A stretch of 64,000 bases of DNA, taken from assembly GCA_016213735.1 (NCBI GenBank), contig JACQZU010000015.1, positions 1 to 64,000 on the forward strand. Direction: 5' to 3'. The stretch's first letter is position 1. Every line of letters begins with the position of its first letter. Of this stretch, positions 1 to 64,000 are shown piece after piece. Both the position numbers and the translations under genes were made by a program. Under the pieces are notes generated by a model that was given only the letters and a program-made list of their open reading frames with translations, did not search any database and was not told the DNA's origin. Source of the stretch: Acidobacteriota bacterium. Lineage in GTDB: Bacteria; Acidobacteriota; Holophagae; Holophagales; Holophagaceae.

Positions 1-33
1 CACAGAGGTGGGAAAGTAGGTCGCTGCGACGTT
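1..33 (+). rRNA. rrf: 5S ribosomal RNA, 3' end (partial)
   Basis: The first bases of the window match the universal 3' end of bacterial 5S rRNA: a GTGGGAAAGTAGGTCGCTGC core followed by the strand that pairs with the missing 5' end. Only about 33 nt are present. A hairpin terminator follows directly, as expected at the end of an rRNA operon. The 16S and 23S genes should lie just to the left of the window. The exact 3' end is uncertain by a few bases. Confidence 0.85.
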
Positions 34-41
34 AAATCCAC

Positions 42-67
42 AACGCCCCCGCCCACACGGGGGCGTT
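42..67 (+). terminator. Hairpin terminator after the rRNA operon
   Basis: A perfect 9-bp stem (AACGCCCCC paired with GGGGGCGTT) closes an 8-nt loop right after the 5S end. It is not followed by a clear T-run, so it may be factor-assisted or act as an RNA-processing boundary. Confidence 0.7.
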
Positions 68-233
68 CGTGCATCTGCAAGGGCCTCCCTCCCCTCACCC
101 GAACCCGAATCACCGCTCCACCGGCCACACCTGAAGCTCCAAGAGTCCTCGAAAAGTGGAACCAGAATCACGAGGGGCAGGCGTCAAATGCTCTCGGCAC
201 GCCGCTATCCTGGGGGCATCGCATGGGGGCCTC

Positions 234-2972
234 ATGACCAGCACGAGTGCTTCGACCAAGTCTGTCTATTCCTTCGGGGGGGACCGCAACGAGGGGAACG
301 CGACGATGCGGAACCTCCTGGGCGGGAAGGGATGCAACCTGGCCGAAATGGCGGGCCTTGGAATCCCGGTCCCCCCGGGTTTCACGGTCACGACGGAAGT
401 CTGCACGCTGTTCTACAAGGAGGGTCGGAGGCTCCCGGAGTCTGTTCGGCAGCAGGTCCTGGAAGCCCTGGCGTGGCTGGAGGGGAATCGTGGCCGGAAA
501 CTCGGCGACGTCGAGAACCCCCTGCTCCTGTCGGTGCGGTCCGGCGCCCGCGTTTCCATGCCCGGAATGATGGACACGGTGCTGAACCTGGGCCTGAACG
601 ACGCCACGGTGGAAGGGCTGGCCAAGCGAAGCGGAAACCCCCGGTTTGCCTACGATTCCTACCGCCGCTTCATCATGATGTATTCCGACGTGGTGCTGGG
701 GGTCCACAAGGACCATTTCGAGCACCGGATCGACGCCCTCAAACAGCAGGCCGGAAAGCAGAGCGACACCGAGATCACCGGTGCGGAGTGGAAGCAACTC
801 TGCGGAGAATTCAAGGGAATCGTGAAGGAAAAGCTGGGGCGGGAGTTCCCCCAGGATCCCCTGGAGCAGCTCTTCGGGGGGATCTGTGCGGTGTTCGACA
901 GCTGGGAGACCGAGCGCGCAATCATCTACCGCAAGTTGAACCGCATCCCCGACGATTGGGGCACGGCCGTCAATGTGCAGACCATGGTCTTCGGGAACAT
1001 GGGGGAGGACTGCGGAACGGGCGTGGCCTTCACGCGGGACCCCGGCACCGGCGAACCCTATTTCTACGGGGAATACCTCATCAACGCCCAAGGGGAGGAC
1101 GTGGTGGCGGGGGTCCGCACGCCCCAGCCGATCACGCGTTCCCAGGCCGAAGGCACGGGGCTTCAGAGCCTTGAAGAAGCCATGCCGGCGGCCTTCAAGG
1201 CGCTCCTGTCCACCTGCGACCGGCTCGAGAAGCATTTCAAGGAGATGCAGGACCTGGAATTCACCATCGAGCAGGGCCAGCTCTACATGCTGCAGACCCG
1301 CACGGGGAAGCGCACCGCCCTGGCCTCCATCCGCATCGCCCTGGACATGGTCGACGAAGGGATGATCGACGAGGCCACCGCCCTCAAGCGCATTGACGCC
1401 GACGCCCTGGTCCAGCTGCTCGCTCCGATCTTCGACCAGAAGGAGAAGGAGACCTTCAGGAAAGCCGGGAAATTGATGACGAAGGGCCTCAATGCGGGGC
1501 CCGGGGCGGCGGCGGGTGTCATCGCGCTCTCCGCCGATCAGGCGGAGGACCTCGCCAAGAAGGGACCCGTGGTCCTGGTCCGGCTGGAGACCTCCCCGGA
1601 GGACCTCGCCGGAATGGTGGCGGCCAAGGGCATCCTCACCGCCCGGGGGGGCATGACCTCCCATGCCGCGGTGGTGGCCCGGGGGATGGGAAAGCCCTGC
1701 GTGGCCGGGGCCGGGGCCCTCAACATCGACACGGAGGCTGGAACGGTGGGGGTCGGCGGCCTCACCCTCAAGGCTGGGGTGGATTTCATCTCCATTGACG
1801 GATCCACAGGGGAGGTCTTCGCCGGGCGCCTGGCGGCCCACCCGGCGGAGGTCAACCAGGTTCTCGTGGACAAGAGCATCCAGGGATCCGAAAGCGAGAT
1901 CTACCAGCGATTCGCCCGGATCATGGCCTGGTCGAACAAACACAGGAAGCTCAAGGTGCGGACCAACGCCGACACCCCGAACGACAGCGCCGTCGCCCGG
2001 GCCTTCGGGGCCGAAGGCATCGGCCTCTGCCGCACCGAACACATGTTCTTCGAGGGCGAACGCATCATCGCGGTGCGCGAGATGATCCTGGCCAAGGACC
2101 TGGAGGGCCGTAAGGCGGCCCTGGCCAAGCTGCTCCCCATGCAGCGGGCGGACTTCGAGGGCATCTTCACCGCCATGGACGGGCTTCCGGTGAACATCCG
2201 CCTCATCGACCCCCCCCTCCACGAGTTCGTTCCCCACGACGAGAAGGGCCAGGAGGAGATGGCCAAGGTCCTCGGGATCCCGCTGGCCGAGGTGAGGCAG
2301 CGGGTGGAGAAGCTCCACGAATTCAACCCCATGATGGGCCACCGGGGATGCCGCCTGGGGATCACCTACCCCGAGATCATCCGCATGCAGATGCGGGCCA
2401 TCGCGGAAGCTGCGCTGAACGTGGCCGGGAAGGGGGTCCGGGCAATTCCCGAAGTCATGGTCCCCCTGGTGGGCCACGTGAAGGAACTGAGCTTCACCAA
2501 GGCCGAGATGCTCGCCGAGATCGCCGAGATCAACCGGGAACGGGGGACGGACTTCCATTGCCCCATCGGCACCATGATCGAGATCCCGCGGGCCGCCATC
2601 ACTTCGGACCAGATCGCCGCGGACGCCGACTACTTCAGCTTCGGGACCAACGACCTCACCCAGATGGGATTCGGATTCAGCCGGGACGATTCGGGCTCCT
2701 TCCTTCCGGAGTACGTGTCCAAGAAGATCCTGGAGGAAGATCCCTTCCAGAGCCTGGACCAGCAGGGCATCGGGGAACTGGTGCGAATCTCCTGCGAGAA
2801 GGGCCGGGCCGCGAAACCCGACTTGAAGCTGGGGGTCTGCGGGGAGCATGGCGGGGATCCCCGCAGCGTGAAGTTCTTCCACAAGGTGGGCCTGAACTAC
2901 GTGAGCTGCTCCCCCTACCGGGTGCCCATCGCCATCCTGGCGGCGGCCCAGGCGAACCTCGAGGGGAAATAG
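234..2972 (+). CDS. ppdK: Pyruvate, phosphate dikinase
   Basis: Interconverts pyruvate + ATP + Pi with PEP + AMP + PPi. In an anaerobe it can work in gluconeogenesis or in PPi-linked glycolysis. The 912-aa product has the three family domains: an N-terminal ATP-grasp nucleotide-binding part, the central swivelling phosphohistidine domain with GGMTSHAAV (His about residue 477), and a C-terminal TIM barrel of the PEP-utilising family ending in GVCGEHGGD (Cys about 869 as proton donor). The frame stays open upstream to 156, but homologues begin near the VYSFGGD block, so the ATG at 234, preceded by GGGGGC, is chosen. It is transcribed away from the rRNA operon. Length is slightly above the usual 870-890 aa. 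Confidence 0.95.
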   Translation: MTSTSASTKSVYSFGGDRNEGNATMRNLLGGKGCNLAEMAGLGIPVPPGFTVTTEVCTLFYKEGRRLPESVRQQVLEALAWLEGNRGRKLGDVENPLLLSVRSGARVSMPGMMDTVLNLGLNDATVEGLAKRSGNPRFAYDSYRRFIMMYSDVVLGVHKDHFEHRIDALKQQAGKQSDTEITGAEWKQLCGEFKGIVKEKLGREFPQDPLEQLFGGICAVFDSWETERAIIYRKLNRIPDDWGTAVNVQTMVFGNMGEDCGTGVAFTRDPGTGEPYFYGEYLINAQGEDVVAGVRTPQPITRSQAEGTGLQSLEEAMPAAFKALLSTCDRLEKHFKEMQDLEFTIEQGQLYMLQTRTGKRTALASIRIALDMVDEGMIDEATALKRIDADALVQLLAPIFDQKEKETFRKAGKLMTKGLNAGPGAAAGVIALSADQAEDLAKKGPVVLVRLETSPEDLAGMVAAKGILTARGGMTSHAAVVARGMGKPCVAGAGALNIDTEAGTVGVGGLTLKAGVDFISIDGSTGEVFAGRLAAHPAEVNQVLVDKSIQGSESEIYQRFARIMAWSNKHRKLKVRTNADTPNDSAVARAFGAEGIGLCRTEHMFFEGERIIAVREMILAKDLEGRKAALAKLLPMQRADFEGIFTAMDGLPVNIRLIDPPLHEFVPHDEKGQEEMAKVLGIPLAEVRQRVEKLHEFNPMMGHRGCRLGITYPEIIRMQMRAIAEAALNVAGKGVRAIPEVMVPLVGHVKELSFTKAEMLAEIAEINRERGTDFHCPIGTMIEIPRAAITSDQIAADADYFSFGTNDLTQMGFGFSRDDSGSFLPEYVSKKILEEDPFQSLDQQGIGELVRISCEKGRAAKPDLKLGVCGEHGGDPRSVKFFHKVGLNYVSCSPYRVPIAILAAAQANLEGK

Positions 2973-3125
2973 AAGGCCCGCCGCCGCGACGGCTCGATCG
3001 GAAAGGTGAGGAGGTCATTCCCGGGATCTCGTAGGGGCGGGGTGGCTTTGGATCTTCTGCGCCATGGGTGACCGTGCCAGCGGCGTGAATGGCCATTCCG
3101 GGATCCAGTTGAAGGAGAATGGGGC

Positions 3126-4007
3126 GTGGGCGTGCGGGCGGTCGAGTTCTTCTCCGGGGTCGGCGGGTGGCGTTACGCCCTCGGGACCCTGGGGGAGGTG
3201 GTCGCCGCCTACGACATCAGCCCCCACGCCAACCGTGTCTACAGCCACAACCACGGAGAATCCCCCCGGGAACGCGAGATCGCCTCCCTGCCGCTGGAGG
3301 AGGTGGAGGCCCACGGAACCGACCTGTGGCTCATGAGCCCGCCCTGTCAACCCACCTGCCGGATGGGGAACGGCCTGGACCTGGAGGATGCCCGCTCCAG
3401 GGCCTTCATCCACCTCATGGGAGCAATGAGGACCCTCCGGCCCAGTGCCGTGGTGCTCGAAAACGTGGCGGGTTTCCTCGGGTCGGGGTCCCACCGGCTG
3501 TTCCTGGAATCCGCCGGGGCTTCCGGGCTCCAGGTGACCTCCTTCCTGGGCTGCCCGACCGGCATGGGAATCCCGAACCAGAGGCCGCGGCTCTACCTGC
3601 TCGCGTCCCGCCGCGCGGCGGTGCTTCCGCCCCTCCCCGATTCAACGCCCAGACCCCTTTCCGACTTCCTGGACGAGGGGGAGGACCCAGGGCTCTACCT
3701 TCCACCCGAAGTCCTTGCGCGGCACAGGGGCGGGATGGACCTGGTGGAACCCGCGGATCGCAGGAGTTCCTGTTTCATCGGCGGCTACGGTCAGAAATTC
3801 GTGGGGGGTGGGTCCTTTCTGTCCACCTCCCTCGGGATCCGGCGATTCGCTCCCACGGAAATCGCCGCCCTTCTCGGATTCCCCGGGAGATTCTCCTTCC
3901 CGGCGGAGACGCCCAGGTCCAGCAGGTACAAGCTTCTGGGAAATTCCCTCTCGGTGACCATGGCTTCCTGGGTTCTGGATGCCTGGTGGGGAAGCATCAC
4001 TCACTGA
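3126..4007 (+). CDS. Dnmt2-type tRNA (cytosine-5) methyltransferase
   Basis: A single-domain C5-cytosine methyltransferase whose motifs match the Dnmt2/TRDMT1 family better than restriction methylases. It has SAM motif I FFSGVGG, motif IV SPPCQPTCRMG (catalytic Cys about 74), motif VI LENVAGF, motif VIII NQRPRLYLLA, a target-recognition block RRSSCFIGGYG aligned to the Dnmt2 CFT signature (Thr replaced by Ile), then RFAPTEIAALLGFP and motif X YKLLGNSLSV. Known Dnmt2 enzymes methylate C38 of tRNA(Asp), and the Geobacter homologue acts on tRNA(Glu), so tRNA is the likely substrate here. At 293 aa it is shorter than eukaryotic Dnmt2 (~390). The GTG start follows AAGGAG at 3112-3117. No restriction endonuclease gene is adjacent, and its end overlaps the convergent MFS gene by 7 bp. 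Confidence 0.82.
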   Translation: MGVRAVEFFSGVGGWRYALGTLGEVVAAYDISPHANRVYSHNHGESPREREIASLPLEEVEAHGTDLWLMSPPCQPTCRMGNGLDLEDARSRAFIHLMGAMRTLRPSAVVLENVAGFLGSGSHRLFLESAGASGLQVTSFLGCPTGMGIPNQRPRLYLLASRRAAVLPPLPDSTPRPLSDFLDEGEDPGLYLPPEVLARHRGGMDLVEPADRRSSCFIGGYGQKFVGGGSFLSTSLGIRRFAPTEIAALLGFPGRFSFPAETPRSSRYKLLGNSLSVTMASWVLDAWWGSITH

Positions 4008-5215
4008 GCCTGGGTCCGTTCCCGCCGGGCCAGGAGGGCATGGGCAAGGGCGGCGAGGCTGCAACCCGCGCCTCCCAGGACCATGGTCCATGGGATGCCC
4101 AGCCGCTGGGCCGCCAGGCCGGCCAGAAGGCTGCCCAGGGGCACGGCGCCCAGGAACACCATTCCGTGGAGGGCCATGACCCGTCCCCGGAGATGGTCGG
4201 GGAGGTTCAGCTGGACCAGCGTCATGTTCGCAGTGTTGTGAAGCACCATGGCCACGGCCACGGGGAGGATGAGCAGGCAGGCCACCCGAAGGTCCCGGGA
4301 GGCGGCAAAGAGCATCAGGAACACCCCAAGGATCAAGGTGGAGCCGACCATGATCCGGGGCACCTGCCTGGAGTCGCTGCGGGAGGCGAGGATGAGGGCC
4401 CCCAGGGTGGCCCCCGCGCCGCCGCTGCCCATGAGCCAGCCCAGGCCCCGGGCATCGGTTCGGAGCACGTCCCGGGCAAAGGCCGGAAGGAGCGTGATGT
4501 ACGGGAAGGCCAGGAGGCACACCAGCCCCATCAGCGTGAAGAGGCGGCGCAGACGGCGGTGACGGTGGACGTGCAGGACGGATTCCCGGAGGTTGCTGAG
4601 GATCGAGGGTCCCTTCGGAGGTTTTTCGAAGGGGGGGGTCCGCATGGCCCAGAGGCCCCCCAGGGCGGCGAGGTAGCTGAATGCATTGAGAAGGAAACAC
4701 CACCCCTCTCCTGCAGCGGCCACCACCAGGCCTGCCAGGGAGGGACCCAGGATCCGGCTGCCGTGGAAGAGCGTGGAGACCAGGGCGATGGCGTTGGGAA
4801 GGTCCTCCTGGGGGACCGTGCGGGTCACGAGCACCCTCCCCGCCGGGAGGTCGAAGGCGTTGACGACGCCCATGAACAGGGCCAGCAGGAGAATGAACTT
4901 GATGCCCACCTGCCCGGCGAGCGTTGGAACCGCCAACAGCAGGGCCTGGAGCAGCAGCCCCCCCTGGGTGAGCATCGCCAGCCGCCGGGGGTCCAGGCGG
5001 TCCGCCAGGACCCCGCCCAGGGGGCTGAGGAGAAAGGCCGGCGCGAGGGAGGCGAAGGTGGCGATCCCGAGCATGGCCGGCTGCCCCGTCAAACGGTACA
5101 CCAGCCAACCCTGGGCGATGGACTGCATCCAGGTTCCCACCATGGACACCAGCTGCCCAAAGAAGAGCAGGCGGAAGTCCCGGTGGCGGAGGGCCCGGAA
5201 GGTGGCGAGGTTCAT
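4001..5215 (-). CDS. MFS transporter (EntS-like exporter family)
   Basis: A 404-aa inner-membrane protein with about 12 hydrophobic segments. It begins with the family signature FRALRHRDFRLLFFGQLVS, followed by GTWMQSIAQGWLVYRLTG, and carries GGVLADRLDPRRL, the cytoplasmic loop motif between TM2 and TM3. This arrangement is typical of the EntS/MFS_3 group of drug or siderophore exporters. The substrate cannot be read from sequence. The open frame extends far upstream, but the ATG at 5215 fits the N-terminal family pattern. It stands alone, convergent with the Dnmt2 gene and divergent from ettA. Confidence 0.85.
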   Translation of the reverse strand: MNLATFRALRHRDFRLLFFGQLVSMVGTWMQSIAQGWLVYRLTGQPAMLGIATFASLAPAFLLSPLGGVLADRLDPRRLAMLTQGGLLLQALLLAVPTLAGQVGIKFILLLALFMGVVNAFDLPAGRVLVTRTVPQEDLPNAIALVSTLFHGSRILGPSLAGLVVAAAGEGWCFLLNAFSYLAALGGLWAMRTPPFEKPPKGPSILSNLRESVLHVHRHRRLRRLFTLMGLVCLLAFPYITLLPAFARDVLRTDARGLGWLMGSGGAGATLGALILASRSDSRQVPRIMVGSTLILGVFLMLFAASRDLRVACLLILPVAVAMVLHNTANMTLVQLNLPDHLRGRVMALHGMVFLGAVPLGSLLAGLAAQRLGIPWTMVLGGAGCSLAALAHALLARRERTQAQ

Positions 5216-5386
5216 GAGGTGCGGTAGCCGAGAGTTCCTGGTGATCGCGGCGGGGGAGCCCGCCGGGGCGACCAGGGTGCAGGGAGAGCGCGAGCAAGCC
5301 CAGGCAGGACCATTCTCCTCCAGGGAAGGGCTATCCTGAATTCCATTCCCCCTCCGAACCCCGAGGGGCACACCGCAGGGAATCCC

Positions 5387-7075
5387 ATGGCCCGACCGTC
5401 CGAGGAACAGCCCACGATCATCTATACGATGTCCAGGGTTTCCAAGATCTACAACGGGAGGACGGTGATCAAGGACATCTCCCTGGGTTATTACCACGGC
5501 GCCAAGATCGGCGTCCTTGGCCTGAACGGCGCCGGGAAGTCCACCGTGCTGCGGATCATGGCCGGGGTGGACGCCGATTTCAACGGGCACGCCATCCTGA
5601 GCAAGGGATTCACCACCGGGATGCTGGAACAGGACCCCCGTCTCGACGAATCGAAGACGGTCCGGGAACTGGTGGAGGAAGGGGCGGCGGAGAAGGTGGC
5701 GTGGCTGAAGGAGTACAACGAGATCAGCGAACGGTTCTCGGATCCGGACGCGGACATGGACAAGCTGCTGGCCCGGCAGGGAGAACTGCAGGACAAGATC
5801 GATGCCGCCGGGTGCTGGGACCTGGACAGCCAACTGGAGCAGGCCATGGACGCCCTGCGCTGCCCCGATCCGGAAACGCCCGTGAAGGTCCTCTCCGGCG
5901 GCGAGCGGCGGCGGGTCGCCCTCTGCCGCCTGCTGCTCCAGAAGCCCGACATCCTCCTGCTGGACGAGCCCACCAACCACCTGGACGCGGAAACCGTGGC
6001 GTGGCTGGAGAAGCACCTCCAGGAGTATCCAGGCACCGTCATCGCCGTCACCCACGACCGCTATTTCCTGGACCACGTGGCCGAGTGGATCCTCGAGCTG
6101 GACCGAGGGGAGGGCGTTCCCTGGAAGGGGAACTACTCATCCTGGCTGGAGCAGAAGAAGGCCCGGCTGGCCCAGGAGGAGCGGCAGGACCAGAAGCGGC
6201 AGAAGACCCTGGAGCGGGAGCTGGACTGGATCCGCATGAGTCCGAAGGGACAGCACGCCAAGAGCAAGGCGAGGATCGCGAACTACGAGAAGCTGGCCGC
6301 GGTGGAAGGGGCCCAGCGGGAGCAGGAACTGGAAATCTACATTCCCTCGGGACCCCGGCTGGGAGAGCTGGTGGCCGAGCTTCGCGGGGTCTCCAAGGCC
6401 TACGGAGATCGCGTCCTCTTCGAGGGCCTGAGCTTCGACATCCCCCGGGGAGGGATCCTCGGAGTCATCGGCCCCAACGGAGCCGGCAAGACCACCTTGC
6501 TGCGCCTCCTCACCTCCCAGGAACAGCCGGATTCGGGGAGCATCCGCCTGGGCGAGACGGTCAAGATGGCCCATGTGGATCAGCTCCGGGCCAGCCTCCG
6601 AACGGACGCGAGCGTCTTCGAGGCGGTGAGCGGAGGCTACGAAATGATCGAGCTGGGGGGCCGGGAGATCAATGCCCGGGCGTGGCTCTCGAGGTTCGGG
6701 TTCCGAGGCGACGAGCAGCAGAAAAAGGTGGGGGAGCTCAGCGGCGGCCAGCAGAACCGCCTCAACCTCGCGCTGACGCTTCGGAGTGAAGCCAACCTCC
6801 TCTTCTTCGACGAGCCCACCAACGACCTGGACGTGAACACCATGCGGGCCCTGGAGGAATCCATCGAGGCGTGTCCGGGCAGCGCCGTGATCGTCAGCCA
6901 CGACCGCTGGTTCCTCGACCGCCTGGCCACGCACATCCTGGCCTTCGAGGGGGATTCCAGGGTGGAATTCTTCGACGGGAACTACACCCAGTACGAGCAG
7001 TACCGCCAGGATGTGCTCGGCCTCAAACCCTTCGATCCCCACCGGATCAAGTACCGCAAGCTGACGAGGGGATGA
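5387..7075 (+). CDS. ettA: Energy-dependent translational throttle protein EttA (ABC-F)
   Basis: A soluble ABC-F ATPase that binds the ribosomal E site and gates the first elongation step according to the ATP/ADP ratio. The 562-aa protein has two ABC domains: Walker A GLNGAGKST (45-53), signature LSGGERRRVA and Walker B ILLLDEPTNHLD in the first, and GPNGAGKTT, LSGGQQNRLN and LLFFDEPTNDLD in the second. A charged linker (about 240-305) with the WIRMSPKGQHAKSKAR block lies between them and is characteristic of EttA rather than Uup. The start is preceded by AGGGA. Its stop overlaps the start of the next gene, so the two are probably translationally coupled. Confidence 0.95.
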   Translation: MARPSEEQPTIIYTMSRVSKIYNGRTVIKDISLGYYHGAKIGVLGLNGAGKSTVLRIMAGVDADFNGHAILSKGFTTGMLEQDPRLDESKTVRELVEEGAAEKVAWLKEYNEISERFSDPDADMDKLLARQGELQDKIDAAGCWDLDSQLEQAMDALRCPDPETPVKVLSGGERRRVALCRLLLQKPDILLLDEPTNHLDAETVAWLEKHLQEYPGTVIAVTHDRYFLDHVAEWILELDRGEGVPWKGNYSSWLEQKKARLAQEERQDQKRQKTLERELDWIRMSPKGQHAKSKARIANYEKLAAVEGAQREQELEIYIPSGPRLGELVAELRGVSKAYGDRVLFEGLSFDIPRGGILGVIGPNGAGKTTLLRLLTSQEQPDSGSIRLGETVKMAHVDQLRASLRTDASVFEAVSGGYEMIELGGREINARAWLSRFGFRGDEQQKKVGELSGGQQNRLNLALTLRSEANLLFFDEPTNDLDVNTMRALEESIEACPGSAVIVSHDRWFLDRLATHILAFEGDSRVEFFDGNYTQYEQYRQDVLGLKPFDPHRIKYRKLTRG

Positions 7076-7653
7076 TGCGGCTGCTGCTGGCTGCCTTCCC
7101 CCCCGAGCTGGGCCCGCTCCTGGAACGGCCGCCCCAGGGCTGGCGGACGGGGCTCACGGGGATCGGCGCCCTCAGGACCGCGGTGTCCGTGGCGCGGATG
7201 CTGGCCTCGGCTCCGGTGGAGGAGGTGCTCATGCTGGGCACCTGTGGCACCTACGATGCCCTGAAGGTTGCCGTTGGGGAGTTCGCCACCACGGACCGCG
7301 TGATCGCCGCGTCGGTGGAAGAGGCCAGGCGATCCGCCTACCGGCCGGCGTTGGAATCCACGGCATGGCCCCTGGATCCTCTCCCCGGCCTTCCTGTGTT
7401 CACCGTGGTGGGGACCCCCGCCGTGACGGCCACACCGGAGGGGGCCCGGGACCTGGGCGCCCTGGGTGCCCTCGAGCACCTGGAACTCCCCGGGGTTGCC
7501 GAGGCCTGCCGGCAAGCGGGGGTGCGCTGCAGGGCGGCCCTTGCCGTGGCCAACCAGGTCGGGCCGGATGCCGAGGTCCAGTGGAGGACCCATCACGCCG
7601 AGGTCAGCTCAGGACTCATTCGCTTCCTGGTGGGGCAGGGGGCTTTCGGCTGA
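7072..7653 (+). CDS. Nucleoside phosphorylase-superfamily protein (futalosine hydrolase / MTAN-like)
   Basis: The 193-aa product has the fold signatures of PNP/MTA-nucleosidase family enzymes: an N-terminal hydrophobic strand, GIGALRTAVSVARML, the glycine-rich EVLMLGTCGTYDALKVAVG with a following DRV, and a C-terminal VANQVGPDAEVQW that resembles the SNxVGxRDxxxW element of futalosine hydrolase (MqnB). A conserved Glu lies in HLELPGVAEAC, where the family places the ribose-binding Glu. It therefore probably cleaves an N-glycosidic bond; MqnB in menaquinone synthesis is one option, MTA/SAH nucleosidase another. ATG at 7072 (or 7075) overlaps the ettA stop. It is shorter than MTAN (~230 aa). 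Confidence 0.6.
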   Translation: MMRLLLAAFPPELGPLLERPPQGWRTGLTGIGALRTAVSVARMLASAPVEEVLMLGTCGTYDALKVAVGEFATTDRVIAASVEEARRSAYRPALESTAWPLDPLPGLPVFTVVGTPAVTATPEGARDLGALGALEHLELPGVAEACRQAGVRCRAALAVANQVGPDAEVQWRTHHAEVSSGLIRFLVGQGAFG

Positions 7654-9958
7654 CGAGCCCTTGGCCTCCCGTGCCGGACAGGACCGTCCAGCCGGCCCCG
7701 GTGGCCAGCACCCGAACCCCCTTCTCCGGGCCGGTCACGAAGGTAGGAATGCCCTGGACGGCGAAGCGGCCAAGCGTGGCGGCATGAGGATGGCCGAAGG
7801 GATTCCGCCTGCCGGCGCATACGAGCGCAAGGTCCGGGCCCAGGGCCCGGATCCAGGGTTCCGTGGAGGCGTTCCCTCCGCCGTGGTGGCCAGCCTTCAG
7901 GAGACGCTGCAGGCCGTTCCGAGGGGGGTCACCCAGATCGAGAAGGTCGCCTTCCTGAATGTCCAGGGCATCTCCCATCAGCCACAGTTCGCGGTCTTTC
8001 CAAACCACGCGCAGCACCAGGGAGACCATGTTGGGGTCCGGGAGGCGGTAGGCCTTGGGGGGCCACATCACATGGAAACGCCCCTCACCCCTGGTCCATT
8101 CCTCCCCGCGCCGGCTGGGCCAGGGAAGGGGCCCACCCGCCGGGGCAAAGGGACCCCAATCCCCGGAGTCCGCCAGTTCCGGAACTCGGACGGATGCGAA
8201 GGGGCGCAAGCGGGCCAGGGTTGACCATCCGCCTGCATGGTCTCCGTGGGGGTGGGTCAGCACGAGGTGGAGCGGCTCATGGACCCCTCGCCGGCTCAAG
8301 ACCCGAGCGAGGCGCCTCGCGGCCCAGGGGTTGGGACCCGTGTCCACCAGGGTGGCGTCTCCGCCGGGAATGCGGAGGATGAGGGCATCCCCCTGACCCA
8401 CGTCCAACGCTTCGAGTTCCAGGGTCCTGGCAGGCCTGCCGAGGCCCCGGGTGCCGAGGAGGGTGAAGGACGCGACTCCCAGGACCAACAGCAGGGCCCG
8501 GGTTCTGCGCCAGGTCCCCTGGGCATGGGCCAGGGCCAGCCATCCCGCCGCCAGCAGAGACCAGGCCCAGGGACAGGCGGTCGCCAGGGGGGTGATGTGG
8601 CCGAAGAGGGGGACCACCTTTTCCCCCGTCCAGGCAAGGGCCGCGCCCAAGGTGGGCGTGATGCCTGGAACAGGCAGCAGGGTGAGGAACAGGCAAACGG
8701 GGGTCAGGACGCTCACGAGGGGAAGGACCAGCAGGTTCGCGAAGACCCCGAAGGTGGGGACTCCCCCGTGGAACAGGGCCAGCAGGGGCAGGGTGGTCAG
8801 CCAGGGCGCCAGGAGCCTGGCCAAGGGGAGGGAGAAGTCTCCGAGGAGCGGGCGCAGGAAGGCCCCGAGGGGTTCGGCGGCCCAGAGGAGGCCCAGGAGG
8901 GCCCACCAGGCCAGGAGGAATCCCGGGTCCGCCCCGCAGGCCGGGTGCAGGAGCATCCAGGCGCCCAGGGCTCCGTGGAGCCCCCAGGCCGGGGGCAGCT
9001 TCCAGCCCGTCCCTCGGCCCAGGGCCCAGGCGAGACCCATGGCCAGCCCGCGCCATACCGGCGCGGAGAAACCCACCAGGGCCGCGTAGAGCAATCCGGC
9101 GGTGCAGGCGGCGAGTGAGGCGCCGCGCCGGAAGAGGCGCCGGCGCCACAGGGCCTCCACCGCCGCCATCACGAGCGTCACCTGCAGCCCGGAAACCACC
9201 AGGGTGTGGATGGTCCCGCTTTCCACAAATGGACTGGTGGCCTCCTCCCTGGCTGGCGGGATTCCCAGGGTCAGGGCCCCCCACAGATCCCGCGCGGTGC
9301 CCGCTGGGAGGGGCAGGGCCTCGAAGCGACTCCGGACGAAGGCTTGGAGGCGGAGGAGGGGCCCCGGTTCCGGCGGCCCGAGGCGCTCGAACTGGAGGGA
9401 GGAAGCCAGGGCGACCCTGCGGGGGAGGCCCTCTCCGCGCGCCCGCCAGAGGGGACGCTCCCCGAGGAAGCGGGGGGCGGGTTCCACGGCCCGCAGATCC
9501 CCCAGGAAACGGACCGGGGTGCCCGGTCCCGGGGGTGCCTCCCCATCCAGGGGCAGGGTGACCGGGATGTCCAGGCCCGCCAGGGCGGGAGGGGACCAAA
9601 GGCTGACGCGACCCCGCCGGACGCTCCCTTCCGGAGTCCAAACGCTGGAGACCCGGCCTTCCAACCGAAGGAGCCCCACAGGCAGGGACCTCTCCCTGGA
9701 GGCGAGACGCCCCAGGCCGAGCAGGGCCGCCCAGAGCGCAAACACCAGGAGTGGAACGGCCTTCCACCTTCGCGTCTTCACCAAGGGCAGGAGCAGGATG
9801 GAAGGGAGCCAACCCAGGATGGGGAACCAAGTCGGCAAGTGCCCGTCCCAGGTCTCCGGAAGAAGCCAGGGGAGGGAACAGATGGCGGCCATGGTCCAGG
9901 CCAAGGGCCAAGCCTGCGGGGCGCCGGACCTCCGCCAGAGAGATTCCCGGGTGAGCAT
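7616..9958 (-). CDS. comEC: ComEC/Rec2 DNA uptake channel
   Basis: Inner-membrane channel that carries single-stranded DNA into the cytoplasm during natural transformation. The 780-aa protein has an N-terminal DUF4131-like segment with membrane helices, a central polytopic Competence domain (about 210-490), and a C-terminal metallo-beta-lactamase domain with LTHPHGDHAGG (about residue 565), the predicted nuclease. Full-length ComEC proteins with this domain order are 700-850 aa. The start has TAAACT exactly six bases upstream and no clear Shine-Dalgarno, suggesting a leaderless transcript. Its 3' end overlaps the preceding convergent gene by 38 bp. Confidence 0.93.
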   Translation of the reverse strand: MLTRESLWRRSGAPQAWPLAWTMAAICSLPWLLPETWDGHLPTWFPILGWLPSILLLPLVKTRRWKAVPLLVFALWAALLGLGRLASRERSLPVGLLRLEGRVSSVWTPEGSVRRGRVSLWSPPALAGLDIPVTLPLDGEAPPGPGTPVRFLGDLRAVEPAPRFLGERPLWRARGEGLPRRVALASSLQFERLGPPEPGPLLRLQAFVRSRFEALPLPAGTARDLWGALTLGIPPAREEATSPFVESGTIHTLVVSGLQVTLVMAAVEALWRRRLFRRGASLAACTAGLLYAALVGFSAPVWRGLAMGLAWALGRGTGWKLPPAWGLHGALGAWMLLHPACGADPGFLLAWWALLGLLWAAEPLGAFLRPLLGDFSLPLARLLAPWLTTLPLLALFHGGVPTFGVFANLLVLPLVSVLTPVCLFLTLLPVPGITPTLGAALAWTGEKVVPLFGHITPLATACPWAWSLLAAGWLALAHAQGTWRRTRALLLVLGVASFTLLGTRGLGRPARTLELEALDVGQGDALILRIPGGDATLVDTGPNPWAARRLARVLSRRGVHEPLHLVLTHPHGDHAGGWSTLARLRPFASVRVPELADSGDWGPFAPAGGPLPWPSRRGEEWTRGEGRFHVMWPPKAYRLPDPNMVSLVLRVVWKDRELWLMGDALDIQEGDLLDLGDPPRNGLQRLLKAGHHGGGNASTEPWIRALGPDLALVCAGRRNPFGHPHAATLGRFAVQGIPTFVTGPEKGVRVLATGAGWTVLSGTGGQGLVSRKPPAPPGSE

Positions 9959-9964
9959 TTCCCG

Positions 9965-9970
9965 AGTTTA
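9965..9970 (-). promoter_or_regulatory. -10-like box TAAACT of comEC
   Basis: TAAACT read on the minus strand ends six bases before the comEC ATG. A transcript started from it would begin at or beside the start codon. No good -35 element is visible. Confidence 0.5.
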
Positions 9971-10007
9971 GGCAAGGATTTGGAGGGAACGAGGAATCGT
10001 CGAAAGC

Positions 10008-10036
10008 TTGACAGGTCCTGGGTCCTCCCGAATAGT
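10008..10036 (+). promoter_or_regulatory. Sigma-70-type promoter of the response regulator gene
   Basis: A perfect TTGACA (10008-10013) is separated by 17 bases from AATAGT (10031-10036), which matches TATAAT at four of six positions. The -10 box ends seven bases before the ATG at 10044, so the mRNA should be leaderless or nearly so. Confidence 0.65.
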
Positions 10037-10043
10037 GCCTGTC

Positions 10044-11438
10044 ATGGCCCCCTCACCCCTCAGGATCCTCCTCGTGGACGACGACCCCACGATCCTGGAA
10101 TCGGTGTCGGGACTCCTGGCCCGCCACGGGCAGGATGTGGTCCGGACGGGCTCGGGGCTTCGGGCGGCCCGTTACCTCGCGGATGAGCGCTTCGACCTGG
10201 TGGTGGTGGACCTCATGCTGCCCGACTACCACGGATTGGACCTTGCCCGGAAGGCGGTGAGCCTTCCCGATACCGTGGTGGTGGTGGTCTCGGGGACCAC
10301 CTCGGTGGAACTCGTGATCGAAACCATGAGGCTGGGGATCATGGATTTCATCCCCAAGCCCTTCCGCGTGGCGGAACTGGAAGCCGCCCTCGTGCGGGCC
10401 CTGGAGCGGGCTGCGGCTCATCGGGAAGCTCGTCGCAGCATGGAAGAGGAGGACCTGACCCCGGGAGAAGTGATCATCGGGAACAGCCCGGCCATCCAGG
10501 ATCTGCGCGCACTTTTGCGCCGGGTGGCGCCCTCCGGGTCCACGGTCCTGATCACGGGACCTTCCGGCACGGGGAAGGAACTGGTGGCGCGGACGCTTCA
10601 TCGCCTGAGCCCGAGGCGCGGGGGACCCTTCGTGGCCATCCACTGCGGGGCCATCCCGGAGAACCTGCTGGAGGACGAACTGTTCGGGCACGTCAGGGGG
10701 GCTTTCACCGATGCCAGCTCCGACCGCCTGGGCCGATTCCAGCAGGCCAACGGCGGGACCCTGTTCCTCGACGAAATCGGGACCATGCCCATGGGGCTCC
10801 AGGTGAAGCTCCTCCGGGTGCTCCAGGAGCGGGAGGTCTCCCCCCTGGGTTCGCCCAGGGTGGCGCGGGTGGACATTCGCGTGGTGGCGGCCACCAATGA
10901 GGACCTCCTCCAGCTGGTGGCCCAGAAGGGCTTCCGGGAGGACCTCTTCTACCGCCTCAACGTCCTCCCCATCCATCTCCTGCCTTTGCGGGATCACGCC
11001 TCCGACATTCCCATCCTGGTCTCCCACTTCGTCCGCCGCTTCTCCAGGCAGCTGCAGCTTCCGCCCAAGCTCGTGGATCCGGCCGTCCTGCGCCGGCTCG
11101 AGCAGTACACCTGGCCCGGCAACGTGCGGGAGCTGGAGAATGTGGTGGAGCGGGCCATGGCCCTGGGGACCTCGCCGGACCGCCTGGCCTTGCAGGACCT
11201 TCCGCCCGAGATCTCCGGCCTCCCCGACACCGGGCACGAGTACACCCTTCCCGCCCGGACGGACCTGGACGAGTTCCTGGGATCGGTGGAGCGGCGGCTG
11301 ATCCGGGAAGCACTCAGCGAATGTCACGGGAACAAGAGCGAGGCCTCCCGGCGCCTGGGGATGCGGCGCACCACCCTGCTCCACCGCCTCAAGGTCCTTG
11401 GCATCGAGGATGTGAATCCGGTCGGAGGGAACCCATGA
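10044..11438 (+). CDS. Sigma-54-dependent response regulator (NtrC family)
   Basis: A 464-aa two-component regulator expected to activate RNA polymerase-sigma54. It has a receiver domain with DDD at 12-14, phospho-acceptor Asp about 56 (VVVDLMLPDYHG) and KP near 107. The AAA+ domain has Walker A GPSGTGKE (171-178), Walker B GGTLFLDEIG, the arginine-finger block FREDLFYRLNV and WPGNVRELENV. A Fis-type HTH (ALSECHGNKSEASRRLGM) ends the protein. The sigma54-contact loop reads GAFTDA (219-224) instead of GAFTGA. The ATG at 10044 is preferred because a good promoter ends seven bases upstream. The stop overlaps the next start (ATGA). No partner histidine kinase is in the window. Confidence 0.93.
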   Translation: MAPSPLRILLVDDDPTILESVSGLLARHGQDVVRTGSGLRAARYLADERFDLVVVDLMLPDYHGLDLARKAVSLPDTVVVVVSGTTSVELVIETMRLGIMDFIPKPFRVAELEAALVRALERAAAHREARRSMEEEDLTPGEVIIGNSPAIQDLRALLRRVAPSGSTVLITGPSGTGKELVARTLHRLSPRRGGPFVAIHCGAIPENLLEDELFGHVRGAFTDASSDRLGRFQQANGGTLFLDEIGTMPMGLQVKLLRVLQEREVSPLGSPRVARVDIRVVAATNEDLLQLVAQKGFREDLFYRLNVLPIHLLPLRDHASDIPILVSHFVRRFSRQLQLPPKLVDPAVLRRLEQYTWPGNVRELENVVERAMALGTSPDRLALQDLPPEISGLPDTGHEYTLPARTDLDEFLGSVERRLIREALSECHGNKSEASRRLGMRRTTLLHRLKVLGIEDVNPVGGNP

Positions 11439-12103
11439 CCCGGAGCTTCATCGCGGCCTGGCTCGCCCTGATTCCCCTGGGAGCCTGGAGCCCGGCCGTC
11501 CACGAAATCCAGACCAAACTTGCCGCCCGGATGATCCCCTCACCCCTCGCCGCCATGCTCCATTCCCAGAGGGAAGCCCTGCTCGAATCGGCCCGGGGCC
11601 TTCCAAGCGACGAAGCTCCCACGCTCGAGGACGTAAGGGCCCAATACCTCCGGATCCGGAGGGTGAGCGGCGCCCATCCGACCCCCCGTCGTCTCGCGGT
11701 GGAACTGGGCCTCCTTGGACACCTCGTGCAGACGCTGACGGACCCGGGCGCCACCCGGGGGATGACCCCCCTCCGGGAGGCCTTTACGGCTTTTGCGGAC
11801 GAGAACCTGGGGAAATTGGTCCTCACCCGTGCCCCGGTCTGGGCCAAGGACGGCGGGTTCGACCTCGGGCCCCACCTGGAGGCCTGGGTTCGGGAGAAAT
11901 CCGAGAGGCACCAGCGGATCCTGGAGCAATTCGACCAGGCCAACGGGGCCAGGCTTGGAGACTGGGGAGAACTTTCCATCCCCTTCGCCCAACTCCAACT
12001 GTCCTTCTGCAGCGGGGTCCATGCCACCGCGAACCTCTGGATCCTCCTCTGGAGGGAGGTCGGGGACCTCTGGCCCGTCCCCGCGGAGTCCCCGGCCCGC
12101 TAG
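11435..12103 (+). CDS. Secreted protein, weakly similar to zinc-dependent phospholipase C / S1-P1 nuclease fold
   Basis: A 222-aa protein with an N-terminal hydrophobic leader (AAWLALIPLGAW) that looks like a signal peptide. Mature-region features recall the helical zinc PLC/P1 nuclease fold: WSPAVHEIQTKLAARMI near the N terminus, ELGLLGHLVQTLTDPG in the middle and SGVHATANLWILLW near the end, each with a histidine in a plausible metal-ligand position. Zinc ligands are not all evident, so activity is uncertain. It overlaps the response regulator stop by 4 bp and is probably co-transcribed with it. I do not recognise a specific family name. Confidence 0.5.
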   Translation: MTRSFIAAWLALIPLGAWSPAVHEIQTKLAARMIPSPLAAMLHSQREALLESARGLPSDEAPTLEDVRAQYLRIRRVSGAHPTPRRLAVELGLLGHLVQTLTDPGATRGMTPLREAFTAFADENLGKLVLTRAPVWAKDGGFDLGPHLEAWVREKSERHQRILEQFDQANGARLGDWGELSIPFAQLQLSFCSGVHATANLWILLWREVGDLWPVPAESPAR

Positions 12104-12156
12104 GTTTTTCCTGGTGACTGGACTATCTTTGTTACTCGGGTTCGGGGAGAAAATTC

Positions 12157-14082
12157 ATGGCCACCTATTCACGCATGGGAGCCTTCCTGCTTTCAGGAGA
12201 GCTTGCGTCCGATTCGCTCGGCAAGGTCTTGCGGGGCGTGTCCATCATCGGGAACACCTACGATCGTCACGTGCTCATCCGCACCTTCTCGGATGAACTC
12301 CTGCAGGCCGGGCTCGCCAGCCGCCTCCTGGAGGCCTCCAAGCTGCTTCCCCAGTTGGGCGGCAGCAAGGCCTTCGGGCTCAACTACCGCATCGAGACCA
12401 GCGGCACGCCCCATGTGGCCTGCGACTACATTCCGGGCCGGAGCCTGGCCCAGCTGATCGAGAAGGCCAAGCAGGAACAGATCCCCTTCGGCGTGGACCA
12501 CGCCCTGTCCGTGGTTCAGGGTCTGGCCCAGGGCATCATCCAGCTGCATTCCAAAGGACTCTCGCACGGCACCCTGTCCCCCCACAGCGTCTGGGTGAGT
12601 TTCGAAGGCGCCGCCATGCTCCTGGACGTGCCGTTTGCGGCACCGCTGAAGGCCCTGGCGGCCAAGACCCCCTTCCTCAAGGCCTCCCTCGAGCCCTACG
12701 CCAGCGACAAGGCCGGCCACGCCCTCGCCCAGGACCTCTACGCCCTGGGCGCCATCCTCTATGAACTTCTGACCTTCGAGCGTCTCACGGTGGGGGCGGG
12801 CCCCGGTTCCGTGCTCCACCTGGCCACATTGAAGGCGGCCCAGGAAGATGCCCCGATTCCCGCCGAGATCCAGGGTCTGCTCCAGCGCCTGCTGCTGGTG
12901 GGCCAGCCTTACGAGGACGTCCAGGCCTTCAATGGGGACCTCGAACGGGTGCTCTACGACGGCGACTACAGCCCCACCACCTTCAACATGGCCTTCTTCA
13001 TGCACACGCTCTTCCGGGAGGAGAACGACCGGGACGCGCTCGCCATGAAGGCGGACCAGTCGGAGGATTTCGCGGCGTACGCCAGCGCCGTGGAGGCGGC
13101 CAAGGTCCGACCCATTCAGATGGAGCCCGTTCGGCACGAGGGCGAAGTGGTGGCCCAGAAATCCACCTTGGTGAAGGCTGTGGTGGGTGTGGCAGCCGCG
13201 TTGGCCCTCATCGTGGGGGGCGGATGGCTCTACATTCGCGGGCAGCACAAGGAAATGGAGAAGATTCAGGGACAGCTGGCCTCCCTGCAGCAGGAGCAGG
13301 CGCTGTCCCTGCAAAAGGCGGCCGACCTCCAGAACCAGGAGCAGGCCGTCCTCAAGGAAAAGGAGAAGGCCCAGAAGGAGTTGGCGAGCGCCAAGTCAAC
13401 CACGGAGAGGGAAGACAAGCAGAAGCAACTCCTGGAGCAGGAGAAGAGGCTGGAGGAGATCACCCGGCAGCGCCAGGAGGAAGAGCGGAAACAGAAGGAA
13501 CGAGAAACCCGGGCGCAGCAGCTGGCCGCCACGGTGGCCGCCAAAGGAGCCGTCGCCCCTCCTCCCGCCGCGCCTCAACCATCCCCCCAGCCCGCCGGAA
13601 CCTCGGGATCTGCCCAGGGGTCGCAGGCTGCCTCTGGGGCTCCCCAGGTGGCGGCCAAAGCACAGGAACCGCCCAAGCCGGGCCCAGCCGCCCCTTCTCC
13701 CCAACCGGCTGCCTCCACCCCGCCGCCGCCCGCGCCGACCCCGACGCCCTCCCTGCCTCCCCAGTCCGCGCCCGCCGCCCCGGCGGTGGAGACGCCGGTC
13801 CAGCTGGTGACCCAGTCCACGCCGTCCCTTCCCTCCCGGGCCAGGAACCCCATGAACCCCCATCGCACGAAGGAGTTCGTCAACATCCGCCTCCGGGTTT
13901 TCGTGGATGCCCAGGGTCGGGCCCAGAAGGTCACCATCGTCGAGGGTGCCGACGGCCCTTGGGGCTACAACGAGGCCGCCCAGGAGGCCGCCCTCCAGTC
14001 CACCTTCGCGCCGGCCACGAAGGACGGCAAACCCGTGACGGGATACATCAACATGAACGTCCGCTTCGCACGACCGCGCTAG
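12157..14082 (+). CDS. Pseudokinase - membrane anchor - coiled coil - TonB C-terminal domain protein
   Basis: A 641-aa fusion not assignable to a named gene. Residues 1-300 resemble a Ser/Thr kinase fold ([19 protein letters not shown] in place of the HRDLKPxN catalytic loop; [16 protein letters not shown] as the alphaF region), but the catalytic Asp is lost (HGT), the DFG position reads LDVP, and the beta-3 lysine is not found. One transmembrane helix lies at about 339-361. A glutamine/glutamate/lysine-rich coiled coil spans about 362-460, and a Pro/Ala-rich linker spans about 465-560, long enough to cross the periplasm. A TonB_C-type domain follows (565-641; [20 protein letters not shown]). 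A cytoplasmic sensing or scaffold domain may thus be coupled to the envelope. GGGGAG upstream serves as RBS. Confidence 0.75.
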
Positions 14083-14534
14083 AGAAGCTCCTCGGCGCGC
14101 GCCCGGGCCAGGCGATCCACCCGTTCGTTCTCCGGATGCCCCGAGTGGCCCCTCACCCAGTGGGGGGCCACGCTGTGGATGGCCGACAGGCGCTCAAGGT
14201 CCTGCCAGAGGTCCACGTTGAGCACCGGGGAGCGGTCGGCCTTGCGCCAGCCCGCCCGGCTCCAGGCAGCCATCCACTCCCGAAGGCCCTTCACCACGTA
14301 TTGACTGTCTGAGAAGAGCTCCACGGAGCAGGGTCGGGTGAGGGCCTCCAGGCCCCGAATGGCGGCGGTCAGTTCCATGCGGTTGTTGGTGGTTTCCTGC
14401 TGGCCGCCGCTTCCCTCCTTCTCCGCGTACCCGCCCCTGGCGCGGCTCCGGAGCAGGTAGGCCCAGCCCCCGGGGCCGGGGTTGCCGAGGCAGGCCCCGT
14501 CGCAGAAGATCTCCACCCGGGGGCGCACCGGCAT
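14079..14534 (-). CDS. rnhA: Ribonuclease HI
   Basis: Cleaves the RNA strand of RNA-DNA hybrids (primer removal, R-loops). The 151-aa length is standard. Catalytic carboxylates are recognisable: Asp in [16 protein letters not shown], Glu in [12 protein letters not shown], Asp in [12 protein letters not shown], and the C-terminal [15 protein letters not shown] with its His and Asp. It lies 10 bp downstream of the lysine aminotransferase gene on the same strand and is probably co-transcribed. It overlaps the end of the convergent pseudokinase-TonB gene by 4 bp. Confidence 0.95.
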
Positions 14535-14544
14535 CCCCCGAGGA

Positions 14545-15924
14545 CTATTCGGAAGCCTTGATGGTCCGGGCCACGGAGCCGATGGCCTTGTGGAGGATCT
14601 CCACTCCGAGGTCCAGATCCTCGGTCCTGAGGTTGAGGGCCGGCCGGAAACGGAGACCCTGCTGGCCCGTGGCCAGGATGATCATTCCCAATTCCTGGCA
14701 CTTGGCCACCACCTGCCCCCGGAGGTCGGGGCTCTCCATGTCGATGGCGCAGAACAGGCCGAGGCCCCGCGGGTTCGCGGTGACGTCGGGGAAGTCCCGG
14801 GCGATCTGCTGGAGACCCGCCTGGAGCCGGAGACCCTGGTTCCAGCAGTGCTCCAGGAGCTTCTCCTCCTCGATGACCTCGATGATCCGGGTGCCCCGCA
14901 CCATGTCCACGAGGTTCCCGCCCCAGGTGCTGTTGATGCGGCTGGGGATCTTGAAGACGCTGTCCACTTCGTCCAGGCGGGGACCCGCCGCGATTCCGCA
15001 GGCCTGGGTCTTCTTCCCGAAGCTGATGATGTCGGGTTTCACCCCCGCGTGCTCGTGGGCCCACCACTTTCCGGTGGCCCCGAAGCCGGTCTGGACCTCG
15101 TCGAACACCAGGAGGAATTCGTACTCGTCAGCCAGGGCCCGCAGTTTCCGGAGGAATTCCGGCCGGAAGTGGTTGTCCCCGCCTTCCCCCTGGATGGGCT
15201 CGATGATGAGGCAGGCGATGTCGTCGGGATCCTGGAGCACCGCCTGGAGAATGGCGGCCACGGCTTCCCGCTCCACCGCCTCCACCGCGGCGAGGTTTGC
15301 TCCCCTCAGGGGGAAGGTGACTTTGGGATTGGGGATCCGGGGCCAGTTGAACTTGGGGAAATACTGGTGTTTCCTGGGGTCCGCGGTGTTGGTGAGGGAG
15401 AGGGTGTAGCCGCTCCGGCCGTGGAAGGCCTCCTTGAAATGGATGACCTTGCTGCCCTTCTCGGGCTTCCCCTGGGCGAGGTTCTTCCTCACCTTCCAGT
15501 CGAAGGCGGCCTTGAGCGCGTTCTCAACGGCCAGGGCGCCGCCGTCGATCCAGAAGAGGCGGTGAAGGTAGGGAGGGAGGCAGTGGGTGGCGAAGGTCTC
15601 CACCCAGGTGGCGTAGGCCGTGGTGTAGATGTCGGAGTTCGCCGGCTTGTTGACCGCGATGGACCCGAGGTGCTTCTCGAATTCCGGCTCCCGGAGCCGG
15701 GGATGGTTGTGCCCCAGGGGCGTGGTCGCGAAGAAGGTGTAGAAGTCCAGGAATTTCCTCCCGTCCCGGGCATCCACGAGCCATGACCCCTGGCTCTTCT
15801 CGAGGTCCATGACCAGGTGGAAGCCGTCCACGAGCATGTGCCGGCCGAGGGCCTCGAAGACCCGGGCGGGGTTCATGGTGCTGCCCTGGGTCTGGGAATG
15901 CTTGATTCCAGCGGGCGTGAGCAT
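14545..15924 (-). CDS. lat: L-lysine 6-transaminase
   Basis: PLP-dependent class III aminotransferase moving the epsilon-amino group of lysine to 2-oxoglutarate, giving 2-aminoadipate semialdehyde (piperideine-6-carboxylate). The 459-aa sequence matches lysine 6-aminotransferases rather than ornithine/GABA enzymes: [52 protein letters not shown], and the PLP lysine in [11 protein letters not shown]. The start at 15924 has GGAGG at good distance; the internal ATG at 15876 lacks one. The usual partner dehydrogenase is not nearby. It is divergent from moaE with only 49 bp between them. Confidence 0.88.
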
Positions 15925-15973
15925 GCGACCTCCAGCCCTCCAGTGTACCTTGGGGGCTGGGAGGAGTCCGGCG

Positions 15974-16405
15974 GTGGTTCCCGTGGTGTCGGTGGGGCAG
16001 GGCGTCCTTCAGACGCAGGAAATCCGGGGCTCTGTCTGCGATCCCGGGGCCGGCGCGGTGGTGCTCTTCGAGGGTTGTGCCCGAGATCACCACGGGGGAA
16101 GACGGGTGGAGGAACTGGCCTACGAGGCCTTCGTCCCCATGGCAGAACTTGAACTCAGGGATCTCCGCGAGGAGGCGATGTCCCGTTTCGGGCTCCAGCG
16201 TTGTGTCATCCACCACAGGATCGGAACCGTACCGGTGGGGGAGGCGGCGGTGGTGGTCGCGACGGCCTCGGCGCATCGTGGGGCAGCCTTCGAGTCGGCC
16301 CAGTGGATCATGGACAGGATCAAGGAACGCGTTCCCATCTGGAAAAGGGAGCGCTACGCCAACGGGGAAAGTTCCTGGGTTGAAGGCCAGGAACGCCTCC
16401 TCTGA
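15974..16405 (+). CDS. moaE: Molybdopterin synthase catalytic subunit MoaE
   Basis: Forms molybdopterin by inserting the dithiolene sulfurs supplied by MoaD. Family blocks are clear: GAVVLFEGCARDHHGGRRV, LAYEAFVPMAELEL, IHHRIGTVPVGEAAVVV, SAHRGAAFESAQWIMDRIK and VPIWKRE with the active-site lysines. The 143-aa length is normal. The GTG start at 15974 follows GGAGG (15960-15964) with 9-nt spacing. No moaD, moaA or moaC is nearby, so the small subunit must be encoded elsewhere. Confidence 0.9.
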   Translation: MVPVVSVGQGVLQTQEIRGSVCDPGAGAVVLFEGCARDHHGGRRVEELAYEAFVPMAELELRDLREEAMSRFGLQRCVIHHRIGTVPVGEAAVVVATASAHRGAAFESAQWIMDRIKERVPIWKRERYANGESSWVEGQERLL

Positions 16406-16495
16406 CCCGGGGACCCCCGGAGCCGGCCTGGCCGAAGTCTGGGCCCCGGGGCGCACTGGCACGGGTCTGGCCCCACCTGGGCTGGAGATGCCCAG

Positions 16496-17257
16496 ATGGA
16501 TCCTGGCTACTATGTCGCCGCCGGCAGCCTCGCCGCCCGGAGCCTGCAGCTGGAGGTCCTGGCAAACAACCTCGCCAACGCGGGCACCGTGGGCTACAAG
16601 CGGGAATTGAGTTTCTTCACCATTTTCAACAAGACACAGGCCTTCGGGGCTGGGGCCCGGTCCTTTTCCAGGGACCTCAACGATGGAACCCTTCTGGCCC
16701 AGAAGGGCCTGGACATGACCCAGGGAGCGGCGAAATTCACCGGGGCAAACCTGGACCTGGCCATCGAGGGTGACGCCTTCTTCGTCCTCCAGACCCCCCA
16801 GGGCACCCGGGTCACCCGGGATGGCCGATTCACTCTGGGGAAGGACGGACTGCTTCAGGCCTTGGACGGGAGTCCCGTGCTGGGCAAAAATGGTCAGCCG
16901 ATCCGCCTGGACCCTTCCAAACCTCAGGTGAACGTGGGCGCGGATGGAAGCATTTCCCAGGGAACCACGAACCAGGACCAGGAAAGCATGGGCCAGCTCG
17001 AACTGAAGGCCTATGCCAATCCAGGGAGCCTTCCTCGGGCGGGCGTCCTGCGCTTCGAACCGGCCGGCCAGACGGAGGTTCCGCCCAGGGCGACGGTTTC
17101 GCAAGGGCACCTGGAACAGAGTTCCGTGGATGTTCCCGCAGCCCTCGTGGAGATGATCCGGGTCAACCGGCTCTTCGAGATGAGCCTGAAGGTCGCCAGC
17201 ACCCTCTCCAATGACCTCGACAGCCGTGCCATCAACGACATCGCCGGGCTCCGGTAG
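16496..17257 (+). CDS. flgF: Flagellar basal-body rod protein FlgF
   Basis: Proximal rod component of the flagellar basal body, exported by the flagellar type III system. The 253-aa protein has the conserved N-terminal rod motif LQLEVLANNLANAGTVGYKRE and a C-terminal helix with MIRVNRLFEMSLKV, which pack into the axial coiled coil. The central part includes DLAIEGDAFFVLQTPQG and TRDGRFTLGKDGLLQ, typical of FlgF/FlgG. GGAG sits 8 nt upstream. It is the first gene of a flgF-flgG-flgA set. Confidence 0.93.
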   Translation: MDPGYYVAAGSLAARSLQLEVLANNLANAGTVGYKRELSFFTIFNKTQAFGAGARSFSRDLNDGTLLAQKGLDMTQGAAKFTGANLDLAIEGDAFFVLQTPQGTRVTRDGRFTLGKDGLLQALDGSPVLGKNGQPIRLDPSKPQVNVGADGSISQGTTNQDQESMGQLELKAYANPGSLPRAGVLRFEPAGQTEVPPRATVSQGHLEQSSVDVPAALVEMIRVNRLFEMSLKVASTLSNDLDSRAINDIAGLR

Positions 17258-17281
17258 CCCCCAAGCCCTCAGGAGCATTCC

Positions 17282-18070
17282 ATGATGCGCGCCATGTGGT
17301 CCGCCGCCGCCGGGATGGCCGTCCAGCAACTGAACATGGACACCATCTCGAACAACCTCGCCAACGTGAACACCACGGGCTACAAGCGGGCCAGGGCCGA
17401 ATTCCAGGACCTGCTCTACCAGACCGTGAACCTCGCCGGGACCAACAGCAGCACCAGCACCCAGATCCCCTCGGGGATCCAGATCGGGCATGGGTCCCGG
17501 CTCCAGGCCATCACGCGCCTCTACACCACCGGCAACCTCCGGAACACCAACGGCCGATTCGACATGGCCATCCAGGGGGACGGGTTCTTCACCCTCACCC
17601 AACCGGACGGCACCCTCGCCTACACCCGGGACGGAGCCTTCACCCTGGACCAGAACGGAAACATGGTGAACGCCTCCGGATTCCCCCTCCAGCCCCAGAT
17701 CACGATTCCCCAGGACGCCACCAGCGTCACCATCGCCACCGACGGCACCGTTTCCGTGACCCAGCCGGGGCAGACCCAACCCCAGCAAGTGGGACAGATC
17801 ACCCTGGTGCACTTCATCAACCCCGGGGGCCTGAACCTCCTCGGGCGGAACATGGTCCAGCCCACGCTGGCCAGCGGGGACCCCATCGAAGGCGTTCCCG
17901 GAGCCGACGGGATCGGCACCCTCCAGCAGGGATTCCTGGAGGTTTCCAACGTGGACATCGCCGACGAGATGGTGAACATGATCATCGGCCAGCGGGCCTA
18001 TGAGGCGAACAGCAAGACCATCCTCACGGTGGACAACATGCTTTCCATCGTGAACAACCTCAAGCGGTGA
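17282..18070 (+). CDS. flgG: Flagellar basal-body rod protein FlgG
   Basis: Distal rod protein linking the proximal rod to the hook. The 262-aa length matches FlgG. It starts MMRAMWSAAAGMAVQQLNMDT with ISNNLANVNTTGYKR, has FDMAIQGDGFFTL and YTRDGAFTLDQNGN, and ends with the family C terminus VNMIIGQRAYEANSKTI. AGGAG precedes the start by 6 nt. The gap after flgF is 24 bp and flgA follows after 3 bp. Confidence 0.97.
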   Translation: MMRAMWSAAAGMAVQQLNMDTISNNLANVNTTGYKRARAEFQDLLYQTVNLAGTNSSTSTQIPSGIQIGHGSRLQAITRLYTTGNLRNTNGRFDMAIQGDGFFTLTQPDGTLAYTRDGAFTLDQNGNMVNASGFPLQPQITIPQDATSVTIATDGTVSVTQPGQTQPQQVGQITLVHFINPGGLNLLGRNMVQPTLASGDPIEGVPGADGIGTLQQGFLEVSNVDIADEMVNMIIGQRAYEANSKTILTVDNMLSIVNNLKR

Positions 18071-18073
18071 GCC

Positions 18074-18787
18074 GTGAACGCCCGCGTTCTCTGGGTGGCC
18101 GTGATTCTGGGCCTTCCCCTGCAATCCGACGACACCCATGAGCCGGGTTCCCTGGCCGGACGCATCCAGGCCGAGGCCCTGGCCCAGGCCGAGCGGGAGG
18201 CCCGGGGGCTGCCGGGCACCTACCGCTTCAGGACCGTGGGAGTCCCCGCCCTCCCTCCCTTGGCCGGGCCCGACGCGCGGGTCGAGTTCTCCCACCTGAG
18301 CAAGAAGGAACCATCGGGACGCTTTTTCGCCACATTCAGGATCTCCAAGGATGGAAGGCAGCTCGGTTTCGCCCGGGCGGACCTGGAGGGGAGCTGGACC
18401 GGCCTCGTGCTCCGTGCGAAAGAGAGCCTCCCCAGGAAATCCGTGCCCGACGAATCCCAGGTCGAGAGCGCGGCCCTCGAGGGGACCCCGCCACCCGGCG
18501 CCCTGACCGTGCTCCCCGATGGCCACAGACTGCGTCAGCCCGTGCCCGCGGGTCGCGTCCTGACCTTCGCGGACCTTGAACCCATCCCGCTGGTCCAGGC
18601 GGGGGAGCGTATCCGGCTCACCGCCGCCCAACCGGGAGTCACCATCGTGGCCGAGGCCACCGCCCGCGGCACCGGGTGCCTCGGCCAACGGGTACGCGTG
18701 GAACTTCCGGGCTCGCGGAAGTGGGTCCACGCTCAGGTCAACGGTCAGGGAGAGGCGGTCCTGGAGGGGTTCTCCAAAGGCAAATAG
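18074..18787 (+). CDS. flgA: Flagellar P-ring assembly chaperone FlgA
   Basis: Periplasmic chaperone for P-ring (FlgI) assembly. The 237-aa product has an N-terminal hydrophobic leader and a C-terminal SAF-type domain: LRQPVPAGRVLTFADLEPIPLV followed by AGERIRLTAAQPGVTIVAEATARG and GQRVRVELPGSRKWVHAQV. This C-terminal block (pledge, GDxVxL, GxxI, TGxxI, NxxSG-like) is the FlgA signature. It starts with GTG 3 bp after flgG. Normally flgH and flgI come next; here the following gene is a DUF1292 protein, so the L/P-ring genes must be elsewhere. Confidence 0.85.
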   Translation: MNARVLWVAVILGLPLQSDDTHEPGSLAGRIQAEALAQAEREARGLPGTYRFRTVGVPALPPLAGPDARVEFSHLSKKEPSGRFFATFRISKDGRQLGFARADLEGSWTGLVLRAKESLPRKSVPDESQVESAALEGTPPPGALTVLPDGHRLRQPVPAGRVLTFADLEPIPLVQAGERIRLTAAQPGVTIVAEATARGTGCLGQRVRVELPGSRKWVHAQVNGQGEAVLEGFSKGK

Positions 18788-18843
18788 CACTGGCGGGGGA
18801 GGGCCTTGCAGCCTAGTCTGGAGCGGCCCAAGAGGAGTGCCCC

Positions 18844-19188
18844 ATGGCCCACGATGACCACGTCCACGGACCCGGCTGCGACCACGATCACGATGACGAA
18901 TTCGAGATCGAGGTGGTTGAACTGGAAGACGAAAACGGCGAGAAGGAGGAATTCGCCATCCTGGAGGAAGTGGACTTCGAGGGCCGGCACTTCGCCGTGC
19001 TGGCTCCTCTGGCCGAGGTGCAGGCCCAGAGCGAGGGGAACGCCGATCCTGAAGCGGGGCTCTCCCTGGAGATCTTCGAGGTGAAGGACGACATGTTCAC
19101 GCCCCTGGAGGACGAAGAGCTCGCCAACCGCCTCATGGCCCATCTGGACGAGCTGGCCGCCAAGCTGGCGGAGGACGAGAAGTCCTGA
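18844..19188 (+). CDS. DUF1292 (YrzB-like) small acidic protein
   Basis: A 114-aa acidic cytoplasmic protein with the DUF1292 pattern: EFEIEVVELEDENGEKEEFAIL, then FEGRHFAVLAPL and a C-terminal FEVKDDMFTPLEDEEL. The family has no assigned biochemical role. The first 17 residues are rich in His and Asp (HDDHVHGPGCDHDHDDE), which is unusual for the family and could bind metal; that is inference. AGGAG precedes the ATG. A hairpin terminator follows 26 bp after the stop. Confidence 0.8.
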   Translation: MAHDDHVHGPGCDHDHDDEFEIEVVELEDENGEKEEFAILEEVDFEGRHFAVLAPLAEVQAQSEGNADPEAGLSLEIFEVKDDMFTPLEDEELANRLMAHLDELAAKLAEDEKS

Positions 19189-19214
19189 GCCCCGCCCCCG
19201 ATTCGATATGCTGG

Positions 19215-19236
19215 AAGCCCCCGCGAGGGGGCTTTT
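19215..19236 (+). terminator. Intrinsic terminator after the DUF1292 gene
   Basis: An 8-bp stem (AAGCCCCC with GGGGGCTT) and a GCGA tetraloop, running into TTTT. It lies only 15 bp before the larC start codon, so it may also regulate readthrough into larC. Confidence 0.8.
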
Positions 19237-19251
19237 CCGTGGAGGACATGC

Positions 19252-20487
19252 TTGGCCAGCCATCTGTGGGCGGATCCCTTCAGCGGGCTTTCCGGTGACA
19301 TCTGGATCGGCGGCTTTCTCAGCCTTGGCGTGGAGGCGGAGGAACTTGGCGCCCTGCTCCGGCAACTTCCCTTCCCCGACCTGGAACTGGAGGCGGGCCT
19401 CGCGATGCGCTGCGGGATCCAGGGCACCCGCGCCCGGATCCTGGTGGCAGGCATGCCTGATGAAGGCCAGGCTCCCCACATCATCGCCCCCGCCCGGAGG
19501 GGCCTGCGACGGAAGCCTGCCCACGGTCGTACCTGGGCCGAAGTGGATCGCCTCTTGTCGGTCCTGCGCCCCGCCCGGTTGGCGGAGCTGTCCCGGGACA
19601 TCTTCAGGGCCATGGGGTCGGCCGAGGCCCGCGTCCACGGAGCCAGCCTCGAGGGCGTTCATTTCCATGAGCTGGGCCTCCCCGACTCCATCGCCGATGT
19701 GGTCCTCGCCGCCGGGGGCTGGCTGGCCCTGGAGGAGCCCGAGGTCCACGTGGGGCCGGTGGCGGTGGGCCGGGGAAGGGCCTCCATGGCCCATGGCAGC
19801 TATCCCCTCCCGGCACCCGCCACGGCCTTCCTCCTGGAAGGATTCCAGTGGGTCCCCGGGGTGGCACCGGAGGGACGGGAACTCACCACGCCGACTGGGG
19901 CGGCCATCGCCGCCACCCTGGCGACGCACCGCCAGGCCCCCCCAAGGTTCATTCCGGAGCGCATCGGCTTCGGGGCAGGGGGTTGGGATTTCCAGGATTC
20001 CCCCAATGCGGCGCGCTTCCTCCTGGGAAGGATTCCCCAGGCCAGCCTCGAGCTGCTCCAGTTCGAGACCAACCTGGATGACGCGACCCCCCAGCAGGTG
20101 GCCCACGCCCAGGCCCGGGCCCTGGAGGCGGGCGCCCTGGATCTCTGGGTTCTCCCGGCCACCTTCAAGAAGGGTCGGAGCGGATGGGTGGTGGGAGGGC
20201 TGGTCTCCCGGGCCGGCGCGCAGGCCCTGTTCTCCCTGATCGGTGCCGAACTGCCCACGCTGGGCATCCGCAGCTGGCCGGTCCACAGGGTCGAGGCGGA
20301 GCGGGAATTCCTTCTGGTGGACGTTGAAGGCGCACCGGTGCCTGTGAAGAAGGGCCGCTGGCCCCATGCCACCCACCTCCAGCCGGAGTTCGAGGATGCC
20401 CGGCGGGCCGCGGAGGCGCAGGACAAACCCCTCGCCAGGGTCCAGGATGCTGCCCGGGCGAAGGCGGCCGGGATGCGCCGGAAATGA
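19252..20487 (+). CDS. larC: Nickel-pincer cofactor nickel chelatase LarC
   Basis: CTP-dependent cyclometallase that inserts nickel into the pyridinium dithiocarboxylate mononucleotide precursor of the lactate racemase cofactor. The 411-aa protein starts with the family signature DPFSGLSGDIWIGGFLSLG and contains HFHELGLPDSIADVV, GREL-TPTGAAIAATL and LQFETNLDDATPQQV. It is full length in one frame, unlike lactobacilli, where larC needs a frameshift. The TTG start at 19252 has GGAGG 6 nt upstream. The larA, larB and larE genes are not nearby. Its stop overlaps the aconitase start (ATGA). Confidence 0.9.
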   Translation: MASHLWADPFSGLSGDIWIGGFLSLGVEAEELGALLRQLPFPDLELEAGLAMRCGIQGTRARILVAGMPDEGQAPHIIAPARRGLRRKPAHGRTWAEVDRLLSVLRPARLAELSRDIFRAMGSAEARVHGASLEGVHFHELGLPDSIADVVLAAGGWLALEEPEVHVGPVAVGRGRASMAHGSYPLPAPATAFLLEGFQWVPGVAPEGRELTTPTGAAIAATLATHRQAPPRFIPERIGFGAGGWDFQDSPNAARFLLGRIPQASLELLQFETNLDDATPQQVAHAQARALEAGALDLWVLPATFKKGRSGWVVGGLVSRAGAQALFSLIGAELPTLGIRSWPVHRVEAEREFLLVDVEGAPVPVKKGRWPHATHLQPEFEDARRAAEAQDKPLARVQDAARAKAAGMRRK

Positions 20488-22466
20488 GCCCCGGGAAAGC
20501 CGCGCAAAAGGGTGGCCGGGTGCGTTTCCACGGACGGATCCTGATCCTCTGCGAGGACCCCGGACTTCTCCGCGCCCAACTCGACGGAAGGGACCTGGAC
20601 CTGGGGGAATGCCTTCCCCTGCGGGACCAGATCAGCACCGACGAGATCACCCCGGCCCTGATCTGCTACCACTACGACGAGAAGCTCGGGGATTTTCCCT
20701 ACACGGGCCTCCGCTGCGGGACCGAGTACCCCGTGGGCGAAGGGGCCGTCCGGGCCGGCGGCTTCGCCGTTAGCGTGTCCGGGAAGCGCCGGGGGAAGGG
20801 GAGCAGCCGCGAGGCCAGCCCCTACGCCGAGTGGTGCGCGGGGATCCGGCTGGTGATCGCGGAGAGCTTCGAGAGGATCTACCGGCAGAACTGCCAGAAC
20901 CTCGGCCTGCTCACCAGCACGGATTTCGGATTGATTCCCAGGATTCGGGCCGGGGAGGCCATTCCCATGGAGTCCTTCACGGAAGGGCTCGATCCCGTGG
21001 CGCGGGAGATCGTGGAACGGGGAGGACTGTTCCCCTTCAGCCAGGCCCGCCTCAAGGGGGAGATCGCCTTCCCCCCCTCCCGAAGGGGCATCAAGCCGAT
21101 GACCCTCGGAGAAAAGATCCTGGCCAGGCATGCGGTCCCCGGACCTCCCTCCGGACCCGCCGGACTCGACAGCGTGGCCCCGGGGGAAGGCCTCTTCCTG
21201 CGCGCGGACTGGCGCTTCTCCCATGAATACGTCACCCCCATGGCCGCCTCCTTCCTGGCCCGCGCCATGGGGCCGGAAGCGCGGGTCATCCATCCCGAGC
21301 GGGTCCTGGCCTTCCGTGACCATCTGACCTTCTTGGACCAGAGCATGGGTCCCGAGGCCCGGCGCCGGGGACTGCTGGAGGCCGCCCGGGCACTGCCCCT
21401 CGTCCAGGAGGCCTTCTGCGCCCGGCAGGGCATCCACTTGCACGGCGAGCTTCCGCGCGGGGGGTCGGAAGGCATCTGCCATGCCCTCATCACGGAGCGC
21501 TACGCCCGGCCCGGAGAGGTGGTGGTGGGCACGGACAGCCACACTCCCCACGCAGGGGCCCTGGGATGCCTTGCCTTCGGAGTGGGAACCACCGACATCG
21601 CCTGTGCGTGGATCACGGGGGATGTCCGGGTGACGGTTCCCCCCACCCTCCGGATCCTCCTCCGTGGACGCTTGGCGAGGGGCGTCGCGGCGAAGGACCT
21701 GGCCCTTCACCTCCTTCGCCTCCCCTTCATCCGGGAGGGAGGGGCCCTGGGCCACATCCTGGAGTTCCAGGGAGATGCCCTGGCCCTGCTGGACACCGAC
21801 GAGCGCGCCACCCTGACGAACATGGCTGCGGAGATCGGGGCGTTCACAGGGATCGTCGCTCCGGACGAGGAGACGCTCCGATTCCTCAGGGACCGCCGGG
21901 GCGAGGATGTCCGTCTGGAGCCTTGGATGCGAGCCGACGACGGGGCGGCCTACGCAGGCACGCTCGAGGTGGACTGCGGAGGGCTGGAGCCCATGGTGGC
22001 CCGGCCGGGGGACCCGGGAAACGGGATGCCCCTTGGGGACCTTCAAGAGTTGGTGCCCGTGCACATCGCCTACCTGGGCAGCTGCACCGGAGGAAAGCGG
22101 GAGGACCTGCGCCGGGCCTTCGAGGTCGTTTCGCCGGCCGCCCGCGCGGGGAGGCGCATCCCGGAAGGCGTGCGTTTCTTCGTGCAATGCGGCAGCGAGG
22201 CGGTGCGGGTTCACGCGGAACAGGAAGGATGGCTGGCCGCCTTCGAGGCCGTGGGCGCGACACTCCTCGGGAGTTCCTGCGGAGCCTGCATCAACGCAGG
22301 TCCCGGCGTGAGCGAGCGCCCGGACCAGGTGACGATCAGCGCGATCAACCGGAATTTCCCGGGGCGCAGCGGCCCCGGGCTGGTCTGGCTGGCCAGCCCC
22401 GCCACGGTGGCGGCCAGCGCCCTGGCGGGGCGGATCTGCGCACCGCCTTCGGAGGAGGAACGATGA
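20484..22466 (+). CDS. Aconitase/isopropylmalate dehydratase family protein, swivel domain first
   Basis: A 660-aa [4Fe-4S] hydro-lyase homologue whose domains are in AcnB order (swivel, then domains 1-3) but without AcnB's N-terminal HEAT domain. The swivel part (1-200) has LRDQISTDEITPAL and the substrate-binding GSSREAS (Arg about 109). The catalytic part has VGTDSHTPHAG and the three cluster cysteines at about 534 (GSCTGGK), 599 and 602 (SSCGACINAG), so the enzyme looks intact. The substrate (citrate, 2-methylcitrate, homocitrate or isopropylmalate type) cannot be told from sequence. It is coupled by 4-bp overlaps to larC upstream and mazG downstream. Confidence 0.8.
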   Translation: MSPGKAAQKGGRVRFHGRILILCEDPGLLRAQLDGRDLDLGECLPLRDQISTDEITPALICYHYDEKLGDFPYTGLRCGTEYPVGEGAVRAGGFAVSVSGKRRGKGSSREASPYAEWCAGIRLVIAESFERIYRQNCQNLGLLTSTDFGLIPRIRAGEAIPMESFTEGLDPVAREIVERGGLFPFSQARLKGEIAFPPSRRGIKPMTLGEKILARHAVPGPPSGPAGLDSVAPGEGLFLRADWRFSHEYVTPMAASFLARAMGPEARVIHPERVLAFRDHLTFLDQSMGPEARRRGLLEAARALPLVQEAFCARQGIHLHGELPRGGSEGICHALITERYARPGEVVVGTDSHTPHAGALGCLAFGVGTTDIACAWITGDVRVTVPPTLRILLRGRLARGVAAKDLALHLLRLPFIREGGALGHILEFQGDALALLDTDERATLTNMAAEIGAFTGIVAPDEETLRFLRDRRGEDVRLEPWMRADDGAAYAGTLEVDCGGLEPMVARPGDPGNGMPLGDLQELVPVHIAYLGSCTGGKREDLRRAFEVVSPAARAGRRIPEGVRFFVQCGSEAVRVHAEQEGWLAAFEAVGATLLGSSCGACINAGPGVSERPDQVTISAINRNFPGRSGPGLVWLASPATVAASALAGRICAPPSEEER

Positions 22467-23269
22467 ATCGGCCATCCACCCTCCGGGCCGTGATGGCGGC
22501 GCTGCGGAAGCCCGGGGACGGCTGCCCCTGGGACCTCGAACAGGACCACCAGAGCCTGGCCCGCTACCTTCGGGAGGAAGCCGCCGAGGTGCTGGATGCC
22601 CTCGCGGCGCACCATCCCGGGGAGGCGGAATCCGAGCAGCACCTGAAGGAGGAGTTGGGGGACCTCTGGCTCCAGATCGCCTTTCACGCCCAGATGGCGT
22701 CGGATCGGGGCGCCTGGGACCTGGCCGACGTGGAGTCGGCCATCGTGGAGAAACTCCTGAGGCGCCATCCCCACGTTTTCGGCAAGGCGGAAGTCGATGG
22801 CTCCGGCGAGGTCCTCGTCAACTGGGAGGTCATCAAGGCCGAGGAGCGGAGCGAGAAGGGGCTGACGGCCGAAAGGCGTCTCCTGGAGGGCATTCCTGCA
22901 AGCCTGTCGCCCCTGGAAGAGGCCCTGGAGATCGGGAAACGCTGCGGCCAGGTTGGCTTCGATTGGCCGAACCTGGAAGGGGTTCTTGAAAAGGTGAAGG
23001 AGGAGATCGGAGAACTTCAGGCGGAGCAAACTGCGGACCGGATGGAGGATGAGTTCGGCGACGTCCTCTTCAGCCTGGTGCAGTGGGCCCGGAAGAAGGG
23101 CCTGGATCCGGACCGTGCGATGCGTCGGCAGATGGCCCGTTTTCGCGGGCGTTTCCGCGAGGTCGAAGACCTGGCCCGCGCCCGGGGCGGCTGGGAGGGC
23201 TGCACCCTGGAGGACATGGAAGAGGCCTGGCAGAGGGCCAAAAAATCCCAGGGCCCGCCGCCCCTCTGA
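22463..23269 (+). CDS. mazG: Nucleoside triphosphate pyrophosphohydrolase MazG
   Basis: All-alpha NTP pyrophosphatase that hydrolyses (d)NTPs to NMP + PPi, a housecleaning enzyme. The 268-aa protein has two MazG domains. The N-terminal one has CPWDLEQDHQSLARYLREE, EAAEVLDAL and LKEELGDLWLQIAFHAQ; the second has KVKEEIGELQAE followed by EDEFGDVLFSLVQWAR. The EExxE...ExxD metal-binding pattern is intact in both. ATG at 22463 overlaps the aconitase stop, with GGAGGAGG upstream. Confidence 0.93.
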   Translation: MNRPSTLRAVMAALRKPGDGCPWDLEQDHQSLARYLREEAAEVLDALAAHHPGEAESEQHLKEELGDLWLQIAFHAQMASDRGAWDLADVESAIVEKLLRRHPHVFGKAEVDGSGEVLVNWEVIKAEERSEKGLTAERRLLEGIPASLSPLEEALEIGKRCGQVGFDWPNLEGVLEKVKEEIGELQAEQTADRMEDEFGDVLFSLVQWARKKGLDPDRAMRRQMARFRGRFREVEDLARARGGWEGCTLEDMEEAWQRAKKSQGPPPL

Positions 23270-23364
23270 GTCTTGACTTGGGGTCGGGAAGGAACATGCT
23301 TCTCGACAGCTATCCCCTCACGCAAGTCCAGGGCATCTCGTCGGCGTCCAACCCGGGAGGGTTC

Positions 23365-25284
23365 ATGTCCGCACGTCCCTCTTCCATGACCCTGCAAGGG
23401 ATCCTCCTTGCGGCCTTGGCCCTTCTCGCCTCCGCCTGCGGGGGCGGTGGAAGCGGAGGAGGGGGTGGAACCCCCCCGCCCACCATCGCCAGCTTCTCCG
23501 CGGCCCCCGCCAGCATCAGCGCCGGCCAGTCCAGCACCCTGTCCTGGAGTGTCTCGGGGGCCACCGGCCTGAACGTCGCCCCGGGGCCAGGAAGCGTGTC
23601 CGGGACCAGCGTCAGCGTCAGTCCCGGCGCCACCACCGCCTACACCCTCACCGCCTCCAACGCCGGCGGCAGCGCGTCCGCCACCACCACCGTGACGGTG
23701 GTGCCCCTGCCGGTCATCGCCAGCTTCGCGGCGAACCCCGCCACCATCTCCAGCGGCCAGACCAGCACCCTTTCCTGGTCCGTGACCGGGGCCGCCACCC
23801 TCAGCCTCGACCGCGGAATTGGCACGGTGACCGGAACGAGCCGCGTGGTCAGCCCCACCAGCACCACCACCTACACCCTCACCGCCGCCAACAGCCTGGG
23901 GGCTTCGGTGACGGCCACCACCACGGTGACGGTGAGCTCACCCACCGCCAATTTCGGGAACGCCCCGGACGGCACCCCCACGGGCTACCCCACCGTCTTC
24001 GGGATCATCAACCCTGCTCAGACGGGTAGTTTTCCCACGAAGCTCGCCAACAACGGGGCACGGACCCTCAGCATCGCCGACGGAATCCTTGGGACCCAGG
24101 CCAAGCAGACGGCGGATGCTGCCATCGGCGACTTCTCGGACGTGGATGGCCTGCAAGACATGACGGTGGTCCTGACCTCCATCCCGCCTCCAGCCGCCAT
24201 GGCCGTCAAGGTCACCGCCCCCACCGGGGGCTCCGGCGGAACCATGTACCTGAACGTGCTCTTCGACCGGAACATGAACGGGAATTGGAACGATGCGGAT
24301 GAATGGGTCGTGAAGAACCATCCCGTGAATCTGCCGGCGCCCGGGACTTCCGCGACGGTGACTCCCCCCGCCTTTCCCTTTTCCACAGGGGCTGTCCTCC
24401 CGGATCCCGCGTGGATGCGGGTGGCCCTGACCCGGGAACAGATCCAGGGCGGAACCTGGAACGGCACGGGCTCCTTCAGCTCCGGGGAAGTGGAGGATTG
24501 GCTGGTGAACCTCGCGGCCCTGCCCGGGAACCCTCCCAAGCGGGTGCCCATCCTCACGGTGGAACCGGGCGGGCCCTACAAGTTCCCCAACGGCGTGGGG
24601 AACAAGAACATCCAGTTCACCGTGACCAACTGGGCCGTTCCCCAAGGCACCTTCAACTACACCCTCGTCCACACGGGGCTCGGGGCGGTCGCCCTGGGGG
24701 CGTGGAACAAGGTTCCCCCCGTGCCCATCGGGAGTTTCATGGCTCCCCTGGGTGCGCCCAACCCCCAGGTGGTGGCCGGGGTGGCCAACAGCCCCGGGCC
24801 GGCGGCCTTGCCTGACCAGTGGCGGGTAACCGTGGAGGCGATCGATCCACCGGCCCTCTTCGTACCGGGTGGTGTCTTCATCGGGGTCGGGGCGGCCAGC
24901 GCCCTCATGGATTTCCAGTCCGAGGCCGGGCCAGCCCACACCCTTTCGGTCTTCTCGGCCAACATCACGCACACGAGGGGGGTCTCGCCCTGCCCCCAGC
25001 CCTTTTCCGGGGCCCCCTATTTCCCCATCAAGCTGACGAACACGGGCGGGGTGGCTCTCACCTGGTCGGTGTCCTCCCTGCCGGGCTGGCTCACCTTCAG
25101 CGGTGCCGCCACCAGCGGGACCCTTGCCCCCGGGGCCAGTGCGTCTCTTCCCCTGGCCTTCACCTGCTCGGGTTACGTGGTGGGCTCCAACAAACACACC
25201 ATCGTGTTCACCGTGACCCAGTCGGGGACGAGCACGCCCTCGGAGGGGCAGACGGACATCGCCATCGAGGTGGTCGTCATCTGA
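23365..25284 (+). CDS. Ig-repeat lipoprotein with GEVED domain
   Basis: A 639-aa exported protein. The first ~29 residues form a lipoprotein signal (LLAALALLASAC) followed by a glycine-rich spacer. Two tandem ~75-aa Ig-like repeats follow, each with IASFSA/AANPA, SAGQSSTLSWSV-type, TTAYTLTASN-type and TTTVTV blocks. The middle part ends in SSGEVEDWLVNL, the mark of the GEVED domain found in secreted surface proteins. The C-terminal ~130 residues form another beta-rich domain with SWxxVSSLPGWLTFSG and APGASASLPL. Function is unknown; a surface adhesin or matrix protein is likely. The ATG at 23365 is chosen for its GGGAGGG and signal peptide. Confidence 0.75.
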   Translation: MSARPSSMTLQGILLAALALLASACGGGGSGGGGGTPPPTIASFSAAPASISAGQSSTLSWSVSGATGLNVAPGPGSVSGTSVSVSPGATTAYTLTASNAGGSASATTTVTVVPLPVIASFAANPATISSGQTSTLSWSVTGAATLSLDRGIGTVTGTSRVVSPTSTTTYTLTAANSLGASVTATTTVTVSSPTANFGNAPDGTPTGYPTVFGIINPAQTGSFPTKLANNGARTLSIADGILGTQAKQTADAAIGDFSDVDGLQDMTVVLTSIPPPAAMAVKVTAPTGGSGGTMYLNVLFDRNMNGNWNDADEWVVKNHPVNLPAPGTSATVTPPAFPFSTGAVLPDPAWMRVALTREQIQGGTWNGTGSFSSGEVEDWLVNLAALPGNPPKRVPILTVEPGGPYKFPNGVGNKNIQFTVTNWAVPQGTFNYTLVHTGLGAVALGAWNKVPPVPIGSFMAPLGAPNPQVVAGVANSPGPAALPDQWRVTVEAIDPPALFVPGGVFIGVGAASALMDFQSEAGPAHTLSVFSANITHTRGVSPCPQPFSGAPYFPIKLTNTGGVALTWSVSSLPGWLTFSGAATSGTLAPGASASLPLAFTCSGYVVGSNKHTIVFTVTQSGTSTPSEGQTDIAIEVVVI

Positions 25285-25302
25285 AGGACCTTGCGACAAA
25301 AT
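25274..25302 (+). promoter_or_regulatory. Promoter of the aroDE fusion gene
   Basis: TCGTCA (25274-25279, four of six matches to TTGACA), 17-bp spacer, then CAAAAT (25297-25302). The -10 box ends six bases before the GTG start, indicating a leaderless mRNA. The -35 box lies inside the end of the preceding gene. Confidence 0.45.
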
Positions 25303-25308
25303 GGGCCT

Positions 25309-26670
25309 GTGCCCGCGCTCCCCTTTTTCATTGTCACGCTGAGCCATACCACTTGGGAGGCTGCCCGGGCCTGCGCCCTGGGGTTGCCCGAAGGGACTCT
25401 GCCGGAGCTCCGCCTGGATTTGTTCCCCGAGGGTGATCCCTTCGGCATGGTCCGGGACCTCGGCGGGCACTGCCTGGTGACGTGCCGGCTGAAGGAGGAG
25501 GGGGGCCGCTGGGAAGGCGGAGAACCCGAGCGGCAGGATCGGCTTCGGAGGGCCCTGGAAGCCCGCCCAGCCTGGCTGGACCTGGAGTGGGAAGCGTCCA
25601 TACCGGACTCCTTCCGGGCGCACCTCACCCATGTCCGACTGCTTCGTTCCGTTCACGTGCCGCCAGGAATTTTCGACCTGGAGGCAAGGCTGCAGTCGCT
25701 TCCGGAGGGGAATGCCTGGAAATGGGTGGGGGTGGCCCGGAGGCTGGCCGACAACGCACGCCTCAGGGGCCCCCTCGCCTGGGCGAGGGATCGCGGTCTT
25801 CTCCTCAGCGCCTTCCTCATGGGGCCCAAGGGGATCGTCGGCCGGGCGATGCAGGGCGCCTGGGGGGGCCGTTTCACCTATGCCGCCCCGGACGACGGTC
25901 CCCCGGCCGCTCCCGGACAGGTCCGCCTTTCGGATATGCGGGCTTGGCGCTGCCACCGGGTCCGCCCGGGACACGGCTTGTGTGGCGTCCTGGGCTCACC
26001 CGTGCTGCACAGCCTCGGGCCCGCCTTCCACAATCCGAGGTTCCAGCGGGACCTCAAGGACCTCATGTACCTCCCCCTGGACTGCGGGGATGCCGCCGAG
26101 GCCCTGGAGGCCATGGAATCCCTGGACATCCTGGGGGCCTCGCTCACCTCTCCACTCAAGGAGACCGTTCCGGAGGCGCTGGGTCTCCCCGGGCCCTTGA
26201 ACACGCTCTGGAGGGCCCGCCCGGGAGACCCCTGGTCCTTCGCCAATACGGACGCGGAGGCCCTTCGGATCCTCGCCGAGGACCTGCCCCGGGGCCCGGT
26301 GCTCATCCTGGGGGGTGGAGGGGTTGGACGTACGAGCGCGGAGCATTTCTCCCGTCTGGGATGTCCGGTGAGGGTGCTGACCCGGTCCGATCCCATGAGG
26401 GCCGGAGAAGTAGGGACCTTTGCGCCTGTGGGGATCGTCCAGGCCACCAGGCTGGGGATGCAGCCCGGGGATGGGCTGCCCTTCCCGGAGGCGCTCGAGG
26501 AGGTCGGAGACCGCGCGCAGTGGGGTGTGGAATGGATCTACGGCGCCGAGACTTCCTTCACCCGGTGGTGCCGGTCGCGGGGCCTTCGAATGGTCGAGGG
26601 CCGGGACCTGTTTGAGGCTCAAGCGGAGACTCAATCGCAAAAAATGATCCACTATTGCCAACCCGCCTGA
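25309..26670 (+). CDS. aroDE: Fused type I 3-dehydroquinate dehydratase-like / shikimate dehydrogenase
   Basis: A 453-aa fusion covering steps 3 and 4 of the shikimate pathway. Residues 1-215 resemble type I dehydroquinase: PELRLDLF, VTCRLKEEGG, WLDLEWEA and the His block RSVHVP (His116) are present, but the Schiff-base lysine position (family xxVKIA) reads WVGVA (Gly141). Residues 220-453 are shikimate dehydrogenase: GSPVLHSLGPAFHN, SPLKE (catalytic Lys), GPLNTLWR, ANTDAEAL (catalytic Asp), GGGGVGRTSAEHF and a C-terminal FEAQAETQ. The reductase half looks active; the dehydratase half may not be. The GTG at 25309 is preferred over TTG 25291 because a -10 box ends six bases before it. Confidence 0.85.
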   Translation: MPALPFFIVTLSHTTWEAARACALGLPEGTLPELRLDLFPEGDPFGMVRDLGGHCLVTCRLKEEGGRWEGGEPERQDRLRRALEARPAWLDLEWEASIPDSFRAHLTHVRLLRSVHVPPGIFDLEARLQSLPEGNAWKWVGVARRLADNARLRGPLAWARDRGLLLSAFLMGPKGIVGRAMQGAWGGRFTYAAPDDGPPAAPGQVRLSDMRAWRCHRVRPGHGLCGVLGSPVLHSLGPAFHNPRFQRDLKDLMYLPLDCGDAAEALEAMESLDILGASLTSPLKETVPEALGLPGPLNTLWRARPGDPWSFANTDAEALRILAEDLPRGPVLILGGGGVGRTSAEHFSRLGCPVRVLTRSDPMRAGEVGTFAPVGIVQATRLGMQPGDGLPFPEALEEVGDRAQWGVEWIYGAETSFTRWCRSRGLRMVEGRDLFEAQAETQSQKMIHYCQPA

Positions 26671-26763
26671 AAATCATCCCTTCCGTTCACACGTGGTTTC
26701 TTGCCGCTCGCCCGGGCTTCGCGACATCCCCGGGGGAAGGAGGCGAGGGCAAGGGGTTCATTC

Positions 26764-26791
26764 TTGCAATTAGCCCTGCGAACCTTACGAT
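26764..26791 (+). promoter_or_regulatory. Putative promoter of the cytochrome operon
   Basis: TTGCAA (26764-26769) and TACGAT (26786-26791) with a 16-bp spacer; each matches consensus at four of six positions. This is the most A/T-rich point of the intergenic region. It implies a leader of roughly 150 nt. Confidence 0.45.
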
Positions 26792-26883
26792 AGCCTGATA
26801 TACAGCCTTCCGGGCGCGGACCGGTCCCCGGACCTGCCCATTCCGGTGCGCCAGCCTGGACCCCGCCAGGATTCAGAGGATGA

Positions 26884-26909
26884 AAGGGTCTTCTTCATTG
26901 AAGACCCTT
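26884..26909 (+). promoter_or_regulatory. Perfect 10-bp hairpin in the cytochrome mRNA leader
   Basis: AAGGGTCTTC pairs perfectly with GAAGACCCTT around the loop TTCATT, 40 nt before the GTG start. No T-run follows, so it is not an ordinary intrinsic terminator. It may stabilise the transcript or bind a regulator. Confidence 0.55.
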
Positions 26910-26949
26910 CCGGTGACAACTGCACGATTTCATCACTTAGGGGCCCCCC

Positions 26950-29900
26950 GTGCACGAAAAACATTCTGCGCCACGGCCACCCCGGTGCTCGGGGAGCTCC
27001 CTTCTATGGGCGTTCCTCATCACCATCCTGGCCTTGGGATGTTCAAGCACGGCCGCCGAGCGCACCACCCTCGCCGGAGGCGGTGGGACCGGCGGGGTTC
27101 ACCCCGCGGGTTGGCTGAACGTCCATGCCGGGCAGGCCCTGAAGGCCATCGAATACTGCAAGCAGTGCCATGAAATGAGTTCCCTCCGGCAAGGCAGTGG
27201 GGTCCCCTCCTGCCAGGCCTCGGATTGCCACCACCGCTCCACTCCCGGGTGGCAGACGCCCGGATTGCATGGGCTTCGCGCCAAGGAGGCCTTCACCGCG
27301 AGCGGCGGGAGTCTGGTCTCCTGCCAGCTCTGCCATGGGACGGATTTCCGGGGAGGGGGCGCGGGGGTTTCCTGCGCGAGCTGCCATTCTGTGCAGGCCC
27401 CCCATCCGCACAAGCCCTGGCGCGGCACGGGCCTCACCCATGCCACCGTGGATCCCTCCAATGCCCCGGTGTGCGCCCAGTGCCACTTTCCGGGTTCAGG
27501 CGCGAATCCGGCGAACCACCCCCCGACGCCTGCGCCGGCCGGAGCCTCTCCCAGCTGCTTCAACAACACCATGTGCCACGGCGCCAATGTGGCGCCCCAT
27601 CCCCTCGGCTCCCTCTGGAAGGACCCCACCAGCCTCGCTTTCCACGGCTTCGAGGCGAAGAAGGACCTGCTCTACTGCCAGTCCTGCCATGGGACGCCGG
27701 GCACCACGAAATTCGACGGCGGTTCAGCCTCCACGGCCTGCTCCTCCTGCCACAAGCAGGCCGGGGCCCATTCCCTGCCCTGGTACGCGGACCCCGTCCA
27801 GGCCTTCCCGGGCTACGTCCCCTCGCACCGCGATGCCCTGAAGCAGGAGAGCGCCTGCGCCGCCTGCCACGACTTCACCAAGGGCCGCACCCCCCCCAAT
27901 CCCGCCTCCCCCAGCTGCTTCTCAGCCAGCCGCAACAGCGTGGGGTGCCACGCGAACGGCCCGGGCCAGGCCAACCACCCCATTCCCTTCACTGGAACGG
28001 CCCACACGGGGGCCGACCAGGCAGCCTTCAACGCGAATTGCCGTTCCTGTCATGCGACCTCCGGGGCCTCCCCTCTGCCTGCGGCGCCCTTGTGCTCCAC
28101 CTGCCATCAGTCCGGGTCGCCCCTCACCACCCCCAACTGCGCCTCCTGCCACGGGAGACCCCCGGCCGGTTCCAGCTTCCCGAACGTCGCCGGAGTCCAC
28201 GCCAAGCACGATGCTCTGTCCGAGGTCGCAGGGACCTGCGCGACCTGCCATGACAAGTCCGATTCAGGCACCCTGGTCCACTACGACCACGCCAATGGCC
28301 GCCCCGGGCGGGACGGATTGCGGACACCCCCTGCACCCGTCGGCTTCCCTGGAACCTTCGACGCCAAGGCAGGGAAGGGGACCTTCGACCCGGCGACCCT
28401 CACCTGCAGCAACGTGAGCTGCCATGGGGGCATCAAGACCCCGAGCTGGCAGGGCGGAAGCATCAATTCCGCCGCCGATGCCGGGTGCCGGCAATGCCAC
28501 ACCCTGGGGACCTCCGCCGGCGTCCCCGAGTCCAACAGCCCCTATTCGGGGAATCACGCCCTCCACCTGGGCAGCAAAGTGAATGCCCTGTGCACGGACT
28601 GCCACGCCATGGGCAACGGCAGCGCGGGGGCCCGGAACCACTTCAAATTCATGGGCACGCCCCAGATGGAAGGGCCCTCCAAGGACACCGTCTGGCCCAT
28701 GGGGAATGCAGCCTACTACAACGCGACCACCCAGAGCTGCGGGACCTTCACCTGTCATGAGCACCTGCACAGCAATGTCCCCTGGACCGGCGGGGCCTCC
28801 CACGCGGTGCCCTACCTGGGGACGGGCCACTTCGACGCCACGCCATCCGCCTTCGACGCCACCTGCAAGACCTGCCACGGCGTGAGCGGAGCTTCACCCA
28901 TTGCGGCGGCTCCCACCTGTTCCGCCTGCCACCAGGCGTCCTCGCCCCTCACCGCGACCAACTGCACCTCCTGCCACTCCAGGCCTCCGGGGGGCACCAC
29001 ATTCCCGGATGCCGCCGGGAGGCACCCCAAGCACAACGGGCTGCCCGAACTGGCCAACGCCTGCGGCGGTTGCCATGCAAGCTCGGATTCAGGAACCTTG
29101 GTCCACTACGACCACGCCAATGGCAGGCCCGGGAAGGATGCCCTCCGGGTTCCCCCGGCCCCGGTCCAGATCCCCTCGATCTACAACGCCAAGGGCGGAC
29201 CGGCCTCCTTCGATCCTTCCACCCTGACCTGTTCCAGCGTGAGCTGCCACGGGGCCATCAAGACCCCCAACTGGACCACCGGGAGCATCGACAGCAGCGC
29301 CGACGCGGGCTGCCGAAGCTGCCATTCCCTTGGAACTGCCCAGGGGGCTCCCGAGGCCAACAGCCTCTACTCGGGGCTGCACGCCCTTCACCTCGGGACC
29401 GGCGTGAAGGCCCTATGCACGGAATGCCACGCCATGGGCAACGGCAGCGTGGGGGCTGGCAACCACTTCAAGTTCATGGGGACCTCCAAGATGGAAGGGC
29501 CCGCCAGCGACACCGTCTGGCCCATGGGGAACGCCTCCTACTACAACGCCACCAACCAGACCTGCGGCACCTTCACCTGCCACGGGGAACTGCACAACGG
29601 CAATTCCTGGACCGGGGGCGCGAACCACGCGATCCCCTACCTCGACCCGGCCCACACGGGGGTCAACGCGGGCGGTTTCGACTCGAACTGCAAAAACTGC
29701 CACGGGCTCAGCGGAAGCTCCCCCCTGGCGGCCGCACCCACCTGCTCGGCCTGCCACAAGGCTGCCTCGCCCCTCACGGCCGTGAACTGCACTTCCTGCC
29801 ACGGCAGACCTCCGGCAGGTTCCGCCTTCCCGGACGTCGCAGGGAAGCACGCCAGGCACAATGCCCTGCCTGAGTTGGCCAATGCCTGCGCTCCCTGCCA

Positions 29901-31248
29901 CTCGGGGACCGACTCGGGCAGCCAGGTCCACTATGACCACGCCAACGGCCGGCCGGGCAAGGATGCCCTCAGGGTGCCGCCGGGGGAGGTCTCATTCCTT
30001 TCATCCTTCAATGCCAAGAGCGGGCCCGCGTCCTTCAACCCCTCGGCCCTCACCTGCAGCAGCGTCAGCTGCCACGGGGGGGTCCTGGCCCCCAGCTGGA
30101 CCACGGGAAGCATTTCCTCCAACACGGACGCGGGCTGCCGCCAATGCCACGTCCTCGGAACCGCCCAGGGCGTCCCCCAGTACAACAGCCCCTACTCCGG
30201 CGGCCACGCCCTCCACCTGGGGGCCGGGGTGAATGCCCTGTGCACCGAGTGCCACTCCATGGCCAATGGCACGGTCGGAGCCAACAACCACTTCCGGTTC
30301 ATGGGGACCACGGCCATGGAAGGGCCCGCCAGCGACACCGTCTGGCCCCTGGGCACGGCCTCCTACTATCGCGCTGCGAACCAGACTTGCGGCACCTTCA
30401 CCTGCCATGGCCAGGTCCACACGGACTTCCCTTGGAAGGAAGGGGCCAACCACGCCGTGCCCTACCTCGCCTCGGCCCACACGACGGTGAATCAGGCGAA
30501 CTTCGACGCGAATTGCCGGACCTGCCACGGCGTCAGCGGCAGTTCGCCCATGACCCTGGCGCCTACCTGCAGCGCCTGTCACCAAAAGTCTTCTCCCCTC
30601 GCCGTCACCAACTGCGCCTCCTGCCACGCCAAGCCCCCCACCGGCACCGTCTTCCCCGAGATCGCCGGGACCCACGCGGTCCACAACGGCTTCCCCGGCG
30701 TCACCGGAACCTGCGGGGCCTGCCACCAGGGATCCGATTCCGGAACCCAGATCCATTACGACCACGCCAACGGCCGTCCCGGCAAGGACGCCCTCAGGGT
30801 CGGGCCAGGAGAGGTGGCCTTCCTGTCGGCCTACAACGCCAAGAGCGGGTCTGCCTCGTTCAACCCCTCCACGCTCACCTGCGCCACCGTGAGTTGCCAT
30901 GGGGGTCAGACCACCCCCAACTGGCGCAGCGGCTCCATCGACGTCAACACGCAGTGCGCCGCCTGCCACAGCATCGGGACCTCCCAGTACAACAGCTTCA
31001 ATTCCGGGGAGCATCGCCTCCACGCCGTGGACAAGGGATACCCCTGCAGCGACTGCCACTCCATGACCAACGGCACTCCGGGGGCCAACAATCACTTCGC
31101 CTTCCTCGGGACCTCCGCCATGGAGGGACCCGCCGCGGACACCATCACTTTCTCCGCGGCCGTCACCGGGGCCCGCACCTACAACCGCAACACCCGGCAG
31201 TGCACCCTGACCTGCCACAACCAGAACCACAACCCGGAGACGTGGTGA
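26950..31248 (+). CDS. Giant multiheme c-type cytochrome (about 40 hemes, four octaheme modules)
   Basis: A 1432-aa exported cytochrome with a signal sequence ending LITILALGC (possible lipoprotein). I count 31 CXXCH, 8 CX4CH and three looser sites (CX5CH, CX9CH, CX3CH), so about 39-42 hemes. The alternating CX4CH...CXXCH pattern is the one catalogued in Geobacter cytochromes. After a 10-motif N-terminal part, four octaheme modules start at residues 364, 639, 914 and 1189, exactly 275 aa (825 bp) apart; the last is shortened. Each carries VHYDHANGRPG, SVSCHG-type, HALHLG, GNHFKFMG-type and CGTFTCH blocks. The likely role is extracellular or outer-membrane electron transfer. The GTG start follows AGGGG. 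First gene of a four-gene operon. Confidence 0.9.
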   Translation: MHEKHSAPRPPRCSGSSLLWAFLITILALGCSSTAAERTTLAGGGGTGGVHPAGWLNVHAGQALKAIEYCKQCHEMSSLRQGSGVPSCQASDCHHRSTPGWQTPGLHGLRAKEAFTASGGSLVSCQLCHGTDFRGGGAGVSCASCHSVQAPHPHKPWRGTGLTHATVDPSNAPVCAQCHFPGSGANPANHPPTPAPAGASPSCFNNTMCHGANVAPHPLGSLWKDPTSLAFHGFEAKKDLLYCQSCHGTPGTTKFDGGSASTACSSCHKQAGAHSLPWYADPVQAFPGYVPSHRDALKQESACAACHDFTKGRTPPNPASPSCFSASRNSVGCHANGPGQANHPIPFTGTAHTGADQAAFNANCRSCHATSGASPLPAAPLCSTCHQSGSPLTTPNCASCHGRPPAGSSFPNVAGVHAKHDALSEVAGTCATCHDKSDSGTLVHYDHANGRPGRDGLRTPPAPVGFPGTFDAKAGKGTFDPATLTCSNVSCHGGIKTPSWQGGSINSAADAGCRQCHTLGTSAGVPESNSPYSGNHALHLGSKVNALCTDCHAMGNGSAGARNHFKFMGTPQMEGPSKDTVWPMGNAAYYNATTQSCGTFTCHEHLHSNVPWTGGASHAVPYLGTGHFDATPSAFDATCKTCHGVSGASPIAAAPTCSACHQASSPLTATNCTSCHSRPPGGTTFPDAAGRHPKHNGLPELANACGGCHASSDSGTLVHYDHANGRPGKDALRVPPAPVQIPSIYNAKGGPASFDPSTLTCSSVSCHGAIKTPNWTTGSIDSSADAGCRSCHSLGTAQGAPEANSLYSGLHALHLGTGVKALCTECHAMGNGSVGAGNHFKFMGTSKMEGPASDTVWPMGNASYYNATNQTCGTFTCHGELHNGNSWTGGANHAIPYLDPAHTGVNAGGFDSNCKNCHGLSGSSPLAAAPTCSACHKAASPLTAVNCTSCHGRPPAGSAFPDVAGKHARHNALPELANACAPCHSGTDSGSQVHYDHANGRPGKDALRVPPGEVSFLSSFNAKSGPASFNPSALTCSSVSCHGGVLAPSWTTGSISSNTDAGCRQCHVLGTAQGVPQYNSPYSGGHALHLGAGVNALCTECHSMANGTVGANNHFRFMGTTAMEGPASDTVWPLGTASYYRAANQTCGTFTCHGQVHTDFPWKEGANHAVPYLASAHTTVNQANFDANCRTCHGVSGSSPMTLAPTCSACHQKSSPLAVTNCASCHAKPPTGTVFPEIAGTHAVHNGFPGVTGTCGACHQGSDSGTQIHYDHANGRPGKDALRVGPGEVAFLSAYNAKSGSASFNPSTLTCATVSCHGGQTTPNWRSGSIDVNTQCAACHSIGTSQYNSFNSGEHRLHAVDKGYPCSDCHSMTNGTPGANNHFAFLGTSAMEGPAADTITFSAAVTGARTYNRNTRQCTLTCHNQNHNPETW
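28039..31248 (+). repeat. Four tandem 825-bp octaheme modules within the cytochrome gene
   Basis: Equivalent cysteine codons of the first heme of each module lie at 28039, 28864, 29689 and 30514, each exactly 825 bp apart. Three full units and a shortened fourth unit (735 bp to the stop) follow one another in frame with no linker. Similarity is obvious at protein level and in many DNA stretches. Confidence 0.9.
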
Positions 31249-31292
31249 TGCCCCGAGCCACCCCAGGACCGTCTCCCCATTTTGGAGTCACC

Positions 31293-31655
31293 ATGCGCCA
31301 CCTCCCGCACCCCCTCCTCGCCGCCCTCCTCCTGGCCGGGTCTCTCCTGGCGGGCGCAGACCCGGCCAAGGACATCCCCAAGTTCCAGGGGGGGGACCTC
31401 CAGAAGTACTGGATGGATGCCTGCGCCCGTTGCCACGGCGTCAATGGAAACGGCCGCGACAATTCGGGGCGCCCTCTCCCCGACGCCGGCTTCGATTTCA
31501 CGGACAGCCGCAAGGCGAACAAGAAGAAGGACAGCGATTGGATCAAGGTCACCCTGGAAGGAAAGGACAAGATGCCCGCCTTCAAGGACAAGATGAGCGA
31601 GGCCGACGTCGCGAAGATGACCACGGAAATCGTCCGCAAGTTCGCCGCCAAGTAG
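31293..31655 (+). CDS. Small periplasmic monoheme cytochrome c
   Basis: A 120-aa class I cytochrome. A signal peptide (LLAALLLAGSLLAGA) is followed by one heme site CARCHGVNGNG, a RPLPDAGFDFTD block typical of small cytochromes of the c6/cbb3 type, and a Met in KMPAFKDKM as probable sixth ligand. It would shuttle electrons in the periplasm. The ATG at 31293 has GGAG 5-6 nt upstream; an upstream in-frame ATG (31248) would spoil the signal peptide. It lies 44 bp after the giant cytochrome. Confidence 0.88.
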   Translation: MRHLPHPLLAALLLAGSLLAGADPAKDIPKFQGGDLQKYWMDACARCHGVNGNGRDNSGRPLPDAGFDFTDSRKANKKKDSDWIKVTLEGKDKMPAFKDKMSEADVAKMTTEIVRKFAAK

Positions 31656-31671
31656 TCCCGAAAGGATGATG

Positions 31672-32478
31672 ATGCCCACCATTCCCTCCCGGATCCTTCC
31701 GCTCGCCCTTTCCGCCACCTGTCTGCTGGGGGAATCCTCCGAGTACCCCGTCAACCTCAACCTCCCCTCCACGGAGCGGATGCAGTTCTGGGACATCGGG
31801 ATCCTTTTCTCCCACCGCTTCCTGTCCGCGGTCCAGGGCCACGGGAAGGACCTCTACGGCCTGGACGGGTTCGCCTACGCCGGGTTCGGGGTCGGCTTTG
31901 GCATCAAACCCATTCCGGGGATGAATGTCCTGCTGTACCGCACGGCGGACAACAAGACCTTCGTGGCCGGTCTCCAGCAGCAGCTCTTCGACAAGAGCCT
32001 CGCCCGGGCGGCCCTTCGGATCGAGCGGTTCGACGAGACGGTGCCCCATCTGAAGAACGAGATCGGGGAAGTGGGCATCAGCGGGACGGTGGTTCAGCTT
32101 CCGGTTGATGTGTTCCTCGGAGACTACGTCATCGTCAACCTGGTCCCGACCTACCTGAGCCGAACCACCACCCAGGAGAAGCCGGTGTTCAATGCCGGCG
32201 TGGGGCTGAGGCTCCTGTTCACCGACAAGTTCAATTTCGTCGGGGAGTACTACCCCCGGCCCTCCAAAATCGCCAAGACCTTCAAGCCTGGCTGGGCCGC
32301 CGGATTCTCCTACAAGACCTTCAAGCACCGATTCTCCCTTTTCGGGACGAACAACCCCTCCACGACGGCCAACCAGGTCCTCTCGGGGGACTACGGAACC
32401 GGCCCCGGGAACTACACCTCGAGTTCGAAGAACCAGGGCACCTGGTCCATCGGATTCAATGTCGCACGCGTTTTCTGA
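31672..32478 (+). CDS. Outer-membrane beta-barrel protein (DUF5777-like)
   Basis: A 268-aa exported protein with a short signal peptide. The mature part opens with LNLPSTERMQFWDIGILFSHRF and continues with alternating amphipathic strands: FGVGFGIKPIPGMNVLLYR, FNAGVGLRLLFTDKFNFVGEYYPRP and a C-terminal ...IGFNVARVF ending in Phe, as in outer-membrane barrels. This resembles the DUF5777 barrel family, often encoded with cytochromes. It could hold or receive electrons from the neighbouring cytochromes in the outer membrane; that role is inferred from context. Three ATGs are in a row; the third (31672) gives AAAGG the right spacing. Confidence 0.7.
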   Translation: MPTIPSRILPLALSATCLLGESSEYPVNLNLPSTERMQFWDIGILFSHRFLSAVQGHGKDLYGLDGFAYAGFGVGFGIKPIPGMNVLLYRTADNKTFVAGLQQQLFDKSLARAALRIERFDETVPHLKNEIGEVGISGTVVQLPVDVFLGDYVIVNLVPTYLSRTTTQEKPVFNAGVGLRLLFTDKFNFVGEYYPRPSKIAKTFKPGWAAGFSYKTFKHRFSLFGTNNPSTTANQVLSGDYGTGPGNYTSSSKNQGTWSIGFNVARVF

Positions 32479-32493
32479 ACCACAGGAGGCACG

Positions 32494-33549
32494 ATGATCG
32501 CCCTCGCCAGCCCATTCATGGAATTTGTCGCCAGGGAACACCCGGCCCTCGTCCACCTTCCCCTCGGGCTGGTGGTGGCCCTTCCCATCGCGATGCTCGT
32601 CTCCTTCCGCTCCCGGCATGCCCATGCCTGGAAACTGACCGCCACCTTCATGGCCGGCCTCGCCTGGGCCAGCAGCGCCGTGGCCCTGTTCAGCGGCCTT
32701 CTCTGGGGCCGGCAGATCAATCTGATTCCGCCAGGGAATTTCCTGCCCGTGGTGGCCTCCGAGAAGCAGGTGCTGCAACGCATGCTCCAACTGCACGAGC
32801 TGACCGCGCTGGCAGGAGTGCTGGTGGGTGGGGTCTGCCTCGCCTTCCTGGTGCGCTCCCTCCGGATGGAGTCCGAACGCATCGACACTCCGACCCAGCC
32901 AGGAACCGAACCCGGCCCGCGCCGGCGGAGCGCCCTGCGCCGCATCTCCGACCGAGGCGTGGGGGTCCCGGCCATGATGCTGAGCTTGCTCTGGATTGGG
33001 GCCTGGGGGTTCTGCGGGAAGCTGGGTGGGATCATGGTCTTCGGCAACGAGGAAACCAACAAGGCCGCCGCGGAGCAGGAAGCCAAACGAAAGAACGACG
33101 TGGAGGCCGAACTCCCGATCCGGGCCCTGGACTATGGCAGTCTTGAACCCGTCGAACCCGGTCCCATACGGAGCGCCGCCCACGGGAACCGGTGGCGGCG
33201 CACATGGGTGACCGCCTCGGGCATTGATGCCTACAAATCCGGGAAGCCCCTTCCCGCGGGAGCCTACGTGGTGCTCAGCACCTTCGAGGACGAAAAGGGA
33301 AGGCCCGGGCATGAATTGGGGCCGCTCTACATGAAGGAAACGCGTTCCGACGGCTCCACGGCCTTCGCCTTCTACTGGCCCCGGGTCCCCGAGGGGCGGC
33401 GGACCGAGGTGGGGGGCGAGGAGACCGTCTACTGGCGGAGCCCGGATCCAAAGCTCGTGGTTTGCACGGGTTGCCATGAGAAAAATGGGGCCGGGCAGGG
33501 TCCCGCCGGGGGCGTCGGGGCCAAACAGGTGGCCGCCTTGAAACACTGA
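32494..33549 (+). CDS. DUF2231 membrane domain fused to a P460-like c-type heme domain
   Basis: A 351-aa inner-membrane protein. The N-terminal half has HPALVHLPLGLVVALP and three more hydrophobic segments (to about 190), with the conserved histidines of DUF2231 (HPALVH, LQLHELTALAGV), which may bind heme b. The C-terminal half is periplasmic and resembles cytochrome P460: WVTASGIDAYKSGKPLPAG, LGPLYMKET, FYWPRVPEGRRTEVG and one heme site CTGCHEKNG close to the C terminus. A quinol-oxidising or electron-relay role at the inner membrane is plausible. It lies 15 bp after the barrel gene and ends the operon. Confidence 0.72.
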   Translation: MIALASPFMEFVAREHPALVHLPLGLVVALPIAMLVSFRSRHAHAWKLTATFMAGLAWASSAVALFSGLLWGRQINLIPPGNFLPVVASEKQVLQRMLQLHELTALAGVLVGGVCLAFLVRSLRMESERIDTPTQPGTEPGPRRRSALRRISDRGVGVPAMMLSLLWIGAWGFCGKLGGIMVFGNEETNKAAAEQEAKRKNDVEAELPIRALDYGSLEPVEPGPIRSAAHGNRWRRTWVTASGIDAYKSGKPLPAGAYVVLSTFEDEKGRPGHELGPLYMKETRSDGSTAFAFYWPRVPEGRRTEVGGEETVYWRSPDPKLVVCTGCHEKNGAGQGPAGGVGAKQVAALKH

Positions 33550-33589
33550 ACTGGGAGCAGGAACCGTGGCGGGGGGAAGCCGGCTCCGG

Positions 33590-33606
33590 AGAGGCCCCGG
33601 GCCTCT
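33590..33606 (+). terminator. Possible terminator of the cytochrome operon
   Basis: A 7-bp stem (AGAGGCC with GGCCTCT) with a 3-nt loop lies 41 bp after the last cytochrome-operon gene. There is no T-run and a promoter-like box follows at once, so this is tentative. Confidence 0.3.
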
Positions 33607-33616
33607 GCGAATCTGC

Positions 33617-33622
33617 TAGCTT
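33617..33622 (+). promoter_or_regulatory. -10-like box TAGCTT (extended TG) of the degenerate regulator gene
   Basis: TGCTAGCTT gives an extended -10 element whose hexamer ends six bases before the ATG at 33629. There is no Shine-Dalgarno, which suggests a leaderless mRNA. Confidence 0.5.
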
Positions 33623-33628
33623 CTCCCC

Positions 33629-34846
33629 ATGCGGCTCCTGCTCGTGGAGGACAAGGACAGCTTCCGGCGGATGCTGGAGAAGGCCATCCCGCCATCCCTG
33701 TGGGAGACCGTGTCCCTGGCCGATCCCCTTGAGGCCCTGACCCACCTCGAACGGGATCCTTTCGATGTCCTACTGACGGACCTCCGCCTCCCGGGAATCT
33801 CCGGCCTCGACCTCCTCCGCAGGGCCCGGCGCATCAGGCCACAGCTCCGCTGTGTCCTGATGAGTGCCTTCGGAGAACCCCGGGACATCGTCGAGGCCAT
33901 CCGCTCGGGGGCCGACGAATTCCTGCCCAAGCCCTTCGACCTCGATCAGCTGTTGGGCATCCTGGAACGCCTCCGGGGCCTCATGGCGGCTCCGCCCCCG
34001 GATCCCAGGGAGGCATGGGTGGCGCAGTCCCCCGCCTCCAAGGAATGGGCCTCCGGGTTGCTTCGGGCCTCCGAACACCGGCTCCCGGTCCTGCTCTGCG
34101 GAGAACCGGGGGTCGGCCGAGCCCGGGGAGCCCGCCGGATCCACACCCTGGGGCAGCCAGGGACTCCCTACCTCGTCCGCCAGGCCTGGGAACTGGACCC
34201 CTGCAGGCTCGAGGAGGACCTCCTCCTGGCCCGGGGAGGAACCCTTTTCCTTCCGGACCTGGATCGGATGGGGGACCCCGATGCCTCCAACCTCATCCGG
34301 GCCATGGATGGCCCGGCGGGTTCGGGGCTCCGGTGGATCGCCTCCAGCCGCCACCCTGCGGGCCTCCAGGGTCCCCTCGGGACCCGCTTCGGAGCGCTCA
34401 GGTTCTACCTACCACCCCTCCGGGACCGGCGGGAAGACATCCTTCCCCTGCTCATGACCTTTCTCCAGGCCCAGGCCAAGGCGGAAGGCCGTCCTCTCCC
34501 CATCCTCGACCGTGCCGCGGAACAGGAGGCCTTGGATCATTCCTGGCCGGGCAACGCGGAAGAACTCGCCGCCTGCGCGGCCGCTTCGCTTCGTGCCACG
34601 GAGGGCCTCCGGATCCGTCGCCTGACCTTTCCTGGGAGCGGAAGTCAGATGGTGCTCCCCTGGCCCGCGGATGGAGACCTCGAGGGCATGCTCAAGTCGG
34701 TGCGGGCCCAGGCGGAGGCGGCACTTCTCCGCCGGGCCCTGGATTCCGCGGGCGGCGACCTGGGCGCCGCGGCCCATGCCTTGGGGCTCACCCTCAGGGT
34801 GCTGGGGCAGAGACTCCGGGAAAACGGCATCGACCTCGAATCCTGA
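33629..34846 (+). CDS. Response regulator with degenerate sigma-54 AAA+ domain
   Basis: A 405-aa NtrC-like protein. The receiver is intact (acidic pair at 7-8, phospho-acceptor Asp51 in LLTDLRLPG, Lys in LPKPFD). The AAA+ domain is clearly homologous (ARGGTLFL, LPPLRDRREDILPLL, HSWPGNAEELA) but decayed: Walker A reads GEPGVGRARGA, losing the lysine; Walker B reads LFLPDLD instead of LFLDEI; and the GAFTGA region is deleted. A Fis-like HTH remains (LLRRALDSAGGDLGAAAHALGL). It should bind DNA and phosphate but not hydrolyse ATP or remodel sigma54. It lies 79 bp after the cytochrome operon, which makes that operon a possible target. Confidence 0.8.
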   Translation: MRLLLVEDKDSFRRMLEKAIPPSLWETVSLADPLEALTHLERDPFDVLLTDLRLPGISGLDLLRRARRIRPQLRCVLMSAFGEPRDIVEAIRSGADEFLPKPFDLDQLLGILERLRGLMAAPPPDPREAWVAQSPASKEWASGLLRASEHRLPVLLCGEPGVGRARGARRIHTLGQPGTPYLVRQAWELDPCRLEEDLLLARGGTLFLPDLDRMGDPDASNLIRAMDGPAGSGLRWIASSRHPAGLQGPLGTRFGALRFYLPPLRDRREDILPLLMTFLQAQAKAEGRPLPILDRAAEQEALDHSWPGNAEELAACAAASLRATEGLRIRRLTFPGSGSQMVLPWPADGDLEGMLKSVRAQAEAALLRRALDSAGGDLGAAAHALGLTLRVLGQRLRENGIDLES

Positions 34847-34871
34847 TGCCCGTCCTCGGACCCGGGTCGGC

Positions 34872-34877
34872 GATACT
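34872..34877 (+). promoter_or_regulatory. -10-like box GATACT of moxR
   Basis: GATACT ends six bases before the ATG at 34884, with no Shine-Dalgarno sequence between them. Confidence 0.4.
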
Positions 34878-34883
34878 TGGTGC

Positions 34884-35852
34884 ATGGACGCCCATCCCAC
34901 CGCGACGGCTGATTCCAGGAATCCCGAATCCCTGCGGACCGCGATCCTTAGAGGTCTTTCGCACCTCCAGGCGGTCCTGGTGGGAAAGGACCTCCAGGTT
35001 CGCCGGGCCATGGCCGCCATGCTGTCCGGCGGGCACCTTCTCATCGAGGACCTTCCAGGGGTGGGGAAGACCACACTGGCGCGCGGCCTGGCCCGCATCC
35101 TGGGCGGACGCTTCCAGCGGGTGCAGGGAACCAACGACTTGCTTCCCTCGGACCTCCTGGGGGTGCACCTATGGGAGGCAGCTTCCCAGTCCTTCCGTTT
35201 CCAGCCCGGGCCGGTCTTCTGCAACGTGCTGTTGCTGGACGAGTTGAACCGGATCGGACCCAAGACCCAGAGCGCCATGCTGGAGGTGATGGTCGAGGGG
35301 CAGGTCACCCTCGACCGGAACACCCATCCCCTCCCCGATCCTTTCTACCTGATCGCCACCCAGAACCCCATGGACCACTCCGGGACCTTTCCCCTTCCCG
35401 AAAGCCAGTTGGATCGCTTCGCGTGCGTGCTCCACCTGGGCTATCCGGAGTCCGCCCCCGAGGCCCGGGTGCTCCGGGGGGAGGCCGGAATGGACAGGCT
35501 CCAGCAGCTCGAACCCACGCTGGACATGGATGGCTGGAGGCTGGCCCGCGCCCAGGTGAGGAAAGTCGGGCTTTCGGAACCCATCCTGGATTATGTGGAG
35601 CGGGTGGCATCGAGAATCCGCACCGAGGGGGCCTTCTGCTCGACCCGGGCCCTCCGGCAATGGATCGGACTCGCCCAGGCCGAGGCTTGGCTGGAGGGGC
35701 GGGCCTTCCTGGTCCCGGACGACCTCCAGGCGACCCTCGGGGACGCCATGGCCCACCGTGGCACGCTCGACGAGCGTCGGCTCAACCGGGGGGAGCGCAG
35801 GGAGCGGCTGGGGCGGGTCCTCGCTGAAATCCCAGTGGGGTGGAAGCCTTGA
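34884..35852 (+). CDS. MoxR-family AAA+ ATPase
   Basis: A 322-aa AAA+ protein of the MoxR group, chaperone-like ATPases that help assemble or activate other complexes, often with VWA-domain partners. It has Walker A DLPGVGKTT, the QGTNDLLPSDLLG block (family QxTxDLLPSDxxG), Walker B LLLDELNRI, IATQNPMDHSGTFPLPESQLDRF and a C-terminal lid with STRALRQWIGLAQAEAWLEG. No VWA or DUF58 partner is adjacent, which is unusual. Its end overlaps the RodZ-like gene. Confidence 0.9.
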   Translation: MDAHPTATADSRNPESLRTAILRGLSHLQAVLVGKDLQVRRAMAAMLSGGHLLIEDLPGVGKTTLARGLARILGGRFQRVQGTNDLLPSDLLGVHLWEAASQSFRFQPGPVFCNVLLLDELNRIGPKTQSAMLEVMVEGQVTLDRNTHPLPDPFYLIATQNPMDHSGTFPLPESQLDRFACVLHLGYPESAPEARVLRGEAGMDRLQQLEPTLDMDGWRLARAQVRKVGLSEPILDYVERVASRIRTEGAFCSTRALRQWIGLAQAEAWLEGRAFLVPDDLQATLGDAMAHRGTLDERRLNRGERRERLGRVLAEIPVGWKP

Positions 35853-36655
35853 TCCGCGGGAAGCTGGGCCCGGCCCTCGAGCAGGCCCGGCTCGACGCGG
35901 GGTTTTCCCGCGCCCAGTTCGCCCGCGAGCTGAACCTCTCCATCACCCTGCTGGAGGCCATCGAGTCCGAATCTTGGACCGAGCTTCCCGCGGGGCTGGA
36001 GCGCCCCCTCACCCGGCAGGTGGCGGCCCGGCTTGGAATCGATCCTTCGGAATTCCCTGACTCCTGGGAGGCAATCCCCGGGGCCGCGGGCTCCGACACC
36101 CCCGACCCCCGGCGGGAATGGATGGAACGCGCCGTCATGGGGCTCCTGTCCGCGGGGTCCGTGGGGCTGCTCCTCTGGTTGGTGATTCCCGGACCCCGCA
36201 TCCGGGCCGGGGCCTCCACCGGTCCGAAAACCCTCCCTTCGCCCGTTCACGCCCCGGTCCCCGCGGCGCCCCCGGACCAGCCCTACCCCGTGATCGGAGA
36301 ACTGATCCCCGAGGCTCCCAGGAACGAGGACGGCATCCTCGTGACCATCCGTGCCCTGGACGCGACCCAGGCGAGTCTGGAATCGGAGGCGGGAAGGAAT
36401 GCCCGGGTGGTCCAGGTTTCCGAACCCTGGCGGTTCCGGGTCAAGGGCCCCTTCGTCATCACCCTGGAGAATGCGGGGGTGGTCAAGCTCGAGGTCGGGG
36501 GTCGGCTCATCCCCCATGGCCAGAGCGTGGGCGAAGCCTGGACCGGGCGCTTCGGTCCCGAAGGCCAGTGGATTCCCCGAGGAGCTCCCGAAGTTCCCGC
36601 CAAGGCCTCCGCGCCGGAAACCGATCCCGTTGGGGAGGAGGGGGGCCGTCCCTGA
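35840..36655 (+). CDS. RodZ-like helix-turn-helix membrane protein
   Basis: A 271-aa bitopic protein. N-terminal HTH_25 domain (LEQARLDAGFSRAQFARELNLSI, then ITLLEAIESESWTELP), one transmembrane helix (about 99-115, MGLLSAGSVGLLLWLVI), a Pro-rich periplasmic stretch and a C-terminal DUF4115-type beta domain (ILVTIRALDATQASLE ... GPFVITLENAGVVKLEVGG). This is the RodZ layout, a cytoskeletal adaptor for MreB. No mreB is in the window. GTG 35840 and TTG 35849 are both possible starts; both overlap moxR. Confidence 0.75.
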   Translation: MEALIRGKLGPALEQARLDAGFSRAQFARELNLSITLLEAIESESWTELPAGLERPLTRQVAARLGIDPSEFPDSWEAIPGAAGSDTPDPRREWMERAVMGLLSAGSVGLLLWLVIPGPRIRAGASTGPKTLPSPVHAPVPAAPPDQPYPVIGELIPEAPRNEDGILVTIRALDATQASLESEAGRNARVVQVSEPWRFRVKGPFVITLENAGVVKLEVGGRLIPHGQSVGEAWTGRFGPEGQWIPRGAPEVPAKASAPETDPVGEEGGRP

Positions 36656-36674
36656 TACCTTAGGGGGACCTGCC

Positions 36675-37766
36675 ATGCATCCCCTCGTCGAGAAATTCCT
36701 CCAGGGCGATCTGCCCGAGCCGATGGCCAATGCCTTGGTGGGAGGGAGCCTTCCCGTTCCCTCCATCGACCTGCTCCAGGCCCTCGCCTACGCCGTTTTC
36801 CGCGAAACGCCCTTCGCCCCGAGGGCCGCCGAGACCCTCGAGAGCATGCCTGAGGGGGTTCTCCAAGGAGCCATCGCTGGGCCCGTGAACCCCCCGGACC
36901 CGCTGGGGCTCATCTGCCGGTACCGGAAGGAGCCCGCCCTGCTTGAGCAGGCGATGCTCCACGAGGATTTCACCTCCGCGTGGATGGAACGGGTGGTGCC
37001 CCATCTCCCTGGAAGCGTGCTGGACCTTCCCCTGAACAACCAGGTGATGTGGATCGAGCGCCCCATCATCCTCGATCACCTCGAGGAGCACCCGGAAGGG
37101 GATTACAACCTCAAGCGCAAGATCCAGGAATTCCGCCGCGATGTGCTCCGGCTCATTGCCCCCGAGATCGCGAAGGAGCGCCTGGAACTCATCGACGAGG
37201 TGGAGGCCGGGCGCCTGGACAAGGCCTGGGCCGAGCTTCCCTTGCCCCAGGAGGCATCGGACGAGGAGTCCCTCACGGACCACCAGGCCCGGGAACGGGC
37301 GGAGAAGCTCCTGAGATCCATCAAGGAGGAGGGGGGCGAGGAACCCACCCTCACCCTCACCCAGCGGGTCATGAAATTGAAGACCAACCAGAAGATCATC
37401 CTGGCCATCAAGGGGGGGAAGGAGGAGCGGACCCTGCTCATCCGCGAGTCCAATCGCCTCATCCAGGTGGCGGTGGTCCGCAATGGCCGCATCACTGAAG
37501 GCGAGATCACCTACATCGCACAGATGCGTACCGTCACGGACGAGGTCCTTCGAATCATCAGCATGAACAGGGAATGGATGAAGAAGTACCCCATCGTGAA
37601 GAACCTCGTCATGAACCCGCGAACCCCCCTTCCGCTGGCCATGAACAATCTCCGCCGCATCCGGGAGTTCGACCTGAAGCTCATGGCCAAAGACCGCAAC
37701 GTGTCCGAGGCCCTCCGCCGGGAGGCCAAGCGGCTGGCCGAGCCCAGGGGAGGAACTCCGCAGTAG
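36675..37766 (+). CDS. Conserved hypothetical protein
   Basis: A 363-aa soluble protein without signal peptide or membrane segment; I do not recognise a named family. The N-terminal part (1-110) is helical and hydrophobic with IDLLQALAYAVF and AAETLESMPEGVLQGAI, reminiscent of HEAT-like packing. The middle is highly charged (about 150-215). The C-terminal 150 residues are the best-conserved-looking part: RVMKLKTNQKIILAIKGGKE, LIRESNRLIQVAVVRNGRI, ITYIAQMRTVTDEVLRII and MNNLRRIREFDLKLMAKD. It follows the RodZ-like gene by 19 bp with AGGGGG before the ATG, so it may belong to the same transcript. A strong hairpin follows. Confidence 0.7.
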   Translation: MHPLVEKFLQGDLPEPMANALVGGSLPVPSIDLLQALAYAVFRETPFAPRAAETLESMPEGVLQGAIAGPVNPPDPLGLICRYRKEPALLEQAMLHEDFTSAWMERVVPHLPGSVLDLPLNNQVMWIERPIILDHLEEHPEGDYNLKRKIQEFRRDVLRLIAPEIAKERLELIDEVEAGRLDKAWAELPLPQEASDEESLTDHQARERAEKLLRSIKEEGGEEPTLTLTQRVMKLKTNQKIILAIKGGKEERTLLIRESNRLIQVAVVRNGRITEGEITYIAQMRTVTDEVLRIISMNREWMKKYPIVKNLVMNPRTPLPLAMNNLRRIREFDLKLMAKDRNVSEALRREAKRLAEPRGGTPQ

Positions 37767-37811
37767 CCCCACCCCCGCCCGGTCCATTCCTGCCGACCGT
37801 TGACTTCAATT

Positions 37812-37840
37812 CCCGAAGGCCCCCACCGGGGGCCTTCGGG
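37812..37840. terminator. 13-bp GC-rich hairpin followed by TTT
   Basis: CCCGAAGGCCCCC pairs perfectly with GGGGGCCTTCGGG across a 3-nt loop, 45 bp after the hypothetical gene; TTT follows on the plus strand. It resembles the hairpin beyond tRNA-Gly (38002-38033) and both are followed by TTTGGAGCGG. Confidence 0.75.
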
Positions 37841-37990
37841 TTTGGAGCGGTGACGGGGTTTCCCTCCGGCCCTGCGGGCCTCCGGGCCGCGCGGCTGGCA
37901 GCGCCCGCGCCTCATCCCCTCCGGCAGTCCACAGGACTGCCTCCAGGGGGCGCTATCGGCGCGCCATCCGCGATTCAATCCCCACCGCCC
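37841..37990. other. Structured non-coding element beside tRNA-Gly
   Basis: About 150 bp with no convincing gene. Its ends are complementary (GCGGTG 37847-37852 with CACCGC 37983-37988). Inside is a long imperfect hairpin (37906-37963) built on the perfect 8-bp stem GGCAGTCC/GGACTGCC (37923-37941), extended by CCCCT/AGGGG and CGCGCC/GGCGCG, plus a smaller GGCCC/GGGCC hairpin. It could be a structured RNA or an intergenic repeat element. Confidence 0.45.
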
Positions 37991-38001
37991 TCCGTCTCAA
38001 T

Positions 38002-38033
38002 ATCCAACGGCCCCCGTTCGGGGGCCGTTGGAT
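38002..38033 (-). terminator. 14-bp hairpin downstream of tRNA-Gly
   Basis: ATCCAACGGCCCCC pairs perfectly with GGGGGCCGTTGGAT around the loop GTTC. It begins two bases beyond the encoded CCA end of the minus-strand tRNA and probably ends or defines that transcript. Confidence 0.7.
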
Positions 38034-38034
38034 T

Positions 38035-38109
38035 TGGAGCGGGCGATGGGGATTGAACCCACGACATCAAGCTTGGGAAGCTTGCGTTCTACCACTGAAC
38101 TACGCCCGC
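38035..38109 (-). tRNA. tRNA-Gly (anticodon CCC)
   Basis: Read on the minus strand the gene folds as a full cloverleaf. The 7-bp acceptor GCGGGCG/CGCCCGC is followed by discriminator U and an encoded CCA (38035-38037). The anticodon stem CAAGC/GCTTG encloses TTCCCAA, giving anticodon CCC (38075-38077) for GGG codons. The T arm carries GGTTCAATCCC. Confidence 0.93.
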
Positions 38110-38119
38110 AGCGGCCTCT

Positions 38120-39193
38120 TCATGCTAATGGGTCGGGGGCCCCGGGGGAAGGCCCGGGGGGGGGCAGGGCCTCCAGCCTCCCGACGACCCAATCGAACAG
38201 CGGCTCGATTCCGACGGGGGCCTGCTCTGCGACGAAGAGGGGCAGGCTCAGGAGGGCCAAATGCCTTCCATCGAGTTTCACGGCGTCCTTCTCGGTGCAA
38301 ACCAGGCCCACGGCACCCGCCCGGGTGGCTTCCAGTTCCATCAGCAAGAGTTCCCTCGGAGTGATCCTGTGGTGGTCGGGGAACGATTTTGTCTCCACCC
38401 AGCGGACCCCCGCCACGAGGAGGTCCGCGAAGAAGGCTTCGGGGTGGCCCAGGGCCCCGAAGGCCAGGTAGGGTCCCTGGATCCCGGAGGGCAGGGCAAA
38501 GATCTGCCCTTGCGGCCAAGCTCGGAGCCGCTGGATCCGGAAATCCACGAAGAACACGGGGCCCCCGGATCCGTGGCGCTCCCACCAGGCGAGGATCTCC
38601 TCCCGGGGGGACCTCGAGGCCCGGGTGACCACCAGGGCATGGGCCCGGCGGGCGGAATCCATGGGCTCCCGGAGTGGGCCAAGCGGAAGGCAGTGGCCGT
38701 TGCCCCAGCGCCGAACCCCGTCGAGCAGAAGGAGGTCCAGGTCCCGGTGGAGCGCACGGTGCTGGAAACCGTCGTCCAGAATCAGGCACCGCGGAGGGAA
38801 GGGAGCCTCCAGGGCGAGGAGGCCGGCCTCTAGCCTCCGGCGGCCCACCACCACCCTGCGGTTTCCCAGCTTGGAAGCGAGGAGGACCGGTTCATCACCC
38901 GCCAGGGCGGGGTCCGAGGAGGCCAGGACCTCCATGGGGTCTTCCTTTCGGCGGCCTCCATAACCCCTGCTGAGGACCTGGTTGCTCCAGCCCTGGGCCT
39001 GAAGGTGCTCCGCCAGGGCGAGGGTCAAGGGGGTCTTTCCGGTGCCTCCCGAGCTCAGGTTGCCGATGGAAAGGACCGGCACGGGGAGCCGAGCGCACCT
39101 GGAGGGGTCCCGGTCGAAGGCGCGGTTCCGGAGCCTCACCACCCCGGCGTAGAGGGGGGTCAAGGGGGCGAGGAAGATCCGGAGGAGGTCCAT
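38120..39193 (-). CDS. lpxK: Tetraacyldisaccharide 4'-kinase LpxK
   Basis: Phosphorylates the 4' position of the lipid A precursor at the inner membrane, which shows that the organism makes lipopolysaccharide. The 357-aa protein has an N-terminal membrane-associated helix (LLRIFLAPLTPLYAGVV), the P-loop SIGNLSSGGTGKTPL, VLSRGYGGR, DEPVLLA, the ILDDGFQHRALHRDLD catalytic block and CTEKDAVKL. Length is slightly above E. coli LpxK. It stands alone and ends 10 bp from tRNA-Gly. Confidence 0.95.
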   Translation of the reverse strand: MDLLRIFLAPLTPLYAGVVRLRNRAFDRDPSRCARLPVPVLSIGNLSSGGTGKTPLTLALAEHLQAQGWSNQVLSRGYGGRRKEDPMEVLASSDPALAGDEPVLLASKLGNRRVVVGRRRLEAGLLALEAPFPPRCLILDDGFQHRALHRDLDLLLLDGVRRWGNGHCLPLGPLREPMDSARRAHALVVTRASRSPREEILAWWERHGSGGPVFFVDFRIQRLRAWPQGQIFALPSGIQGPYLAFGALGHPEAFFADLLVAGVRWVETKSFPDHHRITPRELLLMELEATRAGAVGLVCTEKDAVKLDGRHLALLSLPLFVAEQAPVGIEPLFDWVVGRLEALPPPGPSPGAPDPLA

Positions 39194-39314
39194 GGGAGGC
39201 GACAGGGCCCATTCTCGCCCGTGGGAACGGCCATTGTTCCTGGGTGGAGAAAAAAACCTGGTGGCCCGGAATAGGGTTCGCGCTACATTTTGTTAACTCA
39301 CCCCGGAGGGTACA

Positions 39315-39770
39315 GTGCTTCCGTTATCGCAAACCGCTGGATATGCCGTCCTTGCCCTGAGCTGCCTGAAGGATCCGGGCGGAGACCCCACCCTGGTCCA
39401 GGATGTGGCCGACCGCACGGGGATCCCCAAGCCCTACCTGTCCAAGTTGATGAATATTCTTGGACGGAAAGGGATTGTGAAGACCAAGCGGGGAAACCAG
39501 GGTGGCGTGGTCCTCTCCAGGAGCGCGGGGGAGATCTCCCTGGACCAGATCCAGGAGCTGGTGGAAGGAACGGGGTGGAGGGAAGAGTGTGTGCTGGGCT
39601 TGAGTCACTGTTCTGACGAGCGCGCCTGCCCCGCCCATGAATTCTGGAAGGGCGAGCGGGAGCGGATCTTTGAGGTCCTCAGGGGCATTACCCTCGCGGA
39701 GGTGGCGGCCTTCGAGCAGAGCACCCGCAGCGAGCGTCTGAAGGACGCCCTGAAGAAGAAGGGCGTTTAG
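39315..39770 (+). CDS. Rrf2-family transcriptional regulator with cysteine cluster
   Basis: A 151-aa winged-helix regulator of the IscR/NsrR/RsrR group. The N terminus is typical (QTAGYAVLALSCL), followed by the recognition helix region TGIPKPYLSKLMNILGRKG and the wing KRGNQGGVVLS. Three cysteines sit in ECVLGLSHCSDERACPAH (about 92, 99, 105), where the family binds an Fe-S cluster, so sensing of redox state, NO or Fe-S status is likely. GTG start with GGAGGG at good spacing; TACATT 25 nt upstream is a candidate -10. No isc/suf genes follow. Confidence 0.88.
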   Translation: MLPLSQTAGYAVLALSCLKDPGGDPTLVQDVADRTGIPKPYLSKLMNILGRKGIVKTKRGNQGGVVLSRSAGEISLDQIQELVEGTGWREECVLGLSHCSDERACPAHEFWKGERERIFEVLRGITLAEVAAFEQSTRSERLKDALKKKGV

Positions 39771-39877
39771 GTTCGGAACCACCAACCGGGACATGCCTCG
39801 ACCGGGCCTGGCTGGGCCGGCCCCCTCATCCTTTCCCTGCCCAGGCGGGCGGGGTATCGTAATCCCATAGGCCGCGC

Positions 39878-40612
39878 ATGGGCGAACCTTCTAGCTTCAT
39901 CGACCAGAGCAAGCTTCGCTTCCGCGAGGGGGAACTGGTCTACAAGAAGGGCGAAATGGCCCAGCAGATGTATGTCATTCTCGCGGGCAAGGTGCGCCTC
40001 TACAACGGGGAGGAGGCGAGCGGGGACTGGAGCGAGGAGCTCTCCAAGGGTGATTTCTTCGGGGAGGGCAGCCTGCTGGAGGCCATCGCGCGCGCGCATA
40101 CCGCCGTCGCCCTGGAGGACAGCGAACTCATCGCCATCACCCGCGGGACCTTTCTGCGCATGATCAGGCAGAACCCTGAGGTGAGCATCAAGATGATGCA
40201 GCGCCTCGCCCAGAGGAACCGCGAGATCTCCGCCAAGGTCGAGAACCAGGAGACGCAGAAAACCGCCAGCCAGAAGGTCAAGCCGCCTCAGCAGAACGCT
40301 CTTCTCGTGTCCGTGGTCTCGGGCCGCAAGTTCCCCATCATGAGCCACGGTGCGCTCATCGGGCGCTTCGACCCCAACACGGGCATCCACCCTGACATCG
40401 ACCTCACCGAAGAGGACAGCCAGCTCAGCGTGAGCCGGCGCCACGCCCGCATCCTGTGCGAACACGGCCGGTACTTCCTCGTGGAAGAGCACGGAGTGAC
40501 CAACGGCACCTACATCAAGGGCGAGCGCCTCCAGGCCGGGGACGCCCGCGAACTCAAGCCTGGCGACCGGGTGGGTTTCGGGATGGTGGTGCTCTTCTTC
40601 GAGAAGACCTGA
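39878..40612 (+). CDS. Cyclic nucleotide-binding domain - FHA domain protein
   Basis: A 244-aa cytoplasmic protein that joins two signalling modules. Residues 10-125 are a cNMP-binding fold (GELVYKKGEMAQQMYVILAGK, GDFFGEGSLLE, RAHTAVALEDSELIAI); the phosphate-binding cassette lacks the canonical RxA arginine pattern next to the Glu, so ligand identity is open. A linker (about 130-150) leads to a C-terminal FHA domain (ALIGRFDPNTG, SVSRRHARIL, VTNGTYIKGERL) with the phosphothreonine-binding GR, SxxH and NG residues. No HTH is present. TATCGT lies about 25 bp upstream as a possible -10. Confidence 0.85.
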   Translation: MGEPSSFIDQSKLRFREGELVYKKGEMAQQMYVILAGKVRLYNGEEASGDWSEELSKGDFFGEGSLLEAIARAHTAVALEDSELIAITRGTFLRMIRQNPEVSIKMMQRLAQRNREISAKVENQETQKTASQKVKPPQQNALLVSVVSGRKFPIMSHGALIGRFDPNTGIHPDIDLTEEDSQLSVSRRHARILCEHGRYFLVEEHGVTNGTYIKGERLQAGDARELKPGDRVGFGMVVLFFEKT

Positions 40613-40616
40613 GGCC

Positions 40617-40844
40617 GTGTCCTCCCTCCGTGTCGAGGTCTGGCTCGATGAGCACGGGACCCGGTGGGAATTGGTCCAGCTTGGCCTCGACGAGGTCGGA
40701 GGGGGCTGCCTCGTCCGTGAGGGTCCCTCGCATGCGCAGATTCTGGACGGAGACCTTCGAGAGGGCTTCCATGTGGTCGCCAGGTTCGGAGACCTTGAAG
40801 GCGCGAGAAGCTTCCTCCAGGCCGAGGGATTCCACCCGGCGTAG
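40617..40844 (+). CDS. Small hypothetical protein
   Basis: A 75-aa frame starting with GTG 5 bp after the cNMP-FHA gene and ending 24 bp before the next gene. Third codon positions are mostly G/C, as in its neighbours. The sequence (VEVWLDEHGTRWELVQLGLD ... GFHVVARFGDLEGARSFLQ) looks like one small alpha/beta domain. No family recognised. It may be a real co-transcribed gene. Confidence 0.5.
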   Translation: MSSLRVEVWLDEHGTRWELVQLGLDEVGGGCLVREGPSHAQILDGDLREGFHVVARFGDLEGARSFLQAEGFHPA

Positions 40845-40867
40845 AATCCACTGGCGGGAGACGGCCG

Positions 40868-41716
40868 ATGAGCAGCTTCGAACTCGCCAGGCAAGCGTCG
40901 GAGCATCTCCGGGCCCATCGCGACCTGGAAGGCGGGGCTTTCGGCACCTTGCTGGCCCTGCTGGGGGCCCTGTGGGCCACCGCCGCCTTCCCCGCGGCCA
41001 CGGGATTCACATGGATCCTGGGGCAGGCCGCCTGGCTCCTCCTCGTCCCCTGGGTGCTCCGGCGAATCCTCCCTGTGGGGCGCCCCTGGCTCTTCCGCCT
41101 GGGAATGGCCGCCTTTCCGGCGAATGCCCTCCTCCTCGGGCTCTGGGCCTTCCTGGAGAGCGCCAAGATCCCCCCCTTCGAGGTGGAGGAGCTTCCCGCA
41201 CTCCGATGGCTCTTCCCGATCCTCTCCCTGCTCCTTCCTTGCGTCTACCTGGTGCTCCAATTCCCGGAATGGAGACGCAAGGCCCTCGCCGCCGGTGCCT
41301 GCCTCCGGGCCCTCCGCAGCCGCCCGGATCCACGGATCCTGGGCGAGTTGTCGGGACTGTCCGCCGCCGCACTCTCCGGAAGTCCCGACCGGGTGGCGCC
41401 CTGGGCGGCCTTTCGGTCGGTTCCGGCCCGGCCCGGGAACTGGCGGCGCTTCCTTCGCCTGGACACGGAGCGCCACGGAGAATGGCGGGTGGCCTTTTCA
41501 GACGGCTTCGCCCTCGTGATGTTCCACGACGGTAGCCGAATGGAGGCAGTGCCCAGGGGCGGACTCCGGGTGGCGGCTGAGGACCTGCCCACAGGGGAGA
41601 AACCTGGACTATGCCTCGCCCGTTGGAACTCCCACCTCCACGAGGGACGGATCACGGCCGCGAACCTCGAAAAAATTCAGGCCTGGAACCATCCCACCGT
41701 CCCCGGCAAGGGGTAG
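40868..41716 (+). CDS. Hypothetical integral membrane protein
   Basis: A 282-aa protein. The first 140 residues contain about four hydrophobic helices (GTLLALLGALWATAAF, ILGQAAWLLLVPWVL, MAAFPANALLLGLWAF, WLFPILSLLLPCVYLVL). A cytoplasmic C-terminal part of about 140 residues follows, with LGELSGLSAAALSGSPDRV and a beta-rich end (GEWRVAFSDGFALVMFHDGSRMEAVP). No family recognised. It appears to be the last gene of the cNMP-FHA operon and runs toward etfA. Confidence 0.6.
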   Translation: MSSFELARQASEHLRAHRDLEGGAFGTLLALLGALWATAAFPAATGFTWILGQAAWLLLVPWVLRRILPVGRPWLFRLGMAAFPANALLLGLWAFLESAKIPPFEVEELPALRWLFPILSLLLPCVYLVLQFPEWRRKALAAGACLRALRSRPDPRILGELSGLSAAALSGSPDRVAPWAAFRSVPARPGNWRRFLRLDTERHGEWRVAFSDGFALVMFHDGSRMEAVPRGGLRVAAEDLPTGEKPGLCLARWNSHLHEGRITAANLEKIQAWNHPTVPGKG

Positions 41717-41772
41717 CGATTCAGGTGGACCAGAGAGGGCGGGGCGCGTGCGGGGCAGGGGACCGTGGGAGG

Positions 41773-42744
41773 TCAGGACTTTCCGACCCCCAGTTCCCGG
41801 GCAGCCTTGGTGAGTTCAGGCACGACCTCGAAGAGATCGCCCACAATCCCGTAGCTCGCCATCTTGAAAATCGGCGCCTCCGAATCCTTGTTGATCGCCA
41901 CGATGTACTTGGAGCCGCTCATGCCGGCCAGGTGCTGGATGGCGCCGCTGATGCCGCAGGCGATGTAGAGGGTCGGGCTCACGACCTTGCCCGTCTGGCC
42001 CACCTGCATGCTGTGGGGCACGCCCCACCCCGCGTCCACCGCCGCACGGCTGGCCCCAACCACGCCACCGATCGCTTCCGCCAGTTCCTCCAGGATCTTG
42101 AAATTCTCCCCCGCCTTCATTCCACGGCCGCCGCTGACGATCACGTTCGCCTCGGTGAGGTCCACCTTGGCTCCGCCCTTGGCGAGGATCTCCTTGACGA
42201 TGGTCTTGAAGTCCCCCGCGGGCGCTGGGAGGGTCTCGAGCGTGCCGGGCCCGGCCTTGGGCTCGGCGGGGAATACGTTGGGCCGGGTGGTGGCGACCTG
42301 GATGTCGCTCGAGATGCTGACGGTCGCGAAGGCCTTTCCCGCGAAAACCGGGCGCACCGCCTGGAGTTTGCCTCCCTCGATGGACAGGGCGGTGACGTCT
42401 GCGGCATAACCCGCCCCCAGCCGGGCCGCCGCGCGGGGAGCCACGTCCTTGCCCAGGGCCGTCGCCGCGGCCAGCAGGACGGTTGCGCCCTGCGCGCGGA
42501 CTGCGTCGGCCACCGCCTGTGCGTAGAGGTCGCTCGAGTAGGCCGCGAGCTTGGGATCCACCACGCTGAGGATCTTGTCGGCGCCCCAGGCGGCGGCCTC
42601 TTCCTGGCCGGTGGCGGCGGCCCCGACGAAAAGGGCGCCGAGGGTGGTCCCCGCCGCGTCGGCGAGCCGGCGGCCTGCGCTCAGGGCTTCCGTGGATGGC
42701 TTACGAAGTTTCCCGTCCTTCAGTTCGCAGAAAACCAGAATCAT
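41773..42744 (-). CDS. etfA: Electron transfer flavoprotein alpha subunit
   Basis: FAD-binding subunit of ETF, which takes electrons from acyl-CoA dehydrogenases. The 323-aa protein starts [13 protein letters not shown] and has the C-terminal FAD domain: [57 protein letters not shown] and [20 protein letters not shown]. The open frame runs upstream, but the ATG at 42744 with AAGGAT before it gives the normal N terminus. It lies 43 bp after etfB on the same strand. An acyl-CoA dehydrogenase gene is at 49.8-51.5 kb. Confidence 0.95.
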
Positions 42745-42787
42745 GTTCGTATCCTTTTCGATGGGTTCGGAGCGGGATGGAATCCGG

Positions 42788-43537
42788 TCAGAAGACCTTG
42801 GCCTCGTCCTTGAGGAGTTGCAGGAGGGCACGGGCCTGGGTGGCCGGGTCCCCCTCGATCTTCCGGCCGTCGGGACGGGCGGGAGGCAGGGCGAGGGCCG
42901 CGTTGGACAGGACCGCAGGGGCGCCTGCGCCGTCCAATTCCTCGATGGTCTTCTTCTTGGCGGCCATGATGCCCTTCAGGCTGGCGTAGCGCGGCTCGTT
43001 GAGGCCCTTCTGGGCCGTCACCACGGCAGGAAGGGGCCCAGCCACCCGTTCCAGACCGCCCTCCGTTTCCCGGTCCGCAAGGAAGGCCCCGTCCTTCACC
43101 TCGAGCTTCACGACCACATTTGCGTGGCCCCACCCCAGGATCTCCGCGAGCATGGGCCCCACCGCGGCGTTGTCCCCCCCGATGCCCTTGTTGCCCAGGA
43201 GCACCAGGTCGAAGCCCTTGCCCTCAAGGAACGAAGCGACCATCTTGGCCACCGCGAGAGGGTCGTCCGAGGGCTGGCCTTTGAGCAGGACCGCGCTGTC
43301 GGCTCCGAGCGCGAGGGCGTTCCGCAGCACCTCCTTGGCCCGATCGTCCCCCACGGTGAGGGCCACCACCTCGGCGCCGCCGGCCTCCTTGATGCGAATG
43401 GCCTCTTCAAGGGCGTACTCGTCGTAGGGGCCGGTGATCCACTTGACGTCCGTCGGGTCCAGGGACTTGCCGTCGGGCGCCACCTTGACCTTGGTCTCGG
43501 TGTCGGGCACCTGTTTGAGCGCGACGAGGATCTTCAT
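42788..43537 (-). CDS. etfB: Electron transfer flavoprotein beta subunit
   Basis: AMP-binding ETF partner of EtfA. The 249-aa protein starts MKILVALKQVPDTE and has NPYD-type ITGPYDEYALEEAIR, the AMP-loop region LLGNKGIGGDNAAVGPMLAEIL and a C-terminal recognition helix near LNEPRYASLKGIMAAKKK. The ATG at 43537 with GGGAG upstream is the family start. TAGAAT (43589-43594, minus) and a TGACCGGTCA palindrome lie in its promoter region, shared with divergent murG. Confidence 0.95.
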   Translation of the reverse strand: MKILVALKQVPDTETKVKVAPDGKSLDPTDVKWITGPYDEYALEEAIRIKEAGGAEVVALTVGDDRAKEVLRNALALGADSAVLLKGQPSDDPLAVAKMVASFLEGKGFDLVLLGNKGIGGDNAAVGPMLAEILGWGHANVVVKLEVKDGAFLADRETEGGLERVAGPLPAVVTAQKGLNEPRYASLKGIMAAKKKTIEELDGAGAPAVLSNAALALPPARPDGRKIEGDPATQARALLQLLKDEAKVF

Positions 43538-43579
43538 GGATGCTCCCGGAATGAGGAATGGCGTAGTTTTCCGCACGCG

Positions 43580-43594
43580 TGACCGGTCATTCTA
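43580..43594 (-). promoter_or_regulatory. etfBA -10 box and adjoining 10-bp palindrome
   Basis: On the minus strand TAGAAT (43594-43589) is followed directly by the perfect palindrome TGACCGGTCA (43589-43580). This is where a repressor would cover the transcription start. The regulator is unknown. Confidence 0.4.
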
Positions 43595-43630
43595 TCGCGC
43601 GGTCGAGGGATGCCCAGTCCTGAACTCGGG

Positions 43631-43636
43631 TAGAGT
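43631..43636 (+). promoter_or_regulatory. -10-like box TAGAGT of murG
   Basis: TAGAGT ends six bases before the murG ATG and no Shine-Dalgarno lies between them. Confidence 0.5.
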
Positions 43637-43642
43637 GGCGCC

Positions 43643-44725
43643 ATGCCCGACCTGGATTTCACGAAGGCGCTGGTGCTTTCCGGCGGCGGGACCGGGGGAC
43701 ACTTCTTCCCGGCCCAGGCCATCGCCGACGGTGCCCGCGCCCGGTGGCCCGGGCGGCCCATCGTCTTCATCGGGGCGCGCCGGGGCATCGAAGCCAGGAA
43801 GCTTCCCGCGGGCACCTGGCCCCATCTCCTGCTGGATGTGGAAGGGGTGGTGGGCCGTTCCCCCTTCCTTGCGGTCCGGAGCCTCTGGAAGCTTTGGGGC
43901 GCGCTGAGGACCCTCAAGGCCGTGTTCCGGCGCCAGCCTCCCTGGGCGGTGGTGGGCACGGGGGGATACGCGGCCGCTCCGGCCCTGTTGGCCGCCCGTT
44001 CCCTGGGAATCCCCTACTTTCTCCACGAGAGCAACGCCCAACCCGGAGCCCTCGTGCGCCGTCTGGCGAGAGGGGCCAGGCGGGTGTGGTGTGGCATGCC
44101 CTCGCTCCCCCTGGCCCTGGAGGGTGCGAACTGCCTCCAGGTGGGGACCCCCGTGCGGGGCGCCTTCCTGCGGGACTTCCTCCCCGTCGCCGAGTTGGAG
44201 GAACCCTTCCGCCTGCTGGTGCTTGGAGGCAGCGGGGGGGCGAGGGTCCTCAACGAAGCGGTTCTCCAGGTGGCCCCGGCCCTGCTCGAGCGCTTTCCGG
44301 ACTGGGGGATTCTGCACCAGACAGGGATCCCCGACGGCCCGCGGGTGGCGAGCGCACCCCGCCATCCCAGGCATTCGGTGGAGCCCTTCATTGACGCGGT
44401 GGACCAGGCCATGGAGTCCTCGAGCCTGGTGCTCTGCCGGGCGGGGGCCGTGACCTGCGCAGAGCTGCGTGCCGCGGGCCGTCCCGCAGTGATGGTGCCC
44501 CTCCCGACCAGTGCAGGGAATCATCAAGCCTTGAACGCGCAGGTCTTGGAAGCGGATGGCAGGGCGCGGGTGGTGCCCCAGGGGATGGGTTTCGAGGCGC
44601 GACTTGAATCGGCGCTGACGGGGCTGATGGGGAACCGCGACGCTCGGTTGCGATGGGCCAAGCCGGAGGCGAACCGCTCTCTGGAACGCTGCCTGGATGA
44701 CCTGGAATCCAGCTGCCCGGGGTGA
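43643..44725 (+). CDS. murG: Lipid II synthase MurG (UDP-GlcNAc transferase)
   Basis: Transfers GlcNAc from UDP-GlcNAc to lipid I on the cytoplasmic membrane face. The 360-aa GT28 enzyme has the N-terminal LSGGGTGGHFFPAQAIAD, VVGTGGYAAAPALLAA and LHESNAQPG, and a C-terminal nucleotide-binding domain with LLVLGGSGGARVLNEAV, CRAGAVTCAELRAAG and PLPTSAGNHQALNA. It stands outside the usual dcw cell-wall cluster. Confidence 0.95.
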   Translation: MPDLDFTKALVLSGGGTGGHFFPAQAIADGARARWPGRPIVFIGARRGIEARKLPAGTWPHLLLDVEGVVGRSPFLAVRSLWKLWGALRTLKAVFRRQPPWAVVGTGGYAAAPALLAARSLGIPYFLHESNAQPGALVRRLARGARRVWCGMPSLPLALEGANCLQVGTPVRGAFLRDFLPVAELEEPFRLLVLGGSGGARVLNEAVLQVAPALLERFPDWGILHQTGIPDGPRVASAPRHPRHSVEPFIDAVDQAMESSSLVLCRAGAVTCAELRAAGRPAVMVPLPTSAGNHQALNAQVLEADGRARVVPQGMGFEARLESALTGLMGNRDARLRWAKPEANRSLERCLDDLESSCPG

Positions 44726-44728
44726 GGG

Positions 44729-45160
44729 TCAGTCCCCCACCTGCTCGGGTGCGATCCCATGCTCCCGGAGGAACGCCAGGTACTGGAAATCTTCCCCGCT
44801 GATGTGGTGCCGCAGCCAGCCCGAAAGAAAGGTAGCGGCCAGGGCAGCCCCCGAGGCCGGGACACCCTGGAACCTGTCCAACATCTCCTGGAGTTCTCGG
44901 GCCAGGGAGGCGTGTTCGGAGGCGTGGGTGAGCAGGTCGGGGTAGCCGAGGCGTTCCAGCACGGCCTCCTCGTCCCGGAAGTGGGTCTGGAGCCGGGAAA
45001 GAAGCCCTTCCATGAGCTCCCGGATCGCCTCGGGGTCTCCGTTGGACTGGATCACTTCCTGCACCCGGGCCACGGAACGGAACAACTCCTGATGCTGGGC
45101 GTCGATGAAGGGAATCCCCGTCCGGTACCGTTCGGCCCACTGGATCTGAGACAACCCCAT
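44729..45160 (-). CDS. Bacteriohemerythrin
   Basis: A 143-aa single-domain O2-binding di-iron protein. The ligand set is visible: IPFIDAQHQELF (His), LQTHFRDEEAVLERLGYPD (His, Glu), THASEHASL (His) and LRHHISGEDFQYLAFL (His, Asp). Such proteins store or sense oxygen in anaerobes and microaerophiles. There is no signal peptide, so it is cytoplasmic. GGGGGA precedes the ATG. It is convergent with murG (3 bp apart) and divergent from recG. Confidence 0.92.
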   Translation of the reverse strand: MGLSQIQWAERYRTGIPFIDAQHQELFRSVARVQEVIQSNGDPEAIRELMEGLLSRLQTHFRDEEAVLERLGYPDLLTHASEHASLARELQEMLDRFQGVPASGAALAATFLSGWLRHHISGEDFQYLAFLREHGIAPEQVGD

Positions 45161-45254
45161 TCTCCCCCGGCTCTAGTCGCTATGGAGTCTAAGTCTTCGG
45201 AAACTCCCGGCGGAAAAAATTTGCCCGCATTTTCCAGCCCCGTGCGCCTCGGGC

Positions 45255-45260
45255 TACCCT
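45255..45260 (+). promoter_or_regulatory. -10-like box TACCCT of recG
   Basis: TACCCT ends six bases before the recG ATG; no Shine-Dalgarno is present. Confidence 0.45.
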
Positions 45261-45266
45261 GGCCCC

Positions 45267-47366
45267 ATGCCCCCGGGACCTCCCCGACTTCCTCTCTCGG
45301 CGAGGATCTCCGTCCTGCCGGGGCTGGGGCCGGCGCGGACGGCCCTCCTGGAGGAGAACGGGATCCAGACCCTCCGGGACCTCCTCTGGTCCCTTCCCTT
45401 CCGGTATGTGGACCGGGGGAGCATCCAAACCCTCGGCAGCCTGGAGGGGCGGTTTCTGGCCTGGGATCCGGATCGGGGGCCTGTGACTGTCGTCGCGACC
45501 CTTCAGGAAGTGCGGCAGAGCAGCAGCCGGATCCAGAGGATGCCCCTCACGGAGGCCATCCTGGAGGACGGAAGCGGCCGGCTCCGGGCCATCTGGTTCA
45601 ACCAGCCCTACCTGGGCCGGACCCTCCATCCGGGCGACCGCATCCTTGCCTTCGGGCCTCTGGCCGCCGGGAGGAACGGCCTGGAACTGCGCTCCCCCCA
45701 GTTCGAGGTCCTCGGCAGGGGCGGCTCAGGGGAGGATGCATTCCCGCGCCGTTTCCTCCCCCTTTATCGCCGGATGGGAAACTTCAGCAGCCGACAGCGG
45801 AACCGAATGGTAGAGGAGGCCCTGCTGCGGGCCGCCGAACCGGAGGATTTCCTGCCGCCGGAATTGTCCGCAGGCCTGCCCGACCTCCTGGGGGCCTTGC
45901 GCCTGCTCCACCAGCCTCCCGACGAGAGCGACGCCGGGGCGTTGGAGGCGAGGGCCACCCCCGCCCACCGGCGCTTGGCCTGCGAGGAACTCTTCGCCTT
46001 CGGGCTCGGGGTTGTCCTCCGCAGATCCGGTCGGCTGGCCCGCCGGGGCGTCCTGATCCCGACCTCTCCCGAACTGGGGGAGCGCCTGCGTTCTCTCCTC
46101 CCATTCCACCTCACGGCCGCCCAGCGCCGTGCCTTCAAGGACATCGTGGAGGACCTGACTTCGGGCCGGGTGATGCACCGCCTCCTGCAGGGGGATGTGG
46201 GCTCGGGGAAGACCATGGTGGCCTTCCTGACCATGGCCATGGTGGCCGAGACCGGGGGGCAGGCAGCGTTGCTGGCCCCCACGGAAGTCCTGGCCCGCCA
46301 GCACGCCGACACCTTCTCCCGGCTTCTGGGGCCGGGACGGGACCGCCTCCAGCTTCTTCTGGGGCCCATGCGGGCGGGGGAAAAACGCGAAGGGCTCGCC
46401 CGGATCCGCTCCGGGGAGGCCGCCTACATCGTGGGCACCCATGCCCTGTTCCAGGAATCGGTGAACTTCCAGGGACTGCGCCTGGTGGTCGTGGACGAAC
46501 AGCAGCGCTTCGGGGTGAGGCAGCGGGAGGCCCTCAAGGAGAAGGGCGGGGACCCCCACTGGCTGGTGATGAGCGCCACCCCCATCCCGCGCTCGTTGGC
46601 CCTGGCCCTCTTCGGGGACCTGGACCAGAGCGTGCTGGATGAACTCCCCCCGGGCCGGCAGCCCATCGCCACGAAGCTGGTGGAACCCGAGGACGCCGAG
46701 CGGGCGTGGGTCTTGATGGAGCGGGAACTGGCCGAGGGCCGGCAGGCCTACGTGGTGAGCCCAGCCATCGACCCCAGCGATGAGGGCAAGGTCTCCCTCC
46801 GGGACATTCAGGCCATGGAGGAACTCCTTCAATCGCGCTTCCCGGGCCGGGCCATCGAGGTGGTCCACGGGCGATTGCGGACCGCTGAGCTGGCCTCACG
46901 CATGGCCCGCTTCGTCGGCGGCGCCTCCCCCATCCTCCTCGCCACCACGGTCATCGAAGTCGGCGTAGACGTCCCGAACGCGACGGTGATGGTGGTGGAC
47001 CATGCCGAACGATTCGGGCTTTCGCAACTGCACCAGTTGCGGGGAAGGGTGGGCCGGGGCGGTGCGAAAAGCCACTTCCTCATGTTGAGCAGGTCGGAGA
47101 CGGAACGCTTGCAGGTCCTGGTGGAGACTCAGGATGGGTTCCGAATCGCCCAGAGGGACCTGGAACTCCGTGGCCCTGGTGAATTCTTCGGCACCCGCCA
47201 ATCGGGCCTCCCCCAATTCGAAGTGGCGGACCTGGTGCGGGATCGGGCCCTTCTCCTGAATTGCCGGGAGGTCGCCGAACGGGTTCTGGCCAAGGGCCTC
47301 AGCGAGGCCCAGACCGCCTGGCTGAGGGCAGAGCAGGCCCGCCTGAAACTCGCCGAGGTGTCCTGA
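45267..47366 (+). CDS. recG: ATP-dependent DNA helicase RecG
   Basis: Branch-migrating helicase that rescues stalled replication forks and processes Holliday junctions. The 699-aa protein has an N-terminal wedge/OB region (VLPGLGPARTALLEENGI, DLLWSLPFRYVDRG, RLRAIWFNQPYLG), then the SF2 motor: LLQGDVGSGKTMVAF (Walker A), VVVDEQQRFGVRQR (DEQQ box), VMSATPIPRSLALALFGDLDQSVLDELP, ATTVIEVGVDVPNAT and HQLRGRVGRGGAKSH. The C-terminal TRG element with RDLELRGPGEFFGTRQSGLP is intact. Length is normal. Confidence 0.97.
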   Translation: MPPGPPRLPLSARISVLPGLGPARTALLEENGIQTLRDLLWSLPFRYVDRGSIQTLGSLEGRFLAWDPDRGPVTVVATLQEVRQSSSRIQRMPLTEAILEDGSGRLRAIWFNQPYLGRTLHPGDRILAFGPLAAGRNGLELRSPQFEVLGRGGSGEDAFPRRFLPLYRRMGNFSSRQRNRMVEEALLRAAEPEDFLPPELSAGLPDLLGALRLLHQPPDESDAGALEARATPAHRRLACEELFAFGLGVVLRRSGRLARRGVLIPTSPELGERLRSLLPFHLTAAQRRAFKDIVEDLTSGRVMHRLLQGDVGSGKTMVAFLTMAMVAETGGQAALLAPTEVLARQHADTFSRLLGPGRDRLQLLLGPMRAGEKREGLARIRSGEAAYIVGTHALFQESVNFQGLRLVVVDEQQRFGVRQREALKEKGGDPHWLVMSATPIPRSLALALFGDLDQSVLDELPPGRQPIATKLVEPEDAERAWVLMERELAEGRQAYVVSPAIDPSDEGKVSLRDIQAMEELLQSRFPGRAIEVVHGRLRTAELASRMARFVGGASPILLATTVIEVGVDVPNATVMVVDHAERFGLSQLHQLRGRVGRGGAKSHFLMLSRSETERLQVLVETQDGFRIAQRDLELRGPGEFFGTRQSGLPQFEVADLVRDRALLLNCREVAERVLAKGLSEAQTAWLRAEQARLKLAEVS

Positions 47367-47401
47367 CCCTTTCCGGCCGGGGGCCCTCCGCAACCTCTTC
47401 G

Positions 47402-47435
47402 GCCCTCCCCCTGGACGATTGGGAGGGGGGAGGGC
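47402..47435. terminator. Hairpin between convergent recG and coaD
   Basis: A 10-bp stem (GCCCTCCCCC with GGGGGAGGGC) and 14-nt loop in the 130-bp convergent gap. It could end transcription from both sides but has no T-run. Confidence 0.5.
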
Positions 47436-47496
47436 AGGGGCCAATCCCAGCTTGAGTCCCCTCCCGGGGGAATCCTGGAGACTCAGGGAGTCCCTC

Positions 47497-47991
47497 TCAG
47501 GCCACATCCTGGGGATTGCGGAGCCGGTGGGCGATGCGCTCCCGAAGGGACTCGGGCACAAGGCCGCGGACATCCCCACCCATGGAGCCCACCTGCCGGA
47601 CCATGCGGCTGGAGATGGCGCTGTATTCTTCCTTGGGCATCAAAAAGATGGTTTCCAGTTCGGGCATCAATTTTCTGTTCATCAGGGCCATCTGGAATTC
47701 GTACTCGAAATCGCTGAAGGCCCGGACCCCGCGCACGATGCTGTGGGCGCCCTGGATCCTGGCGAAATCCACCAGCAGTCCGTCGAAGGTCGCCACGCTC
47801 ACCTTGGCGGAGGAGGCAGTGAGTTCCCGGAGGAAATCCACCCGCTCCGCAAGGCTGAAGGTGGCCCTCTTCTCAGGATTGTTGAGCACCCCGACCACCA
47901 GGTGGTCTACAAGCCTCTCGGCACGACGGATGATGTCCCAATGGCCCACAGTCACGGGATCGAAGGAGCCAGGGTAAATGGCCTTGAGCAA
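47497..47991 (-). CDS. coaD: Pantetheine-phosphate adenylyltransferase CoaD
   Basis: Fourth step of CoA synthesis: 4'-phosphopantetheine + ATP to dephospho-CoA + PPi. The 164-aa protein has the nucleotidyltransferase signature AIYPGSFDPVTVGHWDII, FDGLLVDFARIQGAHSIVRGVRAFSDF-type blocks, EYEFQMALMNRKL and YSAISSRMVRQV (ISSTxVR). The start appears to be TTG at 47991. A TACCCT box lies about 30 nt upstream. Confidence 0.95.
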   Translation of the reverse strand: MLKAIYPGSFDPVTVGHWDIIRRAERLVDHLVVGVLNNPEKRATFSLAERVDFLRELTASSAKVSVATFDGLLVDFARIQGAHSIVRGVRAFSDFEYEFQMALMNRKLMPELETIFLMPKEEYSAISSRMVRQVGSMGGDVRGLVPESLRERIAHRLRNPQDVA

Positions 47992-48128
47992 GGGATGCCT
48001 CGGGGATCGGGTTCAAGGGTAACCGGAGCCCTGAGGTCTTGCGGGGGGGCAACCTGACAGATAATTAACAGGATTGACCCTACCCCTCGCTCCAGGGGGG
48101 ATTTACATTGAGGTTGCGGGAAAATTCT

Positions 48129-48392
48129 ATGGCCCCCACCGTCCGCATCCTGGAAGCCCCGGTACCCCCACCCCTCATGGATGGACGGGGCGACCTTGGG
48201 CTTCCGGAGGAACTTGAGTCCCGCTTGCGGGAGAGTCCCGGGGCCCGTGAAGCCTTCAGCGCATGGTCCCTCATGCAGCAATGGGATGTCGCCTGGTTCA
48301 TCGAAGAGTCCCCCGACGAACGCACCCGCCTGCGCCGGGCCATGAAAGCCCGGTCCGTCCTGGAGGGGAGGCTGGCCCTCCTGGGCACCTGA
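48129..48392 (+). CDS. Small OmdA (YdeI/OmpD-associated) domain protein
   Basis: An 87-aa protein. Residues 25-85 follow the pattern of the OmdA family C-terminal domain: LPEELESRLRESPGAREAFS, then QQWDVAWFIEESPDERTRLRR and AMKARSVLEGRL. This is shorter than most YdeI-type proteins (~190 aa), which carry an extra N-terminal domain. Function is unknown; the family was linked to bacteriocin or peptide protection. ATG 48129 follows GCGGG. It ends 27 bp before ddl. Confidence 0.65.
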   Translation: MAPTVRILEAPVPPPLMDGRGDLGLPEELESRLRESPGAREAFSAWSLMQQWDVAWFIEESPDERTRLRRAMKARSVLEGRLALLGT

Positions 48393-48407
48393 GGGCCGCG
48401 CTGGCCC

Positions 48408-48413
48408 TACACT
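48408..48413 (+). promoter_or_regulatory. -10-like box TACACT of ddl
   Basis: TACACT ends six bases before the ddl ATG; no Shine-Dalgarno is present. The same hexamer at the same distance precedes the S41-like gene at 52461. Confidence 0.5.
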
Positions 48414-48419
48414 GGTGCC

Positions 48420-49508
48420 ATGTCTGCCAGGCCCCTTTCCGTTGGACTCCTCTTCGGTGGTGAATCCCCCGAGCACGAGGTCAGCATCGTCTCGGCCAAG
48501 TCCATCGCCCGGCACCTCGACCCCAAACGCTTCGAAGTCCGCCCCATCGGCATTTCGCGGGACGGGGTCTGGGTGGTGCGGGACGACCCCTTCCGGCGCC
48601 TTTCCGCGGGGGAGCGGCCCCAGCGCAGCGGGAACCCCTTCCTGCCCCTGGAGGTGGGGGCCGAGTCCGCCCCGCTGCCGGACGTCTTCTTCAATGCCAT
48701 CCATGGGGCCACCGGGGAGGACGGCCAGCTGCAGGGCTACCTTGAACTGCTTCACCGCCCCTACACCGGGGCCGGTCTCCTGGCGATGGCCGCGGGCATG
48801 GACAAGTGGATCACCAAGCGGGTGTGGGCCAGCGAAGGGCTCCCGGTGGTGCCCTCCGTGGGCGTCACCGAGGAACAATGGCGCCGGGAGAGCGGCACCG
48901 TGCTGCGCGACCTTGCCCATCTCGGCCTTCCGGTCTTCCTCAAACCTGCCAACCTCGGCTCCAGCATCGGTGTGGAGAAGGTCAAACGCTCCGATGACCT
49001 GCCTGAGGCCCTCGATCGCGCCTTCACTTTCGACCGCCGGGTCCTGGTGGAGCAGGGCATGGATGTGCGGGAGCTGGAGGTGGCCGTCCTGGGAGGTGAC
49101 GACCCGCTCGTGAGTGTCCCGGGAGAGATCCTCGTGGCCGGCGAATTCTACGATTTCAAGGACAAGTACCTGGACGGGAAGAGCCGAACCAGGATCCCCG
49201 CGGAACTCCCCCCGGAGCTCAGCGACCTGGTGCGCAGCCACGCCCGGGCGGCTTTCCGGGCCCTGGACGCCTATGGCATGGCCCGCGTGGACTTCTTCCT
49301 GGACCGGCGCTCCGGGCGCGTGTACCTGAACGAGATCAACCTCATCCCCGGTTTCACCAGCATCAGCATGTACCCCAAGCTGATGGAGGCCAGCGGAGTG
49401 CCCTACCAGGAACTGCTCTCCCGCCTGATCGACCTTGCGATGGCACGCCACGAACAGATGAAGGGAAAGCACCGGGGCTTCACCAGCGGCAGCGACTGGT
49501 TTGCCTGA
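48420..49508 (+). CDS. ddl: D-alanine--D-alanine ligase
   Basis: ATP-grasp ligase making the D-Ala-D-Ala dipeptide of peptidoglycan. The 362-aa protein has VGLLFGGESPEHEVSIVSA, FNAIHGATGEDGQLQGYLELL, YTGAGLLAMAAGMDKWITK, VFLKPANLGSSIGVEKVK, DVRELEVAVLGG, a metal-binding RVYLNEINLIPGFTSISMYPKL, and Tyr/Ser region GEFYDFKDKYLDGKS. The omega-loop carries KY, typical of D-Ala:D-Ala enzymes, not the D-lactate-forming vancomycin-resistance type. Confidence 0.96.
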   Translation: MSARPLSVGLLFGGESPEHEVSIVSAKSIARHLDPKRFEVRPIGISRDGVWVVRDDPFRRLSAGERPQRSGNPFLPLEVGAESAPLPDVFFNAIHGATGEDGQLQGYLELLHRPYTGAGLLAMAAGMDKWITKRVWASEGLPVVPSVGVTEEQWRRESGTVLRDLAHLGLPVFLKPANLGSSIGVEKVKRSDDLPEALDRAFTFDRRVLVEQGMDVRELEVAVLGGDDPLVSVPGEILVAGEFYDFKDKYLDGKSRTRIPAELPPELSDLVRSHARAAFRALDAYGMARVDFFLDRRSGRVYLNEINLIPGFTSISMYPKLMEASGVPYQELLSRLIDLAMARHEQMKGKHRGFTSGSDWFA

Positions 49509-49778
49509 GGGCGACGGAATCCGGGGGGCCGGGCCATCGTCCTGGCCCCAGAGCCGGTCACAGGTACTGGATCTGGGACCGTGCCCTTGGTCCGAGTGTT
49601 GACGGGTTCGTGGGACACGGGCCCTGCAGCAACCGGCCACACACCCACCAATGGATCGCAGCCGTGGATAAAATCTCCAACCTGCGCCGCGCCAGGCCCT
49701 GAGAAAGTCCCGGGCCGGCCCGAACCGCCACCTTCATGATCTGTCGGAGCGGTTTCGGGGGATGGCCGCAGCCTCCCC
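49509..49778. other. Convergent intergenic region
   Basis: 270 bp between ddl and the convergent acyl-CoA dehydrogenase gene. It contains an isolated TTGACG (about 49598) and a TAAAAT (49669-49674), not correctly spaced for one promoter. No convincing gene, tRNA or terminator is visible. Confidence 0.4.
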
Positions 49779-51548
49779 TCAGATCAGGTCGATCGGGTAC
49801 TTTCCCTGGTCGACCAGGACGGTGGCGATCCGGTCGCGCAGGCGGGAGGGGGGCGTTTCGGGGGCGCGGTCCAGGGAGGCGAGTTCCTGGAGCCCCGCCT
49901 CCAGGGCCTCGCCCTCCAGCACCTCGGCGAGGAGGGCCCGGGAGGCCGTGGCGATGCGGCCCTGGGCGAAGTGGAGGTAGAGCTCGGCGCAATCGCGCGC
50001 CAGGTCCTTCCACCGGTGCCCGGCCAGGACCATGCGTTCTGCGCGCACGAGGCCGCTCTCGGCGGCGAACAGTTCCGAGGCGAGGTCCGCGATCAGGCCG
50101 AGGGCGTCCTGGTTGTCGTTCAGCTTGGCCCCCAGCAGGGCCTGGGCCTGGCCGATGGCGAGGAGAGCCTGGCGTTTGGAAGCTTCGAGGCGTCGCATCG
50201 GAGCGGCGAGGGGGCCGTCGAAGGCCGGCAGGGCTGAGCCGCGCCTGGCAGCCTCGAAGGCCGGAAGGAGGGGCAGGGCGCCGCTGGCGGCCCGCTTCAC
50301 GAGACCCCCGCCGATGATGAGGCGGTTGATCTCGTTGGTGCCCTCGAAGATCCGGTTGATGCGGCAGTCCCGGTAGATCTTCTCGGGGGGATACTCCTGG
50401 CTGAACCCGTAGCCCCCGAAGGCCTGCACCGCCTCGTCCGCCACGAAGAACAGGGCCTCCGAACCCCAGATCTTGGAGATGGAGGCTTCCAGCGAGAACT
50501 CCTCCATGGCCTCCATCTTCCGCCCGGCGGCGTCCTCCTCCTCCCAGCCGACAGAGCCCATGGCTTCGTCCATGTAGGACACCGTTCGCCAGTTGAGGGA
50601 CTCGCCCACGAAGATGCGGGCGGCCATTTCCGCCAGCTTCTGCCGGATGAGGCCGAAGCTGTTCAGGGACCGGCCGAATTGGCTGCGCTCGGCGGCGTAG
50701 CGGAGGGTGTACCCCAGCACCCGCTTGGCCATGCCCATGCAGGCGCCGCCCAGCTTGAAGCGTCCGATGGCCAGAATGCCGAAGGCCACCCGCGGACCCT
50801 TGCCGACCTGCCCCAGCAGGCGGTCTTTCGGGATTCGCACGTTGTCCAGGCTCAGGGGGCAGGTGCTGGAGCCCTTGATGCCCAGCTTGTGCTCCTCGGG
50901 ACCCACGCTGAAACCGGGATCGTTCCGCTCGACGATGAAGGCGCTGAACTTCCTGCCATCCACCTTGGCGAAGACCACGAACACGTCCGCGAAACCCGAA
51001 TTGGTGATGAACATCTTGGAGCCGTTCAACACCCACTCCTCCCCCTCGAGAACCGCCGTGGTCCGGGCTCCCATGGCATCGCTGCCGGAGCCGGATTCGG
51101 TGAGGGCGTAGGCCGCCAGCCACTCCCCGGTGGCGAGTTTGGGCAGGTACTTGCGCTTCTGTTCCGGGCTGCCGAAGTACACGAAGGGAAGGGTCCCGAT
51201 CCCGGTGTGGGCCGAGAAGCTGGTGGAGAAGGAGGACTGCTTGGCCACCTCCTCCAGAACGAGCAGGGTGCTCTTCTTGTCCAGGTCCAGCCCTTCGTAG
51301 GCCTCGGGAATCTCGATGGCGAGGAGGCCGATCTCCCCGGCCTTCCGAAGGAGATCCACGGTCAGGGGGATGTCCAGCTTCTCGATCTCGGCATCCCGGG
51401 GAAGCACCTCCCCCTCCACGAAGTCCCGGGCGGCCCGGGCGAACTCCCGGTGGTCCGCTCCGAGTTCCTCGGGGGTGAACTGGGGAAGGCTGCCGGCTGG
51501 ATGAAGGAGGAAGGCCCCTCCCCGGGCCAGCGGGATGGAGGTGCTCAT
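49779..51548 (-). CDS. Acyl-CoA dehydrogenase with C-terminal extension
   Basis: FAD enzyme forming trans-2-enoyl-CoA from acyl-CoA, passing electrons to EtfAB (encoded at 41.8-43.5 kb). At 589 aa it has the ~390-aa core plus a ~170-aa helical extension, as in VLCAD/ACAD9-type and many bacterial long-chain enzymes. The core shows GLLAIEIPEAYEGLDLD, AYALTESGSGSDAM, WVLNGSKMFITNSGFAD, AFGGYGFSQEYPPEKIYRD and the catalytic-Glu motif NRIFEGTNEINR. A GGAG lies upstream of the ATG. Monocistronic. Confidence 0.93.
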   Translation of the reverse strand: MSTSIPLARGGAFLLHPAGSLPQFTPEELGADHREFARAARDFVEGEVLPRDAEIEKLDIPLTVDLLRKAGEIGLLAIEIPEAYEGLDLDKKSTLLVLEEVAKQSSFSTSFSAHTGIGTLPFVYFGSPEQKRKYLPKLATGEWLAAYALTESGSGSDAMGARTTAVLEGEEWVLNGSKMFITNSGFADVFVVFAKVDGRKFSAFIVERNDPGFSVGPEEHKLGIKGSSTCPLSLDNVRIPKDRLLGQVGKGPRVAFGILAIGRFKLGGACMGMAKRVLGYTLRYAAERSQFGRSLNSFGLIRQKLAEMAARIFVGESLNWRTVSYMDEAMGSVGWEEEDAAGRKMEAMEEFSLEASISKIWGSEALFFVADEAVQAFGGYGFSQEYPPEKIYRDCRINRIFEGTNEINRLIIGGGLVKRAASGALPLLPAFEAARRGSALPAFDGPLAAPMRRLEASKRQALLAIGQAQALLGAKLNDNQDALGLIADLASELFAAESGLVRAERMVLAGHRWKDLARDCAELYLHFAQGRIATASRALLAEVLEGEALEAGLQELASLDRAPETPPSRLRDRIATVLVDQGKYPIDLI

Positions 51549-51728
51549 GGCGGCTCCGGCTGCTTACGACTCATGGGTCGGAAATACCAGGATGCCCGAG
51601 GCGCGACCCTTTTGTAACCCGGAGGAGACCCACGGTAGGCTGATCCCGGGTCCCGACCCGCAACCCGCAAGGGTCGCCCGATCACCAGTTCATCGAACGG
51701 GCCATGAACTCCCGGAGTTTCCAAGGCC

Positions 51729-52400
51729 ATGCAGGAGCCCATTCCAGATCCAGCCCCGTACCAGATCGAGTACGAGCGGATCCTGTCCCTCTTCGTCAAG
51801 CTGCGCTACAACCCGGTGCCGTTGAGCGAGGTGCTGGCTGAGCTGCGGGCCTGGTTCCGCGCCCACTTCCACATCCAGGAGCTGGCCATGGAAGCCGCGG
51901 GGTTTCCCGAACTCGGCGGCCACCAGGAGGAGCACCAGGCCCTGGACCGGTTGATCGGAGGTGGGTTCGGGGACGAACTCCTCTCCGCGGCGGACCATGC
52001 CCACCTGCAGACGATCATTGATCGCTACCAGCAGGCCTTCGTGGACCACATGATCGGAGCCGACCAGGCCTTCCACACCTTTGTGGAGGGCATCGGACGC
52101 GGTCCCTCGACAGGGAGCCGGGTCTCGCGCCCCCGAAAGGTGAAAGCCCCCGTCTCCGTCCCTCCGCCCCCACTGGACCCAGGGAAGGCTCCCCGGGCTC
52201 CGCGGGCCTCCAGGAAGAAGGCCCCCGAGGCTCAGGGCGCTCCCGGACGGGCGCCCAAGGTCCCCGGGAAGGCCCCCGAAGTGTCCAAGGCCTCCAGGAA
52301 ACGATCCGCGGGCGACGGCGACCCTCCCCTCGCGGACCAGGCGCCTCCCCCCCCCCGTGGAAAGAAAAAGGCCGGGTCGGGGACCCGAAAGAAGGCCTGA
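51729..52400 (+). CDS. Hemerythrin-like protein with basic histone H1-like tail
   Basis: A 223-aa protein. Residues 1-125 look like a divergent hemerythrin bundle: a ligand-like FRAHFHIQELAMEAAGFPELGGH, HQEEHQALDRLI, and QAFVDHMIGADQAFHTF with His/Asp candidates. Residues 130-223 form a low-complexity Lys/Arg/Ala/Pro tail (KAPRAPRASRKKAPEAQG, RAPKVPGKAPEVSKASRK, RGKKKAGSGTRKKA) like eukaryotic H1 tails and bacterial AlgP/HctB-type proteins. DNA or RNA binding is plausible. The RBS is weak (AAGG near the start). Confidence 0.65.
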   Translation: MQEPIPDPAPYQIEYERILSLFVKLRYNPVPLSEVLAELRAWFRAHFHIQELAMEAAGFPELGGHQEEHQALDRLIGGGFGDELLSAADHAHLQTIIDRYQQAFVDHMIGADQAFHTFVEGIGRGPSTGSRVSRPRKVKAPVSVPPPPLDPGKAPRAPRASRKKAPEAQGAPGRAPKVPGKAPEVSKASRKRSAGDGDPPLADQAPPPPRGKKKAGSGTRKKA

Positions 52401-52448
52401 CCTCCGAGGGCCGCGGAGCAACCCTCCCGGGAGATGCCAGCGGAGGGC

Positions 52449-52454
52449 TACACT
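52449..52454 (+). promoter_or_regulatory. -10-like box TACACT of the S41-like gene
   Basis: TACACT ends six bases before the ATG at 52461. It supports that start over the upstream in-frame ATG at 52434. Confidence 0.5.
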
Positions 52455-52460
52455 GAGTTG

Positions 52461-53678
52461 ATGCACGCCCGCTCCTGGTTGACCCTCCTCACCCTGCCTC
52501 TGGTGGCCGGGCTCAGCGTTCCGATGGTCGTGCGGGATTCCCCCCCGGCCAGGTCCGAAGCCCCTCCAACTCCCCAGGACCCCTTGGCGGAATTGGCCGA
52601 CGTCCAGGATGTCCTGGCCCTGATCCGGGACAACTACGTGGATGCTCCGGACCTCACGCGGGTCGTGGGTGGTGGCATTCAGGCAGCCCTGGAGCGGGCC
52701 CATCCCCTGAACGCCTTCCTCACCCCGGAGGATCTCCGGCTCCCGGACCCCGGCCCTGCCGAGACCGGCCTCAAGGTCGTGAAACGCGGCATCTACGCGC
52801 AGGTCCTGGCCGTGCGCCCCGGAAGCCCCGCCGCGGAGGCGGGAATCCTCCCAGGGGATGTGATCCGCAGGATCGACGGGCAGAGCCTCGGGGGCATGAG
52901 CGCCTGGGCCCTTGAACGCGCCCTTCGCGGTCAGGAGGGCTCCGAGATCGCACTCACGCGGTTTTCCAGCGCCAGCGGGGATGTCCGGAAATGCACCCTG
53001 AAGCGCGCGGTCCTGGCCCCCGGCGCCGTGACCCTTCTCTCGGACAAGAGCGCCTTCCTCTTGGCTCTTCCCGATCTGGGCATCGGGCGGGGAGAGGAGC
53101 TGAAAAAACTGCTCCAGGGCCTGGACCGGCAGTTCCCCCTGGTCCTGGACCTCCGGAACTGTGTGGGCGGACTGCCCTCCGAAGCGGCCCGGGTGGCCGC
53201 TTTCTTCCTGAAATCCGGACCCTTCGCCACGCTCCAGGAGGCGGGGAAGCCCGAATCGGTGCTGCCCCTTGTCTCCGATCCCCTGCCGCCCTTCGCGAAG
53301 GTGGCCCTCCTGCAGGGCCCAGGCACCATCGGTGCGGCCGAACTGTTGGCGGCCGCCGCCAAGAAGCAAGGCCTTCCCACCTTCGGGGAGCGGACCGCGG
53401 CCATGGCGCTGGAGCGGAGCCGTTTCCCGTTGAAACAGGGGGGGGCCATCGAATTGGTGAACCGGCGCTGGGTCGGGGCAGGCGGAGAAAAACTCGACCG
53501 CCAGGGCGTGGGACCCCAGCACCCGTTGAGGAACCTGAAACCCGAGGAGGATCCTTTGCCTCGGATCCTCCAGATCCTCTCCAGGCCCCCCGCCGAGACA
53601 CCCATCGTGAAAGCCGAGACCCACAAGCACGCACGGCGATTGGACCCGCCGGGGAGCACCGCCCTCGGGGCGGCCTGA
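52461..53678 (+). CDS. S41 peptidase homologue (CtpA-like) lacking catalytic residues
   Basis: A 405-aa exported protein related to C-terminal processing proteases. Signal segment SWLTLLTLPLVAGLSV, then helical VLALIRDNYVD, a PDZ domain (about 95-175; VLAVRPGSPAAEAGILPGDVI, RIDGQSLGGMSAWALER) and a protease-core remnant VLDLRNCVGGLPSEAARVA. The nucleophile block SASAxE reads TIGAAE (Gly291 for Ser) and the lysine of TFGKG reads TFGER (Glu310), with about six residues missing between them. It is probably an inactive scaffold or regulator. It lies 3 bp before a YibQ-type gene, an arrangement common for active S41 proteases. Confidence 0.8.
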   Translation: MHARSWLTLLTLPLVAGLSVPMVVRDSPPARSEAPPTPQDPLAELADVQDVLALIRDNYVDAPDLTRVVGGGIQAALERAHPLNAFLTPEDLRLPDPGPAETGLKVVKRGIYAQVLAVRPGSPAAEAGILPGDVIRRIDGQSLGGMSAWALERALRGQEGSEIALTRFSSASGDVRKCTLKRAVLAPGAVTLLSDKSAFLLALPDLGIGRGEELKKLLQGLDRQFPLVLDLRNCVGGLPSEAARVAAFFLKSGPFATLQEAGKPESVLPLVSDPLPPFAKVALLQGPGTIGAAELLAAAAKKQGLPTFGERTAAMALERSRFPLKQGGAIELVNRRWVGAGGEKLDRQGVGPQHPLRNLKPEEDPLPRILQILSRPPAETPIVKAETHKHARRLDPPGSTALGAA

Positions 53679-53681
53679 ACC

Positions 53682-54602
53682 ATGGCGGGTGCGCGCAGGG
53701 GCCGGGGACCGGGGACCCCCGCCCTCCTGTTCCTGGCGGCGCTGCTCCTGGCCCTGGGATTCGGGGCGGGTGTCCTGCTCAGCCAGCAGGGTTGCGAACG
53801 CCGGCCAGCGCCCGTCCGAACCCGGGAACTTCCACCGTCCCCCAGGGCGCCCACCACCCCGGCCTACGAGGAGCCCGCTCCGAGAGATACCCCTCCTCCC
53901 CCCGTTCCTGGACCCAGGCTCGGACCTCCTCGGGAGGGGTCCCGGCTCCCGGGGGTGGCCCTGATCATCGACGACCTCGGTTACGCCCCGCCCGAACTGG
54001 TGATCCGCCTCTGCGCCCAGCCCCATCCCTTCACCGTGGCCGTGCTGCCCTACCTGGAACACACCCGGGAAAGTGCCACCATCGCCCATGACCGGGGAAA
54101 AGAGGTGATCCTGCATCTGCCCATGGAGGGGTCCCCCGGCGCCAACCCAGGCCAGGATGCCCTTCGACTCGAGCAGGGGGAGGCCGAACTCCGGGGACTG
54201 GTGCGCAAGGCCCTGGCGGAGGTCCCCTTCCGTTCCGGCGTGAACAACCACATGGGTTCAAGACTCACCGCGGACCGGATGCGCATGAGGTGGGTGATGG
54301 ATGAATTGAAATCCCGACGTCTCTTCTTCGTGGACAGCCGGACCACCAAGGACACCGTGGCCCTGGAGGTGGCGCGGGAAGTCGGGGTCCCCGCCACCCA
54401 GCGCCAGGTCTTCCTGGACGACGACAAGGCCTTCGCGGAGATGGAAAAGCAGTGGGAACGCGCCCTGGCCCTTGCCCGGAGGGACGGGGAGGTGGTGGTG
54501 ATCGGCCACATCTATCCCGAGACGGTGGAGGCCCTCGAAAAACTGCTCCCACGGGCCAAGGGGGAATTCCGTTTTGTCCGGGTCGGGGAACTGGCGCGGT
54601 GA
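53682..54602 (+). CDS. Divergent polysaccharide deacetylase (YibQ family)
   Basis: A 306-aa envelope protein. N-terminal membrane anchor (ALLFLAALLLALGFGAGVLL), Pro-rich linker (about 45-85), then the deacetylase-like NodB-fold domain: ALIIDDLGYAPPELVIR, FTVAVLPYLEHTRE, VILHLPMEGSPGANPG, SGVNNHMGSRLTADR and VVIGHIYPETVEAL. The Asp pair and His residues of the family are present. YibQ proteins occur next to S41 proteases or EnvC and are tied to peptidoglycan turnover. The stop overlaps the next start (GTGA). Confidence 0.88.
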   Translation: MAGARRGRGPGTPALLFLAALLLALGFGAGVLLSQQGCERRPAPVRTRELPPSPRAPTTPAYEEPAPRDTPPPPVPGPRLGPPREGSRLPGVALIIDDLGYAPPELVIRLCAQPHPFTVAVLPYLEHTRESATIAHDRGKEVILHLPMEGSPGANPGQDALRLEQGEAELRGLVRKALAEVPFRSGVNNHMGSRLTADRMRMRWVMDELKSRRLFFVDSRTTKDTVALEVAREVGVPATQRQVFLDDDKAFAEMEKQWERALALARRDGEVVVIGHIYPETVEALEKLLPRAKGEFRFVRVGELAR

Positions 54603-55372
54603 GGGCCCTCCTTCTGGCCCTGGCTGCGCCCCTGCTGGCGGCCTCCCCATGGAATCCAGAGGCCGTGAAGCGTGCCATGGGGGGACGGGAGCACCTGCTC
54701 CTGATCCAGTCGGGTTCCACGGTCCACCGGATGGGGAGCCTGGACCCCCGTAGGCCCCTTCTGCCCTGTTCCACCTACAAGCTTCCCCACGCCCTGATCG
54801 CCCTGGAGCGCGGGATCCTTCCCCCCGGGGCCGACCACCGCACCTGTCAGCCCAGGGAATGCCATTCCTCCCACGGGAAACTGGGCCTCGAGGCAGCCAT
54901 CGGACAGTCCTGCGTGAGCTTCTTCCGACAACTCGCCCGGGAACTGGGGCCGGCGTCGGAACTGGAGGGAATGCGCCGCCTGGGCTATCCCTTCACCGGC
55001 CGTCCCGTGCCTTCGGACGCCTTCTGGCTGGCCGGCGGGGAGCTCCGGATCACGCCTCAGGGCCAGTTGGACTGGATCCGGCGCTTCTACTCCGAAGCCC
55101 TTCCAGTGGACCCCGCCCACTTGGACCGGGTGAGGAAGGCGACCCTCCGCGCGGAAGAACCCGGGTTCGTGCTGTGGGGGAAGACGGGGTCCACGGGACC
55201 GAAGCTCTCCGGGACTCCGTACGGTTGGTTTGTGGGAAAGGTCGCCTGGCGGGACGGCCGAACGGAATTCGTGGTGCTGCTCGTGCAGGGAAGGGGAAAC
55301 GCGCTCCTTGGTCCGGAGGCCCAGCAGCGCCTCCTGGATCTTCTCAGGTCTGCGCCGGGCAACGCCGGCTGA
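54599..55372 (+). CDS. Class D beta-lactamase-like / penicillin-interactive protein
   Basis: A 257-aa exported serine enzyme. Signal peptide ALLLALAAPLLAAS, then all class D landmarks: the S-x-x-K motif PCSTYKLPHALIALERG (Ser58, Lys61), S-x-V as SCV (104-106), FWLAGGELRITPQGQLDW, WGKTGSTG (KTG 195-197) and YGWFVGKV. These match OXA enzymes, and the Lys61 context would allow carbamylation. It has four cysteines in the mature part. It may be a chromosomal oxacillinase, but position in an operon with wall-related genes also allows a peptidoglycan role. GTG start, 4-bp overlap with the deacetylase gene. Confidence 0.8.
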   Translation: MRALLLALAAPLLAASPWNPEAVKRAMGGREHLLLIQSGSTVHRMGSLDPRRPLLPCSTYKLPHALIALERGILPPGADHRTCQPRECHSSHGKLGLEAAIGQSCVSFFRQLARELGPASELEGMRRLGYPFTGRPVPSDAFWLAGGELRITPQGQLDWIRRFYSEALPVDPAHLDRVRKATLRAEEPGFVLWGKTGSTGPKLSGTPYGWFVGKVAWRDGRTEFVVLLVQGRGNALLGPEAQQRLLDLLRSAPGNAG

Positions 55373-55811
55373 TGTGGACGGTCTTTTCCACCTCCGCGTG
55401 GACCGTGCCCTCCGCGTCGGACAGGAGAACCCGGTAATTCCGGTCCACCTTTGGCTCGGTGAGAAGGGCCTCCTGAACCGCAGCCAGTTCCCCATCGTCC
55501 AGGGTGAAGGTGGCGTGGAGGACCCCCCTCCCGGGTTTCCGGAAGCGGATCGTGGCGGCCTTGTCCCAGACCGTGTACTCGGGCCCCAGGCGGTGGATCA
55601 GCATGAGCATGAAGAAGGGATCCACGGCCCCGTACAGGCTGCCGCCGAAGATGGAACCCACGTAATTCCGGGTCCGCCAATTCAGGGGAAGGCGGACCCG
55701 GATCTCGCTCCAGTCCGCGGCGATGTGGGTCACCCGGCCGCCGGTCCCCCGGTAGCAGGGCCAAAGGTTCATCAGCCAGCGGAAGGCCCGGGGGCCGAGG
55801 CGTCCCTTCAT
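55344..55811 (-). CDS. DUF4442 hotdog-fold thioesterase-like protein
   Basis: A 155-aa hotdog-fold protein of the DUF4442 family: RAFRWLMNLWPCYRGTGGRV, VRLPLNWRTRNYVGSIFGG, SLYGAVDPFFMLMLIHRLG and WDKAATIRFRKPGRG. The family is related to acyl-CoA thioesterases; substrate unknown. Its end overlaps the convergent beta-lactamase-like gene by 29 bp. It lies 13 bp downstream of glpX on the same strand, so they may be co-transcribed. Confidence 0.8.
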   Translation of the reverse strand: MKGRLGPRAFRWLMNLWPCYRGTGGRVTHIAADWSEIRVRLPLNWRTRNYVGSIFGGSLYGAVDPFFMLMLIHRLGPEYTVWDKAATIRFRKPGRGVLHATFTLDDGELAAVQEALLTEPKVDRNYRVLLSDAEGTVHAEVEKTVHISRRCPAQT

Positions 55812-55824
55812 GGTGCGGGCGGGG

Positions 55825-56799
55825 TCAGAAGCGCACCGTCACCTGCTCGCCGGCGGTGACGAGCACCGTATCGACGAAGCGGATCATCCTGCTGGCGTGG
55901 GTGAGAAGGAGCGTGCTGGTCCGGATGCCGTGGCCGAACATGCGCACACCCTCCAGGAGGTTCCCCTTGGTGACCCCGCAGGCGGCGAAGACGATGTGGT
56001 TCCCCGGAGCCAGGTCCTCGGTGAAGTAGATGCGGCCGAAGTCCACCCCCATGGCCTCGGCCTTTTCCCGGGTGGCGGTGTTGGTGTCGACCTTCAGACG
56101 CCCCTGGATCTCCCCGTTGAGGCACTTGAGGGCCGCGGCGCTCAGGACCCCCTCCGGGGCCCCCCCAGTGCCCATCACGGCGTGGACATTGGTTCCGCTC
56201 ACCGCAGCCGCGATGGCCGCGCTCAGGTCTCCGTCCCCGATCAGCTGGATGCGGGCTCCGGCCTTCCGGATGTCGCCGATCAGGGTCTCGTGCCGGGGGC
56301 GGTCCAGGACCACCACGGTGATCTCGCTGACCCGGCGGTCCAGCGCCCTGGCGATGGCCTGGAGGTTCTCACCCACGGGGGCATCCAGGCTGACCTTCCC
56401 CTTCGCCGCAGGGCCCACCACCAACTTCTCCATGTAGAGGTCCGGGGCGTAAAGCAGCCCACCTCGCTCCGAGGCGGCCATCACCGCGATGGCATTGGGG
56501 GCTCCGGTGGCGCAGAGGTTGGTGCCCTCAAGGGGGTCCACCGCGATGTCCACTTGAAGATGCCCGGGCCCCATGCCCACCTTCTCACCGATGTAGAGCA
56601 TGGGGGCTTCGTCGCGCTCACCTTCCCCGATGACGATGGTCCCATCCATCGGGACGCTCTCCATGGCCCGGCGCATGGCTTCCACCGCGAGGAAATCGCT
56701 GTGCTTCCGGTCCCCGTGGCCGATGCTGGTGGAGCAAGCGATGGCCGCCGTCTCCACCACACGCAGGAAATCCTCGGACAAGGTCTGCTCGATGTTCAT
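55825..56799 (-). CDS. glpX: Fructose-1,6-bisphosphatase, class II (GlpX)
   Basis: Gluconeogenic hydrolysis of fructose 1,6-bisphosphate (possibly also sedoheptulose bisphosphate). The 324-aa protein has [55 protein letters not shown] (the metal site DPLEGT), [13 protein letters not shown] and [31 protein letters not shown] box about 25 nt upstream (56823-56828, minus) is a candidate -10. Together with ppdK it supports gluconeogenic metabolism. Confidence 0.96.
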
Positions 56800-57017
56800 C
56801 GCGGCTCCACGGAGACCCTGAGATTCTAGTCCTCGCCCCCCCCCGACTCCAGCGGCCTCTGTCCCGGGGATTCCACGGGGGAAGATCGGAGGAATGGAGG
56901 CTTCGGGGGGTCGGAGGACCCGGGCATGGCCGGGAGACGGAGGGGGTGCGGGTGGGCCGCCGGGGTGCCAGGTCGGGGGGCTGAGGGGCTGGAGGCGCCC
57001 CTCTCCCTTTCCGAGGA
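56800..57017. other. G-rich intergenic tract
   Basis: 218 bp between glpX and cutA (both minus strand). From about 56906 to 57000 the plus strand is very G-rich, with many runs of three to six G. A short open frame crosses it but has no RBS and looks non-coding. The glpX -10 candidate is at its left end. Confidence 0.5.
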
Positions 57018-57350
57018 TTAGGCCGAGGCGCGCTGGCGGACGCTTCCCCGGATCCAGTCGAGGAAGGGCTCGCTGCCCTGGCTCACGGGGAACATGAGGA
57101 TCTCCGGGATTTCGTAGGTGTGCAGGTCCGTGATGATCTCCGAGACCTTCGGGAACATTTCCGAGGTGGTCTTGATCATCAGCATGACTTCCTCGTCGAG
57201 CTGCGTTTCCCCCTTGAAGAAGTAGTAGCTCTTGATCGAGGGAAGGATGTTCACGCAGGCGGCGAAGCCCTGATCCACGAGGGAGGCCGCGATGGTGAGG
57301 GCCGTCTCCTCGCTTCCACAGGTGGTGACGATGAGGCAGGTATCAGTCAT
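57018..57350 (-). CDS. cutA: CutA1 divalent-ion tolerance protein
   Basis: A 110-aa trimeric PII-like protein named for copper tolerance; its exact biochemical role is unsettled. It has the family blocks [41 protein letters not shown] (CVN...Y.WxG), [35 protein letters not shown] and a C-terminal FLDWI. Monocistronic. Confidence 0.95.
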
Positions 57351-57435
57351 GAGGCACCGCGGCCCGGGGGCATTCCCGGGACGGGACAGTTTGGCACGGA
57401 TTGACCCCGGGTCCGAAGGCCTCGACAGAATGGCG

Positions 57436-58227
57436 TCATGAGGCTTCCGGAAGCATCCGGGCCATCATCACCGCCCCGGCGGCGGCGACGTTGAGGGAGC
57501 CGATCCGGGGGGAAACCGGAATCCTGACCCGCCGGTCGCTCACCCGGAGGCAGGGTTCCGGGAGTCCGGCCCCTTCCGGCCCCAGCATGAGGGCGCTGCG
57601 CGGGGAGGGCCGCCAGGCCCGGAAGTCCTCGGTGCCCGCCGGATCCGCCGCCACCACCTCTCCCCCTCGTTTGCGCCACCGGCCGAGGAGGTCCACAGGA
57701 TCCTCGCTGCGGTGGCAGGGGACGAGAAAGGCGCCTCCCATGGACACGCGAACCGTCCGGCGGTGGAAGAGAGGGGGGCCCTTGCCGAGCAACACCGCCT
57801 CCAGTCCCAGGGCGCCCGCCGATCGAAGCAGAAGCCCGAGATTCTCGAGGTCGTCCACGTGGGGCAGCACGAGCAGGCGGGAGGCCTGCAGGATCTTCTG
57901 TTCGGGGCAGGGAGGTGGCTGGAACGCGCAGGCCAGGAGCCCCCGGTGGAAGGGGTAGCCCACGATCTCCCGGACCTCTTCTTCCGGGCGTATCAGGAGG
58001 GGGATGCCGGCTGCCAGCCGAGGCCGGAGGCGCTCCCCGTGGGAGGGGGTGGCCAGGATCGAATGGATCTCCAGGCGCCCCTCCAGTGCCTCGGACAGGG
58101 CCCGCTCGACGAGAATGGCCCCTTCGCAGATGAAGGCCGGCCTGTCCTCGACGATCAGGTCCCCGCCGGAGCTTCGAAGCCCGGAGAAGGGCGAAAGGAA
58201 AGTCCCGGGGTCCACAGGTTGGTCCAT
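57436..58227 (-). CDS. SpoU/TrmH-family RNA 2'-O-methyltransferase
   Basis: A 263-aa SPOUT methyltransferase acting on rRNA or tRNA ribose. An N-terminal substrate-binding part (EDRPAFICEGAILVERAL, PFHRGLLACAFQ) precedes the knotted SAM domain with its three motifs: LPHVDDLENLGLLLRSAGALG (Asn, Arg), LMLGPEGAGLPE and VRIPVSPRIGSLNVAAAG. The exact target nucleotide is not predictable. The start at 58227 has AAGG 9 nt and GGAGG 2 nt upstream; an upstream frame extension has none. It is divergent from the DAHP synthase gene. Confidence 0.87.
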   Translation of the reverse strand: MDQPVDPGTFLSPFSGLRSSGGDLIVEDRPAFICEGAILVERALSEALEGRLEIHSILATPSHGERLRPRLAAGIPLLIRPEEEVREIVGYPFHRGLLACAFQPPPCPEQKILQASRLLVLPHVDDLENLGLLLRSAGALGLEAVLLGKGPPLFHRRTVRVSMGGAFLVPCHRSEDPVDLLGRWRKRGGEVVAADPAGTEDFRAWRPSPRSALMLGPEGAGLPEPCLRVSDRRVRIPVSPRIGSLNVAAAGAVMMARMLPEAS

Positions 58228-58393
58228 CCCCTCCATCCTTCCACGAGTCGGGGCCCCCCGCGCTTCGGCGGATCCACCCACGGCTCGGATCGGGGAGAAT
58301 GGCCTTGTGGCCGCCCCCCGGTCCGGATCCCCGGCAAGTCGGAGGGAATCGGGCACGGCCCCCACTCCATGAGACGGGACAACGGAGCTCCCC

Positions 58394-59464
58394 ATGACCC
58401 ACCAGGCACTGGAGAACCTCAACATCCAAGCCTTCCAGGCCATGCCCTCGCCCGAGGAAATCCACGGTGCACTGCCCGTCGGTGACCCGGAAGCGGAGGT
58501 CGTGGCCGGTGGCCGTGCCGCTCTCCAGCGAATCCTGGCCAGGGAGGATCCCCGGATTTTCGTGGTCGTCGGCCCCTGTTCGATCCACGATCCCGTGGCG
58601 GGGCTCGACTATGCCCGCCGGTTGAAGCGGCTGGCGGAGGAGGTGGCCGACACCTTCCTCCTGGTCATGCGGGTGTATTTCGAGAAGCCGCGGACGGCCC
58701 TGGGTTGGAAGGGGCTGATCAATGATCCCCGGATGGATGGATCCTTCCATGTCGAGGAGGGGGTTCGGACGGCCAGGCGTTTCCTGCTGGAAGTCGCTGC
58801 CCTGGGCCTTCCCGCGGGAACGGAAGCCCTGGATCCCATCACCCCTCAGTACCTTGGAGACCTCATCGCCTGGACGGCCATCGGGGCGCGCACGGCGGAA
58901 TCCCCCACCCACCGGGAGATGTCCAGCGGGCTTTCCACGCCCGTGGGGTTCAAGAACGGCACCGACGGGGACCTGGCGGTGGCCACCAACGGGATCCTAC
59001 TGGCCTCCACTCCGCACAGCTTCCTGGGCATCAACGCCCAGGGCCTCGCGGCCATCGTCCACACCCGCGGGAATCCCCACGGGCATCTGGTCCTCCGCGG
59101 GGGCTCGGGCCGACCCAACTACGACAGCGTCAGCATCCGGCTCGCTGAACAGGCTTTGGAGCAGGCGGGGTTGCCGAAGAACATCGTGGTGGACTGCTCC
59201 CACGCCAACAGCCTCAAGAATCCCAGGCTCCAACCGCTGGTCATGCAGGACTGCGTTCACCAGGTGTTAAGGGGGAACCGATCCATCGTGGGTCTCATGG
59301 TGGAGAGTTTCATCGAGGAGGGCCAGCAGCCCATCCCCGAGGATCACGCCTGCCTCCGCTACGGGTGCTCGGTCACCGACGCCTGCCTGGGGTGGGAGGA
59401 CACCGAGCGGATGCTCAGGGAGGCCCGGGAGGCGCTCCGGGGCCGTCTGGAGATTCGGCGCTAG
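58394..59464 (+). CDS. 3-Deoxy-7-phosphoheptulonate (DAHP) synthase, class I
   Basis: First step of aromatic amino acid synthesis (PEP + erythrose 4-phosphate). The 356-aa AroF/G/H-type enzyme has VVVGPCSIHDPVAGLDYA, RVYFEKPRTALGWKGLINDP, PAGTEALDPITPQYLGDLI, WTAIGARTAESPTHREMSSG, GFKNGTDGDLAVATNG, HGHLVLRGGSGRPNYD and VDCSHANSLKNPRLQ, with the metal ligands Cys, His, Glu and Asp in place. GGAG lies upstream. Which amino acid feeds back on it cannot be told. Confidence 0.96.
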   Translation: MTHQALENLNIQAFQAMPSPEEIHGALPVGDPEAEVVAGGRAALQRILAREDPRIFVVVGPCSIHDPVAGLDYARRLKRLAEEVADTFLLVMRVYFEKPRTALGWKGLINDPRMDGSFHVEEGVRTARRFLLEVAALGLPAGTEALDPITPQYLGDLIAWTAIGARTAESPTHREMSSGLSTPVGFKNGTDGDLAVATNGILLASTPHSFLGINAQGLAAIVHTRGNPHGHLVLRGGSGRPNYDSVSIRLAEQALEQAGLPKNIVVDCSHANSLKNPRLQPLVMQDCVHQVLRGNRSIVGLMVESFIEEGQQPIPEDHACLRYGCSVTDACLGWEDTERMLREAREALRGRLEIRR

Positions 59465-59669
59465 GGTGCGGGATGGCAGCGGGATTCCTCGGCGTGGAAC
59501 TGCCTGGAGGCGATGCGTGTTTCGCCGGGCCTCAGCCGTGAGGGTTTTGGCCTCGCACGGCGCCGACCGAACCTGCGGCCGACCCGGCCGCCCACCACTC
59601 TCGGAGGTTTGATTCCCCAGGTTCAACCACACGCAGGCGAGGTGGCCTGCGACCACCCTGCCTGCCTGT

Positions 59670-59748
<79 letters not shown>

Positions 59749-59766
59749 GAAGGTTTCATCGTACTC

Positions 59767-60240
59767 TCAGGCCGGGGGTGGCGCCAAGCCCTGTTTGACC
59801 TTGGACTTGTAGCGGCGGAGCACCTCACCGAGGAGGTCCCCAGCGGGAACCGGGTCGGGAGGGACCGGCGGGGGGTCGCAAGGTTCCACCCGGATGGAGT
59901 TCAAGGTGATTCCGAAAAGGGTATGGACGCGGCGGCGCAAGGTGGGCCAGGTGGCTTCGGCGCTGCGCCGCAATTCGGATAGGAGGGTGGGATCCCAGCA
60001 TCCCAACACCAGAGCGCCGTGCCGGGCTGCGAGGAGCCGGCTCCTGGAAGCGAGGGCAGGGCCCACAAGGCGAGGCCAGGCGGAGAGGAGGCGAAGCTCC
60101 TCCTCTCGGATCCGACCCGACTCGAAATGGTCCGGAGCCAGCGGGCGCAGCGCCAGAACCGCCCCGGAGGCCGATCGGCGGGAAGCTCCCTCCAGGGCGG
60201 AGGTGGGGACTGCGTCCGGCGTCGGAAATGTGGGGAACAT
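59767..60240 (-). CDS. DciA family protein (DUF721), replicative helicase loader
   Basis: A 157-aa DUF721 protein. The conserved domain covers about 45-115 with RLLSAWPRLVGPALASRSRLLAA and LGCWDPTLLSELRRSAEA, ending near INSIRVEP-type sequence; Pro-rich and basic tails flank it. DciA is the ancestral bacterial loader of DnaB, replacing DnaC or DnaI. TATGAT lies eight bases before the ATG on the minus strand. It ends 20 bp from tRNA-Pro. Confidence 0.82.
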   Translation of the reverse strand: MFPTFPTPDAVPTSALEGASRRSASGAVLALRPLAPDHFESGRIREEELRLLSAWPRLVGPALASRSRLLAARHGALVLGCWDPTLLSELRRSAEATWPTLRRRVHTLFGITLNSIRVEPCDPPPVPPDPVPAGDLLGEVLRRYKSKVKQGLAPPPA

Positions 60241-60248
60241 CGCCGCCC

Positions 60249-60254
60249 ATCATA
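60249..60254 (-). promoter_or_regulatory. -10-like box TATGAT of dciA
   Basis: TATGAT on the minus strand matches the -10 consensus at five of six positions and ends eight bases before the start codon, so the untranslated leader is absent or tiny. Confidence 0.5.
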
Positions 60255-60362
60255 GTCCCCTTTCCCGCAGGAGAGGGAAGGGGATTCGAGGCCCGGTGGT
60301 TCGCGTCCATTGAGGATGTCAGGCTATGATTCCTGTTCCCCCCCTTGGGGACGGAGGAATCC

Positions 60363-62713
<2,351 letters not shown>

Positions 62714-62717
<4 letters not shown>

Positions 62718-63337
62718 GGGTCCGCCTGTTTCTGGCGGCGCCCACCCTCCTTTTCCTGTTGGGCTGCCAGCCCCAGGTCGGGCCGGCCGAACCCTTCGCG
62801 GCCTGGGAAGAGGGGATGGTCCTGATCTACGAAGACCCTTCCCTCGAGGGGGCTGCACGCTTCAACAGCCGCGTCTTCAAACAGGTGGTGCGCTTTTCCC
62901 GGGAGGACGGAGGTGGTCGGGTGGTCTCGACCTATTCAACCTTCCAGGGGGTCCAGCCCGCCCGCCTGTTGATCAGGAAGGGCGGTGTCTTCTTCCTGGA
63001 CGGCCAGGACCGGGAGATCCAGATGCTGCCCGAAGGATTTCCCGACCGGGTCGCAGCCTGGGAAGGCACGGGGTACCGCTTCAGGATCATCGGACGGTCG
63101 GTGTGGGTGCACCCCGAAGTTCGCCTCCTGAGCACCCAGTCCCGGGAAGGAATTTGGGTGGAGGGGGAGCCCTTGAGGAATCAGGGGCGCGCGGTGCGGA
63201 TCTTCTACCTCCCTGGAATCGGTGAGGCCGAGCGCCTCGAGAGGCAGGAGGTGGGAGGCTCCTGGGCCCCCGTGAACCAGCTCGTCTCCCAGGGGTTCCA
63301 GGAAGTTCCCCGCTCCGCCCCCGGCGCCGTCCGCTAG
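62714..63337 (+). CDS. Hypothetical lipoprotein
   Basis: A 207-aa protein with a clear lipoprotein signal (FLAAPTLLFLLGC). The mature part is beta-rich (VLIYEDPSLEGAARFNSRVF, GRVVSTYSTFQGVQPARLL, VFFLDGQDREIQMLPEGFP, VRIFYLPGIGEAERLERQE) and suggests a small barrel or lipocalin-like fold, but no family is recognised. GTG start overlaps the tex stop (GTGA), and lepB follows 8 bp later, so it is part of a tex-lipoprotein-lepB unit. Confidence 0.7.
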
Positions 63338-63345
63338 GAGGATCC

Positions 63346-64000
63346 ATGTCCGACGATGCCAAACTTCTTCCCCCGGGCGCCGCCAAGGGAGCTTGGCGGG
63401 ACAACGCCGAGGTGGTGTGTTTCGCCGTGCTCCTGATCGTCTTCTTCAAGACCTTCGTGGGTCAGCAGTTCACCATCCCCACGGCGTCCATGCGGAACAC
63501 GCTGATGATCGGGGACCACCTGCTGGCCAACAAGTTCATCTTCGCGACCCCCCAATGGTCCTGGGAGGAGCGCCTCTTCCCCATGCGGGGTGTCCGGCGC
63601 GGGGACATCATCGTGTTCCGCTACCCCATGAACCGGGACATGGACTACGTGAAGCGCTGCGTCGCCCTGCCAGGGGACACGGTGGAAATCCGGAGGAAGC
63701 GGCTCTACGTGAATGGAACCCTTGTGACCGGTCCCTTCGAACACCACATCCTGGACGAGACGGAGGTGGCGGCGGTGGAGGGGCACCGCATCCTGAAGGG
63801 GCAGCCCGAACCAGGCCCCTGGCCCCCTGAAAGGATGGCGGGCACCACGATGCAGGAACGCCTGGCGGGGGCGGCCAAGGACCTGAACCTGCCCGTCCCC
63901 CCCACGGTATGGCCCTGGTCCGACCCCGAGAATCTGCGCCTGGACCGCCAGGGAATGGAACCCCTGGACGGCCACAATCCCTTCCGGGACGACCTGGCCC
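63346..64000 (+). CDS. lepB: Signal peptidase I (partial, cut by window end)
   Basis: Membrane serine protease that removes signal peptides. 218 codons are visible. One N-terminal transmembrane helix (AEVVCFAVLLIVFFKTFV) precedes the catalytic Ser in IPTASMRNTLMIGDHLLANKF; the catalytic Lys is in MDYVKRCVALPGDTVEI. The region after about 130 (HILDETEVAAVEGHRILKG and following) is an insertion typical of the larger Gram-negative LepB. AGGAGG precedes the ATG. The final box D/E lies beyond the window. Confidence 0.93.
   Translation, partial: MSDDAKLLPPGAAKGAWRDNAEVVCFAVLLIVFFKTFVGQQFTIPTASMRNTLMIGDHLLANKFIFATPQWSWEERLFPMRGVRRGDIIVFRYPMNRDMDYVKRCVALPGDTVEIRRKRLYVNGTLVTGPFEHHILDETEVAAVEGHRILKGQPEPGPWPPERMAGTTMQERLAGAAKDLNLPVPPTVWPWSDPENLRLDRQGMEPLDGHNPFRDDLA

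Follow-up and report, generated by a model that had tools for sequence, protein, structure and literature searches.

A conserved four-gene envelope module in Holophagaceae that looks like an electron-handling unit with a DUF5777 barrel

We analysed a 64,000-nucleotide stretch of DNA (the window) from a genome of the acidobacterial family Holophagaceae. Four neighbouring genes, A, B, C and D, occupy window positions 26950-33549, and ORF calling placed all four on the + strand with gaps of 44, 16 and 15 bp, exactly as a first-pass annotation of the same DNA had stated. The features of the locus are as follows.

26950..31248, + strand: gene A, multiheme c-type lipoprotein, 1432 aa, GTG start (PF14522, TIGR01904)
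26950..27042, + strand: signal peptide of A with lipobox LALGC (Cys31), then SS, no Asp at +2 (sequence)
27958..31245, + strand: four tandem octaheme repeats of ~275 aa in A (repeat comparison, heme spacing)
31293..31655, + strand: gene B, exported class I monoheme cytochrome c, 120 aa (PF13442, 3.3e-9)
31422-31436, + strand: heme motif CARCH of B (sequence)
31672..32478, + strand: gene C, DUF5777 outer-membrane beta-barrel, 268 aa (PF19089, AlphaFold2, Foldseek)
32494..33549, + strand: gene D, DUF2231 protein with four transmembrane segments and a C-terminal monoheme domain of the P460 superfamily
32494..33015, + strand: DUF2231 part of D (invariant columns, hydropathy, superfamily alignment)
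33463-33477, + strand: heme motif CTGCH of D (sequence)

Gene A encodes 42 CH heme-type motifs (31 CxxCH, eight Cx4CH, and one each of Cx3CH, Cx5CH and Cx9CH), 40 of which have a spacer of 2–4 residues, in agreement with the exported cytochrome of ~40 hemes annotated initially. The protein matched PF14522 Cytochrome_C7 at 4.3e-26 and the TIGR01904 CxxxxCH/CxxCH domain at 1.9e-21. Its signal peptide closes in a lipobox, indicating that A is a lipoprotein; a lipobox-like N terminus is found in most A relatives, and the sequence appears compatible with outer-membrane sorting. The repeats, which run from residue 337 on and start at 27958, 28783, 29608 and 30433, share 51–71% pairwise identity, the fourth diverging toward its end. 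A relatives contain 14 to 44 CH motifs (mostly 14, 18, 22 or 30 in Geothrix, with a few uncertain starts), which argues that A is a modular chain, and its length varies threefold between species. Searching A against the sequences of solved structures gave no PDB match at E<=0.01, the filament cytochromes OmcS, OmcZ and OmcE included.

The small exported monoheme cytochrome proposed for the second gene was borne out: B exceeded the cut-offs of both PF13442 and PF00034, and its nearest solved relatives are cytochromes c-552. Gene C, for which an alternative in-frame ATG lies at 31666, matched PF19089 DUF5777 at 1.2e-18 (67.7 bits against a curated cut-off of 23.1). An AlphaFold2 model based on 44 sequences (pLDDT 78) is an outer-membrane-type barrel of ~12 strands, the kind of protein that had been expected here. 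Foldseek matched this model to generic small porins (OmpG, NanC and an oligogalacturonate porin, with TM-scores up to 0.55/0.68), so the strand count is only approximate, and the C profile matched no PDB chain among the sequences of solved structures. By standard barrel geometry the backbone radius is near 11 Å for 12 strands and about 24 Å for 26 strands, the number in the MtrB barrel (PMC7198977). The ~12 modelled strands and the radius near 11 Å make a heme wire inside C unlikely; in its model, C looks too narrow to sheath a multiheme cytochrome.

The initial description of D as a DUF2231-P460 heme protein was examined in its two parts. The window protein itself matched DUF2231 (PF09990) at E 0.023 and 15.2 bits, below the Pfam cut-off of 26.4, and all 12 aligned D members matched the family at E<=1 (best 6.7e-8), which makes a DUF2231 part probable. 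The P460 part is supported by fold and weakly by sequence, Pfam P460 being matched weakly by 3/12 aligned members (best 0.014). The top Foldseek match of the full-length D model, which is of low confidence (pLDDT 71, pTM 0.45), was cytochrome c'-beta 7s5o (E 0.005, prob 1.00), with cytochrome P460 8gar fourth; these modest statistics suggest a P460/c'-beta fold for the C-terminal domain. D had no match among the sequences of solved structures. Transmembrane segments are predicted at about residues 18-36, 52-70, 102-120 and 156-174 by hydropathy and superfamily alignment. Because of heme attachment, the C-terminal CxxCH must face the periplasm, and the predicted topology puts His16, His21 and His101 on this heme-domain side of the membrane. 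D proteins keep these three histidines and the CxxCH without exception; the stand-alone paralogue D2 (see below) and the small DUF2231 paralogues largely share the H-x4-H motif and the last of the histidines. The histidines may bind heme b or quinone; we know of no DUF2231 protein with demonstrated binding of either. Stand-alone paralogues of D, with a DUF2231 part and a C-terminal heme, were also seen (L179:9481-10479, L112:9307-10272 and equivalents), and in Geothrix this paralogue adjoins a 139-aa histidine-rich protein and a rhodanese protein with a CxxCH motif.

Scanning a genome collection (84,980 species) with an alignment of C gave 48 loci, all from Holophagaceae, Geothrix or Acidobacteria MAGs. 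Conservation of gene order in relatives had been set beforehand as a test of the conduit proposed from the first reading. Among the loci with closer C, all 28 named Holophagaceae/Geothrix loci (L056-L083, including L080, in which a contig end truncates D) carried A-B-C-D contiguously, on a single strand and in identical order, with gaps of 29-87 bp (A-B), 11-49 bp (B-C) and 3-108 bp (C-D). With the order kept in every close locus, the arrangement is not due to chance, and together with the short gaps it indicates one functional, operon-like unit. The set also occurs in further genome loci flanked by other genes, which argues that the unit itself is kept and not its neighbourhood. Of 396 Acidobacteriota genomes sampled, 22 had D matches at E<1e-150, every one of them from the window's own family, and C and D distances correlated with r=0.88, the sequences being related and thus non-independent. 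From its sequences, A-D looks like a co-inherited electron-handling module of the cell envelope in these soil and sediment bacteria.

Promoter and terminator scans at the module gave no signal exceeding that of shuffles. The response regulator at 33629-34846 was rejected as a regulator of the module, its adjacency to D not being conserved in relatives. In Geothrix loci L059-L081, a divergent response regulator and a large protein of ~970 aa adjoin the module upstream of A and are possibly a two-component system controlling it; this pair is missing beside the window's copy.

DUF5777 extends well beyond this family, with matches above the cut-off in 86/297 sampled Acidobacteriota genomes. We inspected 20 DUF5777 loci outside Holophagaceae, a non-random set taken mostly from the best-scoring matches. 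Seven of these barrels have a heme-c motif fused N-terminally, as in L146, a single chain that joins PF13442 (the family of B) to PF19089 (that of C), and eight more have a small heme gene directly upstream on the same strand. Heme-c was therefore fused to or directly upstream of 15/20 barrels, against 3/146 other genes in the same stretches (counting small heme-motif genes). The other five barrels were without an adjacent heme gene, and two of them have a fused cupredoxin (cupredoxin-DUF5777 fusions in L155 and L157). The fused barrels, whether with heme-c or cupredoxin, fall within Acidobacteriota loci L140-L159. L052 (8462-10927) was dropped as a cytochrome-barrel fusion; the frame of its barrel gene breaks near the upstream heme domain and continues into the following gene, probably through sequence errors.

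Holophagaceae also carry a second type of set, in which a C-type barrel is accompanied by a small DUF2231 protein together with a monoheme cytochrome, a Rieske protein or both. One such set is present in the window's own genome.

L046 (own genome, C7), 8411-10204: divergent DUF2231 protein, C-type barrel and monoheme cytochrome, no giant cytochrome

These sets resemble the module in having a homologous barrel, a DUF2231 protein and a one-electron carrier; they differ in that the giant cytochrome is absent, the DUF2231 protein has no heme domain and the strands are sometimes mixed. Fusions, gene pairs and paralogous sets show DUF5777 barrels repeatedly tied to one-electron carriers in Acidobacteriota, and this tie is our firmest new inference.

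Among characterised systems, Cyc2 is similar in associating one heme-c domain with a small outer-membrane barrel, and the C relatives of other Acidobacteriota include single-chain fusions with the heme domain N-terminal, as in Cyc2. By contrast, B and C themselves are separate genes 16 bp apart, fusions being confined to C relatives. C has ~12 predicted strands against the 16 predicted for Cyc2 (PMC8406198), a comparison of architecture and not of sequence; B is a full class I cytochrome, and the module has A, a giant multiheme lipoprotein, and the inner-membrane DUF2231 protein D in addition. MtrCAB/PioAB likewise cluster barrel and cytochrome genes, and A is a multiheme lipoprotein like MtrC; however, the ~12 strands of C compare with 26 in MtrB, no similarity of C to solved MtrB was detectable, and the module is without an MtrA-like partner. 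The MtrB/PioB-family barrel TIGR03509 had no match in the window's genome at E<=10. The Geobacter OmbB-OmaB-OmcB and Ext systems also combine a porin-like protein with a multiheme lipoprotein, whereas the module has a DUF5777 barrel and, in place of a periplasmic multiheme partner, the monoheme B. A shares TIGR01904 and Cytochrome_C7 matches with multiheme cytochromes such as those of Geobacter, from which it differs in its 42 motifs arranged in 275-aa octaheme repeats. With no TIGR03509 match and no PDB match for A, including the OmcS/OmcZ/OmcE nanowire cytochromes, the annotated distinctness from MtrCAB and from solved nanowire cytochromes held. We consider it a tentative possibility, somewhat below an even chance, that DUF5777 barrels form a class of cytochrome-barrel redox units of their own, second to and independent of Cyc2, which is spread through Acidobacteriota as fusions or gene pairs with monoheme, cupredoxin or Rieske carriers; in Holophagaceae, this core would have grown into a complete electron pathway across the envelope through the addition of a modular giant cytochrome and, on the quinol side, a DUF2231-P460 protein.

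The module is probably one among several envelope electron routes. G. fermentans DSM 14018 is a known Fe(III) reducer. In its draft genome the only D-type match is D2, and a single C-type barrel, L087, was found, which belongs to the simple type. A hidden cluster around D2 was ruled out, as D2 stands alone. On this draft sequence the four-gene module is likely absent, and it is probably dispensable for Fe(III)/electrode respiration in this species. The window's own genome contains a separate porin-cytochrome cluster.

L174 (own genome, C15), 6070-11531: porin-like protein, two pentahemes and an OmcA/MtrC cytochrome

This cluster consists of a 469-aa porin-like protein without a Pfam match, the two pentaheme proteins and a 957-aa decaheme lipoprotein of the OmcA/MtrC family with a collagen-like stretch (TIGR03507, 416 bits), and fits the Geobacter porin-cytochrome kind far better than the module does. 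Published metatranscriptomics also reports homologues of extEFG and mtrF for a Holophaga, and attributes the same potential to a Geothrix (PMC11748539). The G. fermentans data, the OmcA/MtrC cluster and this report together argue that the module is not the sole conduit. In the same genome (C1), L177:8421-11552 encodes a 1043-aa cytochrome with 42 CxxCH in doubled-CXXCH repeats beside a pentaheme protein; this giant heme protein is unrelated to gene A.

The best explanation, which we put at just short of an even chance, is a Cyc2-like module, split and extended, that links the quinone pool to a cytochrome-guarded outer-membrane pore. Cyc2, with a single heme at the periplasmic opening of its barrel and a substrate that enters the pore, is a precedent for such a periplasmic cytochrome plug (PMC8406198) and supports this split-Cyc2 arrangement. 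D would exchange electrons with menaquinol close to where the inner membrane faces the periplasm, using the conserved histidines and the heme on that side. Fixed to the outer membrane, A would bridge the periplasm to D and carry electrons across it through its 14-44 hemes. B would dock where the narrow barrel C opens to the periplasm, and a small redox partner (a chelated metal ion, flavin or quinone shuttle) may enter through C and exchange electrons with B. The analysis shows the four proteins with their domains, the kept order, the tie of DUF5777 barrels to heme proteins and the predicted size of the barrel; the quinol chemistry at D, the localisation of A, the docking of B with C and the small-molecule substrate are what we infer here. 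Electron export for respiration is likelier than uptake such as Fe(II) oxidation, because the Holophagaceae/Geothrix family includes known Fe(III) reducers. Several points count against the split-Cyc2 reading: 42 hemes look like too many for a bridge confined to the periplasm, A varies threefold in length, the D model is of low confidence, and 5/20 sampled barrels have no adjacent heme gene, two of these five carrying the fused cupredoxin. The heme domain of D moreover resembles cytochromes c'-beta and P460, proteins that in many cases bind gases or act as catalysts instead of relaying electrons, and this counts against a relay role.

A rather unlikely arrangement places A on the cell surface, where it would reduce insoluble acceptors directly, with B and C crossing the outer membrane and D feeding electrons in. 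It would accommodate the compatibility of the A lipoprotein with outer-membrane sorting, its compact multiheme chain of modular length, the conserved four-gene unit and the Fe(III) and electrode respirers of the host family, but ~12 strands in C and one heme in B would leave no heme chain across the membrane. By analogy, the single heme of Cyc2 is argued not to span it (PMC8406198), and the searches made in G. fermentans gave no close homologue of D and C. The originally proposed single conduit thus survives as one operon-like unit of electron-transfer proteins with an inner-to-outer-membrane layout, while its continuous wire to the outside is weakened by the strand number of C, by G. fermentans, in which the module is probably not required, and by the separate OmcA/MtrC cluster; nothing in the present analysis shows A to be extracellular. 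Periplasmic redox chemistry or detoxification of a small molecule such as NO, hydroxylamine or a metal oxyanion, entering through C and reacting at the heme of D while the cytochromes supply or remove electrons, is quite unlikely. The top structural matches of the D C-terminal domain, c'-beta and P460, and the Geothrix stand-alone paralogue beside the histidine-rich and rhodanese proteins speak for it; against it, no heme-domain lysine is among the invariant D residues and the P460 heme crosslink requires one, and a partner of 14-44 hemes would be unusual. Very unlikely is a role for C as a pore that secretes or anchors A at the cell surface, B and D then being a separate respiratory pair: A and C do share a cluster, and Foldseek also found C structurally similar to the amyloid secretion barrel FapF, but FapF is just one of many generic barrel matches, genomes that have no A still show members of the C family linked to small redox domains or fused with them, and DUF5777-DUF2231 sets likewise occur without A.

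A literature search found no paper mentioning DUF5777 and none on DUF2231 with a cytochrome and barrel, the sole DUF2231 mention being a cysteine database paper. Nor was a description of the four-gene set found; subscription papers and preprints were mostly outside the search, so a prior description is possible. The association of DUF5777 barrels with one-electron carriers, widespread in Acidobacteriota, is apparently undescribed. Envelope electron transfer in Geothrix and its relatives is poorly described, although these bacteria are common in metal-reducing sediments and bioanodes, and the module offers a specific, conserved and deletable four-gene target; cultured Geothrix that carry it include G. 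oryzisoli and G. paludis. Naturally occurring versions of A, with 14 to 44 heme motifs, would let the effect of wire length be tested. Elsewhere in the window, 3126-4007 encodes a lone C-5 cytosine methylase-like protein (PF00145), whose small size suggests a Dnmt2-type enzyme.
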